Source: Pempheris klunzingeri
Taxonomy: Eukaryota > Chordata > Actinopteri > Acropomatiformes > Pempheridae
Direction: 5' to 3'
Length of the DNA: 64,000 bases
Assembly (NCBI RefSeq): GCF_042242105.1
Contig: NC_092019.1
Location: 17,033,328-17,097,327 of the forward strand
Every line of letters starts with the position of its first letter. Position 1 is the first letter of the stretch. This document shows positions 1 to 64,000 of this stretch, one piece after another. The notes beneath the pieces were generated by a model. The model was not told where the DNA came from. It saw nothing but the letters and a program-made list of their open reading frames with translations, and did not search any database. Made by a program: the position numbers and the translations under genes.

Positions 1-933
1 GTAGACAACCACCTTGAGTAGGACGGCCTGACTGATCAGCTGTCTCTGGCTTCTGTGACGGCTGAGAGGGGATGTTTTTTTCCTCCTCCTTAAAATAAAG
101 AGCAGATGCCAGTCGGTGGTTTGCTGCTTCTATGTCTGCAAACTTTCTGTTGAGAGAAATGATGAAGACATATTGAACAACAGCGGTTACAAAATCCTCC
201 TATAGTCAGCATGTTTTAGCTTGTTTGTTCAATCTGTGTAAAATGTCCCATTGGGATGGAAAGACTGCCTGACCGTCCGCACGGATTTGCAAGCACATCA
301 GTGCATGGCAAAGCCAGGCAACATCGAATGTATGGAGAACCCTGCTTAGGGCTTGAGAAACATCATGCTCACCAGGAGCCAGTTGCATAAATGGGGGGTT
401 TGCCCAGGGGTTCAGTAACCTCTTACCCTGCGATGGGCACCGTCGTAGGACCTTCAGGGCAAGGAGGCCGTGTCGGTGTCAGTACCAAGCAGATGGTACC
501 AAGAACTCAGGGAGAATGCAGGAGAAAGGTCCAATGGTCCCTTTTGTTGGACTATTGGGGTTTTCAGAGTAATGGACCGTCAGAACAATGGGCAGTCTCT
601 GTGGTTTTGCCGTGTTATATAGGATTACTACTTAACTGAGTGCAATGACTTGTTGGGGCCTCTGCTGGTTGCCTGGCAGCCTCATGATGACGACTAGGAA
701 GGCGGCTTTTGTTACCTCCTTACAGTGCCCGACTAGTTGTTTCCTCCTGTTTCAAGTCTTTGTCCTAAAATAAGCTGACCATCTGCGGATTGTGTGTATT
801 ATGTTGAAATGTTTTTTTCCGTCTTATTCCTCCAATCACCTGTGACACCCTCAGACTGTCGAGGTTTCTGAACCACTGTGTTAAGACACCACAGGAATAA
901 ACTGTTTTACATCAGCATTATGCTCAAGCACAC
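1..933. other. non-coding or unresolved left edge
   Basis: No gene is firmly supported here. The minus strand carries an open frame from about 480 down to a stop at 206 with fairly protein-like composition (it includes LAPGEHDVSQALSRVL), but I recognise no family and the only nearby acceptor, at about 428, has a poor pyrimidine tract. It might be a 3' exon of the minus-strand gene whose exon lies at 934-1123. However, the phase (that exon ends with two bases of a codon) does not fit that acceptor in this frame. Treat as unresolved. Confidence 0.3.
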
Positions 934-1123
934 CTCTGAATCATGTTGTGCAGGAAGCGACGGTGGTTGACCTGCCGTTTGGACGGCCGGTTCTTCCGCG
1001 GTTTCTGTAGAGTCCTCATCATGTGACTGGCTGCTGACGTTACAAAGGTGTAGAGGTCACGACCCCACGGGACCCCTCGCTCCAACCCGGGCTCAAGAGT
1101 CACAGAGATGGATGGTTGCATGG
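934..1123 (-). CDS. FAM181-like N-terminal coding exon (partial gene)
   Basis: This is a single minus-strand exon. A good acceptor (polypyrimidine then CTTTCAG) ends at 1124. The ATG is at 1121-1119, and the exon closes with a GT donor after 934, leaving two bases of an Arg codon. It encodes about 63 residues. The second half reads FV.SAAS......LQKP..., followed by KRQVNHRRFL and then MIQR. From memory, human FAM181B has SFIDSASSNIKLALDKPGKS, then KRKVNHRKYLQKQIKR. The order and spacing match, so I infer a FAM181-related gene; that family carries a TEAD-binding region elsewhere. The rest of the gene is not found: the remaining exons would lie left of 934 or outside the window. A possible 5'UTR exon ends at 1787 with an AAG/GTAAAT donor. 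If the donor is not used, the frame stops after two more codons. Similarity is visible but short, so the family call is tentative. Confidence 0.4.
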
Positions 1124-1379
1124 CTGAAAGACAGTAGGGGGGGAGTGAAGACATGATGAAAAAGATGAGAAAGGACTATTTCTACTGTTGGTAGATGTCA
1201 TGTCACTGAATAATACTGAGTTAAAATCAGTGAACGCACTTTGATTGATTTAACATGTCAATGAATAATTTATTTCAAAGCCTCACTAACATTTATCATG
1301 CATTTAAATCTTGAAAATAAACCAGTTTAAGATTGTTATTTAAATTAGACTTGTTGAAATTAAACTAAATACATTAGCT

Positions 1380-1560
1380 CAAGTATTGTTTGAGCATACT
1401 TTACACTTCACATTTCAGAGAGAAAATTTGTACTTTTTACTCTATTACATTTAGGTAGTTGTTAGTTACTCTGCAGATGAAGTTATAATATATAAAACCT
1501 GTGCTGAGCTTATAAAATACTGCTTACACATTAATGTCAATACTAATCTAACAATATAAA
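1380..1560. repeat. teleost interspersed repeat (additive-T/A type fragment)
   Basis: The stretch with 'agagagaaaatttgtacttt' followed by 'tttactctattacattta' and 'gttactctgcagatg' matches a short repeat seen very often in spiny-rayed fish introns. The same family recurs in this window at 46130-46915. I do not know a formal family name. This copy is degenerate and shows no clear ends. Confidence 0.5.
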
Positions 1561-3900
1561 CAGAGATGAGAACCACCGTCTGCATTACAGTTTTAATTTT
1601 GTCACATTTTACTGCCAAAATAAATGTACCTTTACTAAACATTTTGATCGGAGTACTTCTTACCTCACTGTCTATCGTTACTGAGACAGCAGAGGACTGA
1701 TAAATTAGAAACATACAGTAACTGTTTGTTATATCTAGACATTCTTTTCAGTTCAATAGAAAAATAAATAAATGTTTAACATTTACCTTATTCCCTCCAG
1801 ACTGGTGTGTGTCTTCTTGTGTCTTCCTGCAAACTGCAGTGAGGGCTCAGCTTGGCAGAGGCAAAAAAAGAGGGAGAGAGAGCCTTAAAGAGAGAGAGGT
1901 GTGGTAGTTTAATTGCTGATGTATGTCTGTGCTTGTATTGTGGGTCTGTGTGCAGCAAATCAAGTCAAGTGACATAAGAACTCAATGCAAATGCACAAAT
2001 TCCTTTTTTTTCCAGCAGTATGAATGGAATCCAACTTGACAAATTGATAGCGGGAGAGGAAGTGAGACACGATGAGAGGCTCTGAAAAGAAAGAGGCAAT
2101 TATCTGAGAAGTCAACCGCTCGTGGAGGTGCAGGCACACGTCTCCATTGTGTACCACACTAAAGGCAGCTTGTTAAATACTGGGAGACACAAACACACCA
2201 GTTGAGGCAGTTAACAAGCCCTTAATTGATCAGCTTAATCTCTGGCCCTAATTACCACATTCTCAGCAGGAAGAGCTAAGATGGTTGCTAGTGGCTTTAA
2301 TTGACCTTTACAGTTCAATAGCACACCTTCCAAGTACGGAGTTTTACATATCTATGGCAGCAGGTGGGTGAATAGAAGCTGTCCTTTTCACAAAGATGTG
2401 ACACACAGAGATGCACAGGAATACGATCAAATCTAACCAGTTTTATGTGCATCTTTTAATTTTTGGCTCCACTGTTTTACTTTTTTTTTTTGCTGTAGAT
2501 GTTTTAAATGACCTCATCCTGACTTTTATTCGAGTCCCAGTCGAGTTTGTTTCCTCACATCCAGTACCCCGCTGACACATGAAGCCTTCTTCCTCTTTTC
2601 TCACGTGGCTTTTTGTCACTGGATAATGTTCTTAATTGTAATGCCATCATTTTGCTATTAAATCTGCAAACATCAGCATGTGGCATTATGTACCTAGAAC
2701 AAAAAATGTACTCAGACTCATGGTACTCAGACATGCATATAGTTTTCATTTCCACTGCTTCCATGTTAAACAGTTACATTACTTGTTCCTATAAATGACC
2801 CACTTTTCCCAATTGGTGTCCAAAGTATTTCCTTTAACTCTTAAAAGATGGATCAGTTTTCCCTTTGATCAGATATCCTGAACAATAACAAGCCAGTTTT
2901 CCTGGAGGATGAGCTTTACACTGTTTGCTCTCTTTTTCTTTTCTTTTTTTGTAAAGATCAGTTTGTTTATTTATTTATTTGGATGAGAAATTACAAGTCC
3001 AGTGTAGTCAGCACGACCGGCCAAAACAAAAAAGGAACAGTTTTACCCCTGTGCTTTATAGATTTGATGGCTACAAGCAAAATGTTTTGTCATAAGATCT
3101 CTTCTTTGTATAGCCTCCTCCGTGTTCCTGTTGGCACATCACAGCACAGTTGTTTGTAACAGCACAACTTTTATAGCTGCATTTACAGTGTCACAGAGAG
3201 GCTGCAGAGAACAATGTAAGTCCAACCCTAAAAGACATTATAGGAGGGCTGTACTGATAACACTGGATATGCAATTTCTCGTCCCAATAGAATAGACAGA
3301 TCTTTACAGAAAAAAAAGAAATGGAAAACAAAGAAATACTCTGGTGCAAATCCAGAAAACATGAGTATGAATTGCCTCCAGGTCACCAGGAGGGTTTGAA
3401 GACCTGAACTCCAGCTGACTCCTACATTTAATCTCTTAATGTCAAAAACCTCTCTGACCTCTTTAATGCAACTTGTCTTTACTTTAAAGAAAAAGATCAA
3501 CATTTTGTTTGTGCATCATCTGGCAGTTCACTCCAAGCAAGGAAGGAGTGCTGCAGGAGTTGCATCTATTTATAGTGACACGACATGTGCTCCTGACCAG
3601 AGAGTCTCCACAGCTAACGTTCCCGGTGTGGCTTCATTTTCAGCACTTTCAGAATAATCTGTGGTAAGAGACGTTTACTGTTCTACACAGATATTAGAAT
3701 TACTCAAGTGACTTTCATCTACATGACAAGGTATAAGAGGTAAATTAAATCACACAGCGTCATAGAGACAATGTGTGCTCTGGGCTCATCCACACTGCAG
3801 ATTGCTGCTTTATCTGTCACTTTTTTTTATCGTTCCTCACATGGTGTTTTCTCAGATTCTTCTCCAGCGGGCTGATAAAGGTCTTATCACACATTCTCCA
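1561..3900. other. non-coding intergenic DNA
   Basis: I see no exon with a recognisable product on either strand. The stretch is AT-rich with short homopolymers (for example T10 near 2481-2490). A possible minus-strand 5'UTR exon with a splice donor ends at 1787. Nothing else is supported. Confidence 0.5.
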
Positions 3901-4063
3901 GGCAGAGGCAGAACTTTGACCTGGTGAGAAGGAGGCCTCCCTCGCTTGTGGATTCATCTCGGCTCCTCCTCCTCCTCGTCCAACACAACCTATCGGAGAA
4001 GAGCTTGTGCCTCTTTGGCTTTGTAGAATTTAAGGCCAGGGCGAGAAGAGTTACAGCTGACAG
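3901..4063 (+). promoter_or_regulatory. mpv17l: probable promoter and 5'UTR exon of mpv17l
   Basis: A GC-richer block with CCTCCTCCTCCTCGTCC ends in a splice donor CAG/GTAGGT at 4063/4064. The coding exon of mpv17l begins at 4341 behind an ATTAG acceptor. The block is therefore a reasonable non-coding first exon. The transcription start itself cannot be fixed from sequence. Confidence 0.5.
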
Positions 4064-4350
4064 GTAGGTTTAACTACTTCTTGGATAAAAGCCATAACTT
4101 GCAGTGGTTCAACACACAGCAATCATTATTTTCAGTATGTTATTTACAACACCACAAGTGAACGATGTGTATTATGTCATGTGATCTTGGCCACCATTAA
4201 TCATAACTTTACTTTGCCTAATTTCCTGTAACATCTGTTTAATTTTAACTTTTATTTTAAGTCCCATCTCACTTATTAAAGCTCTCATACCCAATGGCTT
4301 TATCATGAATGGATTCAGCTGTATTCTTCCCTCTGATTAGATTTGACACC

Positions 4351-5372
4351 ATGAACCGGGCTTGGGCTGTGTTCAAGGCTCATCCCTACATCAGCAACGT
4401 CCTGGGATACACAATACTGTTTGGCTCTGCTGACGTCATACAACAGAACGTGCTGGGGGGGAAACGCACCGCAGGGTCCACATCAGAGGATCCAGCCGGG
4501 CTGGACTGGCGTCAGACGGCTCGGGTGGCGACTGTCGGCTTCTGTTTCCATGCCAACTTCAACTACCACTGGCTCAGAGGGCTGGAGAGGATGATGCCGG
4601 GAGGCGGAGTAAAGGCACTGACAGGGAAAGTGGTGCTGGATCAGCTGATCGCAGCTCCTCTCACCATCAGCGCCTTTTATATTGGTAAGTGTGTCACAAA
4701 GCCTGTTTTAATCATTTGTTATTCTGCATTTCTAAGATTTTAAATGAAGTGTGTTCGAACAGTCCCTGTCCACACAGCATTTGTCACTGATGTGTTTCAG
4801 TAAAACATTTAAGAGCCACTTTTACCTTTTAGGTTTAAGTTTGCTAGAAAACAAGGATGACCCACTGGAAGACTGGAGACAGAAATTCTGGACATCTTAC
4901 AAGGTACATATCCAGTCAAAGGTCGCCCTTATTATTCACTCCTAAAATGCCATAAATCTCTGTCTTTTTCTCTATAAACCTACCTTCTGCTCCTCTCTTT
5001 AGACTGGAGTGGTATTTTGGACAACAATGCAGGTGAGATATTCTTATATTCACCCTGTCATCAGTCATTTTATAAACATGTAGAGATAATAATAATAATA
5101 ATAATAATAATACTAATACATTTTATTTAGAGGCGCCTTTCTGGCACTCAAGGTCGCCGTACAAGAAGACAGTAAAACAATAAAACATAGAAAATTCACA
5201 CAATATTTTAAGATGAAGCGTGACATCTTTTTCATCTCTCCCACCACCTCAGACGGTGAACTTTGCCCTGGTTCCCCCTGTGGCACGGACAACATTTCTC
5301 GGAGGCATCGCACTGCTTTTCACAATCTACCTGTGTCACGTCAGACAGCAGCAGGTCCAAAAGCTGGAATAA
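4351..5372 (+). CDS. mpv17l: Mpv17-like protein
   Basis: Four coding exons splice in frame: 4351-4684, 4833-4903, 5003-5032 and 5253-5372, giving 184 residues. The product is a Mpv17/PMP22-family integral membrane protein with several hydrophobic helices; family members sit in the mitochondrial inner membrane or peroxisomes and affect reactive-oxygen handling. The block FHANFNYHWLRGLERMMPG is almost identical to human MPV17L (FHANFNYVWLRLLERALPG), as is DQLIAAPLTISAFYIG, so MPV17L fits better than MPV17L2 or PXMP2. The protein starts MNRAWAVFKAHPYISNVLGY, typical of the family; an upstream in-frame ATG at 4309 lies before the acceptor at 4340 and is probably intronic. Exon 4 is only 30 bases. 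The C-terminus is slightly shorter than the human protein. The TAA stop lies inside an AATAAA hexamer (5368-5373); a second AATAAA is at 5634-5639. Confidence 0.9.
5083..5215. repeat. (ATA)n-headed teleost interspersed repeat in mpv17l intron
   Basis: An ATA/AAT microsatellite of about 25 bases is followed by 'tacattttatttagaggcgc' and 'ctggcactcaaggtcgccgt'. This resembles a widespread short fish repeat (consensus words 'aaggcactcaaggtcgc'). It lies in the last intron of mpv17l, about 40 bases upstream of the final exon. It is truncated, and its class is uncertain. Confidence 0.55.
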
Positions 5373-5957
5373 ACATGAGGTCCTCAGCTTCATTTTTGTA
5401 CTGAATTAGTGTGATTTCAGCAACAATTCATCAACAGATAAACAAATAGTGACATTGGATAAGGCTCATTTAAGGATAGAATTTATTTGTAGAGTGACTG
5501 GAGTGTAATCCTGCTGATACTCATGTCGGCACAGCGAACAACAGAGCTGTTAAATCATTATTAAACTCACACAGTGTTTCAGTGCAACATATAGTGGAAT
5601 GACCTCTTTGATGTTACACTACACTTTTTAAATAATAAAGGTGAAAAAGAAAATTATTATGATTTGATGTTTTCATTTCAGACATTTTAGAAGATTTTAG
5701 AAGATAAAATGACTATTGTATTGGATTCAAACTGTTACAAGTACAATTTGCATTTATCATCAATATTTATTAATTGTTTGTGTTTATTTATTTCTATGGG
5801 GGGGACTGAATATTGTATTTCATTTCATTTCACATATCATTTTATGTAAGGGCAAGATCCTCAACTGCAAAATTCATATTTATGTTAAATCCTTTGCTTG
5901 TTATTAAAAGTACGAGTGTGAGAATCAGATTTCAGTCGTAATTTAACAGCGTAAAAT

Positions 5958-6130
5958 CATCCATCCATCCATCCATCGTCTATACTGCTTATTCTTCAGG
6001 GTCACGGGGGGCTGAATGCCAGCTGCGAGGAGGGATGCACCCAGAGAAAACCCAGGGTACAGTAGGGAGTACATGCAAAGTACAGGGAGAACATGCAAAC
6101 TCCAAAGACCATTGCATGAATAAATAAACA
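5958..6130. repeat. (ATCC)n-tailed vertebrate interspersed repeat fragment
   Basis: A run of ATCC units (from about 5958) is followed by 'tatactgcttattcttcagg', 'gtcacggggggctg', 'agaaaacccagggtac' and 'gagaacatgcaaactcc'. These words are characteristic of a repeat found throughout fish genomes (usual form 'ggagaacatgcaaactcca'). The copy is internally shortened. It sits less than 200 bases upstream of the rpl18 promoter. Confidence 0.6.
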
Positions 6131-6229
6131 AATGAATATATGAATGAATAAATAACCATAGACTAAGTTAAAATGAAGCAGTATTAGACCAGGATGCCCT
6201 CCCGACCACTGGAGGCAGCCTCTCAAACT

Positions 6230-6340
6230 GTGCTCATGCAGGAAGCTCCCGCTCTGTGACCAATCACAGCCCCGAGATTTCAGCGCACTGCTTATCGCGA
6301 GACCTCCGCTCTTCCTTTTCCCTTTTCGCTCGAGTCCAAG

Positions 6341-6343
<3 letters not shown>
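6230..6343 (+). promoter_or_regulatory. rpl18: rpl18 promoter with 5'TOP tract
   Basis: A GC-rich stretch leads into the pyrimidine run CTTCCTTTTCCCTTTTC (6310-6326) just before the ATG. This is a terminal oligopyrimidine start site. Such sites place ribosomal protein mRNAs under mTOR/LARP1 translational control (established for the class). The likely start is a C within 6308-6311, giving a 5'UTR of only about 30 bases. The ATG is the last codon of exon 1. Confidence 0.75.
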
Positions 6344-11167
<4,824 letters not shown>

Positions 11168-11197
11168 TCTGTCTGTTTTCCATGCAAATCTGATACA

Positions 11198-11203
11198 AAT
11201 AAA
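11198..11203 (+). terminator. rpl18: rpl18 poly(A) signal
   Basis: AATAAA lies 31 bases after the rpl18 stop and predicts a very short 3'UTR, as is usual for ribosomal protein mRNAs. A G/T-rich stretch follows at about 11221. Confidence 0.8.
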
Positions 11204-11559
11204 AGATCGACTGTACAAAATGAGTTGTCTTTTGGGTTTCATTGGACATCTTACAACACCCTTGCAAATACATCCTTCAATGGCATTTTCTTGGTCTGAC
11301 ACGGGGTAGCTTATTGTAAGCAGAAGATGACATTGCAGGGTATCACAGGAGATGACTGGGGTATGACTTAAACATCCTTATTTGTAAATAAGGCTGTTTT
11401 TCCCCCACCTACAAAACCCAGTATGACCATCTACAGTCCTCAGTGAGGTTTTAACAGAAAATGTGACGTCCGAGTCGTTTGATCTGTGTCGGTATGAGTT
11501 GGCCAGGAAAAAAGTGACCTGGCCAGGAAGTGGTGGTCTGTCAATGATTGGAGAATGTC

Positions 11560-11713
11560 GGTGGGTGTTGCACTGTTTTCCTTATCGCCATTGGATTTCC
11601 TCTCCGCCGCTCAAAGCTGCTGCTGCTGCTGCGTCTCCGGCCACTTCCTGCACAGAGCCACAGTTTTCAGGACAAGCCACTATCTGCTGCCGTGAGAGGG
11701 GAGGCAAGATGAG
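11560..11713 (+). promoter_or_regulatory. sphk2: probable sphk2 promoter and first non-coding exon, with uORF start
   Basis: A CTG-repeat-containing, GC-richer block ends ...AAGATGAG/GTAATT (donor at 11714). A second leader exon probably begins at 13563 after the acceptor TTTTTCAG. Read across that junction, the ATG at 11709 gives a 10-codon upstream frame, MRKRDLWEGT, stopping at 13588-13590. A further ATG at 13587 stops after four codons. The main coding start is at 14674, so these look like uORFs. Where the second leader exon ends is unclear. Confidence 0.5.
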
Positions 11714-11829
11714 GTAATTCAGGGTCTTTATATGCTAGATTTAACTTGCTGCTTTTTAAACGGATGCTAAGGGAAATATCACTCTTAAAAGTTAGCAGTT
11801 TACGGCTTGATAGTCGGATCATGACGGCT

Positions 11830-12420
11830 GTTAGCTAACGTTATCCGCGCTAGTTTGGATATCTCATTAAACCAAACAGTAAATGTGACATAAAATGCTA
11901 AACTGGGGGGTTTTGAGTGTCCCTCCCTGGTGATGACTAATGATTTTCAGAAGAATAAAGTTTTAATAGTGTAAAAAGTTAGCTTGAACTTGGGGCTACA
12001 CGTTAAGTAGCAGACTGCTAGCCGTTGCTAACTGGCACCGCTTGTCTGGTTGCAGTTTACAGTAGCTAACATTACTGTATTCATAACATTAGCTAGCGTT
12101 AGCTGTCTGCCTGACTTAATGTGCGCATTCATACAACTTTAAAGGCTTTCTGTCAGTTTATTATTATTATCAAGATGATAGAAAGCGTCTATGAGATTGA
12201 CTGTTTAGCTTATGGGCAGTAAACTACAGCTGGAGTTGGGTAAGTCAGTCGGCTAACTGCCTGTCAACCTGCTAAGTTAGCTAACATTAGATGGATGACA
12301 TCTGTGAAGTTTGTCCGGCAAACATAGCTTTTAATTTAGCGTTACATCCTCGGGGTTACTAGACGAGCTGTAAACGCTGCTGTAGCCGTGCCCACAGCAT
12401 GCTAACGCTCTTGAGTTCAA
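11830..12420. other. cluster of TTAGC/GCTAAC words in sphk2 intron 1
   Basis: Within about 600 bases there are many copies of GTTAGC, GCTAAC and GCTAGC. They include GTTAGCTAACGTTA at 11830, AGCTAGCGTTAGC near 12091 and GTTAGCTAACATTAG at 12276-12290. Similar clusters follow the start sites of rpl18 (6708-6720), cyth2 (25215-25226) and ndufa3 (60428-60442). Function unknown. Confidence 0.5.
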
Positions 12421-14673
12421 AGTATAAGCCAGACGAAACTTGCCCCAAAATACCCTGAAGTCAGTCAACAGCAGCCTCATTGTGTGGGAGACTAAATTAG
12501 CCCGCAGATATTATTTCTGGGTGTCTCCACCCTGCATTTCAAGGACGTAAGGTGCAACAATGGGCATCAGTGAGGTCCTGTTTTGTGTGTGTTTTATCAA
12601 GACAGGACATCAGCCAAGTATTGATTTTGTCTGCACCGCAGCTTGCATAATGTTTCCTGGCTATTATTACACTTGAAAGAGAGCTGTGACCAGTTTATTA
12701 ATTTAGGGTATACCGAAGTCCCACGGCGATAGTTCAATGATTGTACTTTGACACACTAAACTGGACCCCTCTGACGTATCTGTATGTACATAATAGTGAT
12801 ATGATAATATTTATCAGCACTTCATTCAGATTAGTATTATGTCCTGGTACTTCTATTGTATAATTTGTCAAAATCATTTTTCAAGTTAGTGACAGCAGAT
12901 AGTGTTTCTGTAGTTAATATACTGTATCCTAATGTCATGAATTTATTACATTGTTATCACACTCATTATAAACCGTCCTGCATTGGGAAACATTTTAAGA
13001 TTGTTAAATAAGATTGTTACATGCTAATTCTTATTGCAAAATCTCCATAATCCAGTACCATTTAGGTCAGCAATTTGCAAATCTCAGTCCTAGATTCAAA
13101 TTGTGAAAGAGACACCGCTTCCCCAAATCCTGTTTGACAAAAGCCGTAACTTTTAAAACACCAACCAGACGTGGTCATTTTCACGCAACTTCTCATTCAA
13201 AATAATGTGGTGTCTCAGCAAGGCCATTGAGGATGTGTGAGCCTGAGTCATCGTGTGCAAAGACGCACCTAAGGTCAAGGGGCACGATGGATCTTGTATT
13301 GCTTCACCCTGTAACCGTAATCTTATCATGACAGTTCTTCTCTGGACTTGTTCTACTCTAATTGTGAAACTGTGTTACTGTCGCACTGTGAAACCTTAGG
13401 TGAATTAGAACCACAATTGATTTAGTTTAGTGTCCTTCCTTGTGTAATGTCGATTTTCTTACCCATCTGCTCTAAAAATACTTTTAGGTGTCTTATCCAT
13501 ACATTAAAGTCCACTTGTACAGTTCACTGTTTTCCTCCTCTCCTCCTATTGTCGTTTTTCAGGAAGAGAGATCTTTGGGAGGGAACATGAGGCTCGACTA
13601 AAGGACATTACCATGACATAAACTAAGGACCCACCTGGAGCTGTCTCCTTGTTTGTCTTTTGTTTTGTTTCTGTTTTAATTTTTTTTCTGTTGTCTAGTC
13701 TCCACCTGGTGTTCACCCTCTTCTTGTGGAGAACGTATAATGAAGTAATGCAGACGTATTTGTTTGGATGAATCTTTAATGTGTCACACTACTGTCTCGA
13801 GGACTTGCCCCATCACTCCTCTTGTTGGCCTCCTTTATATCAGTGAGATTAAAGACAGCAATAGAGGTATCAAAGGTCTTGAAAAAGTCTGCACTTATCT
13901 TTTTGGCACTTACCATGCAACATACTCTACAGAATTCTTTACTTGTGCATTAATTTAATTCAATTCTTGTAGCCTCCTTGTTTAAACAAGATGTGTTTGT
14001 CTGTTTTATTCATTTTAATTGATCAGTTTTTTCAATGCAACTAAGTTTCAGTTTTGTCTTGTGTAATTATTTAAAGATTTATTGTTAACGTCGTAGCTGC
14101 TCAGCTGCCTTATGTTGATCTCACACGAGGCAGCTTTAAGTTGTAATGTAAACTATTTTTTTACTTATGCAATCTTTGTGAAGTACACTTGACTGATCTT
14201 TTAGAAAAAGAAAATTTACATTTTTAAGTCCTGTTGTCTTTGAATATGTTAAGTTTTGCAGTAAATTGTAGAAGCTGACCTCTCTTCGGATCGAACTATG
14301 ATGGGAGCTTTCTAACTGTGACACAAAGACTTGGTGTTTAGCAGTTCCCATCCTCACTGGATAAATACTCTCAAAGAAGAACCTTTAAAAACTAGAAGAA
14401 GTTGCTTTTTCCTAAATGGACAGATGGGAACGCAAACTCAGAAGTGATTTTTTTTTTGTGTGACTTTGTCTCTCAAATTCACACACTGAAGAGGGAGAAT
14501 GATTTTGAAGAGATTTGAGGGATAAAGTTCTCAGACTTGCATTCAGATACAATTTTGATTTTCCCTGGAAATTTTGAAGAGCTGCCGAACTCTACTCTTC
14601 GAGTCTCTAACTGTAGAAGATACTTGTTAGACCGACTTTTTCCTGATAAATCGTGTCCTCTTCAGCAGCAAGG

Positions 14674-17600
14674 ATGCGATCTCCAGAACCGTCTTTACCG
14701 TCCACAGCAGAAGCCCTCCTTCATGGCCAGTTTGCCAGCTGGGGATCAGGCAGCAACAGCAACAATAACAGCTGCCCCAACAGCCCTGGTGGTCCGGGAG
14801 GACTCTCCCCCGCTGCCTCCCCTACCCCGGCTGTGGCCTCCAACTATGCGTTGACCCTCACCCACACCCACATACATATCCAGCGTTTGTCACCACGGCC
14901 AGGGAAGGAAGCCCGTCTCCTGCTGCCTTTATCAGAGCTAGTGGGCTGTAGCTGCCCTCGCTCCCCTGCTCCCCCTCTCCTGGTGCTGTACTGGTACCCG
15001 CCTGGCAAACGGCGGAAAGGGGTGTCTCGGCGCAGGCAGGTGAGGGCCTACCTGGCAGAAAGCAGGCCTGAGGCTGAAAGGTGGTCGGCTGCTATACAGT
15101 GTCTACTCAGAGATGTGACCGTCACTGCTGACACAGGTGAGTTCTTCTCCAGGTCGGGTCATGGTTGTTACATGTTACAGGACCATACTGGTGATTGTAG
15201 TAGCCAATTAAATACAAATTGTGCACACTCCCTCACTGCAGACTGTTTTTCAGCAATTTAATATTTTATCAAATCTGTTTTTCTACCATTCTAGCTGCCA
15301 CCTGTTTATGTCAGTACGTTATGAAACTCAACTTGAAACTTGTAGAGACTTTTTCGATAGGTAAACCATGAATGTAAGCACCAAGTTTTCCAGACCCTAG
15401 AGCCCCAAGTATGTTCTCTTTTTTTATTAAGTAATCCAGGTCACTAGCTGCGGTTACATGGATAGTATTTCTTCAGTCGCATTAAAATGACTCAGATCAG
15501 TGATTCCAACTTAACTGTTTACATGGACACAAAATAAAGTGATCCAATAAGATGTGTGTTTACATTCCCCAAAGCATTTAATCAGAATATAACTTTTTTT
15601 TTTTTAACATGCACATAGTTGTTCCCCCTGCTGTGAAGTGTCCAATCTGCCTGAAATGTAACAGAGGAAGTTGTTACGTTACCCCCACATGGGGCAAATG
15701 TGTAGAAAGAATACATTTGTTCCAACCAGAGACAAACGATCAGAATAAGTGTTCACATTGTTATCAGGCGTTAATATTTCCCCATTGAACAGATTACCAA
15801 AGGCTTACACCAACCTCTCAACACAGTTGAAAATTACTTCCAATTATGCCAGTCTCCTCAGATTGAGGTGGTTACATGAGGCATTTTTATTCTGATTATT
15901 AATGGGATATTAGGGTCCATGTAGACACAGCCATTGCTATAGTGTTGAGTTTGAATGAGTGGCTTTATCAAATGGCAACATGGTTAGTTTATAGCAGATA
16001 ACAGTGTGATTTACTTGGATTGACCTTAAAGTTTGTCCATATGAATAACACTTGAATTCCTGTTGTTTACTACATGAAACCGCACAATGTTGCCTTGTGC
16101 CGCTCTGATTTATGCCTCCTTTGTACAGGCTTGCTAAGTTTAGCTTAATGTCACAGTGACCCAAGACCTTTCTGTATGTACTGTACACTCATTTTGTCAC
16201 AGAGGACGTAAATGGTGCCAAGACTAGTTAAGCATTTAGATGTTATGTAGCAAAAAACAAAGATGGATTAACACTAATACACCCTAAGAGGCGGTGAGAT
16301 TTATTATTCAGGGTCATTCGGTTTGGATTTATTTTGTTTGTCTCACATAATTACATATTTTTCTTGAGTTTATTTATCTAATACTTTTTTGTTTTTGCTC
16401 TTATCTGTGCAGCACACACGGTCTGTATCATTCTCTGTGAAATGTAGAGACAAAGAGGGTGGGGCTGCTGCAACTTGCCACCCTTCCCATGTGCTATACC
16501 CCCCCCCCAGCCTCAATTATCAAACAGATAGCAAGGCCCTGCTTAGTGTTTACTTTCACTGTGTTTCTCACCATAACCTATGCGTCACACACTTTTCCAG
16601 CATCTCCCATCTTTTCCTGTCTCCTTCCTCCTCTTTAGACTTAATCTTTAACTCTAAATTCTTGTTAATCCCTCCATCGTTCGTTTTTCCTCAGTCTTTA
16701 CCTATCACACCACTGTCTCCTCCCCACAACCGTGATAAAGCTGTCACTCATTTTTAATTTGTCCCAATCCTTTGTGTCTCCATTGTGTGTTCTTTGTCTG
16801 CTCCTGCCTCATTCATGCTCTGTTGCAGTTCACCCTATTTTTCTCCTTTATGCCAGCCTTTAGTTTGACCCACAGTTTCTGTTCCTCGTGCTCGCGTAGG
16901 TTTCAGTCTTTCTTAGCTCTCTGTTACTGCTCTGTTACCTAGTTGCTCAGTTTCTGAATCACTCGCTGTCTTAATTCTGTGAACATATCTGCTCATAGGA
17001 ATTCTAGCTGTGGTTAGTTGTTAGTTTTATTTATTTTAAGCGTCATATCTGAGCCAATGAAAGAGTGTCGTAGTTACCTCTGCACCCCAGCTGGAAAGAT
17101 AATAAATGATTTACCTTTGTATACAGCTATTTGTTTTTATAAACTTGTTTTGTTTAATCCTCCTATTCAGAATTCTACATGTGAATTTTATTAACAGACA
17201 CACTCTCGGGCGACAGTGCTGTACAGTGTGAAGTAGATCCTGTGAAGTGAAATAAAAGACGCTGAAATGGTTGAACGCACTCAAAGTCCAGTGTTGGACA
17301 ACACTGTAAAAACAGCTTGCTTTGAAAATGCAGTAAACCTTTAGTTCCTTTTGTTGTTCTGGGCAAAATCTGCATGAGTTTTAAGTTACTGATGCTCTCC
17401 TTTCTTGTCCACATAGAATTCTCAAGAAGTCTGCTACCTCGTCCAAGGCGACTACTGTTATTGGTCAACCCCTTCAGTGGGAGAGGCCAGGCAATGCAGT
17501 GGTGTCAGACCCACATCCTGCCAATGATCAGAGAGGCCAATATCAGCTACAACCTTATACAAACAGGTAACACACCAGGGGCATGAGGAGGGCAACATGT

Positions 17601-20600
17601 TCACATGAAACATCGTATTTCACAGATGTTAACTTAATTAATCCGTCTCAGAGCGTCAGAACCACGCCAGAGAGCTTATCAGAGAGATACTGCTCCCAGA
17701 GTGGGATGGCATCATCATTGTTTCTGGAGATGGCCTGCTGCATGAGGTATGTAATGCTTTTGTTGTAGCACTGAGCCTGGTGGAATTTAGGAGTGCATTC
17801 AAGGGGGAAATTGCAGAGGATACTTATTGTGAATATTAATTGTGTGTTTTTGTACCACATGGCTTAAATTGTGTCCACCCATATGAGTTTTCTGAATTTT
17901 CTGTTCCCATAGGTAATTAATGGGCTGATGGAGCGTCCTGACTGGGAACAAGCAATAAAAACACCTGTCGGCATTCTGCCCTGCGGCTCTGGGAATGCAC
18001 TGGCTGGCTCCATCAACCACAACGCAGGGTAAGCATGGATCTTATTCACATCTGTAATGGTGATAAATGTGTGTCCTTTTCAGTTCAGTCTCAACAAGTG
18101 TGGGACTAAACAAACACTCAACTCTGTGAACACAAGAAGTGGGTAAAGGTATAAAGAATATACACATTGTATTAATTTGTACTTGTATTTTGAGGTCCTA
18201 CTAGATCAACTTTTCAAGTTTATGGTTTAAGCTTCAAAAGACACATCAGGCTGTTTTCAGCCTCTGACTCAACGCATCATATTATACATTTGACATGACA
18301 CCAAGCAAGAGGTTTTAACACTTTGTACTTTTTGTACTTTGTGTTTCCCGCGCCTTAAGGTTACTTTTGTCAGCTAAAACAGACAAATGTAAATAGAGAT
18401 TCAAATGGTGTTGATATGTGGATTTTTTAAAATTGTAAACCAGATTAACCCTTTATCGGGCAAGGGACCATATATGGTAACTTAAGTGGGAGTTCAAAAT
18501 GCAGCCCCTTGCCTCACCATGAGGCAGCAGAACTAAGAGATTTCTCCAAGCCAATCAGCGACAATCAGGCTACATGACAGACCGGCCATATATGGTAACT
18601 TCATTGACCTTGATTCTCCCCATAACATTAAAAAATTTTTTGAAAAACACAAAAGAAAAGAAGTCTTGTAATGACCACCAGTAATGGTCTAGGGTTAAGC
18701 TAGTTGCAAACTCCCAAGTCGTTCCATCTTAATCAAAAGAGCACAGTGTTGCTGTTTTTGTCGTCACCTGGTTATCCAGACCTAGATATCTCTGAATAGT
18801 AGAAGGACTGTATTGCCCTGTTCGTACTGCTCTCTTCTTATCTGTACTGACAGGAAGTGCTGTTGTCTTTTTTTCTCCCTCAGGTATGACATGTGCCTTC
18901 GGGAGCCCCTCCTCTTGAACTGCTGCTTTTTGCTCTGTCGAGGCGGTGTCCGACCCATGGACTTAGTCTCTGTGACAACAAGCCCTCCTCCCTCCAACAA
19001 CAGTCGTACCGCAGCACCCAGGAGACTGTTTTCTTTTCTTTCTGTTGCCTGGGGCTTTGTGTCCGATGTGGACATCGAGAGCGAGAGGTGGGTGTGTAAT
19101 TGCTTGTACTGTAGGAACATCCTCTGTTGGATTTGTTCATCCAAGCATAACTCTTAACTCTTCTGCGATTATCACTTTAGTGTCAGTATAAATTATAGCT
19201 TTATTTGAAATCTTGCTTTTCAGGTATCGTGGCCTGGGCTCAGCTCGCTTCACCCTGGGCACCCTGGTGCGCATAGCTTCTCTTCGATCCTACAAAGGTC
19301 GCCTGTCCTACCTGCCTCCATCTATTTGCACCACATCACCAGATGCCACACCTCCTCCGCCAAGGAGACCTCTCTCCCGCAGTATCACAGAGGGCCTGGA
19401 GGGCTTCTGCCGAACTCCCATCCATCGCACCTGCTCTGACATGGGCATCAGCGAACAGAGGAGCCTGCGTAGGGGTGAGGGAGAGAGGGAGAAGGAGGAG
19501 AGGCAGAAAGAAAGGGAGAGGAGGAGGGAGAGGGCTAGGGGAGGAGGAAGTGGTGTGGTGAGGGCAAGCAGCCTGGCAGAGGACAGAGAGAGGGAACGGG
19601 AGGGGGAGGTGGAGATGGAAGCAGAAGAAGAGAGGTCAGGGACATGCTCGGAGAGATCGGGCACAAGTTCAGAATCAAATGAAAGGGATGATGGCAGTAT
19701 AGGAAGGGTAGAAAGGTTGGCGGGGATCAAGGATGAAAGGGAAGATGAGGGAAGAGTACAGCAATCCAGTGAGATGGAGGAGGAGGATAGGGGGAAGGAT
19801 GGGGAAGGCAGCAGCGGTTCTGTAGAGGGGGAGAGAGTGTTGCATGAAGGAGAAGGCTGTGGGGTGGACATGGGGCGAGAGCCAGATGAAGAGCCAGCAG
19901 TTTGTTTCACATACCAGGAAGGCCTGCAGGAAACCAGACAGGCACTAAGGAAGAATTCAGCTCCTTCAAGCCAGATTGCCAATGCTCTCTTCAGCCAGCC
20001 CCTCAGTCAGGAGGCTGACGCAGATTCTGGCACTTCATACGGGGTAGAGGACATGGATCTGAATGGAACCTACTATCAGAAAGAACCCTACCAGCTGGAC
20101 GTTGCTCGTGAGCGAGCTCTCACCATCTCCTCTCCCTTTCGTCACTCTCCCTTCTCATACAAGCCCAAGACCATGGACCAAAACCAGAACGCCTCACGGC
20201 CAAGGCCCCTCTCCCTCCTCCAGCACTCGCACTCAAACTCCCTCCCCCCTAAACTCCCCTCCCTCTCCCTGTCTCTTTCTCCCACACCTCCATCTTCTCC
20301 CTCATGTGCCTCCCCACACTCCTCATCCTACCTCGTCCCCCGTCCCAACACCCCAAATTCCACCTCACCATCCCCCTCTCTACGCACACCGTCCTCGTCT
20401 TTTAACTTTGACATTGCAGAGCCAGCAGGACCCCAAAAGAACCGTCCTTTCGTCTCACTGCCTTTAAATATCCCCAAGGATGACTTGTTACCCCCCCTCG
20501 ATCAGCCTCTTCCCACCAGAGATTGGGTCACCATTGAAGGGGATTTTGTCCTGGTCCTGGCCCTTTATCAGTCCCATCTCGGGGCTGATCTTCATGCTGC

Positions 20601-21550
20601 ACCCCAGGCCAGGTTTGACGATGGACTGATCCACCTGACCTTTGTGCGGGCGGGGATCTCCAGAGCCACTCTACTGAGACTATTTTTTGCCATGGAAAGA
20701 GGAACCCATCACTCCGTCAGCTCGCCGTATGTGAGCCATGTTACCTGCAGGGCCTTCAGGCTGCAGCCTCTGTCCACACGGGGGACACTCACTGTGGATG
20801 GAGAACTGGTGCCCTATGGGCCCCTTCAAGCGCAGGTCAGAAATTAGGAAAATGGTGCTTGATATTGAATCTACTTGTCTGGACGTAATCTAACAGGAGT
20901 ACCTGTAGGTGATTGGATCTGGTGTGACACTTGATTTACTTTAGTTAGAGATTTTGATTCCACCCATATATGAAGCACATATGTGCTGATGTAACTGTAA
21001 TACGATTTGTAGAGCCGTGCCAGCGATAGTATTTTGATTGTGGTCAATCAAAGTCGTTTCCTAGGTCATATAGCCTTATAGACCATATACTCTGTTAAAT
21101 ACTCATCTGGTAATATAGAAGCCTGAATTTTAAATCCCCCACATGTAACGTCTCATCTAATTTATGTCCTACAGGAAAAACAATTGTGCAGAATTATGTT
21201 AGATGTTTTGCATTTTTTCCAGCCCATACAATTACTGAGAAGTGATAAACAAGTGTTTTGTATTATATAAGCTTTTAATAATTCATTGATTGTTACACAT
21301 TCAAATGGTTGACAATGACGCATGATTATATATTTTTTTCCTGACTATTAGGGAACTGTGTTGTATCTGTAGCAGACGTACCGTAAGCCCCTGCCCTACA
21401 AAGTATTAATGCTGTAGAGTTATGTTGATGAGTCACTGCCAGGCTTATCAGTAATAAGAATAATAATGATTTCTCCATATTTCACAGGTTCATCCTTCCA
21501 TGGCTCGTCTCATCGTTGGGGACTCTGGAGTGAAGATTACCAGATTCTAA
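14674..21550 (+). CDS. sphk2: sphingosine kinase 2
   Basis: Seven coding exons splice in frame: 14674-15136, 17417-17566, 17652-17746, 17913-18028, 18884-19087, 19224-20835 and 21488-21550, giving 900 residues (human SPHK2 is 654). The enzyme phosphorylates sphingosine with ATP to sphingosine-1-phosphate, in the nucleus, ER and mitochondria. The N-terminal extension with LLHGQFASWG and ALTLTHTHIHIQRL matches SPHK2, not SPHK1. Kinase motifs are present: LLLLVNPFSGRG, VSGDGLLHEVINGL (nucleotide-binding GDG loop), GILPCGSGNALAG, AWGFVSDVDIESER, and after the insert DWVTIEGDFVLVLAL and ARFDDGLIHL. The start is the first ATG of the exon opening at 14666, with A at -3; the longer upstream frame lacks an ATG. 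About 400 residues in exon 8 (roughly 19320-20510) interrupt the catalytic domain where human has a shorter Pro-rich loop. Here it is Arg/Glu-rich, then Pro/Ser-rich. The gene lies between rpl18 and cyth2. Confidence 0.95.
15446..15932. mobile_element. non-autonomous DNA transposon (MITE-like) in sphk2 intron
   Basis: The two ends are inverted copies: the left end reads GCTGCGGTTACATGGA, and the right end read in reverse is GGCTGTGTCTACATGGAC. The roughly 490-base interior has no coding capacity. It also contains repeated 'acatgga' and 'attaatggga'-type words typical of teleost elements with 'tttacatgga' termini. I cannot settle whether it is PIF/Harbinger-like or hAT-like, because the target duplication is not clear. 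Several mismatches between the ends suggest an old copy. Confidence 0.55.
18445..18698. mobile_element. piggyBac-like MITE with TTAA flanks in sphk2 intron
   Basis: TTAA at 18445-18448 is followed by CCCTTTATCGGGCAAGGG. The other end reads GGTCTAGGG before TTAA at 18695-18698. TTAA duplication with CCCT ends is the hallmark of piggyBac-type insertion. The ~250-base interior is non-coding. It holds two direct copies of 'ccatatatggtaactt' (about 18468 and 18589). Confidence 0.6.
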
Positions 21551-24500
21551 TCAGGGATTGGTTGAGCTGATTGACAGATACAGCACTCTACTGAAATTAC
21601 GTAATCTCTGTTGCCATGTATACTCTGAAAGAGTGGGGGAAGTATCTGAGAGACTTAAAATAGCCTGGATTGCAGAAACTGCTGTCCCGGGGTTAAATGA
21701 AAGGGATAACCCACCGAGCCACGCATCATTGGAGCATGACTGCAGGGATTAATAGCAAATTTGAAAATGGATGAAAAATGCGCCTCATTGCACAGCTGTT
21801 GGATTACGCACCGCGTACCCCGAGAAGCATGAAAACTGCACAGCCTGGGATAATAAGAGGGAAGAACAATCGAATGTTTATGGATTTTTTTGTGCAGATA
21901 GTGCATGTGTTGGATGTATACATAGTAGTATGCATGCAGAGAAGCACTACCTGATTGTTGCCTTTCAATGAGATAGAAAGAAATCAGATCAAATTCAGAG
22001 AAAGTTGTTCTTAAATATGAAAAACTTTAAAAATACATTGAGATTCACTTTGGGCCAACACCACATTAAAATTGGTCCAAACCCTCTATCTTCAACCCCA
22101 CCCCAAATGTTTGAGTATTTATACTTCCGTCCCTGAAAGGAATGCCTTATCTGACACCTGACAGTACAGTTGTACCTTTGCCCTTTCTTACTTATATAAG
22201 AAACACAAATCTTATCAGAGTGTCCGTCCACTACATAAAAGCAAAGATATGCTTATTTACCTAGAGTAGACATACTGGTAGACCCACCTACCTATTGTTA
22301 TCTTTAGCACGCTACTCTCCACTGTTTTAAGCATAAGTAGAGGAAAATGTGGATAAATGTACACTTGAATGACCATTTTCTTCATGCAAGTGACTCAATG
22401 TAGAGCAGCGAGATCAAGCTTTTCAGGGTCATTACATTAGAAAGAGCAATGGGACCGTTGAACGGTGACCGTGACTGACATTTTTGCATAATCTGTCTGT
22501 TTTTTTAGCCAGTGGATGCACGATGATGATGTCAATAATATCAGACTTTGCAACATATTGGACATAAAAACGTCTGAACAAAGCAACCTTCTTTGTCAGT
22601 GGTTATAGACTGTTCATTTTCAAGAGGTGTTTCAGAATCACACACATTAACACTCAGCACTATTTTATGTCTAGATTATGTCACTATATGAGGAATCAGC
22701 TTTGGAAGCGTAGAGGACATTACATGCCTCGGTTAAATAGTAAGTCGTGCATTTATTTTGCACAGTAACTGGAATCAGCACAGAAAATCACAACAGTAGA
22801 GTACGTTGTAACTTTAAGATACATCGACATAGTAATCAGATGTTCTAGAAATGGATGCACTAGTATTAATAGCCTAGCTCAGATACTATAATACATGGAT
22901 CACATTACATTCCTAGCCTGAAATGAATTAGATGTCTCCATTTGAACACTCAAAGCTTTTGAAAGGTAGGACTGCCTGTCTACAAAATCATTTAGACACT
23001 TTAAAATTCTGCTGTAGATGAAAAAAAGGAGAGAGAACATCTTTCATTATGAGAAATTATCCAGCAGCAGAGCCAATCTGTTGAAGTAACTCGTAAATTG
23101 GGTTTTAAATGTAAAATAAACTGAAAACTTCAATTTCTCAAAATGATAACGTGGTCCTTAGTGAAATTTAACAGCAGACCTTGAAGCCCTACAGGGAATG
23201 GTGTATAAATTAATTTTGAAATGGTATAATAGAACCTGCTGATATACTTGGTCTGGACATAGGATCAATCATTAGCATGTGCAGTGTTTCAATCAGTAAG
23301 ATCATGTGCCGACTGCTTGAGTCATCATCACTATACTGTACGTCTTGGTCCTGCCAAGACAAAATAATGCCTTTGTATAATAAGCCTGTAAATTCTGGCT
23401 GTAAATCATGAACTGTTCAAACCTGACTGCAGAAAATAGAGTAAAACTCTTTGCTCACAAGGCTGTTATTCTTCTTTTCCGGTGAGCGCACAATGCAGCT
23501 AGTTTACCACAACTACACTGTGCTTACACAGCTACAGAATGTGAACACAACATTATGAGTCTAGGCTTGTAACTTTACCAAATAGAAGAGTCTATATACA
23601 CTTTGAATGGAGTATTTGCCAAAATGTTTACTCTCAATGTTTAAGAGACTAGTTATAGTAGTTTATCTTCCTTAACGTTTCCTCGTCTATGGCCATAGCT
23701 CGCACCATGACGTTATAGACCGATTTGATCTGACAATGCCGGGGTATAACCCATCAATTGATAATGCCATTAAGATGTATGTGGTGGACTGCCTGAAATG
23801 ACACTTGCAATTATTACTAAAATCATGAAATTATATACATATACAATGTACAGTTAATAGTTATATATGGTTTTGAATAAATGTAACTTTATAAGTTTGT
23901 CTGGCGCAAATCTACTGTTCTTTTGCCACACCAATGTGTCTTCTCATTTCTATAATAAAGTCAGAGGTGTTCATGTGATATCAAGAGAGGAAAGTCACTT
24001 TTATCTGCAACATACTTTTTATATCCACTGCGCACAGATTAAAGCGTAGTTTGTCTCCACTTGCCTCAATCACAGTAAGATAATAAGCAAAAGATAAAAA
24101 TAACTGTAAAATAGTTTTATTGTTCCAGTGAATTGTTCCATCTGGCTTTTGCTTCTACTTCCCTTATTTAGCATCAGCACCTTCTCATTCTTTAGATTAC
24201 TGACTTCTACCAATCTATAAGAAGGTACATCATAAATATAGTTGTGTGTAGATATGCTCTCATCTACTGTATCACCATTTTGGGAACTTTATAAGTTTTA
24301 CTTGGTCAGTATGACCCAGTCTGCCCTGTTGGAATCAAAAGCTTCAGGACGGCTACAAAATAAACCTTCACAATGGGTTTTGTCAATTGCAGCTTCCGAG
24401 GGAAAGGATGAACTGAATTAATTTTGGATGAGAAGTCTTTGAAGTGTTTAGAGAAATGAAAATCTACCTATCTACTATTCCATGGGAACTCAGCAAAACT

Positions 24501-24940
24501 CATCTACTGATGAAGACAATCTGCTACAATCAAAAGCTCCAGAAAAGCCACTAAATGGACATTCTGGTGGGGTTAGTTAATCAAATAAATAATGAACAAA
24601 TAAATAAAGAAACTTTGTATTTCACGTCTTTACAACGTCTTACCTTACTCTGAAAAAGATAAATGAAATATTTACATCTCCATTAAAATATCCTGTTATT
24701 GCCCCTTACTAGAGGTGTGTGCAGCCACATGGAGATATTCAGACACCTGAGCGAACTTCTCATAAAATATAAAAGTTTACTGTTAGCATGTATTAATGTT
24801 TCTTTTCTACCCCAAACAGAGTGACTTAGGTTTGAGAACAGCATAGGGCCCAGTAAATACTATCACTGTTTAACTATATACTTGTAGACTGGCTTTCATT
24901 TATGCCTTTATGTCAAACTTCTTCCTGTAAGTGATTATAT
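21551..24940. other. sphk2 3'UTR and sphk2-cyth2 intergenic DNA
   Basis: No exon is recognisable in this AT-rich stretch. Possible poly(A) hexamers lie at about 23115 and 23876, so the sphk2 3' end cannot be fixed. A degenerate repeat is noted at 24320-24590. Otherwise I see nothing specific. Confidence 0.5.
24320..24590. repeat. tandemly related repeat fragments
   Basis: Two related blocks, 'aatcaaaagcttcaggacgg' (about 24332) and 'caatcaaaagctccagaaaa' (about 24528), each run into 'caatgggttttgtcaattg'-like or 'ggacattctggtggggtta' sequence. The wording resembles a common percomorph repeat. Limits are approximate. Confidence 0.35.
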
Positions 24941-24949
24941 TTTGAAAAA

Positions 24950-25132
24950 CAGCTGACCGGAAGTGGACTACCCGAAACTCTGACACCACTTCCGGTGTCG
25001 CCACCTTCTTTGTCTCCGGCCCAACATTTCGACACCAGGGGTTGTCTATTTTTTTCTTTTTGTTTTGAGGATATATTTACACATATATCCCAAGTTTTCC
25101 TTTATTGAATGACAGTCGACTCTGAAATATTT
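24950..25132 (+). promoter_or_regulatory. cyth2: cyth2 promoter with inverted ETS sites
   Basis: CCGGAAGTG at 24957-24965 and its exact reverse complement CACTTCCGG at 24987-24995 form a palindromic pair of consensus ETS/GABP sites 21 bases apart. They lie about 140 bases upstream of the cyth2 ATG, in a locally CpG-richer stretch without a TATA box. This is typical of housekeeping promoters. Confidence 0.6.
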
Positions 25133-28100
25133 ATGCCTAAAAGTAAAGCGCCAAAAATGGATGACCTGGACTACAGTAAGTGGGTTTACTAATTACCCAT
25201 TTGCATATGCTATCGCTAGCTAGCTGTGGCTAGTTGTAGCTAGTGGCTACGTTTATTTGCTCAGGTGTGACACACTGATCACTCAGTGGGACATCTAAAT
25301 GACAGTAACTGACCAGATACCTTTACCGTCTTTCCCGAAATGTATGTGTGTACATTTAAAGAGCATACTGGTTGAGATTAGCCACAATGATACATTAGCT
25401 TAGCCTGACGCCAACTAAATATTGATTATTTCACGGTGTGCTCGGAGATAACGTTTCAGACAGCCTCGGTGGACATTTAACACCCTGATCTGCCCCTTTG
25501 TTACACGGGGCCTTGTTAAAATGCGGCTTTGCTTGTACTATTTAAGGTTTCCACCTCCAGGTATCAGCTCCCAGGCTGCTGAAGTATGAATCAACCCGCA
25601 CAGTTGATCCAGACTGTGGGCGTGGTTGGTGGTGTTTTAGAGCAGCTGTTTGTCTTGCAGAGCAAACACACAGGTCTGGGAGCCTTTGGGTGCTGCCGAT
25701 CACAAGCTGCTATTCATGATCTGGGTGGTTTGGTCTCAATAAATCATCACGATATTTTGTGCAAAATACATCAGTATGTGTCTGATACCATGTAGCTTTC
25801 ATAGACTGCCAGTTTATTAGGCACACCTAGCTGAAATTCAGCCAGTGTGATTCAGCAGCCCAAGTTTGTATGTTTTTGCTGAAACTGTTATTAGTTCAAA
25901 AACACGGCTGTGGTTTATGGTTAGGATACTCTGGTGGTTCTGTTGGATTGTATTGCTTGTGTCGTTGACTTGTTCATAATATTTAGTTAAACCTCACAGA
26001 TAAATATTGACAAAATATTAAAATGTCCTCTGTGACAATAAAAGTGAATCACTAACCAAACCCAAAAACCTTACCTTAGTGTTAGCTTTAAGTTTATTTG
26101 TGCTAGCTGAACCACACAGGCAATCAGGTAAAGTCAAGTTATGGCAAATAACTGAGATAACTGTGTAATTCAGCTGGAATGCCTTCAAAACTGTGTATTT
26201 TCTTTTACCAATAGCTGAAATTTGCAAGAAGGTGCATAGTTATTATGATGTCAAGATATCAGCCAGACCTTCATTTTAATGCCATCTTTTGTTGCATTCC
26301 TTTAAACTGTGTTCTTTTCTTTAGTCGAGGATTTCATCATATTCTTATGTAGCATTTGAGACCTCTGTTTCTGCCCACAGCTTCTATTTTATCAAGCGAT
26401 GAATGAGCAGTAACAAAATGGCCATTCTGTCTAGCAACACAACTGAAAACCCATTCACCATTATTATGTTGTGGTGGTAGCGGCTGAAATCTCATCATCC
26501 AGAAAATGAAAATAAAACTAATTGTCTGGTTTGATACCACTAGCAATAAGCAAGAACCGCGTTTGGCATGATGCACTTGAGGCCTTGAAGAAAGAGAAAG
26601 AGTGTGATATGTTGTGTATGCTGCTGTACACGGTTCTGTGTGTGTCTTTGCCTGACTGACTCTGAGCTTTACAGTAGCCTCATTCCTCTGTCTGTGTTGG
26701 TTTCTGTTGAAACCACGAAGAGTTTGTTTGCTGTATCACAACTCAGTCAGTGTGCAGTGTTGATGCTCTCGTACATTATATTACAGTGACAGATCATGAG
26801 CTAGCTGATTTTCAGTATTTCTTCACAAACAGGGAGCAATGATGAGATGTTAGTGAGTCAGGTAAGGGTAGGAGGGACAAGAAAGGAAGAATTTTAGGCT
26901 AAATGTTTGTGGAACAGCTTTTATTTCAAATTTGGTGTTTTCTATTTTTACAAAAGAGAAAAAAAACACTGAAGCATCCCCATCCAGTGCCCTTCGCAAG
27001 TTTTCTATTCACTTTAGTTTATTTTAGTTAGTTCTGGTATAGTACTATCCTACTTCCCCCGCTCCTTTCCATTGTATGATATTGTTAGAAGAAATTAGTC
27101 ATAACCAATGTAAGTAACAATGTGGTTCTCAAAATAGTTTGGTCGAATGGTTTTTATGCTGCTAATAAAGACAACGGCTGCCTTAGGCCATTTGGGCACA
27201 GTTACCATTTGTTGTATCTACAGCAGCAGCAGCATTAATGGAGTCATTCTTCTTCTCTTCCCTTACAGTCCCAGTAGACCTGAGCCCAGAGGAGCGCTCC
27301 GAGCTGGAGGACATCCGCAGGAGGAAGGGCGTCCTGCTTCAGGAGATCCAAAGGCTCAGAGAGGAATTAAGAGAGGCAATTTTGGAGGTGGAGGGACTGG
27401 AGACAAGCACAGAGGGCAGGTGAGATGAATATGCACAGTAACATCGCAGAGGCAAGATGGCAGGAGTTGGCTTCGATATCCGCAGTGTGCACAGATTAAG
27501 GTCTCTTAGTTTAGTAAGTAATTAGGTTACTGCTTATAGTTTTAATATGTATTCCATTTAAAGGTTTGTTGCCAAAAGTGCTGTTTTGTCAGCTTCTGAC
27601 TGTCAAATAGATCTAATGATTACATATAATTTGTAACTGCTTGAAGCACAGCAATTTGTTAATGTTAAATGTATGAACTTAAATAAAATGGCTCAAATAT
27701 TGTGGTAATACGTTCTTGTGAGCTTTGGTGATTTTGAATTTGTTAGTCTGAGCTGTATTGCTGAGGAGATGGGATTTGAGTGCTGCAAGAGCTATTCTTT
27801 CTTACATTTTACATTTTTGCTGTCTGCAGTAAAACCCTACAGAAAAGCAGACATGTGGCAATGGGAAGGAAGAAATTCAACATGGACCCTAAAAAGGTAA
27901 AAATCTACTTGAACATATCTCCTCTGTCTTCACTCTTTGTTTTTTGTGTGGTAACGGACTCCCCCCTCTCTGCAGGGCATTGTGTTTCTGGTGGAGAACG
28001 AGCTGCTCAGACACACTTCAGAGGACATCGCTCAGTTCCTCTACAAAGGCGAGGGCCTCAACAAGACTGCTATAGGAGATTACCTCGGAGAGAGGTGCTT

Positions 28101-31100
28101 GGCCTTGAAATATCCTCTGCCCTTTTTCTCCTTTACTATGAGCTACGTGTAACTGTTCTCTCCCAACTCTCTGTTGCTCTTCTGCAGGGACGACTTCAAC
28201 ATCAAAGTTCTTCAGGCTTTCGTCGACCTCCATGAGTTCACTGATCTCAACCTCGTCCAGGCCCTCAGGTAAACCGTGTTTGTTTAGCGTGTTTTGCTTT
28301 GAGCAAAGGACAAAATCTCTTATCCTGGCATTCTCTGGTAAACAAACCTTTTCAACAATGGAAAGTCCCACTCTCATCATCACAGCAGGTTAGGGAGGGA
28401 AAAGATTATGCAAGAGAGAGTATTAGTGAAAGTGTAACTTGACCTAAACCTCGACCTTTTTTTGCAGGCAGTTCCTGTGGAGCTTCCGTTTGCCTGGTGA
28501 AGCCCAGAAAATTGACAGAATGATGGAGGCCTTTGCTCAGAGATACTGCCACTGCAACCCTGGCGTCTTCCAGAGCACTGGTAAGCACAAACACATGTTT
28601 GTAGGGTAGGCGGGGTAGCCTACCTATTGTACCTAATGTAGGATGTTCTGACTTCTGTGTCCCTTTAAATCAACCTTTCTTTTCCTTCGATGGAGCTCAG
28701 GAAGGGGCATTTCCCAGAAGGTGTGCACTCACACAAACAATGAGCCCCTTCTCAGAAATGACCTGCTATGTGAGCCCATAAAGTTCACCAGTTTGTGAAC
28801 CTTGCATTTCACTAAAAAAAAAAACATTGTTTGTGTTTGATTATTGATTATTTCCTTAAATTATTTGAGATAAGACTTGTTCAGAATTCCCAGACTTTCT
28901 GTTTTCAGATAGTACTAGGTACCTGTATTTTTTGAATCATCAAATTGATTTGTGTTCTTTTATTTCCAATATTAAGGCAAATGTGTTAAATTGTTTATTT
29001 TATTCTCTGTGCAGTACTGAACTCAGAGCTCTTGTGTTTTCTTGCGTGTCTTTCCTGTTCGCAGACACATGTTACGTGCTATCATTTGCCATCATTATGC
29101 TGAACACAAGCCTCCATAACCCAAACGTGAGGGACAAACCTGGAGTGGACCGTTTCATCTCAATGAACCGAGGCATCAACGAGGGGGGAGACCTGCCTGA
29201 GGACCTGCTCAGAGTACGAGGATCTTTGCGTTGTTTTTCTTTGGAGATGGCTCAGTGATAACTAAGATAAACCTAGTAAGGAGATTTTGAGTTGGCTTAT
29301 TTTACAATCTTATCTGTCATTCCAGAATCTCTACGAAAGCATTAAAAATGAGCCCTTCAAGATCCCAGAGGACGACGGCAATGACCTGACACACACCTTC
29401 TTCAACCCAGACAGAGAGGGATGGCTTCTTAAACTCGGTGAGATGATGCAAGCTAGGCCTTTCTGCCTCGTTGTGGAGTCCTTCTACCCTACATGTTGCC
29501 TTTGACACTGATCTTGTACAATTAAACAAATCCAGTACGTCACTGTTTCAGATGTCCAGGGTGTACATTTCCATTGAGAAAAGAATGTGATATGTCCTGT
29601 ATGCTGCTGTATTCAGTCCTCTTTTAAGGCTTTGTGTTATGATGTCTGTCTCGAGGTTTGCTGGCTTTTTGCCTCCACTTGAATCGTCACCTCCATGTTG
29701 TGGCATTTGAACACTGCCACAGCATGCTGGTGAACAATAAGCTCACTTTCTTCCGTCACAGCAGTCTAAAAATCTGATTGTTTTCTTTTGCATGGCGGGG
29801 CCTCTGATGTCTGTGTCACTAATATAATCTCCCTGTGTTTCTCTTCCTCCTCCCCATCTGTCCCTCTCTCTCTCTCTCTCTGTCTCTATTTGTCCTCTGT
29901 CTTCTTCTAAATCCTCCGGTCCCTCTTGTCTGTTTCTACCCTGCGATTTCCACCCTCTACTGCCGCTGCTTGTTTTCTCAGGAGGTATGTACTGCCAGAG
30001 TTGTTGTCGTTAAAAAGTTATAGAAAACAGTAGCCAAGTAGTCAGCTGTAAAAATGTAGAGACTGTAGAGTAGCATCCCTTCAACTTTGACCCCCAAAGG
30101 AAACCCTTTTCCTCTCCTCTCGCTCATCGCCATGACGGTGTTCTTGTGTTTCAGGGGGACGAGTGAAAACCTGGAAACGGCGATGGTTCATTCTCACTGA
30201 CAACTGCCTTTATTACTTTGAATACACCACAGTAAGTCTTTGTGTCCAAGTACGCCATTTAAGTGAATTTGACAGTGGAAACAATGCACTGTGCCTGCAA
30301 GGAAGTATGCTCACTGATCCTGAGGATTAGATGCATAACTTTATTAATCCCTGCAGGAAAAACTGGATTGGCTGCTTATGTACAATCAAAACAAAAGAAA
30401 CTGAAGTCAGACTGGTCACAAGAGACAACATATCCAAGACACACAGTACTACTGTTAAAATACTAACACACAAAACGAACACATATTCCAAGAGGGCGTT
30501 AGTACTGCTCAGGATCACACAGCCAGGAAGTTAAAAGTCAAACAAGAAATGTACAATTAATCATAAACTGACAGGCTAGCCCTAAGTGATGCACCCAAGA
30601 ACAAGACGATTTCAACTATGACCTGGTTTGATATTTTGGTTACACACTAATTACAATATTTAATGCTGAGATAGCAATGCAAGAGATAATGCAGAGTATG
30701 GTTGAATTTCTGCGCCCTGATTAAACACATAAAATGCAAAATAAAGGACTTGTACTGTTGCAGCAACTCATAATCAGCTGTGATTGTGTGTTTCACTAAC
30801 AGGATAAGGAGCCTCGAGGTATTATTCCCTTGGAAAACCTTAGTATCCGCGAGGTGGAGGACCCAAGAAAACCCGTAAGTTCTCACTTTGGCTGAACAGT
30901 ATAGGAAAATGTAATTATCATAGGAATAATTTTCACAGGTTAGTGAATGTTGTGATTGTTTACCCAGTTTTTTTTCATCACTTCTCTACCAATAGAACTG
31001 CTTTGAGCTGTACATCCCCAACAACCGCGGTCAGCTCATTAAGGCGTGTAAGACAGAGGCTGATGGCAGAGTAGTGGAAGGAAACCACAACGTGTACCGC

Positions 31101-31390
31101 ATCTCCGCCCCCACACCTGAGGAGAAGGATGAATGGATCCACAGCATCAAGTATGGAAATGAAAAATGGGGGTAGTGGTGACAGAAAAGCACTGGGTAGC
31201 CTCTAGTTTACTGCTGTGTGTGTGGATGTCACATTTACCTTTTTTGGTTGTATATTTTCATAATCCACCCCACTCAATTGTGTTTCATTCTCACCTGTAC
31301 AGATCTGCTGTCAGTGTTGATCCCTTCTACGAAATGCTTGCTGCCAGGAAGAAACGTATATCACTGAAGAAGAAGGAGGAACAACCGTAG
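25133..31390 (+). CDS. cyth2: cytohesin-2 (ARNO), ARF guanine-nucleotide exchange factor
   Basis: Twelve coding exons: 25133-25175, 27269-27419, 27830-27896, 27976-28094, 28188-28268, 28468-28580, 29065-29213, 29326-29437, 30155-30231, 30803-30874, 30996-31150 and 31303-31390, plus an optional GAG microexon at 29982-29984. The product is 408 or 409 residues. Cytohesins load GTP on ARF1/ARF6 at PIP3-containing membranes. An N-terminal coiled coil (about residues 20-62) is followed by a Sec7 domain (about 75-255) and a PH domain (about 268-385). The Sec7 domain has [20 protein letters not shown], with catalytic Glu about 165. The basic tail is [13 protein letters not shown]. The ending [22 protein letters not shown] matches CYTH2 rather than CYTH1, CYTH3 or CYTH4. 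The N-terminus [14 protein letters not shown] replaces the human MEDGVYEP; a second in-frame ATG at residue 9 is also possible. Neighbours rpl18 and sphk2 match human 19q13.3. Confidence 0.96.
29982..29984 (+). other. cyth2: 3-base GAG microexon of cyth2 (diglycine/triglycine switch)
   Basis: The context TTTTCTCAG-GAG-GTATGT gives a perfect acceptor and donor around three bases. Exon 8 ends CTC G and the next exon begins GG GGA. Skipping therefore yields Lys-Leu-Gly-Gly-Arg-Val, and inclusion yields Lys-Leu-Gly-Gly-Gly-Arg-Val in the PH-domain beta1-beta2 loop. In mammalian cytohesins this switch changes PIP3 versus PIP2 preference (established). A pyrimidine-rich (TC)n stretch lies at 29860-29890 upstream. 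Confidence 0.9.
30335..30450. repeat. repeat tail fragment in cyth2 intron
   Basis: The word 'ctttattaatccctgcagg' (30339-30357) is close to the 'actttattgatccctgaggg' signature that ends many fish retroposons. The remainder of the ~100-base fragment is too degraded to classify. Confidence 0.4.
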
Positions 31391-34065
31391 ATTATTCCCT
31401 CCATTCTCTCCCTGTCTTCCTTCATCCTTCTCATCTCTCCCTCCAACACTGGACACGTTTTCATTGCTGCTCCTCACCACCAGCTTATACGTTTTGTTAC
31501 CTCTCTCTCACTCACTCTCACCCCGTCCCCAAACACATCCTCTCCCTGACATGACGACTCCTTGCTATCGTTTCTACCAGACTCTTTGAGAGCCACATTC
31601 AGAGTGAAGTGGCTGCATCTTGGTACTTACACTACTGCTGTTATACACACAACCTGCCGCACTCCAGCCAGAGCACACCGTCTGTCCCCGTCTTCTCGCC
31701 ACATCTCTCTCTCTCTCTCTCTCTCAGCATTTAAGTGAACTGTGAAACACATCTTACACCATATTCACACTAATGTCTGTGTTTTTCCTGTTTTGGGCCT
31801 TCCATATGCACTCAGCCAACTAAGAATGCTATGATTGTTGTGATCCCGGGCGTTTGTGCATCTTAATCGGCCTTTTAGGCTGCCATCTGAAAATGCTCCC
31901 TGCATTAGTGTGCATATGGTCTCATTCAGGGTAGCAAGCAGCTTTGGTTCTCGTGAAGTCCTTTTTCACATTTATTGTTGCCGCCTAAATGAGAAACCGT
32001 CTTTCTTGATTGTGCTTAGCCCAGACAAAATGTGAATTCACTACTCAAACAACAGCAAGATTTATTTTCAGTTAGTGTCGTAGGTCGGAGAGGATGGAAG
32101 AATCAGCCGAAGATACAAGTGCTTTTAGGTTACTGAAACATGCCCGTTGCTTCCTGTAGTACTTTTAATGGCTTAGATTTACATTACTACTTCCACACTT
32201 AGACACTGTAACCGTTATGTGAGGAAAATGTCACTCTTCCTTTCTGACACGAGATTTATTTGGCCAAGTTAATCTTCAAATATGGTTGAATATGGCTTTA
32301 TGGCTTTTAAGGCTAAAAGGTTGCTTCACTTGCAACAGACTGCTGCTCGTTTCTGCTCACTGACACAACATATGAGTATTCTTTAGCACGTTTCTTGACA
32401 TGTTAGCAATAGCAGAGCAAACCATAGTCCCAGTCTGAAGGCTTGTTAACAAATCCTTTATAACACTATACTGAGCAACACCATCTCCTCTCAGATTTAA
32501 TGTACCAGCATGCTACAAATCGTTTCCGCCTTGCTCGACACTACAAGACCAACATCGACATCTCTTTCACAAGTAATAACTCTGTCGGCCATCTAACTGT
32601 TAGAGCCTGCTCTGTCCGCTACAGCGAGTTTCAACAAATCACAAAGGCAGCTCATTACAATGTATACTTTTTGTAAATAGATGTTAGCATATTTGTTTAC
32701 GATACACATAGAAATAATTTAATTTATTCTTTATCTTTTGTTAAGATCTGATTTTTGTACGAGCTACTGTAGGACTGCATGTTGATAAACTGAGGCGTCA
32801 GTCGTACGTACTGATGCGCCGCTGATCATGCTAGTGCACTGATTTGAGAAGTGTTAGTGTTCCCTGTTGACTTGGAAAAATTGCATTTAATATGGAAGTT
32901 GATTTATACATAAAGTAAATTTGTCGTAATAATAGATTATTTGGAAAATAAGATATTTAGTACTCTGATTTATCTCTTGTCTACCGTGTTGGTTTTTTGA
33001 GTAAATCAGACTCAGTAAAGCACAAGCAGTAGTCACTCTCGCATCATGTTTAACTAACGTCCAGTTTTTGGCTGCTCAGTGTCCACTTGAAGTGCGAGGA
33101 AGACGTTCACAAGCTGAAAATGAAAATATCCATCGTACCACAGTGGTGAAAATGAAGAGACAACAAAACAAGGAACACTAACAAAGCTTTGATTCATTAT
33201 ATAATAGTCAAAATGTTCAGATGTAATGAATCAGTAACCAGTTTAGATTTGTGTCCAGTGATAGATTTGCTTGACATCCAGTTCATAAACTTATTTCTAG
33301 TAGTTTATTGGATTGGCAGTTTTAGATGGTAGTGAAAATAATCGTCTCCTGCACTTTATATCTATTTTAGCATTTTGGAGAAAATGCTGTTACTTTGACT
33401 GACACAACACTTCACCACTCTGTAACACCCTCTACTGGTGACCCCACACACTGCAATATGCTGAAGGATGAACCATGGACTGTGTAGAAAAACTGTGTAA
33501 CGCCACCACCTGGTCAGTGCCAGCTATGGCAGCAACAGTTTCTGACCAGCATACACTGAATCTGTGAGCTTCACCCGATAAAGATGTTGTCTGAACCTGA
33601 TGGGGTCTTTGTTCTGTCATCACACTGTGCAGACCTTGTTTTTCAAAGACAAGCGATCGGTCATTCAAATACAGATCCAGGATTGCCTTTTACTCTCCCA
33701 CTTCATCAAACTGACAAAGGCCTAACTTTATATCTCCATGTTAGTGCTTCTGCACATTACATGGACTGTCTGTAGGCCTTCACTTTCTGGGTATTCTTGA
33801 AGTGCAAAGTTGCCAAAAGAAAAAACTAGTTGGGACAACAAATGTTTCCATTCGAAGAGAAGAATGAACACTGAAATGGTCAGACTGAAACTTGGCCTAT
33901 GTTTCTGATTCCTGTAACCCCAGAACCACCTCTTTCAGAAAATGTTTTTATTTTGTATTTATTTATTTTTATTTACCATGAGGTGAAGATGGATAGATCA
34001 TCTGTAAATGTAGCAAAAGGAAACCACGATACATCGGTGCCAGTAAACTACTGTGTAACAATAAA
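31391..34065 (+). other. cyth2: probable long 3'UTR of cyth2
   Basis: There is no further coding exon after the stop at 31388-31390. A CT-rich start, a (TC)n run at about 31706-31725 and long AT-rich stretches lead to an AATAAA at 34060-34065. This would make a 2.7-kb 3'UTR, but earlier termination is equally possible. Confidence 0.45.
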
Positions 34066-34129
34066 AGGTAAACAGATGATGGATTGTTGTATTTGTTTTT
34101 ATTTACTCTGTTTTTTTTGTATTTTAACT

Positions 34130-34345
34130 GTCAAATCAACTTTATTTATATTGTGCAATATCACAAATTTGCTTCCCTGGAGCTTAACAGTCTGTACAAC
34201 GTGACACAGGAGGAGAGACTGAACTCGAACTAGACATGTGGGATGAGGCACCAATGACCAGGGGACAACCAGAGGTCCCCGGACAGCTGATGGTTCAGAG
34301 GTGCCTGAGTAGAGAAAAGGACAAGGAGACGAGGAGGTGAACTTG
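34130..34345. repeat. degenerate fish interspersed repeat
   Basis: Words such as 'tcaactttatttatattgtg', 'gagcttaacagtctgtacaa' and 'ggttcagaggtgcctgag' resemble a common element whose usual form has 'caactttatttataaagcgc' and 'gctttacaatctgtac'. The copy is old and its ends are vague. Confidence 0.45.
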
Positions 34346-34631
34346 CAAACAGACATTTATGGTGTCCAGAGGATGTTTCTTCATGACCAGCAGGTCCACA
34401 TAATCACATTTATGTTCACGTTAAACTAGTGGGCTGACTTGGATTTCAGCACATATTAGTGTTCCCTTCATGATAACTGTAATAACTTTTTTGTTTTTTA
34501 TGTTATTTCACTTTATCTTATTTTATTTTTTCTAACAAATATTCAAGTAAACAATATAAGTATATAGAAATCAAATATGATTGGCATGAAAAGGAAAAAA
34601 AAGAAAGAATTACATAAAGAATAATAACATA

Positions 34632-34667
34632 AACTTGAGCATTCGTATACAAACGAATGCTCAAGTT
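34632..34667. repeat. perfect 15-bp inverted repeat with 6-base loop
   Basis: AACTTGAGCATTCGT, spacer ATACAA, then ACGAATGCTCAAGTT. The arms are exact complements. It sits in AT-rich intergenic DNA, about 20 bases before a G9 run (34689-34697). It could be a transposon end or a foldback; no gene or terminator role is evident. Confidence 0.7.
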
Positions 34668-34884
34668 GAATGTATTTAGTCAGGTATTGGGGGGGGGAAA
34701 GGTACTAAAATGATCCATAAGTTTATTGTTTTGTTGTTTATTAAAGGGAGTGATAAAAAATAGAGAATTTAGTTCTAGGAGAAAAAGTAAGAACTGATAT
34801 GGAAGATTTCTATTTCTAACAAGAACACCATCATCTGGATTATTATAGATAATATTTTTAAGATTAAATGTAAAAACCTGATGA

Positions 34885-35150
34885 TCCTTTGACTTTCTGT
34901 ATCCCATTATCAAGTCAAAATATAGTTTTGTCACACATTTCCCATCAGCCTCAGCTGCCCTTTGTTTAGTGCTAACCAATTAGCAAATGTTAGCATGCTA
35001 AAATGCTAAACCAGGATGATAAACATAACATTACACATTACCTGCTGCACATCTGCATGTGAGTATTAATAATATGTTAGCATGCTGATTTAAACTTTAG
35101 CTTAAAGGCCTGATGGGTCTGAGTGAGTTAGTGATTTAAAACAGGCATCA
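34885..35150. repeat. GTTAGCATGCTAA-type percomorph repeat
   Basis: Read left to right it has 'cccatcagcctcagctgcc', 'tttagtgctaaccaattagc' and 'aaatgttagcatgctaaaat', with a second 'atgttagcatgctgatt' near 35076. These are signature words of a repeat common in spiny-rayed fish. The copy is interrupted and partial. Confidence 0.55.
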
Positions 35151-36510
35151 AGGCCACTTTTCAGCTCTTTGTGTTTATTTGGCCCAAAAGCCAACCATCT
35201 GTCTTTGTAATGGAGGTCTTGCTGAAGTAGCTCACTTAGTTGTCTTGTGAAGAGCGTCAGTGTTGTAAAACTGCTATAATGGTTTGTTGGGTTGAGAGTT
35301 ATGAAGGCCTTTCAGGACCTACTGGCTGCATCGTGAATGTGTGTCTGAATGAGGTTAAAGATATTAATAATAATAATAGTAATAATTACCATTATCATCA
35401 GTAAACAGACTAACAGAGAGGTTGTCGGTTTACCTGTTGACCTTCGGCATGTTTGGATTTGATGAAAAACAAAGTCACTTTTTCACTTTTTCATTTTTAT
35501 TTACACAGTCAGAACATTTGAAAAAAAACCCCACAACTTACATACAATACATAAAGTCAAAGCTCTAACCTGGCCTAAGTTCAGTGTTTTATATACAGTA
35601 CAGTAACAAATATACAATCAAGGCCAGATCATTTGAGGAATTAAAAAGCCACGGTGAGATGACTTGATTACACAAAATACATCAGTCACATTTCAAAAAC
35701 AATCTAATTTATTACAGAAAAAATGTGATAAATATCAGTGATTTGAGTATTGTTGAGTAAAACATAAAAAAACAAGACGTGTAGAATTAGGATACTAGTT
35801 TAAAGCAGCACTGCTGGATTACAGCAGGAGTCTCTTTAATGGCTGTAAAACCATCAGATGCTGTAAAACACCTGATTCTGTCTGACAGGCCTTTTCATAT
35901 TTCTCCCAAAATAAAACATCAACCTATCTATGACACATAGATTATTCAAATTACAGTATAACACAAATCAATTCTACATTTTTCTTTGGTAAATTAGCTG
36001 TATCTTCTGTGGAAACCTTTTTTTAAAAAAAGAGCATCCAGATTACAAATTGATTTCTCAGCACATTTCTATGAGTATCATTCAAACTAGCAACATTTAG
36101 TTTGTCACTTCACCACAACAGAATCCAGGTAAAGTCTGCGAGCTTTATCACAGACCCTACAGTATTAAGTCTTATTAACAGTATGACAATATGTCACATA
36201 CAGCACTTGTCTGTTTAAGATAAAACACTAGCTCATGAGTATAGTAGAGGCCAAAACCTAAGGCCCAAGACCACTATGTCCCTACACAGTATCTGTAAAC
36301 ACAGATTATTTTTCTTATTTTTCTTTTTTAAGAAAAAGTCACTGATTACGTTTAAAGGCATTGATTCTGAGTTTTGCCACTGAGTGGCATTGTGATAAAT
36401 GACTGAAAGTCAAACGGATTCTTGTTTTATTCTTGCATCTTTGATACGTGATAAAATGTTTTCACTACGTTCCAGGAAATCTCCACGTTCTTCATCGGTG
36501 TTACGGCCTT
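35151..36510 (-). other. 3' flank / possible 3'UTR of the neuronal pentraxin gene
   Basis: No coding exon is seen. Reading the minus strand, an AATAAA equivalent lies at 36426-36431, about 80 bases after the pentraxin stop. Another lies at about 35497, which would give a 1-kb 3'UTR. An ATA-rich microsatellite is at about 35364-35388. The convergent cyth2 3' end lies to the left. Confidence 0.45.
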
Positions 36511-39500
36511 TTAGTGACAGGGGTCAAAGGGGTATCTGGAAACGCCGCCATGAAGCTCCACCTCTGCCTCGGACCAGGCGATGACATCTCCTCTGAGGTG
36601 GCTGCCGCAGGATGCCAGGCTGTAGATGTCACTGCCGGTCAGGACGTGTGACCACATGTGCAAGTCCGACATCTCGCCCACGAATGACTGAGTGGCGTCA
36701 AAACGGCCTCCTAGAGTGTCCTGACGAAGAGTGAACAAACAGCTGGTTCACCAAAAGGTCAACGTTTCAGACAAAATTCATGAAAGAGAATTAAATGATA
36801 TATAGAGTAAAATATAAAGCAAGAGTTTTGATAAAAGAAACCTTTTGTAGAAACAATGGATAAAGGCTTCCCAAATAAGAATTTAACACACTCCTTTTCT
36901 ATATTCAGTGGCTCCCATCTGAACTCACTCAGAGGTTTTCTACATCTGCATTGTGCATTCACAGAGATTAAATCTCGTTGTGTTTACCTGTTCCTGTCCC
37001 AGGATGAAGACCCCTCCAGGTTTGATAGGGTGCCAGGGGGAGAGATTTATCCCGGACCCCCTCTGCACTCCGTCCTGGTAGGCCTCCCACTGTCCGTCCC
37101 GCGTTGTCCACGTCACACACACGTGGTGCCACTTCCCGTCACCCAGAGACAGGGGGAGCGTCACAGCCTGAAGGATGGGATGGTGAAGATGGTGAGACAC
37201 TAATATAAACACATCCTGGGATGATACAGTTAAGTAGACAAGCAATAATATAGTTTGTTATTAAACAGTATAAATATGTCTGTGAGATCTCCTGCCTGTT
37301 TGACTCATTATCTAAAAGTTTTTAAGCCAGAATGAACACATTTAAATTCTGGATCTCACTCATAACGACCACCAGTGCATCCTCTTGTAAAGTTATACCT
37401 TTCTTTTAAACTCAGTTTTTATTTAATCTTGACAGCAGGTGCGGAGAGGGTTGAGTTTGTCTTTTTTAAAGCCCCAGACAGCTTGGCTTTGAATCAGAAG
37501 TATTTCTCTATACCAGTAAATATTTGTGATTTAAATGTGTAAAAATCCAAAATCTAATTTTCATCATTTTAATGAATAATACTAAACTCAGCTAATCTGA
37601 GGTCGATGTCGGTATAATTTGATCGGTTTTGATTGACACAAACAGCCAACTGCCATCAAATTCAAAGATTCAAATGTAGTTGAATCCTAATTGGTGCACA
37701 GACAAGCCAGCGAGAAGCACACAGAGAAAAAAATGCAGAAATATCTAATGTCAAACAGTCAATAAATCATGTGAGATCCCATCACTCTGAGCTGAACTCA
37801 CTGTGCTGCAGGGTTTCTATTTCATCTATCTCACCTTGTCATCGATCAGCAGCTCCATGGGGTTGTTCCCCCACTCGATGAGCACCAGTTCGTTGGCCTG
37901 TCCAGGTGCCGAGTAAGAGAAGGGCGTCCCCAGGCCGGGCCCTGTGCCGGCCTTGATCCAAAGACACAAAGTCAGAGCGAAGATCTCCTGCAGCAGAGTC
38001 CTCTTCATCCGCCCGTACATGTAGTTGTTTCTCATGGGGAAGCTGATCTGGAAGTGGTCAGGACTCTGTAATTTCTTCCTGCTGGAACCTGTTTTTTTTT
38101 TTGTAGAGAGATAACATCACACCATGACAAAACAATCTCACCTTCAGTGATATAAGTATATAAGGATCATTTAGTAACTTTAGTAATGAAATTATATTAT
38201 AGATGTCCACATTTTAATTTTTCTGAGCAGTTGAAGCACACCACACCCATGTGAAAGCCTGAAAGTTGGAAAAAGCAGGTGACAAAACAAGTTAAGGTCT
38301 CAACTGTCCATTCAGTAGCTGTTCTGGAGCTTTTGGTCTTTACATTGTTTTGTCAGCGGCTGCTTCTGACGTCAAGAATGAACTTTGAAACTCTACCAGA
38401 CTCCTGTTTTGAGAAATAAGATAATGACAGAAATAAATTGAAAGTCCAAAGTAGAGAATTTCTTATGAAATAAGCTGTTTTTTTTGCAGGAAATTTGCTA
38501 AAATAACATCCCACACACTGCAAGTTTTTTGGGAGAGAACATAAGCAGCTGCAGAATATACAACTTACATAACCTACACTTATACTGAAGGCTGCTTTGT
38601 TAATGGGAAGTTGGCTGTTGGGAGCGTGTGTGTGTGTTTGTGTGTGTGCATGTGATTGCATGTCCTGGACTTGCTGCAGTGGTCATGTACCTGCCAGGTG
38701 CAGCTGGTTGAGCATCGTTTCCAGTTTATTTGAGTGGAGTCCAGTCCGTGGGCCTGGTGCTCTGTATCCTGTGTGTGGAAAGTGACTGTGACTGTCTGCT
38801 TCATTACTGTGGTGGTGGTCATCATCATCATCATCATCATGGTGGCTGTCGTCGTGGTCACCGTGGTCGTCGTGGTCACCGTTGTCGTCATGGTCATCAT
38901 GATGACCATCTGCATCGTGATGGTCATCAATGTGGCTGTCGTCATGATGGTCGGCGTGGTTCCCACTGTCACTGTGTCCGCCATCGTTGTGGTCGTCCCT
39001 GTGGTCTGTTGGGTGTCCGTCATCATGGTGATCACCATCGTCATCGTGATGGTCTGTGTCGTCGTCGTGATGGTCCGGGCTGCTGAGGGCGGAGGTGCGA
39101 TGGTGCAGCTGCTGCTCCAGAGTGCTGATCTTCCTCTGAAGCAGGTCTTTCAGAGAGCTGGAGTAGGTGATAGACGTGTTCCTCTTCTGCTGAGGGAGGT
39201 GAAAAATACACAGATGAAGTTTTGATACCAACAAGTATTGAGTGTCACCTTTTTACAACAGAGAGGACAAAGTCTTCAATAGTGCTTTGGCAAAGATGCA
39301 AACTGGCCTTGAGGAATCATAATCTGTCACCCACACGCCTCAGAGAGAACTTGTCTGTCTTTTGCACTTCTTACATTCAGCATTAATCTTGTATGTCCAA
39401 TTTAATTCAGTCAGGTATGCTGTCTGCCTGTCTTCCTGCATCTGCCTCTGCTTCTCTTACTCTCAGGTAATCCAGGCTTTGTCCTGGCGCGTGCCCTGAT

Positions 39501-40821
39501 TACCAGTCTGTCAAGGGAGATCACGATAATTACTGCTGATGTTAGACTCATGCCACCCCCCCAATGCACCCCACACCCACTCCACTGCTCCTGACATCTG
39601 TCTGTGATCGTGATCCAAGGCGGAGAGAGCACAGAACAGGGCGGGTAAATGTACCAAGAGAGTAAAAACTGTGATTATCTGAAGAAAAAACATCAAAATT
39701 TTCACCAAAGCCTAAATGTGGACTGTAACCTCATGCAAGAGTATCTGACATCGGTGACGTCCACCTCTGAGCCCTTTTGCTGCACTGAGGGACATCAAAG
39801 TGACTCTCTTGCTAATGTAGTGAGTGGGTTTATGCGATTAAGTAATCCATTGAACCTTTGTCTAAAGTACTTAGCAGACATGCTGCTTTGGGACTTGATT
39901 ATTCGACAAACAATCAAGTGACGGCAGCGTTAATGTGTCCAAACAAGGAAAAGCCATATATGGGCACAGCGTACGTCACAACTCTTTTTGAGTCCTCTGC
40001 TGTACCATATTTACTGTTAAGTCACTTTTTCATGCGTACACTCATGTTCTCTCCATCATCTCTATAGTTTTGTTCTTCAGTTATCTCTATATCTGAGTAC
40101 AGAGTTGTAAAAGTTTCCCCCTCTTGCTGCTCACCTGCAGGTTGTCCAGCCGCTCCTTCAGCGCCTGCAGCATCCTCTCCATCTGCTCTGGTGATGATGT
40201 GATGTCCCCTGGTGTCACATGTTTATCCTTTCCCTGGTTGCTGCTGCTGCGCCCTCCATCAGATCGTTGCCCCCCTACAGAGGGGTAGTGAGGTGAGTCC
40301 GGTATGAGGTTGCTGTTTCCATGGTGACCCTGCTGGTTGCTATAGTGCCCATTGTCAGTGTATGTGTGATGACTGGCCACCCCTGTGTGATGGGAGTGCG
40401 AGTCTCTGCCGTGGTGCTCGTCATGAGGCGTGGTGCCCCGTCCGAGGCCCTCGCACAGGGTTAGCTTGGCCGTCAGCTCTCGAATGGTCTCCCTCTGGTC
40501 CAGGATGGTCTCTTTCTGCTGGACAAGGCTCTCCCTGAGGTGGAGGATGGTGGCTTTGGCTTCTTCGCTTGCCCCCCACCAGCCAGCGGGAGGTGCGCTT
40601 TGATGGCCTGGTCCGCTGGGCCCTGCTGCCCCTACGCCTGGACCCGCTGAAGGGAAGCAGGCAGGGTCCGCATCCAGCGGGATAGGGGTGCAAACGAAGC
40701 GTGGCTGGGCTCTGTAGTCATAGTCAGGCCCTGAACTGGCAGACGCAGGGTGGAGGAGGGGTGACAGTAAAGGAAACAAAATGAGAAAAAGGAACAGGTG
40801 TAGAGACTGAGAGTTCCTCAT
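36511..40821 (-). CDS. neuronal pentraxin-like protein with Asp/His-rich insert
   Basis: Five coding exons on the minus strand: 40821-40135, 39189-38691, 38088-37835, 37167-36988 and 36720-36511, giving 609 residues (625 from the upstream in-frame ATG at 40869). The inner ATG is chosen because it starts directly at a signal peptide (MRNSQSLHLFLFLILFPLL). Order of parts: signal peptide; a conserved block near PRFVCTPIPLDADPACF; the neuronal-pentraxin coiled coil QQKETILDQRETIRELTAKL; a His-rich tract; a second coiled coil (SSLKDLLQRKISTLEQQL); a 98-residue Asp/His-rich block; then the pentraxin domain. That domain carries the family signature HHVCVTWTT plus FSYSAPGQANELVLIEWGNN and GGRFDATQSFVGE. 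Known relatives (NPTX1, NPTX2, NPTXR; about 430-500 residues) are secreted, multimerise and cluster AMPA receptors at synapses. All intron phases close correctly. The exact paralogue (zebrafish nptx1l-type or a 19q ohnologue) is open. Confidence 0.9.
38782..39075 (-). repeat. low-complexity Asp/His-rich coding block in the pentraxin
   Basis: Residues about 268-365 of the predicted protein contain 41 Asp and 29 His in 98 positions, arranged as DHHDDD-, HHDDG- and DHDDHG-like units and ending in a D7-H3 run. On the plus strand this appears as gtggtcatcatcatcat-type trinucleotide DNA. The block lies between the second coiled coil and the linker to the pentraxin domain, inside one exon, and the reading frame stays open throughout. 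Confidence 0.9.
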
Positions 40822-41064
40822 GTTCTTTATCCAAAGTTTAGCCAGTAAGACTAAGGAGCTTGGCTTCACTTCAAAATGTGTGATGCCAGGTGAAGTTAAG
40901 GTTATGTTGATGTTGTAAGTGAGACATCAGGGGGCACGATATCAAAGATCTCCATCCACAAAGTGTCCACTCATCTGTGTTAAACAGAGAGACATCACAG
41001 TTTTGTCTTCACTATCTGATTGTTGTCTTCTTTGGCTTCTCCGTCACTGAAGAGTGGAATAAAC
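40822..41064 (-). promoter_or_regulatory. 5'UTR part of the first coding exon, pentraxin gene
   Basis: A minus-strand acceptor TTTTACAG ends at 41065, so the exon probably runs 41064-40135 and contains about 240 bases of leader before the ATG at 40821. The upstream in-frame ATG at 40869 would add 16 residues before the signal sequence. Confidence 0.5.
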
Positions 41065-42303
41065 CTGTAAAACAAAGCATCAGATTTTAGTTAAAGGTCA
41101 TAGAATCTCCAGAGGGTGGAAGCAATATCATAATCATCTGTACAGTATTCAGCAGAGACTGTTCATTCTGCTCTATTCCTGTTCATAAGGCTGTAGTTTC
41201 AGGTGGTTGTGTTGTTTTGCACTGAGTTACATTTTCAGGTTTATTATCTTGTCCCAGTTGCCCAGGACAGTGAGAAGAGACACTTCTAGACCAGGCTTAC
41301 AAACATAAAGATCCAGGATGCGATGGTGGATGATGACCTTAGTGTGACGTCTCCAGTTAGCTGCAGTCTGTCTGACCACTAACCTTAAATGGCGTATGCA
41401 TGTGCCACAACAATCAGAGCCTGTCCAAACAAGGATTAATCCAAATCAGAGGTGTGACATCCTGACCAGACCAGCCAATGAGGTCTTTAGTGTGAGTTAC
41501 TTTGATGGCTTTGACTACCTGGAAGCCACAGTTGGTCACCGTGTGAAATAAACATCCAATATTTTTTTAAAGATGTAAATTCATAAGTTGGATTTGGTGG
41601 TTATTTAACCCAGAGGATAACAAAAAGCAGTGTCAGGAATAGAAGCATTTCTCATTTGCAATCGGTATCCCAAAATGATCCCTAAACACTGAGTCCATAT
41701 CATATTCCCTGTGTCTTCATCATAAAGGCCTGCTGACCTCTCTGAGTACTGTGGCATATCCTTCATTATACAGGGTCGGCATTTAGAAATGGCACACACG
41801 TGATGTGGCAGCTAAACCTCACTGACCACCTGTTGCTCACACAGACTAGCCTCTGCAATGTGTGTGTGTGTCAATAGTTCATACATGATTCACTGTATTT
41901 GATCAATAATGTAAGAAAGAAAACATACATACAAATCTAGTCCATCATATGACAAAGATCACATCTTCCTGTATAGAAATCTCCAACGCCGACACATATA
42001 TGATTTATTGACCTGCGGAAGTTGCAAAGTACTGAAAAGTAATTTTATTTTGTTTTAATCTTTGTTACAATGTTCTTATCTTTATCAAACTTTGAACTAA
42101 ATCATGTTCTGTCTCTGCAGTTGTTGTTGTGATTTACGAAGCTTAGAGGAGAGACAGATGGTCGAGGTACAGAACCGTGTCACGCCCAATCTCCACAGTT
42201 TAGCCTTAAGTTTATTATCACCCACAGGTCAATCAATTAACCTAATTGCAAGCCGTTGATGTGCTACCTTAGCCAGAGATAAGTGGGCTTCCTCAGCCCA
42301 CTC

Positions 42304-42349
42304 TGTGTGTGTGTGTGTGTGTGTGCGTGCGCTGGTGCGTGTGTGTGTA
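42304..42349. repeat. (GT)n microsatellite
   Basis: A GT run with C interruptions in the presumed 5' intron of the pentraxin gene. Other GT runs lie at about 38627-38648 and 47446-47482. Confidence 0.9.
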
Positions 42350-43489
42350 ATAATCCATGGTGAACACTGGGGTGTCGTGCACCATCTCCGCACCATATGG
42401 TGAAGGTGGATATTTAAGTAGTGCGATTAGTCCCAAATTAAAACCTGACAACTGCGGTTAGTTAGTGATTAAAAAACAGTTGACTCTGACAAAATAAAGA
42501 AATGTCTATTTGTAAACAATCTGAATCTTTCTAGACTGGAAGGCATTAAAACTGTAATCATCCTAGTGCCTCAGTGCAGATCAATGTCAACATCATTTTC
42601 TCTGGTGAGTGCCTCTCCCAGATTAGATATAGTTATATTATACATATAAAATAGTTATAGAATTCAAAATAAGTTTTCTTGTGTCGAGTGTTTAATGATT
42701 CACTGCGTGCCATTTAAATGCATTTTTTCTAAAACCTGTGTGATAAACAACACACTTGTTAATTTACAATCCTGAGAAAATTCTCTTTACATTGCTGCTA
42801 CATGATATTATAGTATATTATATTGGGCAAGTTCTATTGAATGATATATAATCTAGTAGATAACATGTACAATATGCCCAAACACTAAAGATTATTTGCT
42901 GTCACATCGTTCCATTTTGGGTAAAGCAGGGGCCTTTTTTCATTTTCTCTTCTCTTAAGACACACGGTGAGACTTTTCTCCTCTTCTTTCACATGATTCA
43001 TTGTCATGGCTAGCTACACTGAGTGAAAATATGTATTCCTCATTTACTTTTTATTACTCCATAATTGGAATCTAACAAACTCTGCAGCTTCAGAATTATT
43101 ATTTCGTCAACATCCACATAACAAAATACTCTCTGTTGAAATTCTTTCATCCATTTATGCTTCAGTTAAATTGCTTAATTTTCCACATTTTGAGGAAATC
43201 AAAAATATATAACTCTACCTTTAATTTCAATTTCAAATAGGCTCAAATTAATTCCCATGGAAGGATCCATCGTCTCTCAACATGTGTCTTTTAGTGTTTT
43301 GTTGAATTCATTTCAGTCAGATGTGACAGACATCTGACTGGGGATCTCTCCGCTGCCTTAACTTAGTACAAAGTTACGTTCAGATAAAAAGGTAAAATAA
43401 ATTTAAAATGCTAACTGATAAAAGACAGCATCAACAACAACATTAGTACACTGTTCCAGTTAAATTAACATTAACAAAAGTGTCCTCAC

Positions 43490-43620
43490 CTTGTAGTCCG
43501 AGTGAGCACCGCCTGTGGATCCACACTGTGAACCTCTGGTGAGTTAGTCCGCCTCACACACTGATCAGATTGAGAGAGACTTACTCCACAGGAGGAGAGC
43601 TCAAAGCTTTCTATCCCTCC
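43490..43620 (-). promoter_or_regulatory. possible first non-coding exon of the pentraxin gene
   Basis: On the minus strand a donor ACAAG/GTGAGG follows a moderately GC-rich block (43490 to about 43620). It would pair with the acceptor at 41065 across a 2.4-kb intron. No TATA box or other promoter word is clear. This is an inference from splice-site quality and position only. Confidence 0.35.
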
Positions 43621-46129
43621 TTCATTGTCTCTACCCCTCTTTTCTCTCCTCCTCACCTCCTCCCCTCCTTCAGCTTTGTTGTGTTTGTATTGGAAAACCA
43701 CACCTCTTTTCCTGTCAGACTCTTACTCACTGCTCCACCATCTTTATTTTTATTCTGAAACCTCTGTTACTGACTTGACAGATTGTTTGTTGATAAATCC
43801 CATTTTCTGAGTACATAAACACTTTTTTTGTTTTTAATTTGACCTCTCCAGCTATCCTCTCTAACACAGTCATTGGCTCTACGCCAGCGCAACGTCACAC
43901 AGCTCACCTAGATCTCAGAAAGCACGAGAGCAATTGGCCTGAATAATTCCTCATCTATTCCTGTCAGACTGACAGACTGAGACGTGGTGGCGGGACGGCA
44001 GATGGCTCCTTTAAGGTCAAAGAAAATCACACAACAAACACATGATTGTGCCAGCATGTTGTCACAGGCTCAGACACTTACGCTTACATTAACATTAGAT
44101 TACAGGGTCAGACACACAGCATCATGCACCACCGCCGTACCTGTCAGGCCTCTGGACATTTACATCCTGGGCTGATAAGACAGTGCAGACTGTGTTTTAT
44201 TAGACCTTAAGCTGCTGCCAGCAAAGGAAAGAAAAGCTAGTGAGGAGACGTTTAGATGTCTGTTGACTTTTTCCTGACAAAACTGACAGTTTGTAATTAG
44301 ATCAGAACAATTGGATAAAAGTACACTTGAAATAAACCAGCTTGATTACAACAGATGTCCTCTCAGTTCATTTGACATGTGACCTCTTCGTGTATAATTA
44401 CACCTTAACTTGATGTCAGTGTTGTGGGCAACCAGTTTTACTTAAATTTCCTGTCATCTCATTATTTCCAGTCATCAAATAAAAGCATAAAAAGTGTTCA
44501 GAAAGCTCAATACTCACGTGTATTCTTGGGTTAATACACACAGAAATAAGCCAACATTCAGCTACATCACTTAATGTCAAAGGAGGGTTAGTTGGTAGCT
44601 TTTATATGCCAGATAATTAACTAACACTGTTACAAATGTACTATTACACATGATATTACACTCTATGTACAAAGTATTACCAAGTCTTTTTGTACAATCC
44701 TCATCTCAGGCCCTTAATATTAAAATCCCTCCCTACCTACATTGAAAATTATGTGTATTTTCAGAACTTTTCATACCTTTCAGGTATGTTTTGTACTGAT
44801 GTTTCCTCTCAGAGAGTTTTTATTTCCTGCATGTGGTTACAGTGATGTGTTAGAGCAAACTTTGACACCTGCCTTTGTCTCCGGGACAGGACATTCACCT
44901 GAGACACTGCTTGTATGTGACACATTTGGACACAGCAGAGGGAAAAATGTGAAGTATGCAGGCAAACTCACACACATACACACACGTGAGCTGTTTCATT
45001 GCGTTCAGTGACACACTGTGTGATAACATGAAGGTGGATGTACATGTCATCTTTATTGTTTAATAGGTCAGTGTGAGCCCAGTTCTCCTGTCCGTCAATC
45101 CCCTTAGTGCGTGTGAATTAGGCCCTGAGGAAGCGAGCCGGCACAAATAGCTTTACAGCTCAGGTCCAAGGACGTGAGACCACAGACGCTACAATGTTCC
45201 CCTCAACACTGAACCAAGTGACCCAGAACCCCACAGAGCACCCTCGTCTGCTGTGGCTGGCAGAGCAGAGGCCACTCTGATGAAGGGAGGAGATGACGTC
45301 CCATCCCGTCAGCCTGCTGCTGAGTGAAGATACTCTGATCTGTTTTTTTTAATGTGGGTTCTGACTGTCTCCAGTAATACAAAATACTCTGTTGGTGCCA
45401 CCAGAGGTTTTGGTTGTGTGGAGTGGTGATGAGCTGCAGAGATGAGGTAAGGTCTGGACAGTAAAGAAGAAGTAGAAGAAGCTTTACATGGTAGCTGTGC
45501 TGCAACGTTTCATGTTTGTGATTATGAGTCCTGCCTGTTTTTGGATTTACTGTCGTACTACAGTGTGACTCTGCAGTCTGCGTGCTCACAAAGTGATGCC
45601 ACACTATCGCCACCCAATGGGAAAAAACCTGCTACTGCAACACAAGATGGCATCAGTCAGACACCTGCAGTTCCCAACAGGTGATGTGATGTCAACTCAC
45701 AAGTTAATTTCAGTTGAAAATAAGAGTTTTATGGCGCTCCAGAGCAAATCAGAGTTTAGCTGTGAAAACAGACACACACAAACACACAGTTCATGGCCCT
45801 ATATAACGTATACATATACAGCTACAGTTGTTAAGAACTTTAACATCTTAAGACCACTCCACTGCATTTTAGATGGAAAAACTTTAACTAAATTATGTGC
45901 CTGTTATACTGATTGGATTGAAAAGTATTTGTGTGCTCTTTTGCAATTAATGCTTTTACTCTAAAAAATTAATTATTTGTATTTTATATTCAAGTAAATG
46001 ACTAATTAACCCTACATTTTCTGCATTATGGAGTCTCATTGCTCTCCTCTTCCTCGTCTCCTCGTCCTCAGCAGAAGCTCTGGCAAACCCACTACCTGCT
46101 TTTAGTGCCATACATACGTTTACTGTACA
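43621..46129. other. non-coding intergenic DNA
   Basis: I find no exon with a recognisable product. A 136-codon minus-strand frame (45203-45613) has no family resemblance and no splice context, and I treat it as chance. This stretch separates the minus-strand pentraxin gene from the plus-strand BAIAP2-like gene. Confidence 0.5.
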
Positions 46130-46915
46130 TTGAAAGTAAATATTTGAAAAAATTCAGAAAGTTCTGCATTTAAAATCAGAAGTAAAAATACATAAGAGTT
46201 AACAGCTTTTTTGTGTCAAAAGTAAAAGTTATGAAGGACAACTCTTGTCACAGCTACATTATTATGTATTATTGGATTATTATTAAAGCTGTCAGCAGGA
46301 ATTTGCTGCTGTAGCTGATTGAGGTGGGACTTCTTTTAAGTATCATTTATACTGATGGGCAATTTAATTTACTGAGTAACAATTCAATTCAATTCAATTC
46401 AAAAAACTTTATTTGTCCCCAGGGGACAATTAAAAGGCACATAGAGCAGGCAGTGCAACAATGACAAAAAACTATAGCAGCAGACGAGACAACAGGCAGT
46501 ACGAGAATATAAATGGAAAATAAAGGTAATGATTCATCACATGTTCTTTGCTCCGTATTTTATCAACTGGTAATCTACAAAGCAGTTGCTGAATGAAAAT
46601 AGCAACTATTGAGACATTTTAATGTGTATTATTTATCATTTTGGTAAATAATCAGGTTTTTCGTGTGTTTTTTTAAATGTTAGGCCAACAAAATAATAAA
46701 TGAATAAAGGTTTCAGCACCTCCCTCTTAGTAGTTTATTTCTGCTGGTGTGGAGACAGCTTTGAAACACCATTTGACCCTCATGTTGGGAAAGACAGCTT
46801 ACATAAGGTATAATTGAAGAACCATAATTGAAGTGATTCCCCCTCCAGTCCTGATAAAGTGCATCCAAACAGAGTCCAGTACTTGAGTAAATGTACTTAA
46901 TTACCTCCCACCACC
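46130..46915. repeat. teleost interspersed repeat, interrupted by a second repeat
   Basis: Words such as 'tgcatttaaaatcagaagta', 'caaaagtaaaagttatgaag' and 'tgatgggcaatttaattta', and at the far end 'cttgagtaaatgtacttaat', belong to the same fish repeat as at 1380-1560. Between them an (ATTCA)n start with 'actttatttgtccccagggg' (46380-46450) marks a second element inserted in the first. Limits are approximate. Confidence 0.5.
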
Positions 46916-47119
46916 TAAACTCTCAGAGGAGCTTTTCTCTCCAGCACCGTTATTTCTCACACCAGCCTTTTTATCTTCTCAGCAGTAAGTTGCAGTAAAT
47001 GAAGGACCGTGCAGGGCCTCCTCCTCTTCCTCCTCCTCTTCCTCTGAGAACAGGGACCAGGACTCTGTGATGGTCCGGGTGTATGTAGGCCAGTGATGGG
47101 CCTGCCTGTGCTGTGGCTG

Positions 47120-47140
47120 AAAAAAAAAAAAAAAAAAAAA
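47120..47140. repeat. A21 homopolymer
   Basis: A run of 21 A residues upstream of the BAIAP2-like first exon. There is no clear retroposon body to its left, so I record it simply as a homopolymer. Confidence 0.9.
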
Positions 47141-47443
47141 GTTCAGGTCATTATTCTCCTCCTGCTCCCATTCAGAGGAGGTCCCGTCGGCTCATTGTTA
47201 TTCTGCCCGAGTGACAGGGAGAGAGACAGAGAGAGGCAGACCCAGACTGGGAGGCTGACTGCGGGCTCCAACAACAGGGAGCTGGTCGGACTGGGCGGGG
47301 GTCTGTCCGCGGGTTTTCTGGCCGGTTTCTGCGGGCGTGAAGGCATGTTGGTAATCGGCTCAGTAATGAGGAGAGGTACTGAACGGCACCAAATATCTGA
47401 CCCCGATTCCTGGCAGTGAGGAGAGGAAGAGAGGAGAGGGAGA

Positions 47444-47445
<2 letters not shown>

Positions 47446-47482
<37 letters not shown>
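47446..47482. repeat. (GT)n microsatellite in a GA-rich promoter region
   Basis: Eighteen GT units are flanked on both sides by GAGAGG-rich sequence (47405-47520). The purine/GT composition creates long false reading frames on both strands. Confidence 0.9.
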
Positions 47483-47485
<3 letters not shown>

Positions 47486-47589
47486 GAGAGAGAGAGAGGG
47501 AGAAGAGAAAAGAGGGGGAAAAAGAGAGGGCCATGTGAAAAAGGGGTGGAGGGGAGTCGAGATTTAGTGCTCTGCTGGATGAAACAACC

Positions 47590-47714
47590 CCCCACTAACT
47601 AACGGAGAGGGAAAGCAGCCTAATGTGAAGAAAAGAGGGGGTGTTGTACTCTTCATTTAACACTCAAAGACGCGCAGGAAGCCATTATCGTTTCCCACAA
47701 TGAGATCTGAAAAG
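47590..47714 (+). promoter_or_regulatory. probable first exon of the BAIAP2-like gene with uORF start
   Basis: The block ends ATGAGATCTGAAAAG/GTATGT (donor at 47715). The next acceptor, TTCTTTCAG, ends at 49835. Spliced, the ATG at 47700 opens a 13-codon frame MRSEKGIAICCTA that stops before the true ATG at 49931. It therefore behaves as a uORF, not as the protein start. Confidence 0.5.
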
Positions 47715-48209
47715 GTATGTAACTTTTTTTTTCTCTTTTTAGCAGCTGAATTATTTGCCACTGTGTTACAAATGGAGCTGAGAGTTGGAGATCAACAGGT
47801 AGCTGTTATTGAACTGCACTGTGAGGGGAAATGGCAGGGTGCGTTTTATAAGTGCAAAGGCCTCCACTGTGCAAATACCCAACCTTTTCCATTCATGTCT
47901 GTACTTACAGGCAGGCTTGGCATATTTAACTTGTCTTCTTTTGGTTAGTTAGCATGAGGGTTTCACAAGATGTGAGGTGTGTGGGGATGGAAGGAGATGA
48001 TGTGGATGAAAAGGCTGTGAAATACAGTTAGCTGCAATTTTACATCAGTAATTGATCTTTAGAGAAATGTCGGAATATCTGGCAGCATTTCGCCATACAG
48101 CAGGACAAGATACCTTCAGGAGCACCAAAATGTGTAATTATTTATGTCTTGCATGAATCATTGAACCACAATTTTCTGTAATTTCTTGGGAATGAACTTT
48201 TTAATTTTG

Positions 48210-48410
48210 TAATGATCTCTTGGCTGCAACTATAAAATGTCAGAAAATAGTGAAAACCGTTCAAACTACAAACTGCTTGTTTTGTGTGGCCATCCATCTA
48301 AAGAAACTTAGTTTATGGTCGTATAAAAACAGCAAATCCTCACAGTTGAGAAGTTTGAAGCGGAGAATTAAAGGCATTTATGCTTGAAAAATGACTCATA
48401 TGTTTATCCA
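48210..48410. repeat. teleost interspersed repeat in first intron
   Basis: The words 'ataaaatgtcagaaaatagt', 'aactgcttgttttgtgtggc', 'aacagcaaatcctcacagtt' and 'gcttgaaaaatgactcatat' match a very common percomorph repeat. Confidence 0.6.
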
Positions 48411-49439
48411 TGTAGTTGGAGATTATTCTTCTGCTCATGGTGACATTAGTTGGTGTTTAAATGCAAAGTTTGCCTCCAAACCACTTGAAGAAATTTAAAG
48501 AGGCCAAACAGCATGAATGCACCTTCTGTATCAGTTTCCCAACCACCTGCAGACTGTTCCTGTTGCATCCAGAAACAAACAACACTTTATTTCTCATGAT
48601 TTAACCAAACTAAGCGGAGGACATACACACATACATGCTTTATGATGCTTACATATTTCCCATGATCAGTTTAAAGAGTGTGCACAGTTATATAAAGCCA
48701 CTCAAAGTGAATAAAAAAGACAAAGTTAGTGCAAAGAAGCAGACTGCCCTTCTGACAAATCACAGACTACACCAGGGTGGCCCTAATGAGCAAGAGTCTG
48801 GAAATGTTTTCTTTGTGTCATATACCATTAGTTGATCTGGGTCAACGTTTTCTCTGTAATCTCGCTGTGATAACAAAGGAGGGCTGCACAAGGAAAACCA
48901 AGTTAGCATTTCGCCATCAAATCCAGACTGGAAATCCCCTGACCCCGGAGCAGTCCCCCCTTGATCGTCCTCTCTGCTGAGGAAACGTTGTTGTCGCCTG
49001 TTTATTCAGTGCTCTGACACCTGTGACTCAGGCTGGAGAAGCCCATTGTTCTTATCTGGAATAGTATAACTCGTCTGGCACTCGAATCTAGGAGAAATAT
49101 TTGGGTTGCCGCAATGTTGCGAAGCGATAATGCAGAAACTGGCAGCAGAGACACAGAGGAGATCCATGAGAAAATAACACGGCTGCCCTCAGACGAAACC
49201 CAAGGCGGTGTGACATCCTCATCACTTGTTGTGATGGTTCAGTGGCCTTAAATGTCCTCCAGCTTGATTTAAATCTCACGCGTTCAGAGGATGATGGCAT
49301 TGAACAGACATGGTCCTTAAACACAAGGGAGACGCGTCCAGTCAGTTTTGACGATAATAGATTTTATAGTAAAGCTGTTTTAGGAGGTTCTCTACACATG
49401 TACCAATACAAATATCTGATACTTATGGTTGTGTAGCTT

Positions 49440-49690
49440 CAGCATGAATTGATTAATTGTTTTGTCTGTAAAACACCAGAAAATATACACCAGAGCCTCA
49501 GCTGGGGTCTTTGAATTCCTTATTTTATCCAGCAATCTTTCTAAAACTCAAATATGTTGAATTGAGCATCAGCACATTCTGACACACGAAAAACTAGAAA
49601 CAGTGAATGTTTGGCATTATTAAAATACTTGTCGATTAATTTCCTGTCGATCAACTGATCGAATAATCGCTTCGAATGCAGATAAATAGA
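49440..49690. repeat. partial repeat copy of the same family
   Basis: 'gaattgattaattgttttgt', 'gtaaaacaccagaaaatata' and 'tcgatcaactgatcgaataa' are diverged pieces of the family seen at 48210-48410. This copy ends about 150 bases before the second exon. Confidence 0.45.
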
Positions 49691-49930
49691 AATAAGTGCT
49701 GTGACCTCTCCCTTCCTCTGTGGAGCTGAGGGTAAAAACATCTGGATTTGTGCCTTCTCCTTGAGTAGCAATCAGTAATCGTGATAGATTATCACTCACT
49801 GCAACTCCTTTTTGTCTTCTATATTCTTCTTTCAGGGGATTGCCATCTGCTGTACAGCCTAGTGCCCTGAGCAACAGGACGAAAAGACGACACAAACGCA
49901 CATAGTGGCAGAGAGACATAACTGAGAAAG

Positions 49931-52900
49931 ATGTCTCGAACAGAAGAGGTCAACAAGATGACAGAGAATGTCTATAAGGTTTTTGACTCTTCTATTTGTC
50001 TGTCCCAACAGTGAACAGTGAACCCCATAAAGACATGACATGTGGCATTTCGGCATTACTAATGTCCTGCTATTTGTGCTAACAGGGGATTCTGGACCAG
50101 TTCAACCCCAGTCTGAAGAACTTTGTGACCATGGGGAAACACTATGAGAAAGCTCTAACAGGTCAGCCAAATACAGACCTTTGATTTCTCCTCTTAACTG
50201 GATTCAGTGAAGTTAGAAGTTACTGAACCACTGATGTCAGTTTTCTCTCAGTTTTCCCTAAAATGCACTCTCTTCTTCAGGCGTAACGGTGGCTGCCAAG
50301 GGGTACTTTGATGCTCTGGTGAAACTTGGAGAACTGGCGAGCGACAGCCAGGGCTCCAAAGAGCTGGGTGAGTGGGCGGCTGGTGGCGAAGGGCCGGGCA
50401 GAGCAGAGAGTAAAAACAAATTGGCGAAGGACCTAATAAAGGGAAGAGAGTCGACTTGACAGCTGGGGAGACATTGAAAATAGTCTGCTGCATGTGTTGG
50501 TGAGGGAGGAGATGAAGACAAGAGGGAATGAGGAAATGTGGAGAGGGAAGGCCGAGAGAACAGAGGGAACGGGAGAGAGTAGGGTCATTGTTGGGAGATT
50601 AACAACACCACATGATCTCATTGTAATGCTGAAAACAGCGGGGGAGGCAGGCAGGAGAGTCGGAGGGCGAGATGCCAGCCACCACATACTACAGCGCTGT
50701 GTGACCGAGAGAGGGACTCACAGCTGACGGCCACTTTGTACATGAGAAACTGTGTTAAAACAGCAAGTTTCACTGATGTGTTGCCATGCACGTATGCCGA
50801 TGCCGATACTGTTGTGAAGGGCCATTATTATAGCACAGATACAGAAGTTAAAGAATGTATGTATGTAATGTAACTTTAATAAAAGCAGCTAATTATGTTA
50901 TAATACTGATTGCCTTCACTGTCGTCCTGTACTTCTCACAGGAGACACACTATTTCAGATGGCCGAGGTCCACAGACAGATTCAGGTGCAGCTGGAAGAT
51001 GTGGTAAGACTCAGTCAGCAAATAATGACTTTGAGGTTATTTTAGCAACCATTACAAGACATCGTATGACATCTGAATTATGTAAAATCTTATTAGGTGG
51101 CCAAGTTATTAAGAGTTTTTATTTTTCTGTGACAAATCGTGTCATGGTCTCTCATGTGGACGTCACAGTGTCTTTATACTTAGTTTAAAATGCTGCTTAT
51201 GGATCTTTTGCTCAACAACAGTTGAAGCTGTTTCACTCGGAGCTGCTCGCACAGTTGGAGCAGAAGCTGGAGCTGGACATTAAATACCTCACAGTAAGTT
51301 AACATGGCGACTGAACGTCCCACACTCCCACAGCATGTTGACAACAAAACTTCCATTCACTTTTGCTAAACTGAGAGAAGAGCAGAATTTCTGCTTGCTT
51401 TAAAATGCTTTGTTTCATTTATTTGACTGGAAAGAGATGCTGTGTGAGGCGAGGTTATTTTGCTAAATTCACTAATGGAAATTATGTAATGAATTTTGGA
51501 AATATACGTAAGAATAAGTGTGCAAAATATGACCGATTGATGATAAAACATATTCACCTCGATAAATAAAAGTGGATAAAAGTGGGTTTTGGACAACCAC
51601 ACCTATTGAATAAATATCCTCTCAGGCCACCCTGAAGAAGTATCAGAGCGAGCGGAGGTCTAAGTCCGAGTCCATCGAGCGCTGCCAGTCCCAACTGAAG
51701 AAACTCCGCAGGAAGAGCCAGGGCAGCCGTCACCCCAACAAGTATGGAGACAGAGAGATGCAGGTGAGTGAAGGCCAGAAGCAAAACGCACAAACATGCA
51801 AGGTAAAGTGAGTGCGGCATGGTGACCTCTTTCATTTGAGAAACAAAAATCCTTCAAACACGCAGAGCCTAAACATCTCATTCATTATTACAGCAGATTA
51901 AAAAGCAGAGTTATGTGAGTGCTTGTGGGAGAAATAGGCCAGTGTGAATAAGATTAAAGGACAATCTGCCTCAGCTGATTTTTCAGAAAACAAGCAACTT
52001 AGTGCTCAAGCCTTTACTGGACAAAATATGAATGATATAAGAGGGTGAAAGTATTTAGGGTTATGTTGGAAGAAAAGGCCACCAGGGCAAAGGACGGGGC
52101 TTTATGATTTGGGTTTTGTTATCACTGTGCAGCAGGCAGGATATGATGTCACTTGTTCCTCCAGGTCCCTCTGTTATTCTTCTCTCTTTATAATGTGCAT
52201 TAAAGGTCACACAACACTGTGCGTGCATGTTGAAGGCCGTTCAGGTTTGCAATGAAATCTCTCCGACTTTTTCTTCAGTTTGTGGAGTTGATGAGTCGTC
52301 GCCAAGGCGAGCTGGACGCGCTGGTTGCCACGGGTTACAAGTCTGCGCTCACTGAGGAGAGGAGACGATATTGCTTCCTGGTGGACAGACAGTGTTGTGT
52401 CACCAAACTGCTTATCAACTACCACTCCAAGGTGATCTGCTCACATTTTTAATTTTTTAATTTATTTAGCCAGGTAACATTTCACCACATTTCTTTCACT
52501 GAGATACTGAAATCCAAAAGTATTGAGTGGTTGTTGTAGATAAGTGTGGAAATATTTAATATTTCTTAATGAGATATTTGGGACCAATTATTACAGATTT
52601 ACATCTTCAGTAGGACTGAATAGGCTCTTAGGTTGAGAAGGGTGGGGAAGTTCGAAAATACTTGAGCCTTTAATATTGTTGTGGTTTTTTTTCTTTTTGT
52701 GTAAATAACTCAGGTGAGAGAGCTTTTGTCGCAGAAACTGTCATCTTGGCAGCAGTCGTGTTCTCAGCCTACAAAACTGCCGGAGCGCGCTCTCAATCTG
52801 CTGCGTCACACTGCGCCCCAAAGCTCAGGGGCTGCTGGGATAGCCGAGGTCCTCCGCCACACCAAGCTGGGCTCCGCTCATCCAGAACAGGTTTGATCAT

Positions 52901-55900
52901 TTTTACGTACACTGTGCCAGATGTTCGATGTGTACTTTACGTTTTAAAATGTTTGTAATTGCAGCTGCACAGTGGATGGTTTTCACAGAAGGAATACATG
53001 GTGGGTTGGTTTTTTTGAAATCCTTTCAAAACCTCAGTGGTTAAATTCAAACATGCATGTAGTGGAGTTGTTCCTGGTAAAGGTGGGACAAAGTCATTGT
53101 TTTGCAAGTCACATGTAGCTCTCTAGTCTTTGCTTTGAAGTTCCAAGTCCTCTTTGGACTTGATTTGAGTCTTAAATTAGTGATTGTAGAACTAAAAACA
53201 GCAACATAATGGGAAGTAAGTCTTTATGTGGTCTGAGAGATCAAGTCATTGGCGTTAAAGTCAAACTTTTTGATTTTGTCAATTTGAGACTTAAGCCACC
53301 AAATTCCACACTTCTTGTACTTAGATGATGAACAATTTAGAAATTTTAGACATTGGCAGTAGTTTTTAGTTTTAACAGTAACTGCTCATTTCTCTTAGTT
53401 AACAATATCTCTTCTTGTTTTTTCAGAGGCTCTCTGTTCAAGAAGTCCCTCCCCTGCTGAATGGAGACTCCAGTCGCTCCCAGCAGCAACGCTCACTTCC
53501 CTCCTCCTCCCTGACGGAAACCTGCCCCCCCCAGACATTCTGCTCTCTCTCCACCGGAGGAGCTGCTGGAGGTGCGTCCCAAGGAACGTCTCCTCAGCAC
53601 ACCAGCACGCCCGTCAGTGCATCAGCCAGCCCCCTCCCTGACAGCAGTGTCAGCGGCAGTGCCAGCCCCGCTGCATCCACCCCCACCACATCCAGCAGCT
53701 CGGCCCAGCAAAGCTCTGTTCTGCTGGCCACCAACACACAGAACCTCTCCCCGTGCCTCATCCCCTCCACGGTGATGTCGATCAGCCAAATCTCCCCGGT
53801 CAGCAGCTCTTTGCAGGGCATGACCCTCCCCATCCCACACAGTGCTCCTCACAGTCCTCCACTGCCCCACAGTGCTCCCCTCTCCAGGGCCATGACTCCT
53901 GTGCAGTCACTGCACCAACAGGTGGGACCAGGAGGAAGCAACACTTCCTCACCATCACATAATCCTTGGCTGCTGAAGACTGCAGAGATGTGTGCTACAT
54001 CAACACTTCCACTGCCAAGGAGACCTGCCAGTGAAATGAGGCTGGGCGGCTTTCAGGGTACGATGTGATAAGTCACCTCTGTGTGTTTGAGTGTCTCCAT
54101 CTACATTCTTTAAGTTTTAATCCTTGTTGATTTTAGTCCTTTTTGATTTGGTGACAGGCATTTTTACTGTGGAAAACACTCACAGAGCAGCTAATATGTC
54201 AAAAACACAGCAGAGGAGCAACTAGTGTACCTGTTCACAGGGGAGCCAAACAAACTCATTGTTTGATTTCATGAAAATATTAAGATTATAACTCGTGTCT
54301 CACCTGCATCCAGGCTCCAGTCTCCCCAGGATGCTGCCTTTGTCTGGACCTACGTGTGTGGAGGCCATGTTTGCCCACACTCCTGGAGCACCGGAGGGTG
54401 GCGGCGTAGGGGGCGGAGCTTGCTTACTGCACTTCCTGCCTGGTGACAAGATCACCCTTCTCATCTCTGAGGCCAGAGACGGGTGGCACTACGGTCAGAA
54501 TGAACGAACTGGACGGTATGCACAAACAGCACAAGAGAACACTTAGTGATCTGCCGTATAACTTGGAACGGCCTTTTAATGTTTAGCATCATTCTGATGC
54601 ACAACATTAGACCACACGCCATAAGACGAGGCTGCATGACTTTGGTTCTGGCTAGAATGTCAAGATTATGTTCAGGCAGCATAATTGCCAAAACAAGTCA
54701 GGGACACATTTCCCCTTAAGCTCCTGTTCTCTTATCTAGCTTTCCAACCTCAGAAGACGTCACATATCACATGTTGTGTGCAAGCACCAAAATAACATAT
54801 CTTCATATTAGCTGATATAAGAAAGTTTTCTTCACACACACCCCTGTCTTGCTGCCATTTTAATATTTAGTTACATATGGTAAAACTTTCCTTCACAGGA
54901 AAGGCTGGTTCCCTTTCTCCTACACTCAGCCACACCACAGTAGGACAGATCATCTCGAGAGGTAAGTCCAACAATCAGGTCAAAGAAGAAATTCTGAACC
55001 CTGCTGATTTTCAGGCCGTTGATAAACTTTGACACTTTCACTTCCCTTTAGCAGTTTTAAAACTCATTATATCAGCAATACTTTGAGAAGAAGGAAGTTA
55101 TGATATTGGTTTCTTCACAGAAAACGTAATGGTTTCCCAATACGTTCAATTTGCTCCAACACCAACAGCACTGCAGTTGAATTAACACAAAACCAACATC
55201 TCATCGTGTTTCCTTTGTCTTTCCCCCTCTGTATACTCTTTCCTCTCCGTCCTTCCCTTTAGCTCTCTCTTCTTATCTAAGGCCAACAGCACCAGCACGG
55301 GCCAGCTGGACAAGCTGGTGTCTCCAGGTTTCCAAGCCCTCACCCCTGAATCGGAGGAGGAGCGTTCCCTTCCTCCCCAGAGGGTCAGCACCTTCCGCCC
55401 ACGCCCCTACAGCATGGCCGACAGCAACAAGGTCAGGAACAAGAAACCCAGCTGATCCCGCTGTTGATGGACGACACGCAGACGCTTCGTGACGATGGCA
55501 ATTTAGTCAAAATATTCTTGATGATGATATTATCTCTTCTTTATATTACAGATCACCTCAGAATTGGCCTCTCCACCACCCTCCCCAACCAGGTAACAAT
55601 GAGCAATTCAAAGGTGCTCTGTGGGTGTCATTAAAGGCGCATTCCACCAATTTCATAAGTCAAAGTCAGTTTACTAGTCACATTACTCTGATCACTAGAG
55701 TAATTTTGGGTTTGGCTTGGGGTCTACAAACTTTTAACACAAAGCCTGTTTACAAACTAAAAGCGTCAAGTTTGTTGGATGTTGGTGGAGGGTCTAACGA
55801 AAGAAGCAATGATAGGACCCATGTGTTTTTGGTACTTTGACCATCACTTTTTAGCCAACTTAGCAGTGCGGCTCAATGATCGGAACTGCCTTTCTGTCTG

Positions 55901-56305
55901 TCTGTCTGTCTGTCCACCACTTTGCTCTCAACAACTATTATTATTAGACGGGTTTCCAAGACATTTTCTCCAAGCATTCACTTTGCCCAGAGGATGTATC
56001 CGAATGACTTTGGTGATCCCCTGACTTTTTATCTAGCGCCACCACATCTTTTAGTAAGTTAGCAGTAGTATAGTGTGGCTTTAGTCTATTGATCTTGTTT
56101 TTTTTTTATCTGTTTCTTTCCATTCACATCACATGTATTTACAATAATGATTTATTAGAGTACCACTTTAACTACCAGTTTATATGATGTGTTACTGTCA
56201 TACCTTTCATTGTTATTGTGTCCTCCTTTCAGGCTCAATCCTTTTGCTCACGTCCGACTCAGAAAAACTGTCACCAATGATCGCTCGGCTCCCATCATCG
56301 AGTAA
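49931..56305 (+). CDS. IRSp53/BAIAP2-like I-BAR and SH3 adaptor
   Basis: Fourteen coding exons: 49931-49978, 50086-50161, 50281-50367, 50942-51003, 51222-51293, 51626-51763, 52279-52431, 52714-52890, 53427-54057, 54314-54515, 54899-54961, 55263-55431, 55552-55592 and 56233-56305. They give 663 residues (675 with the 36-base exon at 52965-53000). The I-BAR (IMD) domain occupies about residues 1-235 (QFNPSLKNFVTMGKHYEKAL, GYFDALVKLGELASDSQGSK, ALTEERRRYCFLVDRQC). These are closest to human BAIAP2, clearly closer than to BAIAP2L1 or BAIAP2L2. A Ser/Pro-rich linker follows, starting RLSVQEVPPLLNG (IRSp53: RMSAQESTPIMNG). Next comes an SH3 domain (ITLLISEARDGWHYG, GWFPFSYT) and a WH2-like tail (NPFAHVRL...NDRSAPIIE). 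I-BAR proteins bend membranes outward into filopodia and recruit actin regulators. The CRIB-PR Cdc42-binding stretch of IRSp53 is not seen. Start: MSRTEEVNKMTENVYK, matching MSLSRSEEMHRLTENVYK. Confidence 0.93.
52965..53000 (+). other. candidate 36-base cassette exon of the BAIAP2-like gene
   Basis: AATTGCAG precedes and GTGGGT follows a 36-base block that is in phase 0 on both sides and has no stop. It encodes LHSGWFSQKEYM. It would insert 12 residues between the I-BAR domain and the linker, the region where IRSp53 carries its CRIB-PR motif. The pyrimidine tract is weak, which suits regulated inclusion. Confidence 0.45.
53085..53300. repeat. CAAGTC-rich teleost repeat
   Basis: 'gggacaaagtcattgttttg' then 'caagtcacatgtagctctct' and further AAGTC words match a common fish repeat built of CAAGTC units. 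It is an intronic, diverged copy. Confidence 0.5.
55885..56050. repeat. (CTGT)n-headed percomorph repeat
   Basis: CTGTCTGTCTGTCTGTC is followed by 'tcaacaactattattattag', 'cccagaggatgtatccgaat', 'gactttggtgatcccctgac' and 'tttatctagcgccaccac'. This is a very frequent repeat in spiny-rayed fish and lies in the last intron of the BAIAP2-like gene. Confidence 0.65.
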
Positions 56306-59300
56306 GCGTTTTATTCCCACAGCAGCAGCAGCAGCCCTGTTCTCTGTGGTTTGTCAGTCCATCACAACTCAGGTTCATATCCTGGAAACTGCTTCATGTT
56401 GTACTTTACTTTGGATGTTCATTTTTGCAAATTAATCAAATACAGATTGTGTTTTGTGTGCAGGAAAAGACAAAATGTAATTCAAATATGTAAAGGCTGA
56501 TCTGTTACAATATGATTACACTTAATAGGAAAAAAAAAAGTAGACCACAATAATAACTGAAATTCCAGTTTGAGTGAAACATGAGCATTAAAATAAAATA
56601 TAGGCTAGTTTTTATGAAAGAGAAGTAAGGAGTTTGGCTGTACTTAGCTTAGTGTTTGAGATCAACATACTGTATCCTGCTCGTCCAGAATAACTAACAT
56701 TTTTAGCTTTTCCTGGTGTATGAAAGGTGCCTATCACTTCTCTTACTGTTTTACAGTGCAATTCTTTTGACATAAAATTTAATATAGTTTTTTGTTGGGT
56801 TTTTGTGCCATATTCAGAAAATCCTTCTTTGTTTGGCTGATCTAGGGACTGGCTCCTAATAGCAGATTGTGAACTTTCACTGTAATGAGGTGTTACGGGA
56901 AGAGGACAGGCTCCTTCTCTAAAAGTGCTATTACGATATTATATTTTTTAGACAAGCTGCCAGATTGTTGCATTTTCTTGGTTTCAATGAAGGTGAACTT
57001 TAAATTTTTTTCAAACTGTCTTTTTCTATTTTAAAACGTGGGTGTTTGGTTGAAAGAGACTTGGCATATTTTAATGAATTGGCGCAGTGGTAATTTTTTT
57101 TTTTTGTCTCATTTTCATTTTATCTGACTGAACATGGACGATGCAGTTTGAGTCCCTGCCAGTTATATCTTATGTTTATGCCAGTTAACTGCTGCTGTAC
57201 AGTTACATATAGGTATTTTATGAATGTAGATTTTTGGATTAGTAATATCTTTGCCTAGACTCAAAATACATTGTAAACAAAAAATTACCTTAAGTTTGAT
57301 TATTCAAATAAATGATCAATGAGATTCTGATACAGAGCAAGTCCTACAAAACAAAGAACAGAAAAGAAAAGTTTCACAGACACAAACTGTGACAGTTGAA
57401 CGTTTGGACGGTGTTATTATTAAAGAAGTGATTTTATAGAAAGTAGCAGGTGGTGGAGGTTTAAGAATGAGAGAATTGCGTGCTGATCTTTGGATTTGAT
57501 GTCTTCTTGATTCCTTTTCAGTCCCAAAACTAAAGCGAGACAACATCCAGGCTAGTTGATTGTAGTTGTATGTTTACCAATTAGACTGAGCAGAATCTTC
57601 AAGAGAGATGTGAAAGCCAAGACAGACAGAAGGATAAAGTTTTAATGAGGAAATGTATTATCTATGAAAGTGAAGAAGAAAGCATACAGGAAGTTGACCA
57701 GCGTCTGAGCAAGTGTTTATGGTAAACTAGAGATATCCAAAGTAATATTCAGTAGCTCTGTAGTCGCCTCTAGGAAACTGTGGTTTAAAGGTGAAACTTT
57801 GTATCGGTGCGGCCTGAAATGGTCTCTCCTGTAACTGTCTCGATTTTCTGTGATCTTTTAGCACCTTGAAGATCCAAGAGGTCGCCCAAAAGTGTTGTAG
57901 TAAATTATGTCTAACAGCAAACACTGTATATTACTTTGAGTAGCATTAATAAAGGTGACAGCAAAATGATACAGCTAATGTTTATTCATGCTTGTGAATA
58001 GTGCTTCAAACACCTTTATTTGACTTCTTTTTATACTGATATTTCACTTTGGTGGAACACTTTCACTTTGTAGAAGCTGCAGAAGCAGCAAATGTCCAAT
58101 ATTGGAAAGCTTGTACATCTGTCAGGCAAACTTTTCTGTCCAACTCTGAACAGGAAACAAGACGTCTTCAGCAGTGACAGTGAAGATATAGAGTGACATA
58201 TTATTCACCTGCATATTGTAGAATGTATTTTAAACTGAGAATACTGCTACATCTAGACTTGAATTTATGCGGAACTGGTGTAGTGAACAGTATTAGAGAT
58301 CCATAACATTAAAATAGAATGAAATATGAGCTGAGTTTGGGGCAGGTGATATAGTGAAAAATCTTGTAAAAGTACTAATTTTGCTCTTAGAGTGCATAAA
58401 TGAAAGGTGTGCAGAAATTAGGGAGAGAAATAATGCAGTGTATGTACAATGCAGAAACATGTGAGGTGTGAGATATGTTTTAAGAAACACATGGGAAGTT
58501 TATTGAAGTTACAAATATTATAAATATGTAACAGTGTGTGTGAAAAAAATGAATAGAATAGATTTACAGAAAGTCAACAGGATATTGTAAGTGTGTACGG
58601 AGAGTTAATGTGTAGAATCTGTGCATTATCGGCTGTCTTCTCTCTTATCACGACTTGAGATGGAGGCATGTTTGCGCTTGGCTGCAGTAACACTGACACT
58701 AAAACCAGGAACTTTTGCAAAGTTCAGAACTCTTCTCCCAAAGTGAAATGGCATTGCACACCCATTTCACACAGCAACTTGGCTCTGTAAAAATACGAAG
58801 CAATGTAAACAGACCGCCAGTCTGTCTTTGAGACTGCAGAAGATATTATATCATGATGAAGAGTACTGCTGAGGAAAACCTGAAAAACTGAATACTGACA
58901 TGTTGTGAATTAAAGATTGTCTGAAGGAAAACTTTGTTACTTATTATGCGTTAAAATGCATGTGATGTTGCACATCTTATTGAATAAAGCTGGTATGAAA
59001 CAAAGAATTCATTTTTAAATAGCGTTAATCTGATTCCAGCATTAAGTTAAGCCTCTTCTGAAGTATCAAGTTTGAGTTGAAGCTTAAGTTTCAAAACTCT
59101 TGTGTTCTGCTGTGGAAAATCAAACAGACCTCTTAACACTGAGTTATGTTTTCTGTCAAGACTTCACCTCTTTAGCTTCAAACTATTAGCCTCGAAACAT
59201 TTTGATTTACTGTCATATTTTTTTGAAAAATGTAAGCAAACCATTGGCATTCATCCAAATCACAAAACATTGTTACCCTAGAGGTTCTAATGCAACGTTA

Positions 59301-59389
59301 TAATGTAGTAAAATATGCATTCAGTCCAAATGTGTTGAATGTATCCAAACCAAACAATGTTGCACAAATGCTGAATTAAATAGACAATC
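56306..59389. other. BAIAP2-like 3'UTR and convergent intergenic space
   Basis: No coding exon is seen. AATAAA hexamers at about 57307, 57948 and 58983 could end the BAIAP2-like mRNA. The minus-strand ndufa3 gene ends at 59456 with an AATAAA equivalent at 59390-59395, so the two genes are tail-to-tail. Confidence 0.5.
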
Positions 59390-59455
59390 TTTATTTTGGG
59401 ACAAGTAGATGTGAACAAGAGGAAGAGCACAAGTGTTGATTGTGAGAATGTGAAG

Positions 59456-60638
59456 TTATAGTTTTTTAAGCCATTCCATGGTGTTTCCTTTTGGGTCGGA
59501 CGGATGTGAGGGGACTTCAGGCATGTTTCCATCATCTCTCACAGGGACTGCATTGGGAAAGTAGTAAAAAAGAGGCTTTCATGTTTGACTAATTGTGTTG
59601 AAGTAAAGCTGTTTCACATGCAGCATCTTTCAGTGATACTCTAAACACAACCAGCAGCAGAGTTTACCTGGGTAGTTGTATGGCACAGCTGCATTGAGCA
59701 TTCCTGTGTACTTTGTGAGGGGGCTGACGACTGGAAGAATCACACCTGATGAAACACAAAGTTATATTGACTTGACAGATATTACAGACACTTGTGTCTA
59801 TATTGGTTAACTGACAGTAATCCACTGGTTAAGATCCCCACAGCAGCCAGCATAGAAATAAAGACGACAGAGAGAGTGAGGCACACTTTACTACAATACT
59901 GAAGTACACTGCTTTAAGTTTAAGAATCAATTTACTGGTTCTTGTTCAATAGTATGAGTTTCCAGCAGACCTCTGACATACCTTGGTGACGACCACTTTA
60001 ATAAAAGGTACTGAGGGGAACAGCCAACCAGAGGACTGGACTCTAAATAAATCTTTTATCTTTCCTTATCACAGCCACGCTCACATGCACTGTTTTGTTT
60101 TAATAGCATATGAGCAGTGACATAATGTGACTATGTTGTTGAGATGACAGTTAATCTTAAAGGTGCACATTTTGGATATCAGAAATTGTTGCTTTATTGG
60201 CATGGCCATAATTCAGTGCAGTGCTGTATACTGTGCCCTCTTTCTATCCACACACACACATTTATAAGCTGAATGAAGGAGGCTGGTTACTGACCCACTA
60301 ACCCGATGGCACAAGAGACCGTAATAACGGGCTCCTTGTTCCACGCATTCTTCAGAAACGCTCCGATACCTGCAGGAAGAAAAAACAGGGCAACTTTAAA
60401 CCCTGCACAGCTGACAGTCAACCCACAGTTAGCTAACATTAGCCACCGTTAGCAACACATCCAAGGTCACGTTTTTCTTTATATTTCAAATCGATATCGC
60501 TTTATAAAATCAACTCTGAGATATAGTTAGCGTCATTTTGAATGTTTCCAGAATCTATTCATGCTAAATGAATGTATTCTTGTTGCTGCTTTCATCGGGT
60601 ACTTGTACAAAACATGAAAATAGTCACATACCCGCCAT
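59456..60638 (-). CDS. ndufa3: NADH dehydrogenase 1 alpha subcomplex subunit 3
   Basis: Four minus-strand coding exons: 60638-60632 (7 bases: ATG GCG G), 60369-60295, 59745-59668 and 59547-59456, giving 83 residues (human 84). The protein reads [18 protein letters not shown]..., has one hydrophobic segment ([18 protein letters not shown]), and ends with [20 protein letters not shown] and then EWLKKL. This matches human NDUFA3 almost word for word. It is a single-pass accessory subunit of mitochondrial complex I in the inner membrane; no cleaved presequence is expected. The poly(A) signal is about 61 bases after the stop. It is divergent from tfpt across roughly 330-570 bases. Confidence 0.96.
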
Positions 60639-60980
60639 GTTGTCTTGTGTCGTTTCGAAGCGAGCGGGTGCTCATGGGAAATGTAGTAACTATAAACTAC
60701 GTAGAATGTCTGCGCCCGTCGCATGTAAACATGACTTTACAGACAAGGAGGTGAAGGAGGAGCGGGCTGTTCTCTGCATTACTGCATTGTTTTTAGTTAA
60801 GTTTACGTATATTTGGTATAAATACAATGCTACTAAACGCTCTTAGGTAATATGGCTGTATAACATTTATAGTAATTCACAGTTTATGGAGTAAATTAAA
60901 CGGTTTGAAGTGGAGCTGTAAAACACACAACTACTGCTGCGCAGACACCAGCGTATTTGGACTTTTCATTCAAAAATGTA
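60639..60980. promoter_or_regulatory. shared promoter region of ndufa3 and tfpt
   Basis: ndufa3 starts leftward at 60638. The tfpt leader exon probably lies near 60900-60976 (possible donor ATG/TAAGTA is weak) before the acceptor at 61207. The word TCATGGGAAATGTAGT (60672-60687), read in reverse ACTACATTTCCCATGA, is close to the ZNF143/STAF site ACTACAATTCCCA. CpG-richer sequence surrounds it and no TATA box is seen. A shared, TATA-less bidirectional promoter is inferred. Confidence 0.55.
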
Positions 60981-61207
60981 AGTACTTTGTAGACTGATAG
61001 CATGTTGGCTGGTATGATAGTCCGTCACTGATGATACCAGGTCTTTATCTAACGATTTCAGTTTTGCTCAAATTTATTCAATACAACCGGATGTTTGAAA
61101 ATCCTCAATATGATCATGAATTTTTTTTAATTTTTTGCTGAAAAGCAGGTGTACGTACATATATTTTATGTGCGTACATTATCTTATTATATACGGTTCC
61201 TTCCCAG

Positions 61208-63109
61208 ATGATGGAGGACTTCTCCGGTTTGGCTCTGCCTCCTCTGTTTGGAGGACACATCCTGGAGGCAGAGCTGGAGCCTGGAGGCGTGGAGCTGGGA
61301 CCAGGAGAGGTAAGGTTCATGTTAATGATCATAGTCATGGAAATGTTGATGTGAGTGAGAGGGAACACAGTCTGTGCGTTGTACGGAGATGTCTTTGTAC
61401 TCATTGTAGCAAGTCACTAATATTAGTAGTTTTAGCACCACCTCTTGGCTTGCAAGACCCAAATGGCATAATTAAATTGGTTTGATAAGTCCTGTTTAAG
61501 AAGGAAGAAGCTGTAGTCAGGCAGGTTATCCAACATCTCCGTTAAATATGAAAGAAATGTGATCCAAGTATGACAGAATTTGGTGTTGCTGTTGTGACAG
61601 AAGTTTGTTGTATGAGAGTGGTTGAATGTATTTTCTGACTGGGACTGTGTGCTCTAATGACACAGGTGCACAATCACAGCATTATCATATAATATAGACA
61701 CCTGAAATGTTTTTTACGAGCGCTAATAATATTAATATTATTATGTTAATTATATTATATTATTATATTAAGAAACACAACCTTATTGTAATAGATTTAG
61801 AAACTAGAATTTTTGTCAAATATTCCATCTGAAAGTCAATGGAAACATTGCCACAGGCAGCCAAACACAAAACAGAAATGAGGTTGTTTTTTCTGCAGGT
61901 GGAGCTGGGCCCGGGAGGCAATGAGCTGCTAGAGAGTACAGCACATGAGGATGAAGAGAGAAGGGCTCTTGATAAGAGGAAATACCTCGCTCTGAGCAGG
62001 AGATGTAAAGAAATCGAACAGGTGTGTGCAAAGTCTCATTTTCAGGCACTTGTGTTATTTTGCACACACTTTCTGCCCGTGTGTCTTGTGAAATGTGAAT
62101 ATGTGTTATAGTTGGGTTTATTGTCTCTGAGCTCCTGATCTGTCATGTCTTTTCTAGGTATGCACTTTCTGGTGTATTTTCATCCAGATCAGCTGATATA
62201 ATTGTAGGACTGCAGCTTTGACGTTGTATCTGTAACCACTTCTTCCCTCCTCACCCTGTAATCACTTCCAAATCTGTATTTTTCAGGTGAATCAAAAGAT
62301 TCTTGGTCGCCTTCACCAAGTACAAAGAATTACACGGCACCTGAAGAAAGAGAGAAGGTGCAAACCCCATTACAGTAACAGTAATTCCATTTTCATACAT
62401 TTTCTGAGACATTGCCCACTTGACAGCCCATTTGAACAGATTATATTGATTTTACAGGTTTCTCATGAAGACTTTGGATGCCCATGGGGATGACTATAGA
62501 AACGCCCAGCTCACCTTACTTCTAGAGGTGGGAATGGCTGTACGTCACACCAAAATCAAACAAATGTTACATATTTGATTTTTGTATTTTCTTTACAGCT
62601 GATGGTCTTTAACTTGACCCACCTGATTGCACAAGAAACGTAAAGGACCCATGAAGCATGGGTTAATTTCACTAAATCACTAAATCTTGTTCTTGTTTCA
62701 GGATGAGCCTGGACCCCACGTCGATCCTGCTGCTGGAGTGGAGGACGACCGGCTCAACGGCGTGTCTGGTCCCACCTCATCTGCGGCGGTGCATCATGCT
62801 GCTGGACCAAAGAAGAGGAGGCACCGAATTCCAAGGCAAGAAAAGGATAAAGACCAACAGGTGGGTGAAGAGCTCTGCTGGACCGCTGTTGTCCCCTGTG
62901 GTTGAGTGTGAATTTGTGGATGCGTGAGTGAGGGGTTAAAAATGCAGACGGGTCTCATTAATGTGAGCATTCAGACATCTGACAGTGCAGAATAATTGAT
63001 TTTCTGTTGACTGAGTTTCTGCTTCTTTTCCCAGACTGAACCAGACATGTCAGCGTTGGCAGAGACACAGTTTGGAGACATGCCCAGCCCGACCTCTCTG
63101 TCTCACTGA
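61208..63109 (+). CDS. tfpt: TCF3 fusion partner homologue (INO80 complex subunit F)
   Basis: Six coding exons: 61208-61309, 61899-62021, 62287-62357, 62458-62527, 62702-62860 and 63035-63109, giving 199 residues (human 253). TFPT is a nuclear subunit of the INO80 chromatin-remodelling complex. The start MMEDFSGLALPPLFGGHILE matches human ...ALPPLFGGHILESELE. The coiled-coil core KYLALSRRCKEIEQVNQKIL and [20 protein letters not shown] matches [20 protein letters not shown] and [20 protein letters not shown]. A basic nuclear-localisation stretch GPKKRRHRIPRQEKDKD follows. The human C-terminal acidic region is much shorter here. Exon 1 ends VELGPGE and exon 2 starts VELGPGG, a near repeat across the junction. 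The ATG directly follows the acceptor at 61207, so the leader is on an upstream exon. Confidence 0.95.
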
Positions 63110-64000
63110 TCAGTGCGCTGCCCTGAATATGACGATGATGATGAAGGAGCAGCCAGTTTCTTTAACTGTTCCGTTCATTCGCTGCCTGTTCAGTCTGGTT
63201 CTGCACCATTAGTAGTTTTACTATCTTACAGATTGAATTCATGTAAGATAAAATGAGGTGTTTTCCAGCTGGTACACATATATACATTTGTTTTATATAT
63301 TGCATATTATGTTCTGTTGTAATATTTTGTAAGAGTTGATGATGACACATAATTATGACCAGGGGCAAACTGTGCACACTGTCATGGACAACTTTGTTTA
63401 GTAAATATCTGGCAGCCCAGATACAATTATTGTATGGTGGGAAACTTGTGTTATTAATGGCTTTCACAATACATTCCTGGACACTGTAAATTATTTCATG
63501 GTTCGTGATTTCATCTCAATCAGTGGAGAACCGTGGTCAGTATTTAAAGATTTATAGATTATTTGATTCTTAGGCTGTATTGTGATTTTTTTTTTTTTTT
63601 TCAATTCATGTAATAGAAAGGGCTAGTGCATGTATTTTATGTTTGCTGATGCAGACCAAAGGCAGACAAAGATTTCATTACTTTTATTCATGTTCACATC
63701 TGCATCAACAACTTCAACGTGTGTATTTTATCATGCTTCTAGACAATAGTTAAAAATGTTTCAATTCCAGGCAGGAATAAAGAGCTGAGTGTCTGTAAAT
63801 GGTTTCTTTAAATTTTATGTTGGAAACATTAAGGTCATGACTCAGGGTGGAGTTGTTATGGAGATCAGTGAATGAGAATCGATGTATATCCACTGTATGG
63901 GCCAATAGAGATCAACTTTATATATATGTTTGAGAAGAGGATCAGTGGGAATGTGTGATCTCAGATGCATTTTTGTATTTGCGTCCATCCTAAGTCATCA
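63110..64000 (+). other. tfpt: tfpt 3'UTR and flank
   Basis: After the stop at 63107-63109 the sequence is AT-rich, with a T16 run at about 63587-63601 and AATAAA at 63776-63781, a likely poly(A) signal. No other gene is seen up to the window end. Confidence 0.55.

Follow-up and report, generated by a model that had tools for sequence, protein, structure and literature searches.

The window analysed here, a stretch of 64,000 nucleotides of the Pempheris klunzingeri genome (C8:17033328-17097327), carries a neuronal pentraxin gene whose second exon encodes a long block of aspartate and histidine. We asked whether this block is an accident of one repeat or an inherited part of an unusual pentraxin, and what it might do there. 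To our knowledge, nearly all work on neuronal pentraxins has dealt with NPTX1, NPTX2 and NPTXR. Among the matches listed from the open-access full-text literature, no title or opening of an abstract concerned an Asp/His block in a neuronal pentraxin. Neuronal pentraxins are described as clustering AMPA receptors (PMC8866268, in extract).

The window gene is an intact neuronal pentraxin. Its model is complete, running on the minus strand from 40821 to 36511 with five coding exons and 609 residues; the introns are GT-AG, the exon phases fit, and a stop codon at 36511 closes the reading frame. This bears out the original prediction of a neuronal pentraxin with the block in one continuous exon and correct splice phases. 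The coding exons are as follows:

40135..40821, minus strand: exon 1 (coding part), with a hydrophobic leader, cysteines C44, C55 and C123 and the first coiled coil (helix 86-128); donor GTGAGC
38691..39189, minus strand: exon 2, where the Asp/His block divides the second coiled-coil segment; phase 0 in and phase 1 out, with acceptor CCCTCAG and donor GTACAT
37835..38088, minus strand: exon 3, pentraxin domain
36988..37167, minus strand: exon 4, pentraxin domain
36511..36720, minus strand: exon 5, end of the pentraxin domain and stop codon

The C-terminal pentraxin domain matched Pfam PF00354 at 112.8 bits (cut-off 25), and its best solved matches scored almost equally: NPTX2 (9lad, 311.9 bits; 120 of 202 residues identical) and NPTX1 (6ype, 311.3 bits; 124 of 202). 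The pentraxin signature HxCxS/TWxS reads HVCVTWTT, with the final Ser replaced by Thr; the human NPTX1 and NPTX2 records, as excerpted, have HICVTWTT. The protein resembles the secreted NPTX1 and NPTX2 in a pentraxin domain 59-61% identical to the solved ones, in a coiled-coil N-terminal half and in three N-terminal cysteines (C44, C55 and C123). PMC8866268 likewise gives three N-terminal cysteines for each of NPTX1 and NPTX2 and five coding exons for NPTX2, as in the window gene. It differs from both in its length (609 residues against 432 and 431 in the excerpted records), in the 98-residue Asp/His block that replaces the short hinge of the second coiled coil (CC2), in a His-rich spacer in exon 1, and in forming its own group in the tree described below. 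In the exon-1 model (mean pLDDT 60.5), a leader helix was followed by a confident helix at residues 86-128, disorder at 141-195 and a further helix at 211-228. Two coiled-coil segments are consistent with the predicted helices at residues 86-128 and 211-228 and at exon-2 residues 13-35, the prediction being of helix rather than of coiled coil and CC2 being interrupted. Sub-threshold Pfam and NCBIfam matches to the N-terminal half were discarded as evidence.

The block and its surroundings within exon 2 comprise:

39085..39153, minus strand: predicted helix ahead of the block (exon-2 residues 13-35)
38782..39075, minus strand: Asp/His block of 98 residues (Asp 41, His 29), predicted to hold neither helix nor strand
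38848..38896, minus strand: the only tandem array listed inside the block, with an 18-bp unit in 2.7 copies
38695..38730, minus strand: short predicted helix after the block (exon-2 residues 154-165)

The block occupies exactly 98 codons (protein residues 268-365), and the count of 41 Asp and 29 His originally given for it was exact. The remainder comprises eight Gly, seven Ser, four Asn, three Ala, two Thr and one each of Pro, Arg, Ile and Glu. With 70 Asp and His combined, it is the richest 98-residue stretch that any of the window's six frames contains; a different reading of its own DNA gave 34, the next non-overlapping stretch at most 21, and the maximum in 30 windows simulated from a first-order Markov model was 20. 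A spurious frame was ruled out, since the block codons are continuous with properly spliced exons and a conserved domain. We did not count the openness of the frame itself, because other frames are open there too. Two further candidate signals were set aside: the EF-hand-like pattern D-x-[DNS]-x-[DNS]-G occurs once in the block, which is the shuffled level, and a test of CpG at the block boundaries gave p = 0.056. No solved chain matched the block at E up to 10, in a search that handles such biased composition poorly.

The position of the block differs from the one that had been proposed, which had it separating the coiled coil from the pentraxin domain. Folding exon 2 alone from its single sequence, at low confidence (mean pLDDT 59), predicted no structure through the block and a helix on either side of it, within CC2. 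At the same exon-2 place, NPTX1-type genes of this genome have a short hinge (EEGKPGLRNETEQ in one copy). Since predicted helices flank the block and the NPTX1-type hinge falls at the matching place, we assign the block to the CC2 hinge, so that it interrupts this coiled coil. Transcripts that splice around the block are not favoured by the sequence, because a scan of exon 2 for internal splice sites found six bare GTR triplets, with no GTRAG donor and no polypyrimidine-AG acceptor.

We next looked for relatives of exon 2 by a DNA search of the fish's own genome (646 Mb). Eight matches were recovered: exon 2 itself, two pieces of a single locus on C16, and five elsewhere. The C16 locus is a second neuronal pentraxin, which has the exon layout of the window gene from exon 2 onward; its exon 1 is an open frame, modelled without a fixed start codon. 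At the same site as in the window gene, its exon 2 carries a block of 190 residues, 80 of them His and 51 Asp. A conserved Asp/His composition with variable length, named beforehand as a test of selection on the block, was thus found in this second gene. The two genes have diverged. Their pentraxin domains are 72.3% identical, compared with 83.7, 80.1 and 63.8% for the other within-genome pairs, and identity is 61 of 89 residues in the N-terminal part and 20 of 29 in the coil ahead of the block, dropping to only 8 of 32 in the stretch just after it. A search of the same genome with the block protein returned only the self-match; it missed the C16 block and is uninformative on how frequent Asp/His blocks are.

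The two genes also share a second histidine-rich region, in exon 1:

40222..40428, minus strand: first His-rich spacer, residues 132-200 (limits set by eye), 12 His in 69 residues

The corresponding spacer of the C16 gene has 27 His in 76 residues. In the window protein, the spacer is mostly predicted to be disordered (pLDDT below 50 at residues 141-195), and its His enrichment, within limits set by eye, gave p = 1.5e-5 in a comparison with the remaining protein from which the block and the next 35 residues had been excluded. The tandem-repeat list of the window has no entry within this spacer.

To place the pair among its relatives, we collected the neuronal pentraxins of the genome. A pentraxin-domain search gave at least 37 matches, among which exon pattern, identity and later reads identified eight neuronal-type loci; the remaining matches were weaker. 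The exon-2 hinge region was located in all eight loci, and the block was present in two, those on C8 and C16. The other six (C17:13.50M, C3:26.08M, C20:14.46M, C17:15.61M, C17:11.71M and C3:5.04M) have 0-5 Asp and 1-3 His in an aligned stretch of 49-71 residues, so the expectation that NPTX1, NPTX2 and NPTXR contain nothing similar was upheld at six of six such loci, with no more than five Asp and three His in each. Pentraxin-domain scans of other genome contigs (26 pattern matches) and of viral contigs (one) yielded no confirmed relative.

Built without an outgroup from the pentraxin domains of these eight loci and the solved ones of NPTX1 (6ype) and NPTX2 (9lad), a tree separated four groups: NPTX1-type (98/97), NPTX2-type (92/92), NPTXR-type (100/100) and the block pair (100/99). 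When a Limulus pentraxin was added as a very distant outgroup (branch above 6), the tree did not resolve the block pair, whose members came together in 34% of the bootstrap replicates. Support for uniting the other eight rows was 87/99, and neither block copy fell inside the other groups. Lying outside all three named groups, the window gene does not class as an orthologue of NPTX1, NPTX2 or NPTXR. It shares with NPTXR the pentraxin domain and the coiled-coil layout, but NPTXR is a type II transmembrane protein. The two NPTXR-type loci of this genome have no block, and their pentraxin domains are 49-54% identical to that of the window gene; exon 1 of one of them (C3:5.04M) opens with what resembles a membrane anchor. 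On these sequence comparisons, the block genes are most naturally read as a fourth subfamily of neuronal pentraxins, distinct from the three named ones. Four groups of two genes each would be the expected outcome of two vertebrate rounds and one teleost round of duplication. An origin of the C8 and C16 genes by whole-genome duplication would draw on their divergence and on this count of two genes per group; we infer that the two share an ancient origin.

The surroundings of the window gene offer a further comparison. Two recognisable frames lie on its flank:

19192..20847, plus strand: sphingosine kinase frame with a long insert, SPHK2-like, about 16 kb from the pentraxin gene
28869..29258, plus strand: open frame with a cytohesin Sec7 exon, about 7 kb from the pentraxin gene

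The kinase frame has 551 residues, compared with 305 and 314 for the two other matches in the genome, with the insert between its two matched parts; such an insert is a feature of SPHK2. The 54-residue Sec7 match scored highest with cytohesin-2 (97 bits), by a small margin over cytohesin-1 (93) and cytohesin-3 (89). Members of these two families also occur near other neuronal pentraxin genes of the genome. On C17, an NPTX1-type gene has a sphingosine kinase at a distance of about 0.2 Mb; cytohesins are found about 0.15 Mb away from an NPTX2-type gene on C20 and, on C3, about 0.6 Mb away from one of NPTXR type. In the human genome, SPHK1, CYTH1 and NPTX1 are located on 17q25, and SPHK2 and CYTH2 are near neighbours on 19q13, where no pentraxin is known. 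The natural reading of these neighbourhoods would be a fourth neuronal pentraxin that mammals have lost. On C16, none of the sphingosine-kinase, cytohesin or MPV17-like query exons of the window had a match, and the C8-C16 pair therefore shows no synteny by these queries.

The tetrapeptide DHHD occurs five times in the window block, against 1.5 expected from shuffles, and 17 times in the C16 block, against 2.4; H-x-H is depleted in both (2 against 8.2 and 1 against 33). Third-position purines, which would turn GAN and CAN codons into Glu or Gln, are rare (1 of 71 such codons in the window block and 2 of 133 in the C16 block) compared with codons whose second base is not A (9 of 23 and 6 of 36; Fisher 6.5e-6 and 0.0013). 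Each block contains a single Glu. The repeat units differ, being 18 bp in the window block and 12, 24 and 39 bp in the C16 block, and this, like the shared site and the His-rich exon-1 spacer of both genes, speaks for inheritance and constraint. The ratio of Asp to His also differs (41:29 and 51:80), which speaks against constraint, as does the divergence of the residues that follow the block. On balance we regard the block as inherited and probably constrained, short of proof, although copying of repeats alone may account for the composition, the shared motif bias and the codon bias.

A serious competitor to this reading is that the hinge simply tolerates inserts. A GAY/CAY repeat would then predate the split of the two genes and have since grown and decayed under little selection beyond staying in frame and hydrophilic. 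Both copies contain tandem arrays, their lengths differ (98 and 190), their Asp-to-His ratios have drifted, the residues that follow the block are poorly conserved between them, and poly-Asp arrays occur in other open frames of the genome, all of which this explanation accommodates. It accounts less readily for the retention of an Asp/His block in both diverged copies, for the avoidance of Glu and Gln, each one third-position change away, and for the His-rich exon-1 spacer of both genes, which in the window has no listed tandem repeat. We consider it quite possibly correct.

GAY-type repeats do occur elsewhere in this genome. Four of the five further exon-2 matches were translated; three of them (C15:16.78M, C8:25.74M and C12:5.63M) are open frames with long poly-Asp arrays. 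The fourth (C16:12818313-12821428) is a minus-strand frame of 664 residues, rich in Asp and His, with DDHDADDRDDHDADG-type repeats; its end is formed by a single hydrophobic stretch of membrane type with a short tail, and it does not resemble a pentraxin.

Our preferred reading, held tentatively and with a little less than even confidence, is that the block is an inherited, disordered Asp/His spacer of a two-copy fourth subfamily, which would bind metal, titrate with pH and thereby tune the clustering of the pentraxin heads. NPTX2 is built from trimer units, which its CC2 segment forms by itself in the absence of Ca2+; CC2 joined to the pentraxin domain gives larger assemblies when Ca2+ is present (PMC12799932). 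The window protein would similarly multimerise through its N-terminal cysteines and coiled coils. Because a disordered block sits in the CC2 of such a multimeric assembly, several blocks could lie side by side and form a polyanionic brush. The DHHD motifs, His pairs flanked by Asp, may then bind Zn2+, Cu2+ or Ca2+ with high capacity. Assuming a His pKa of 6.5, the net charge of the window block was calculated as about -38 at pH 7.4 and -19 at pH 6.0 (-30 and -14 with an assumed pKa of 7.2), and acidification would thus cancel about half of the block charge by protonating His. Metal or acid would in this way compact the spacers and alter the spacing and clustering of the heads. Beyond composition, location and predicted disorder, each step of this mechanism, from metal binding and pH switching to any clustering or synaptic effect, is our inference.

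The calculated charge of about -38 at pH 7.4 and the predicted disorder would also suit a spacer that works without metal, in which the charge of Asp extends the stalk or binds cationic partners in the matrix and His merely dilutes it. Charge alone does not require the near absence of Glu from both blocks, and the C16 block has more His than Asp; we therefore consider this explanation rather improbable. The species-specific microsatellite that had been named as the alternative is made unlikely by the two diverged paralogues of this genome, and a lone microsatellite was rejected on the C16 copy, given its block, the shared DHHD and H-x-H bias and the exon-1 His spacer in both genes, even though tandem repeats do feed the block. 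Repeats are prone to assembly error, but such a microsatellite, or an assembly artefact in a non-functional gene, is very hard to reconcile with two loci that have an open frame, correct splice sites, a conserved pentraxin domain and different repeat DNA.

Histidine-rich proteins for which metal or haem binding has been described include HRC of the sarcoplasmic reticulum, HRP2 of Plasmodium and histidine-rich glycoprotein. Like the block, these are repeat-fed and His-rich, and HRC is also acidic; the likeness lies in these features, the block itself having matched no solved chain. Should the inherited-spacer reading hold, a fourth subfamily whose stalk can be titrated by metal and pH would offer a natural experiment on the control of assembly by stalk chemistry, and would supply a specific candidate for an organiser of synapses that responds to zinc or acidity. 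The pair is also an instance of a low-complexity block shared by two diverged genes with differing repeat units. We also put forward a bolder version, which we consider doubtful as a whole: that fish have kept this fourth pentraxin in two copies since the teleost duplication, that mammals lost it, and that it acts as a zinc- or acid-gated synaptic organiser through an HHDD-type stalk block.

Expression of neuronal pentraxins in fish has been recorded in several contexts. For the neuronal pentraxin-like gene nptx1l, presumably of zebrafish, PMC4690400 reports expression in the spinal cord, the cranial ganglia and the pharyngeal arches. In eels, an nptx1 of unspecified paralogy was raised about 20-fold in uninfected swimbladder tissue of silver eels (PMC4876612, in extract) and also appears in the gene table of a study of the rete mirabile (PMC8638102, in extract).

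Two other frames in the window were recorded. Positions 4309-4743 form an open frame that resembles an exon of the MPV17 family; it had no Pfam match, and weaker copies lie on C3 and C17. At 53403-54068 on the plus strand, a long open frame rich in Ser and Pro, also with no Pfam match, was noted.
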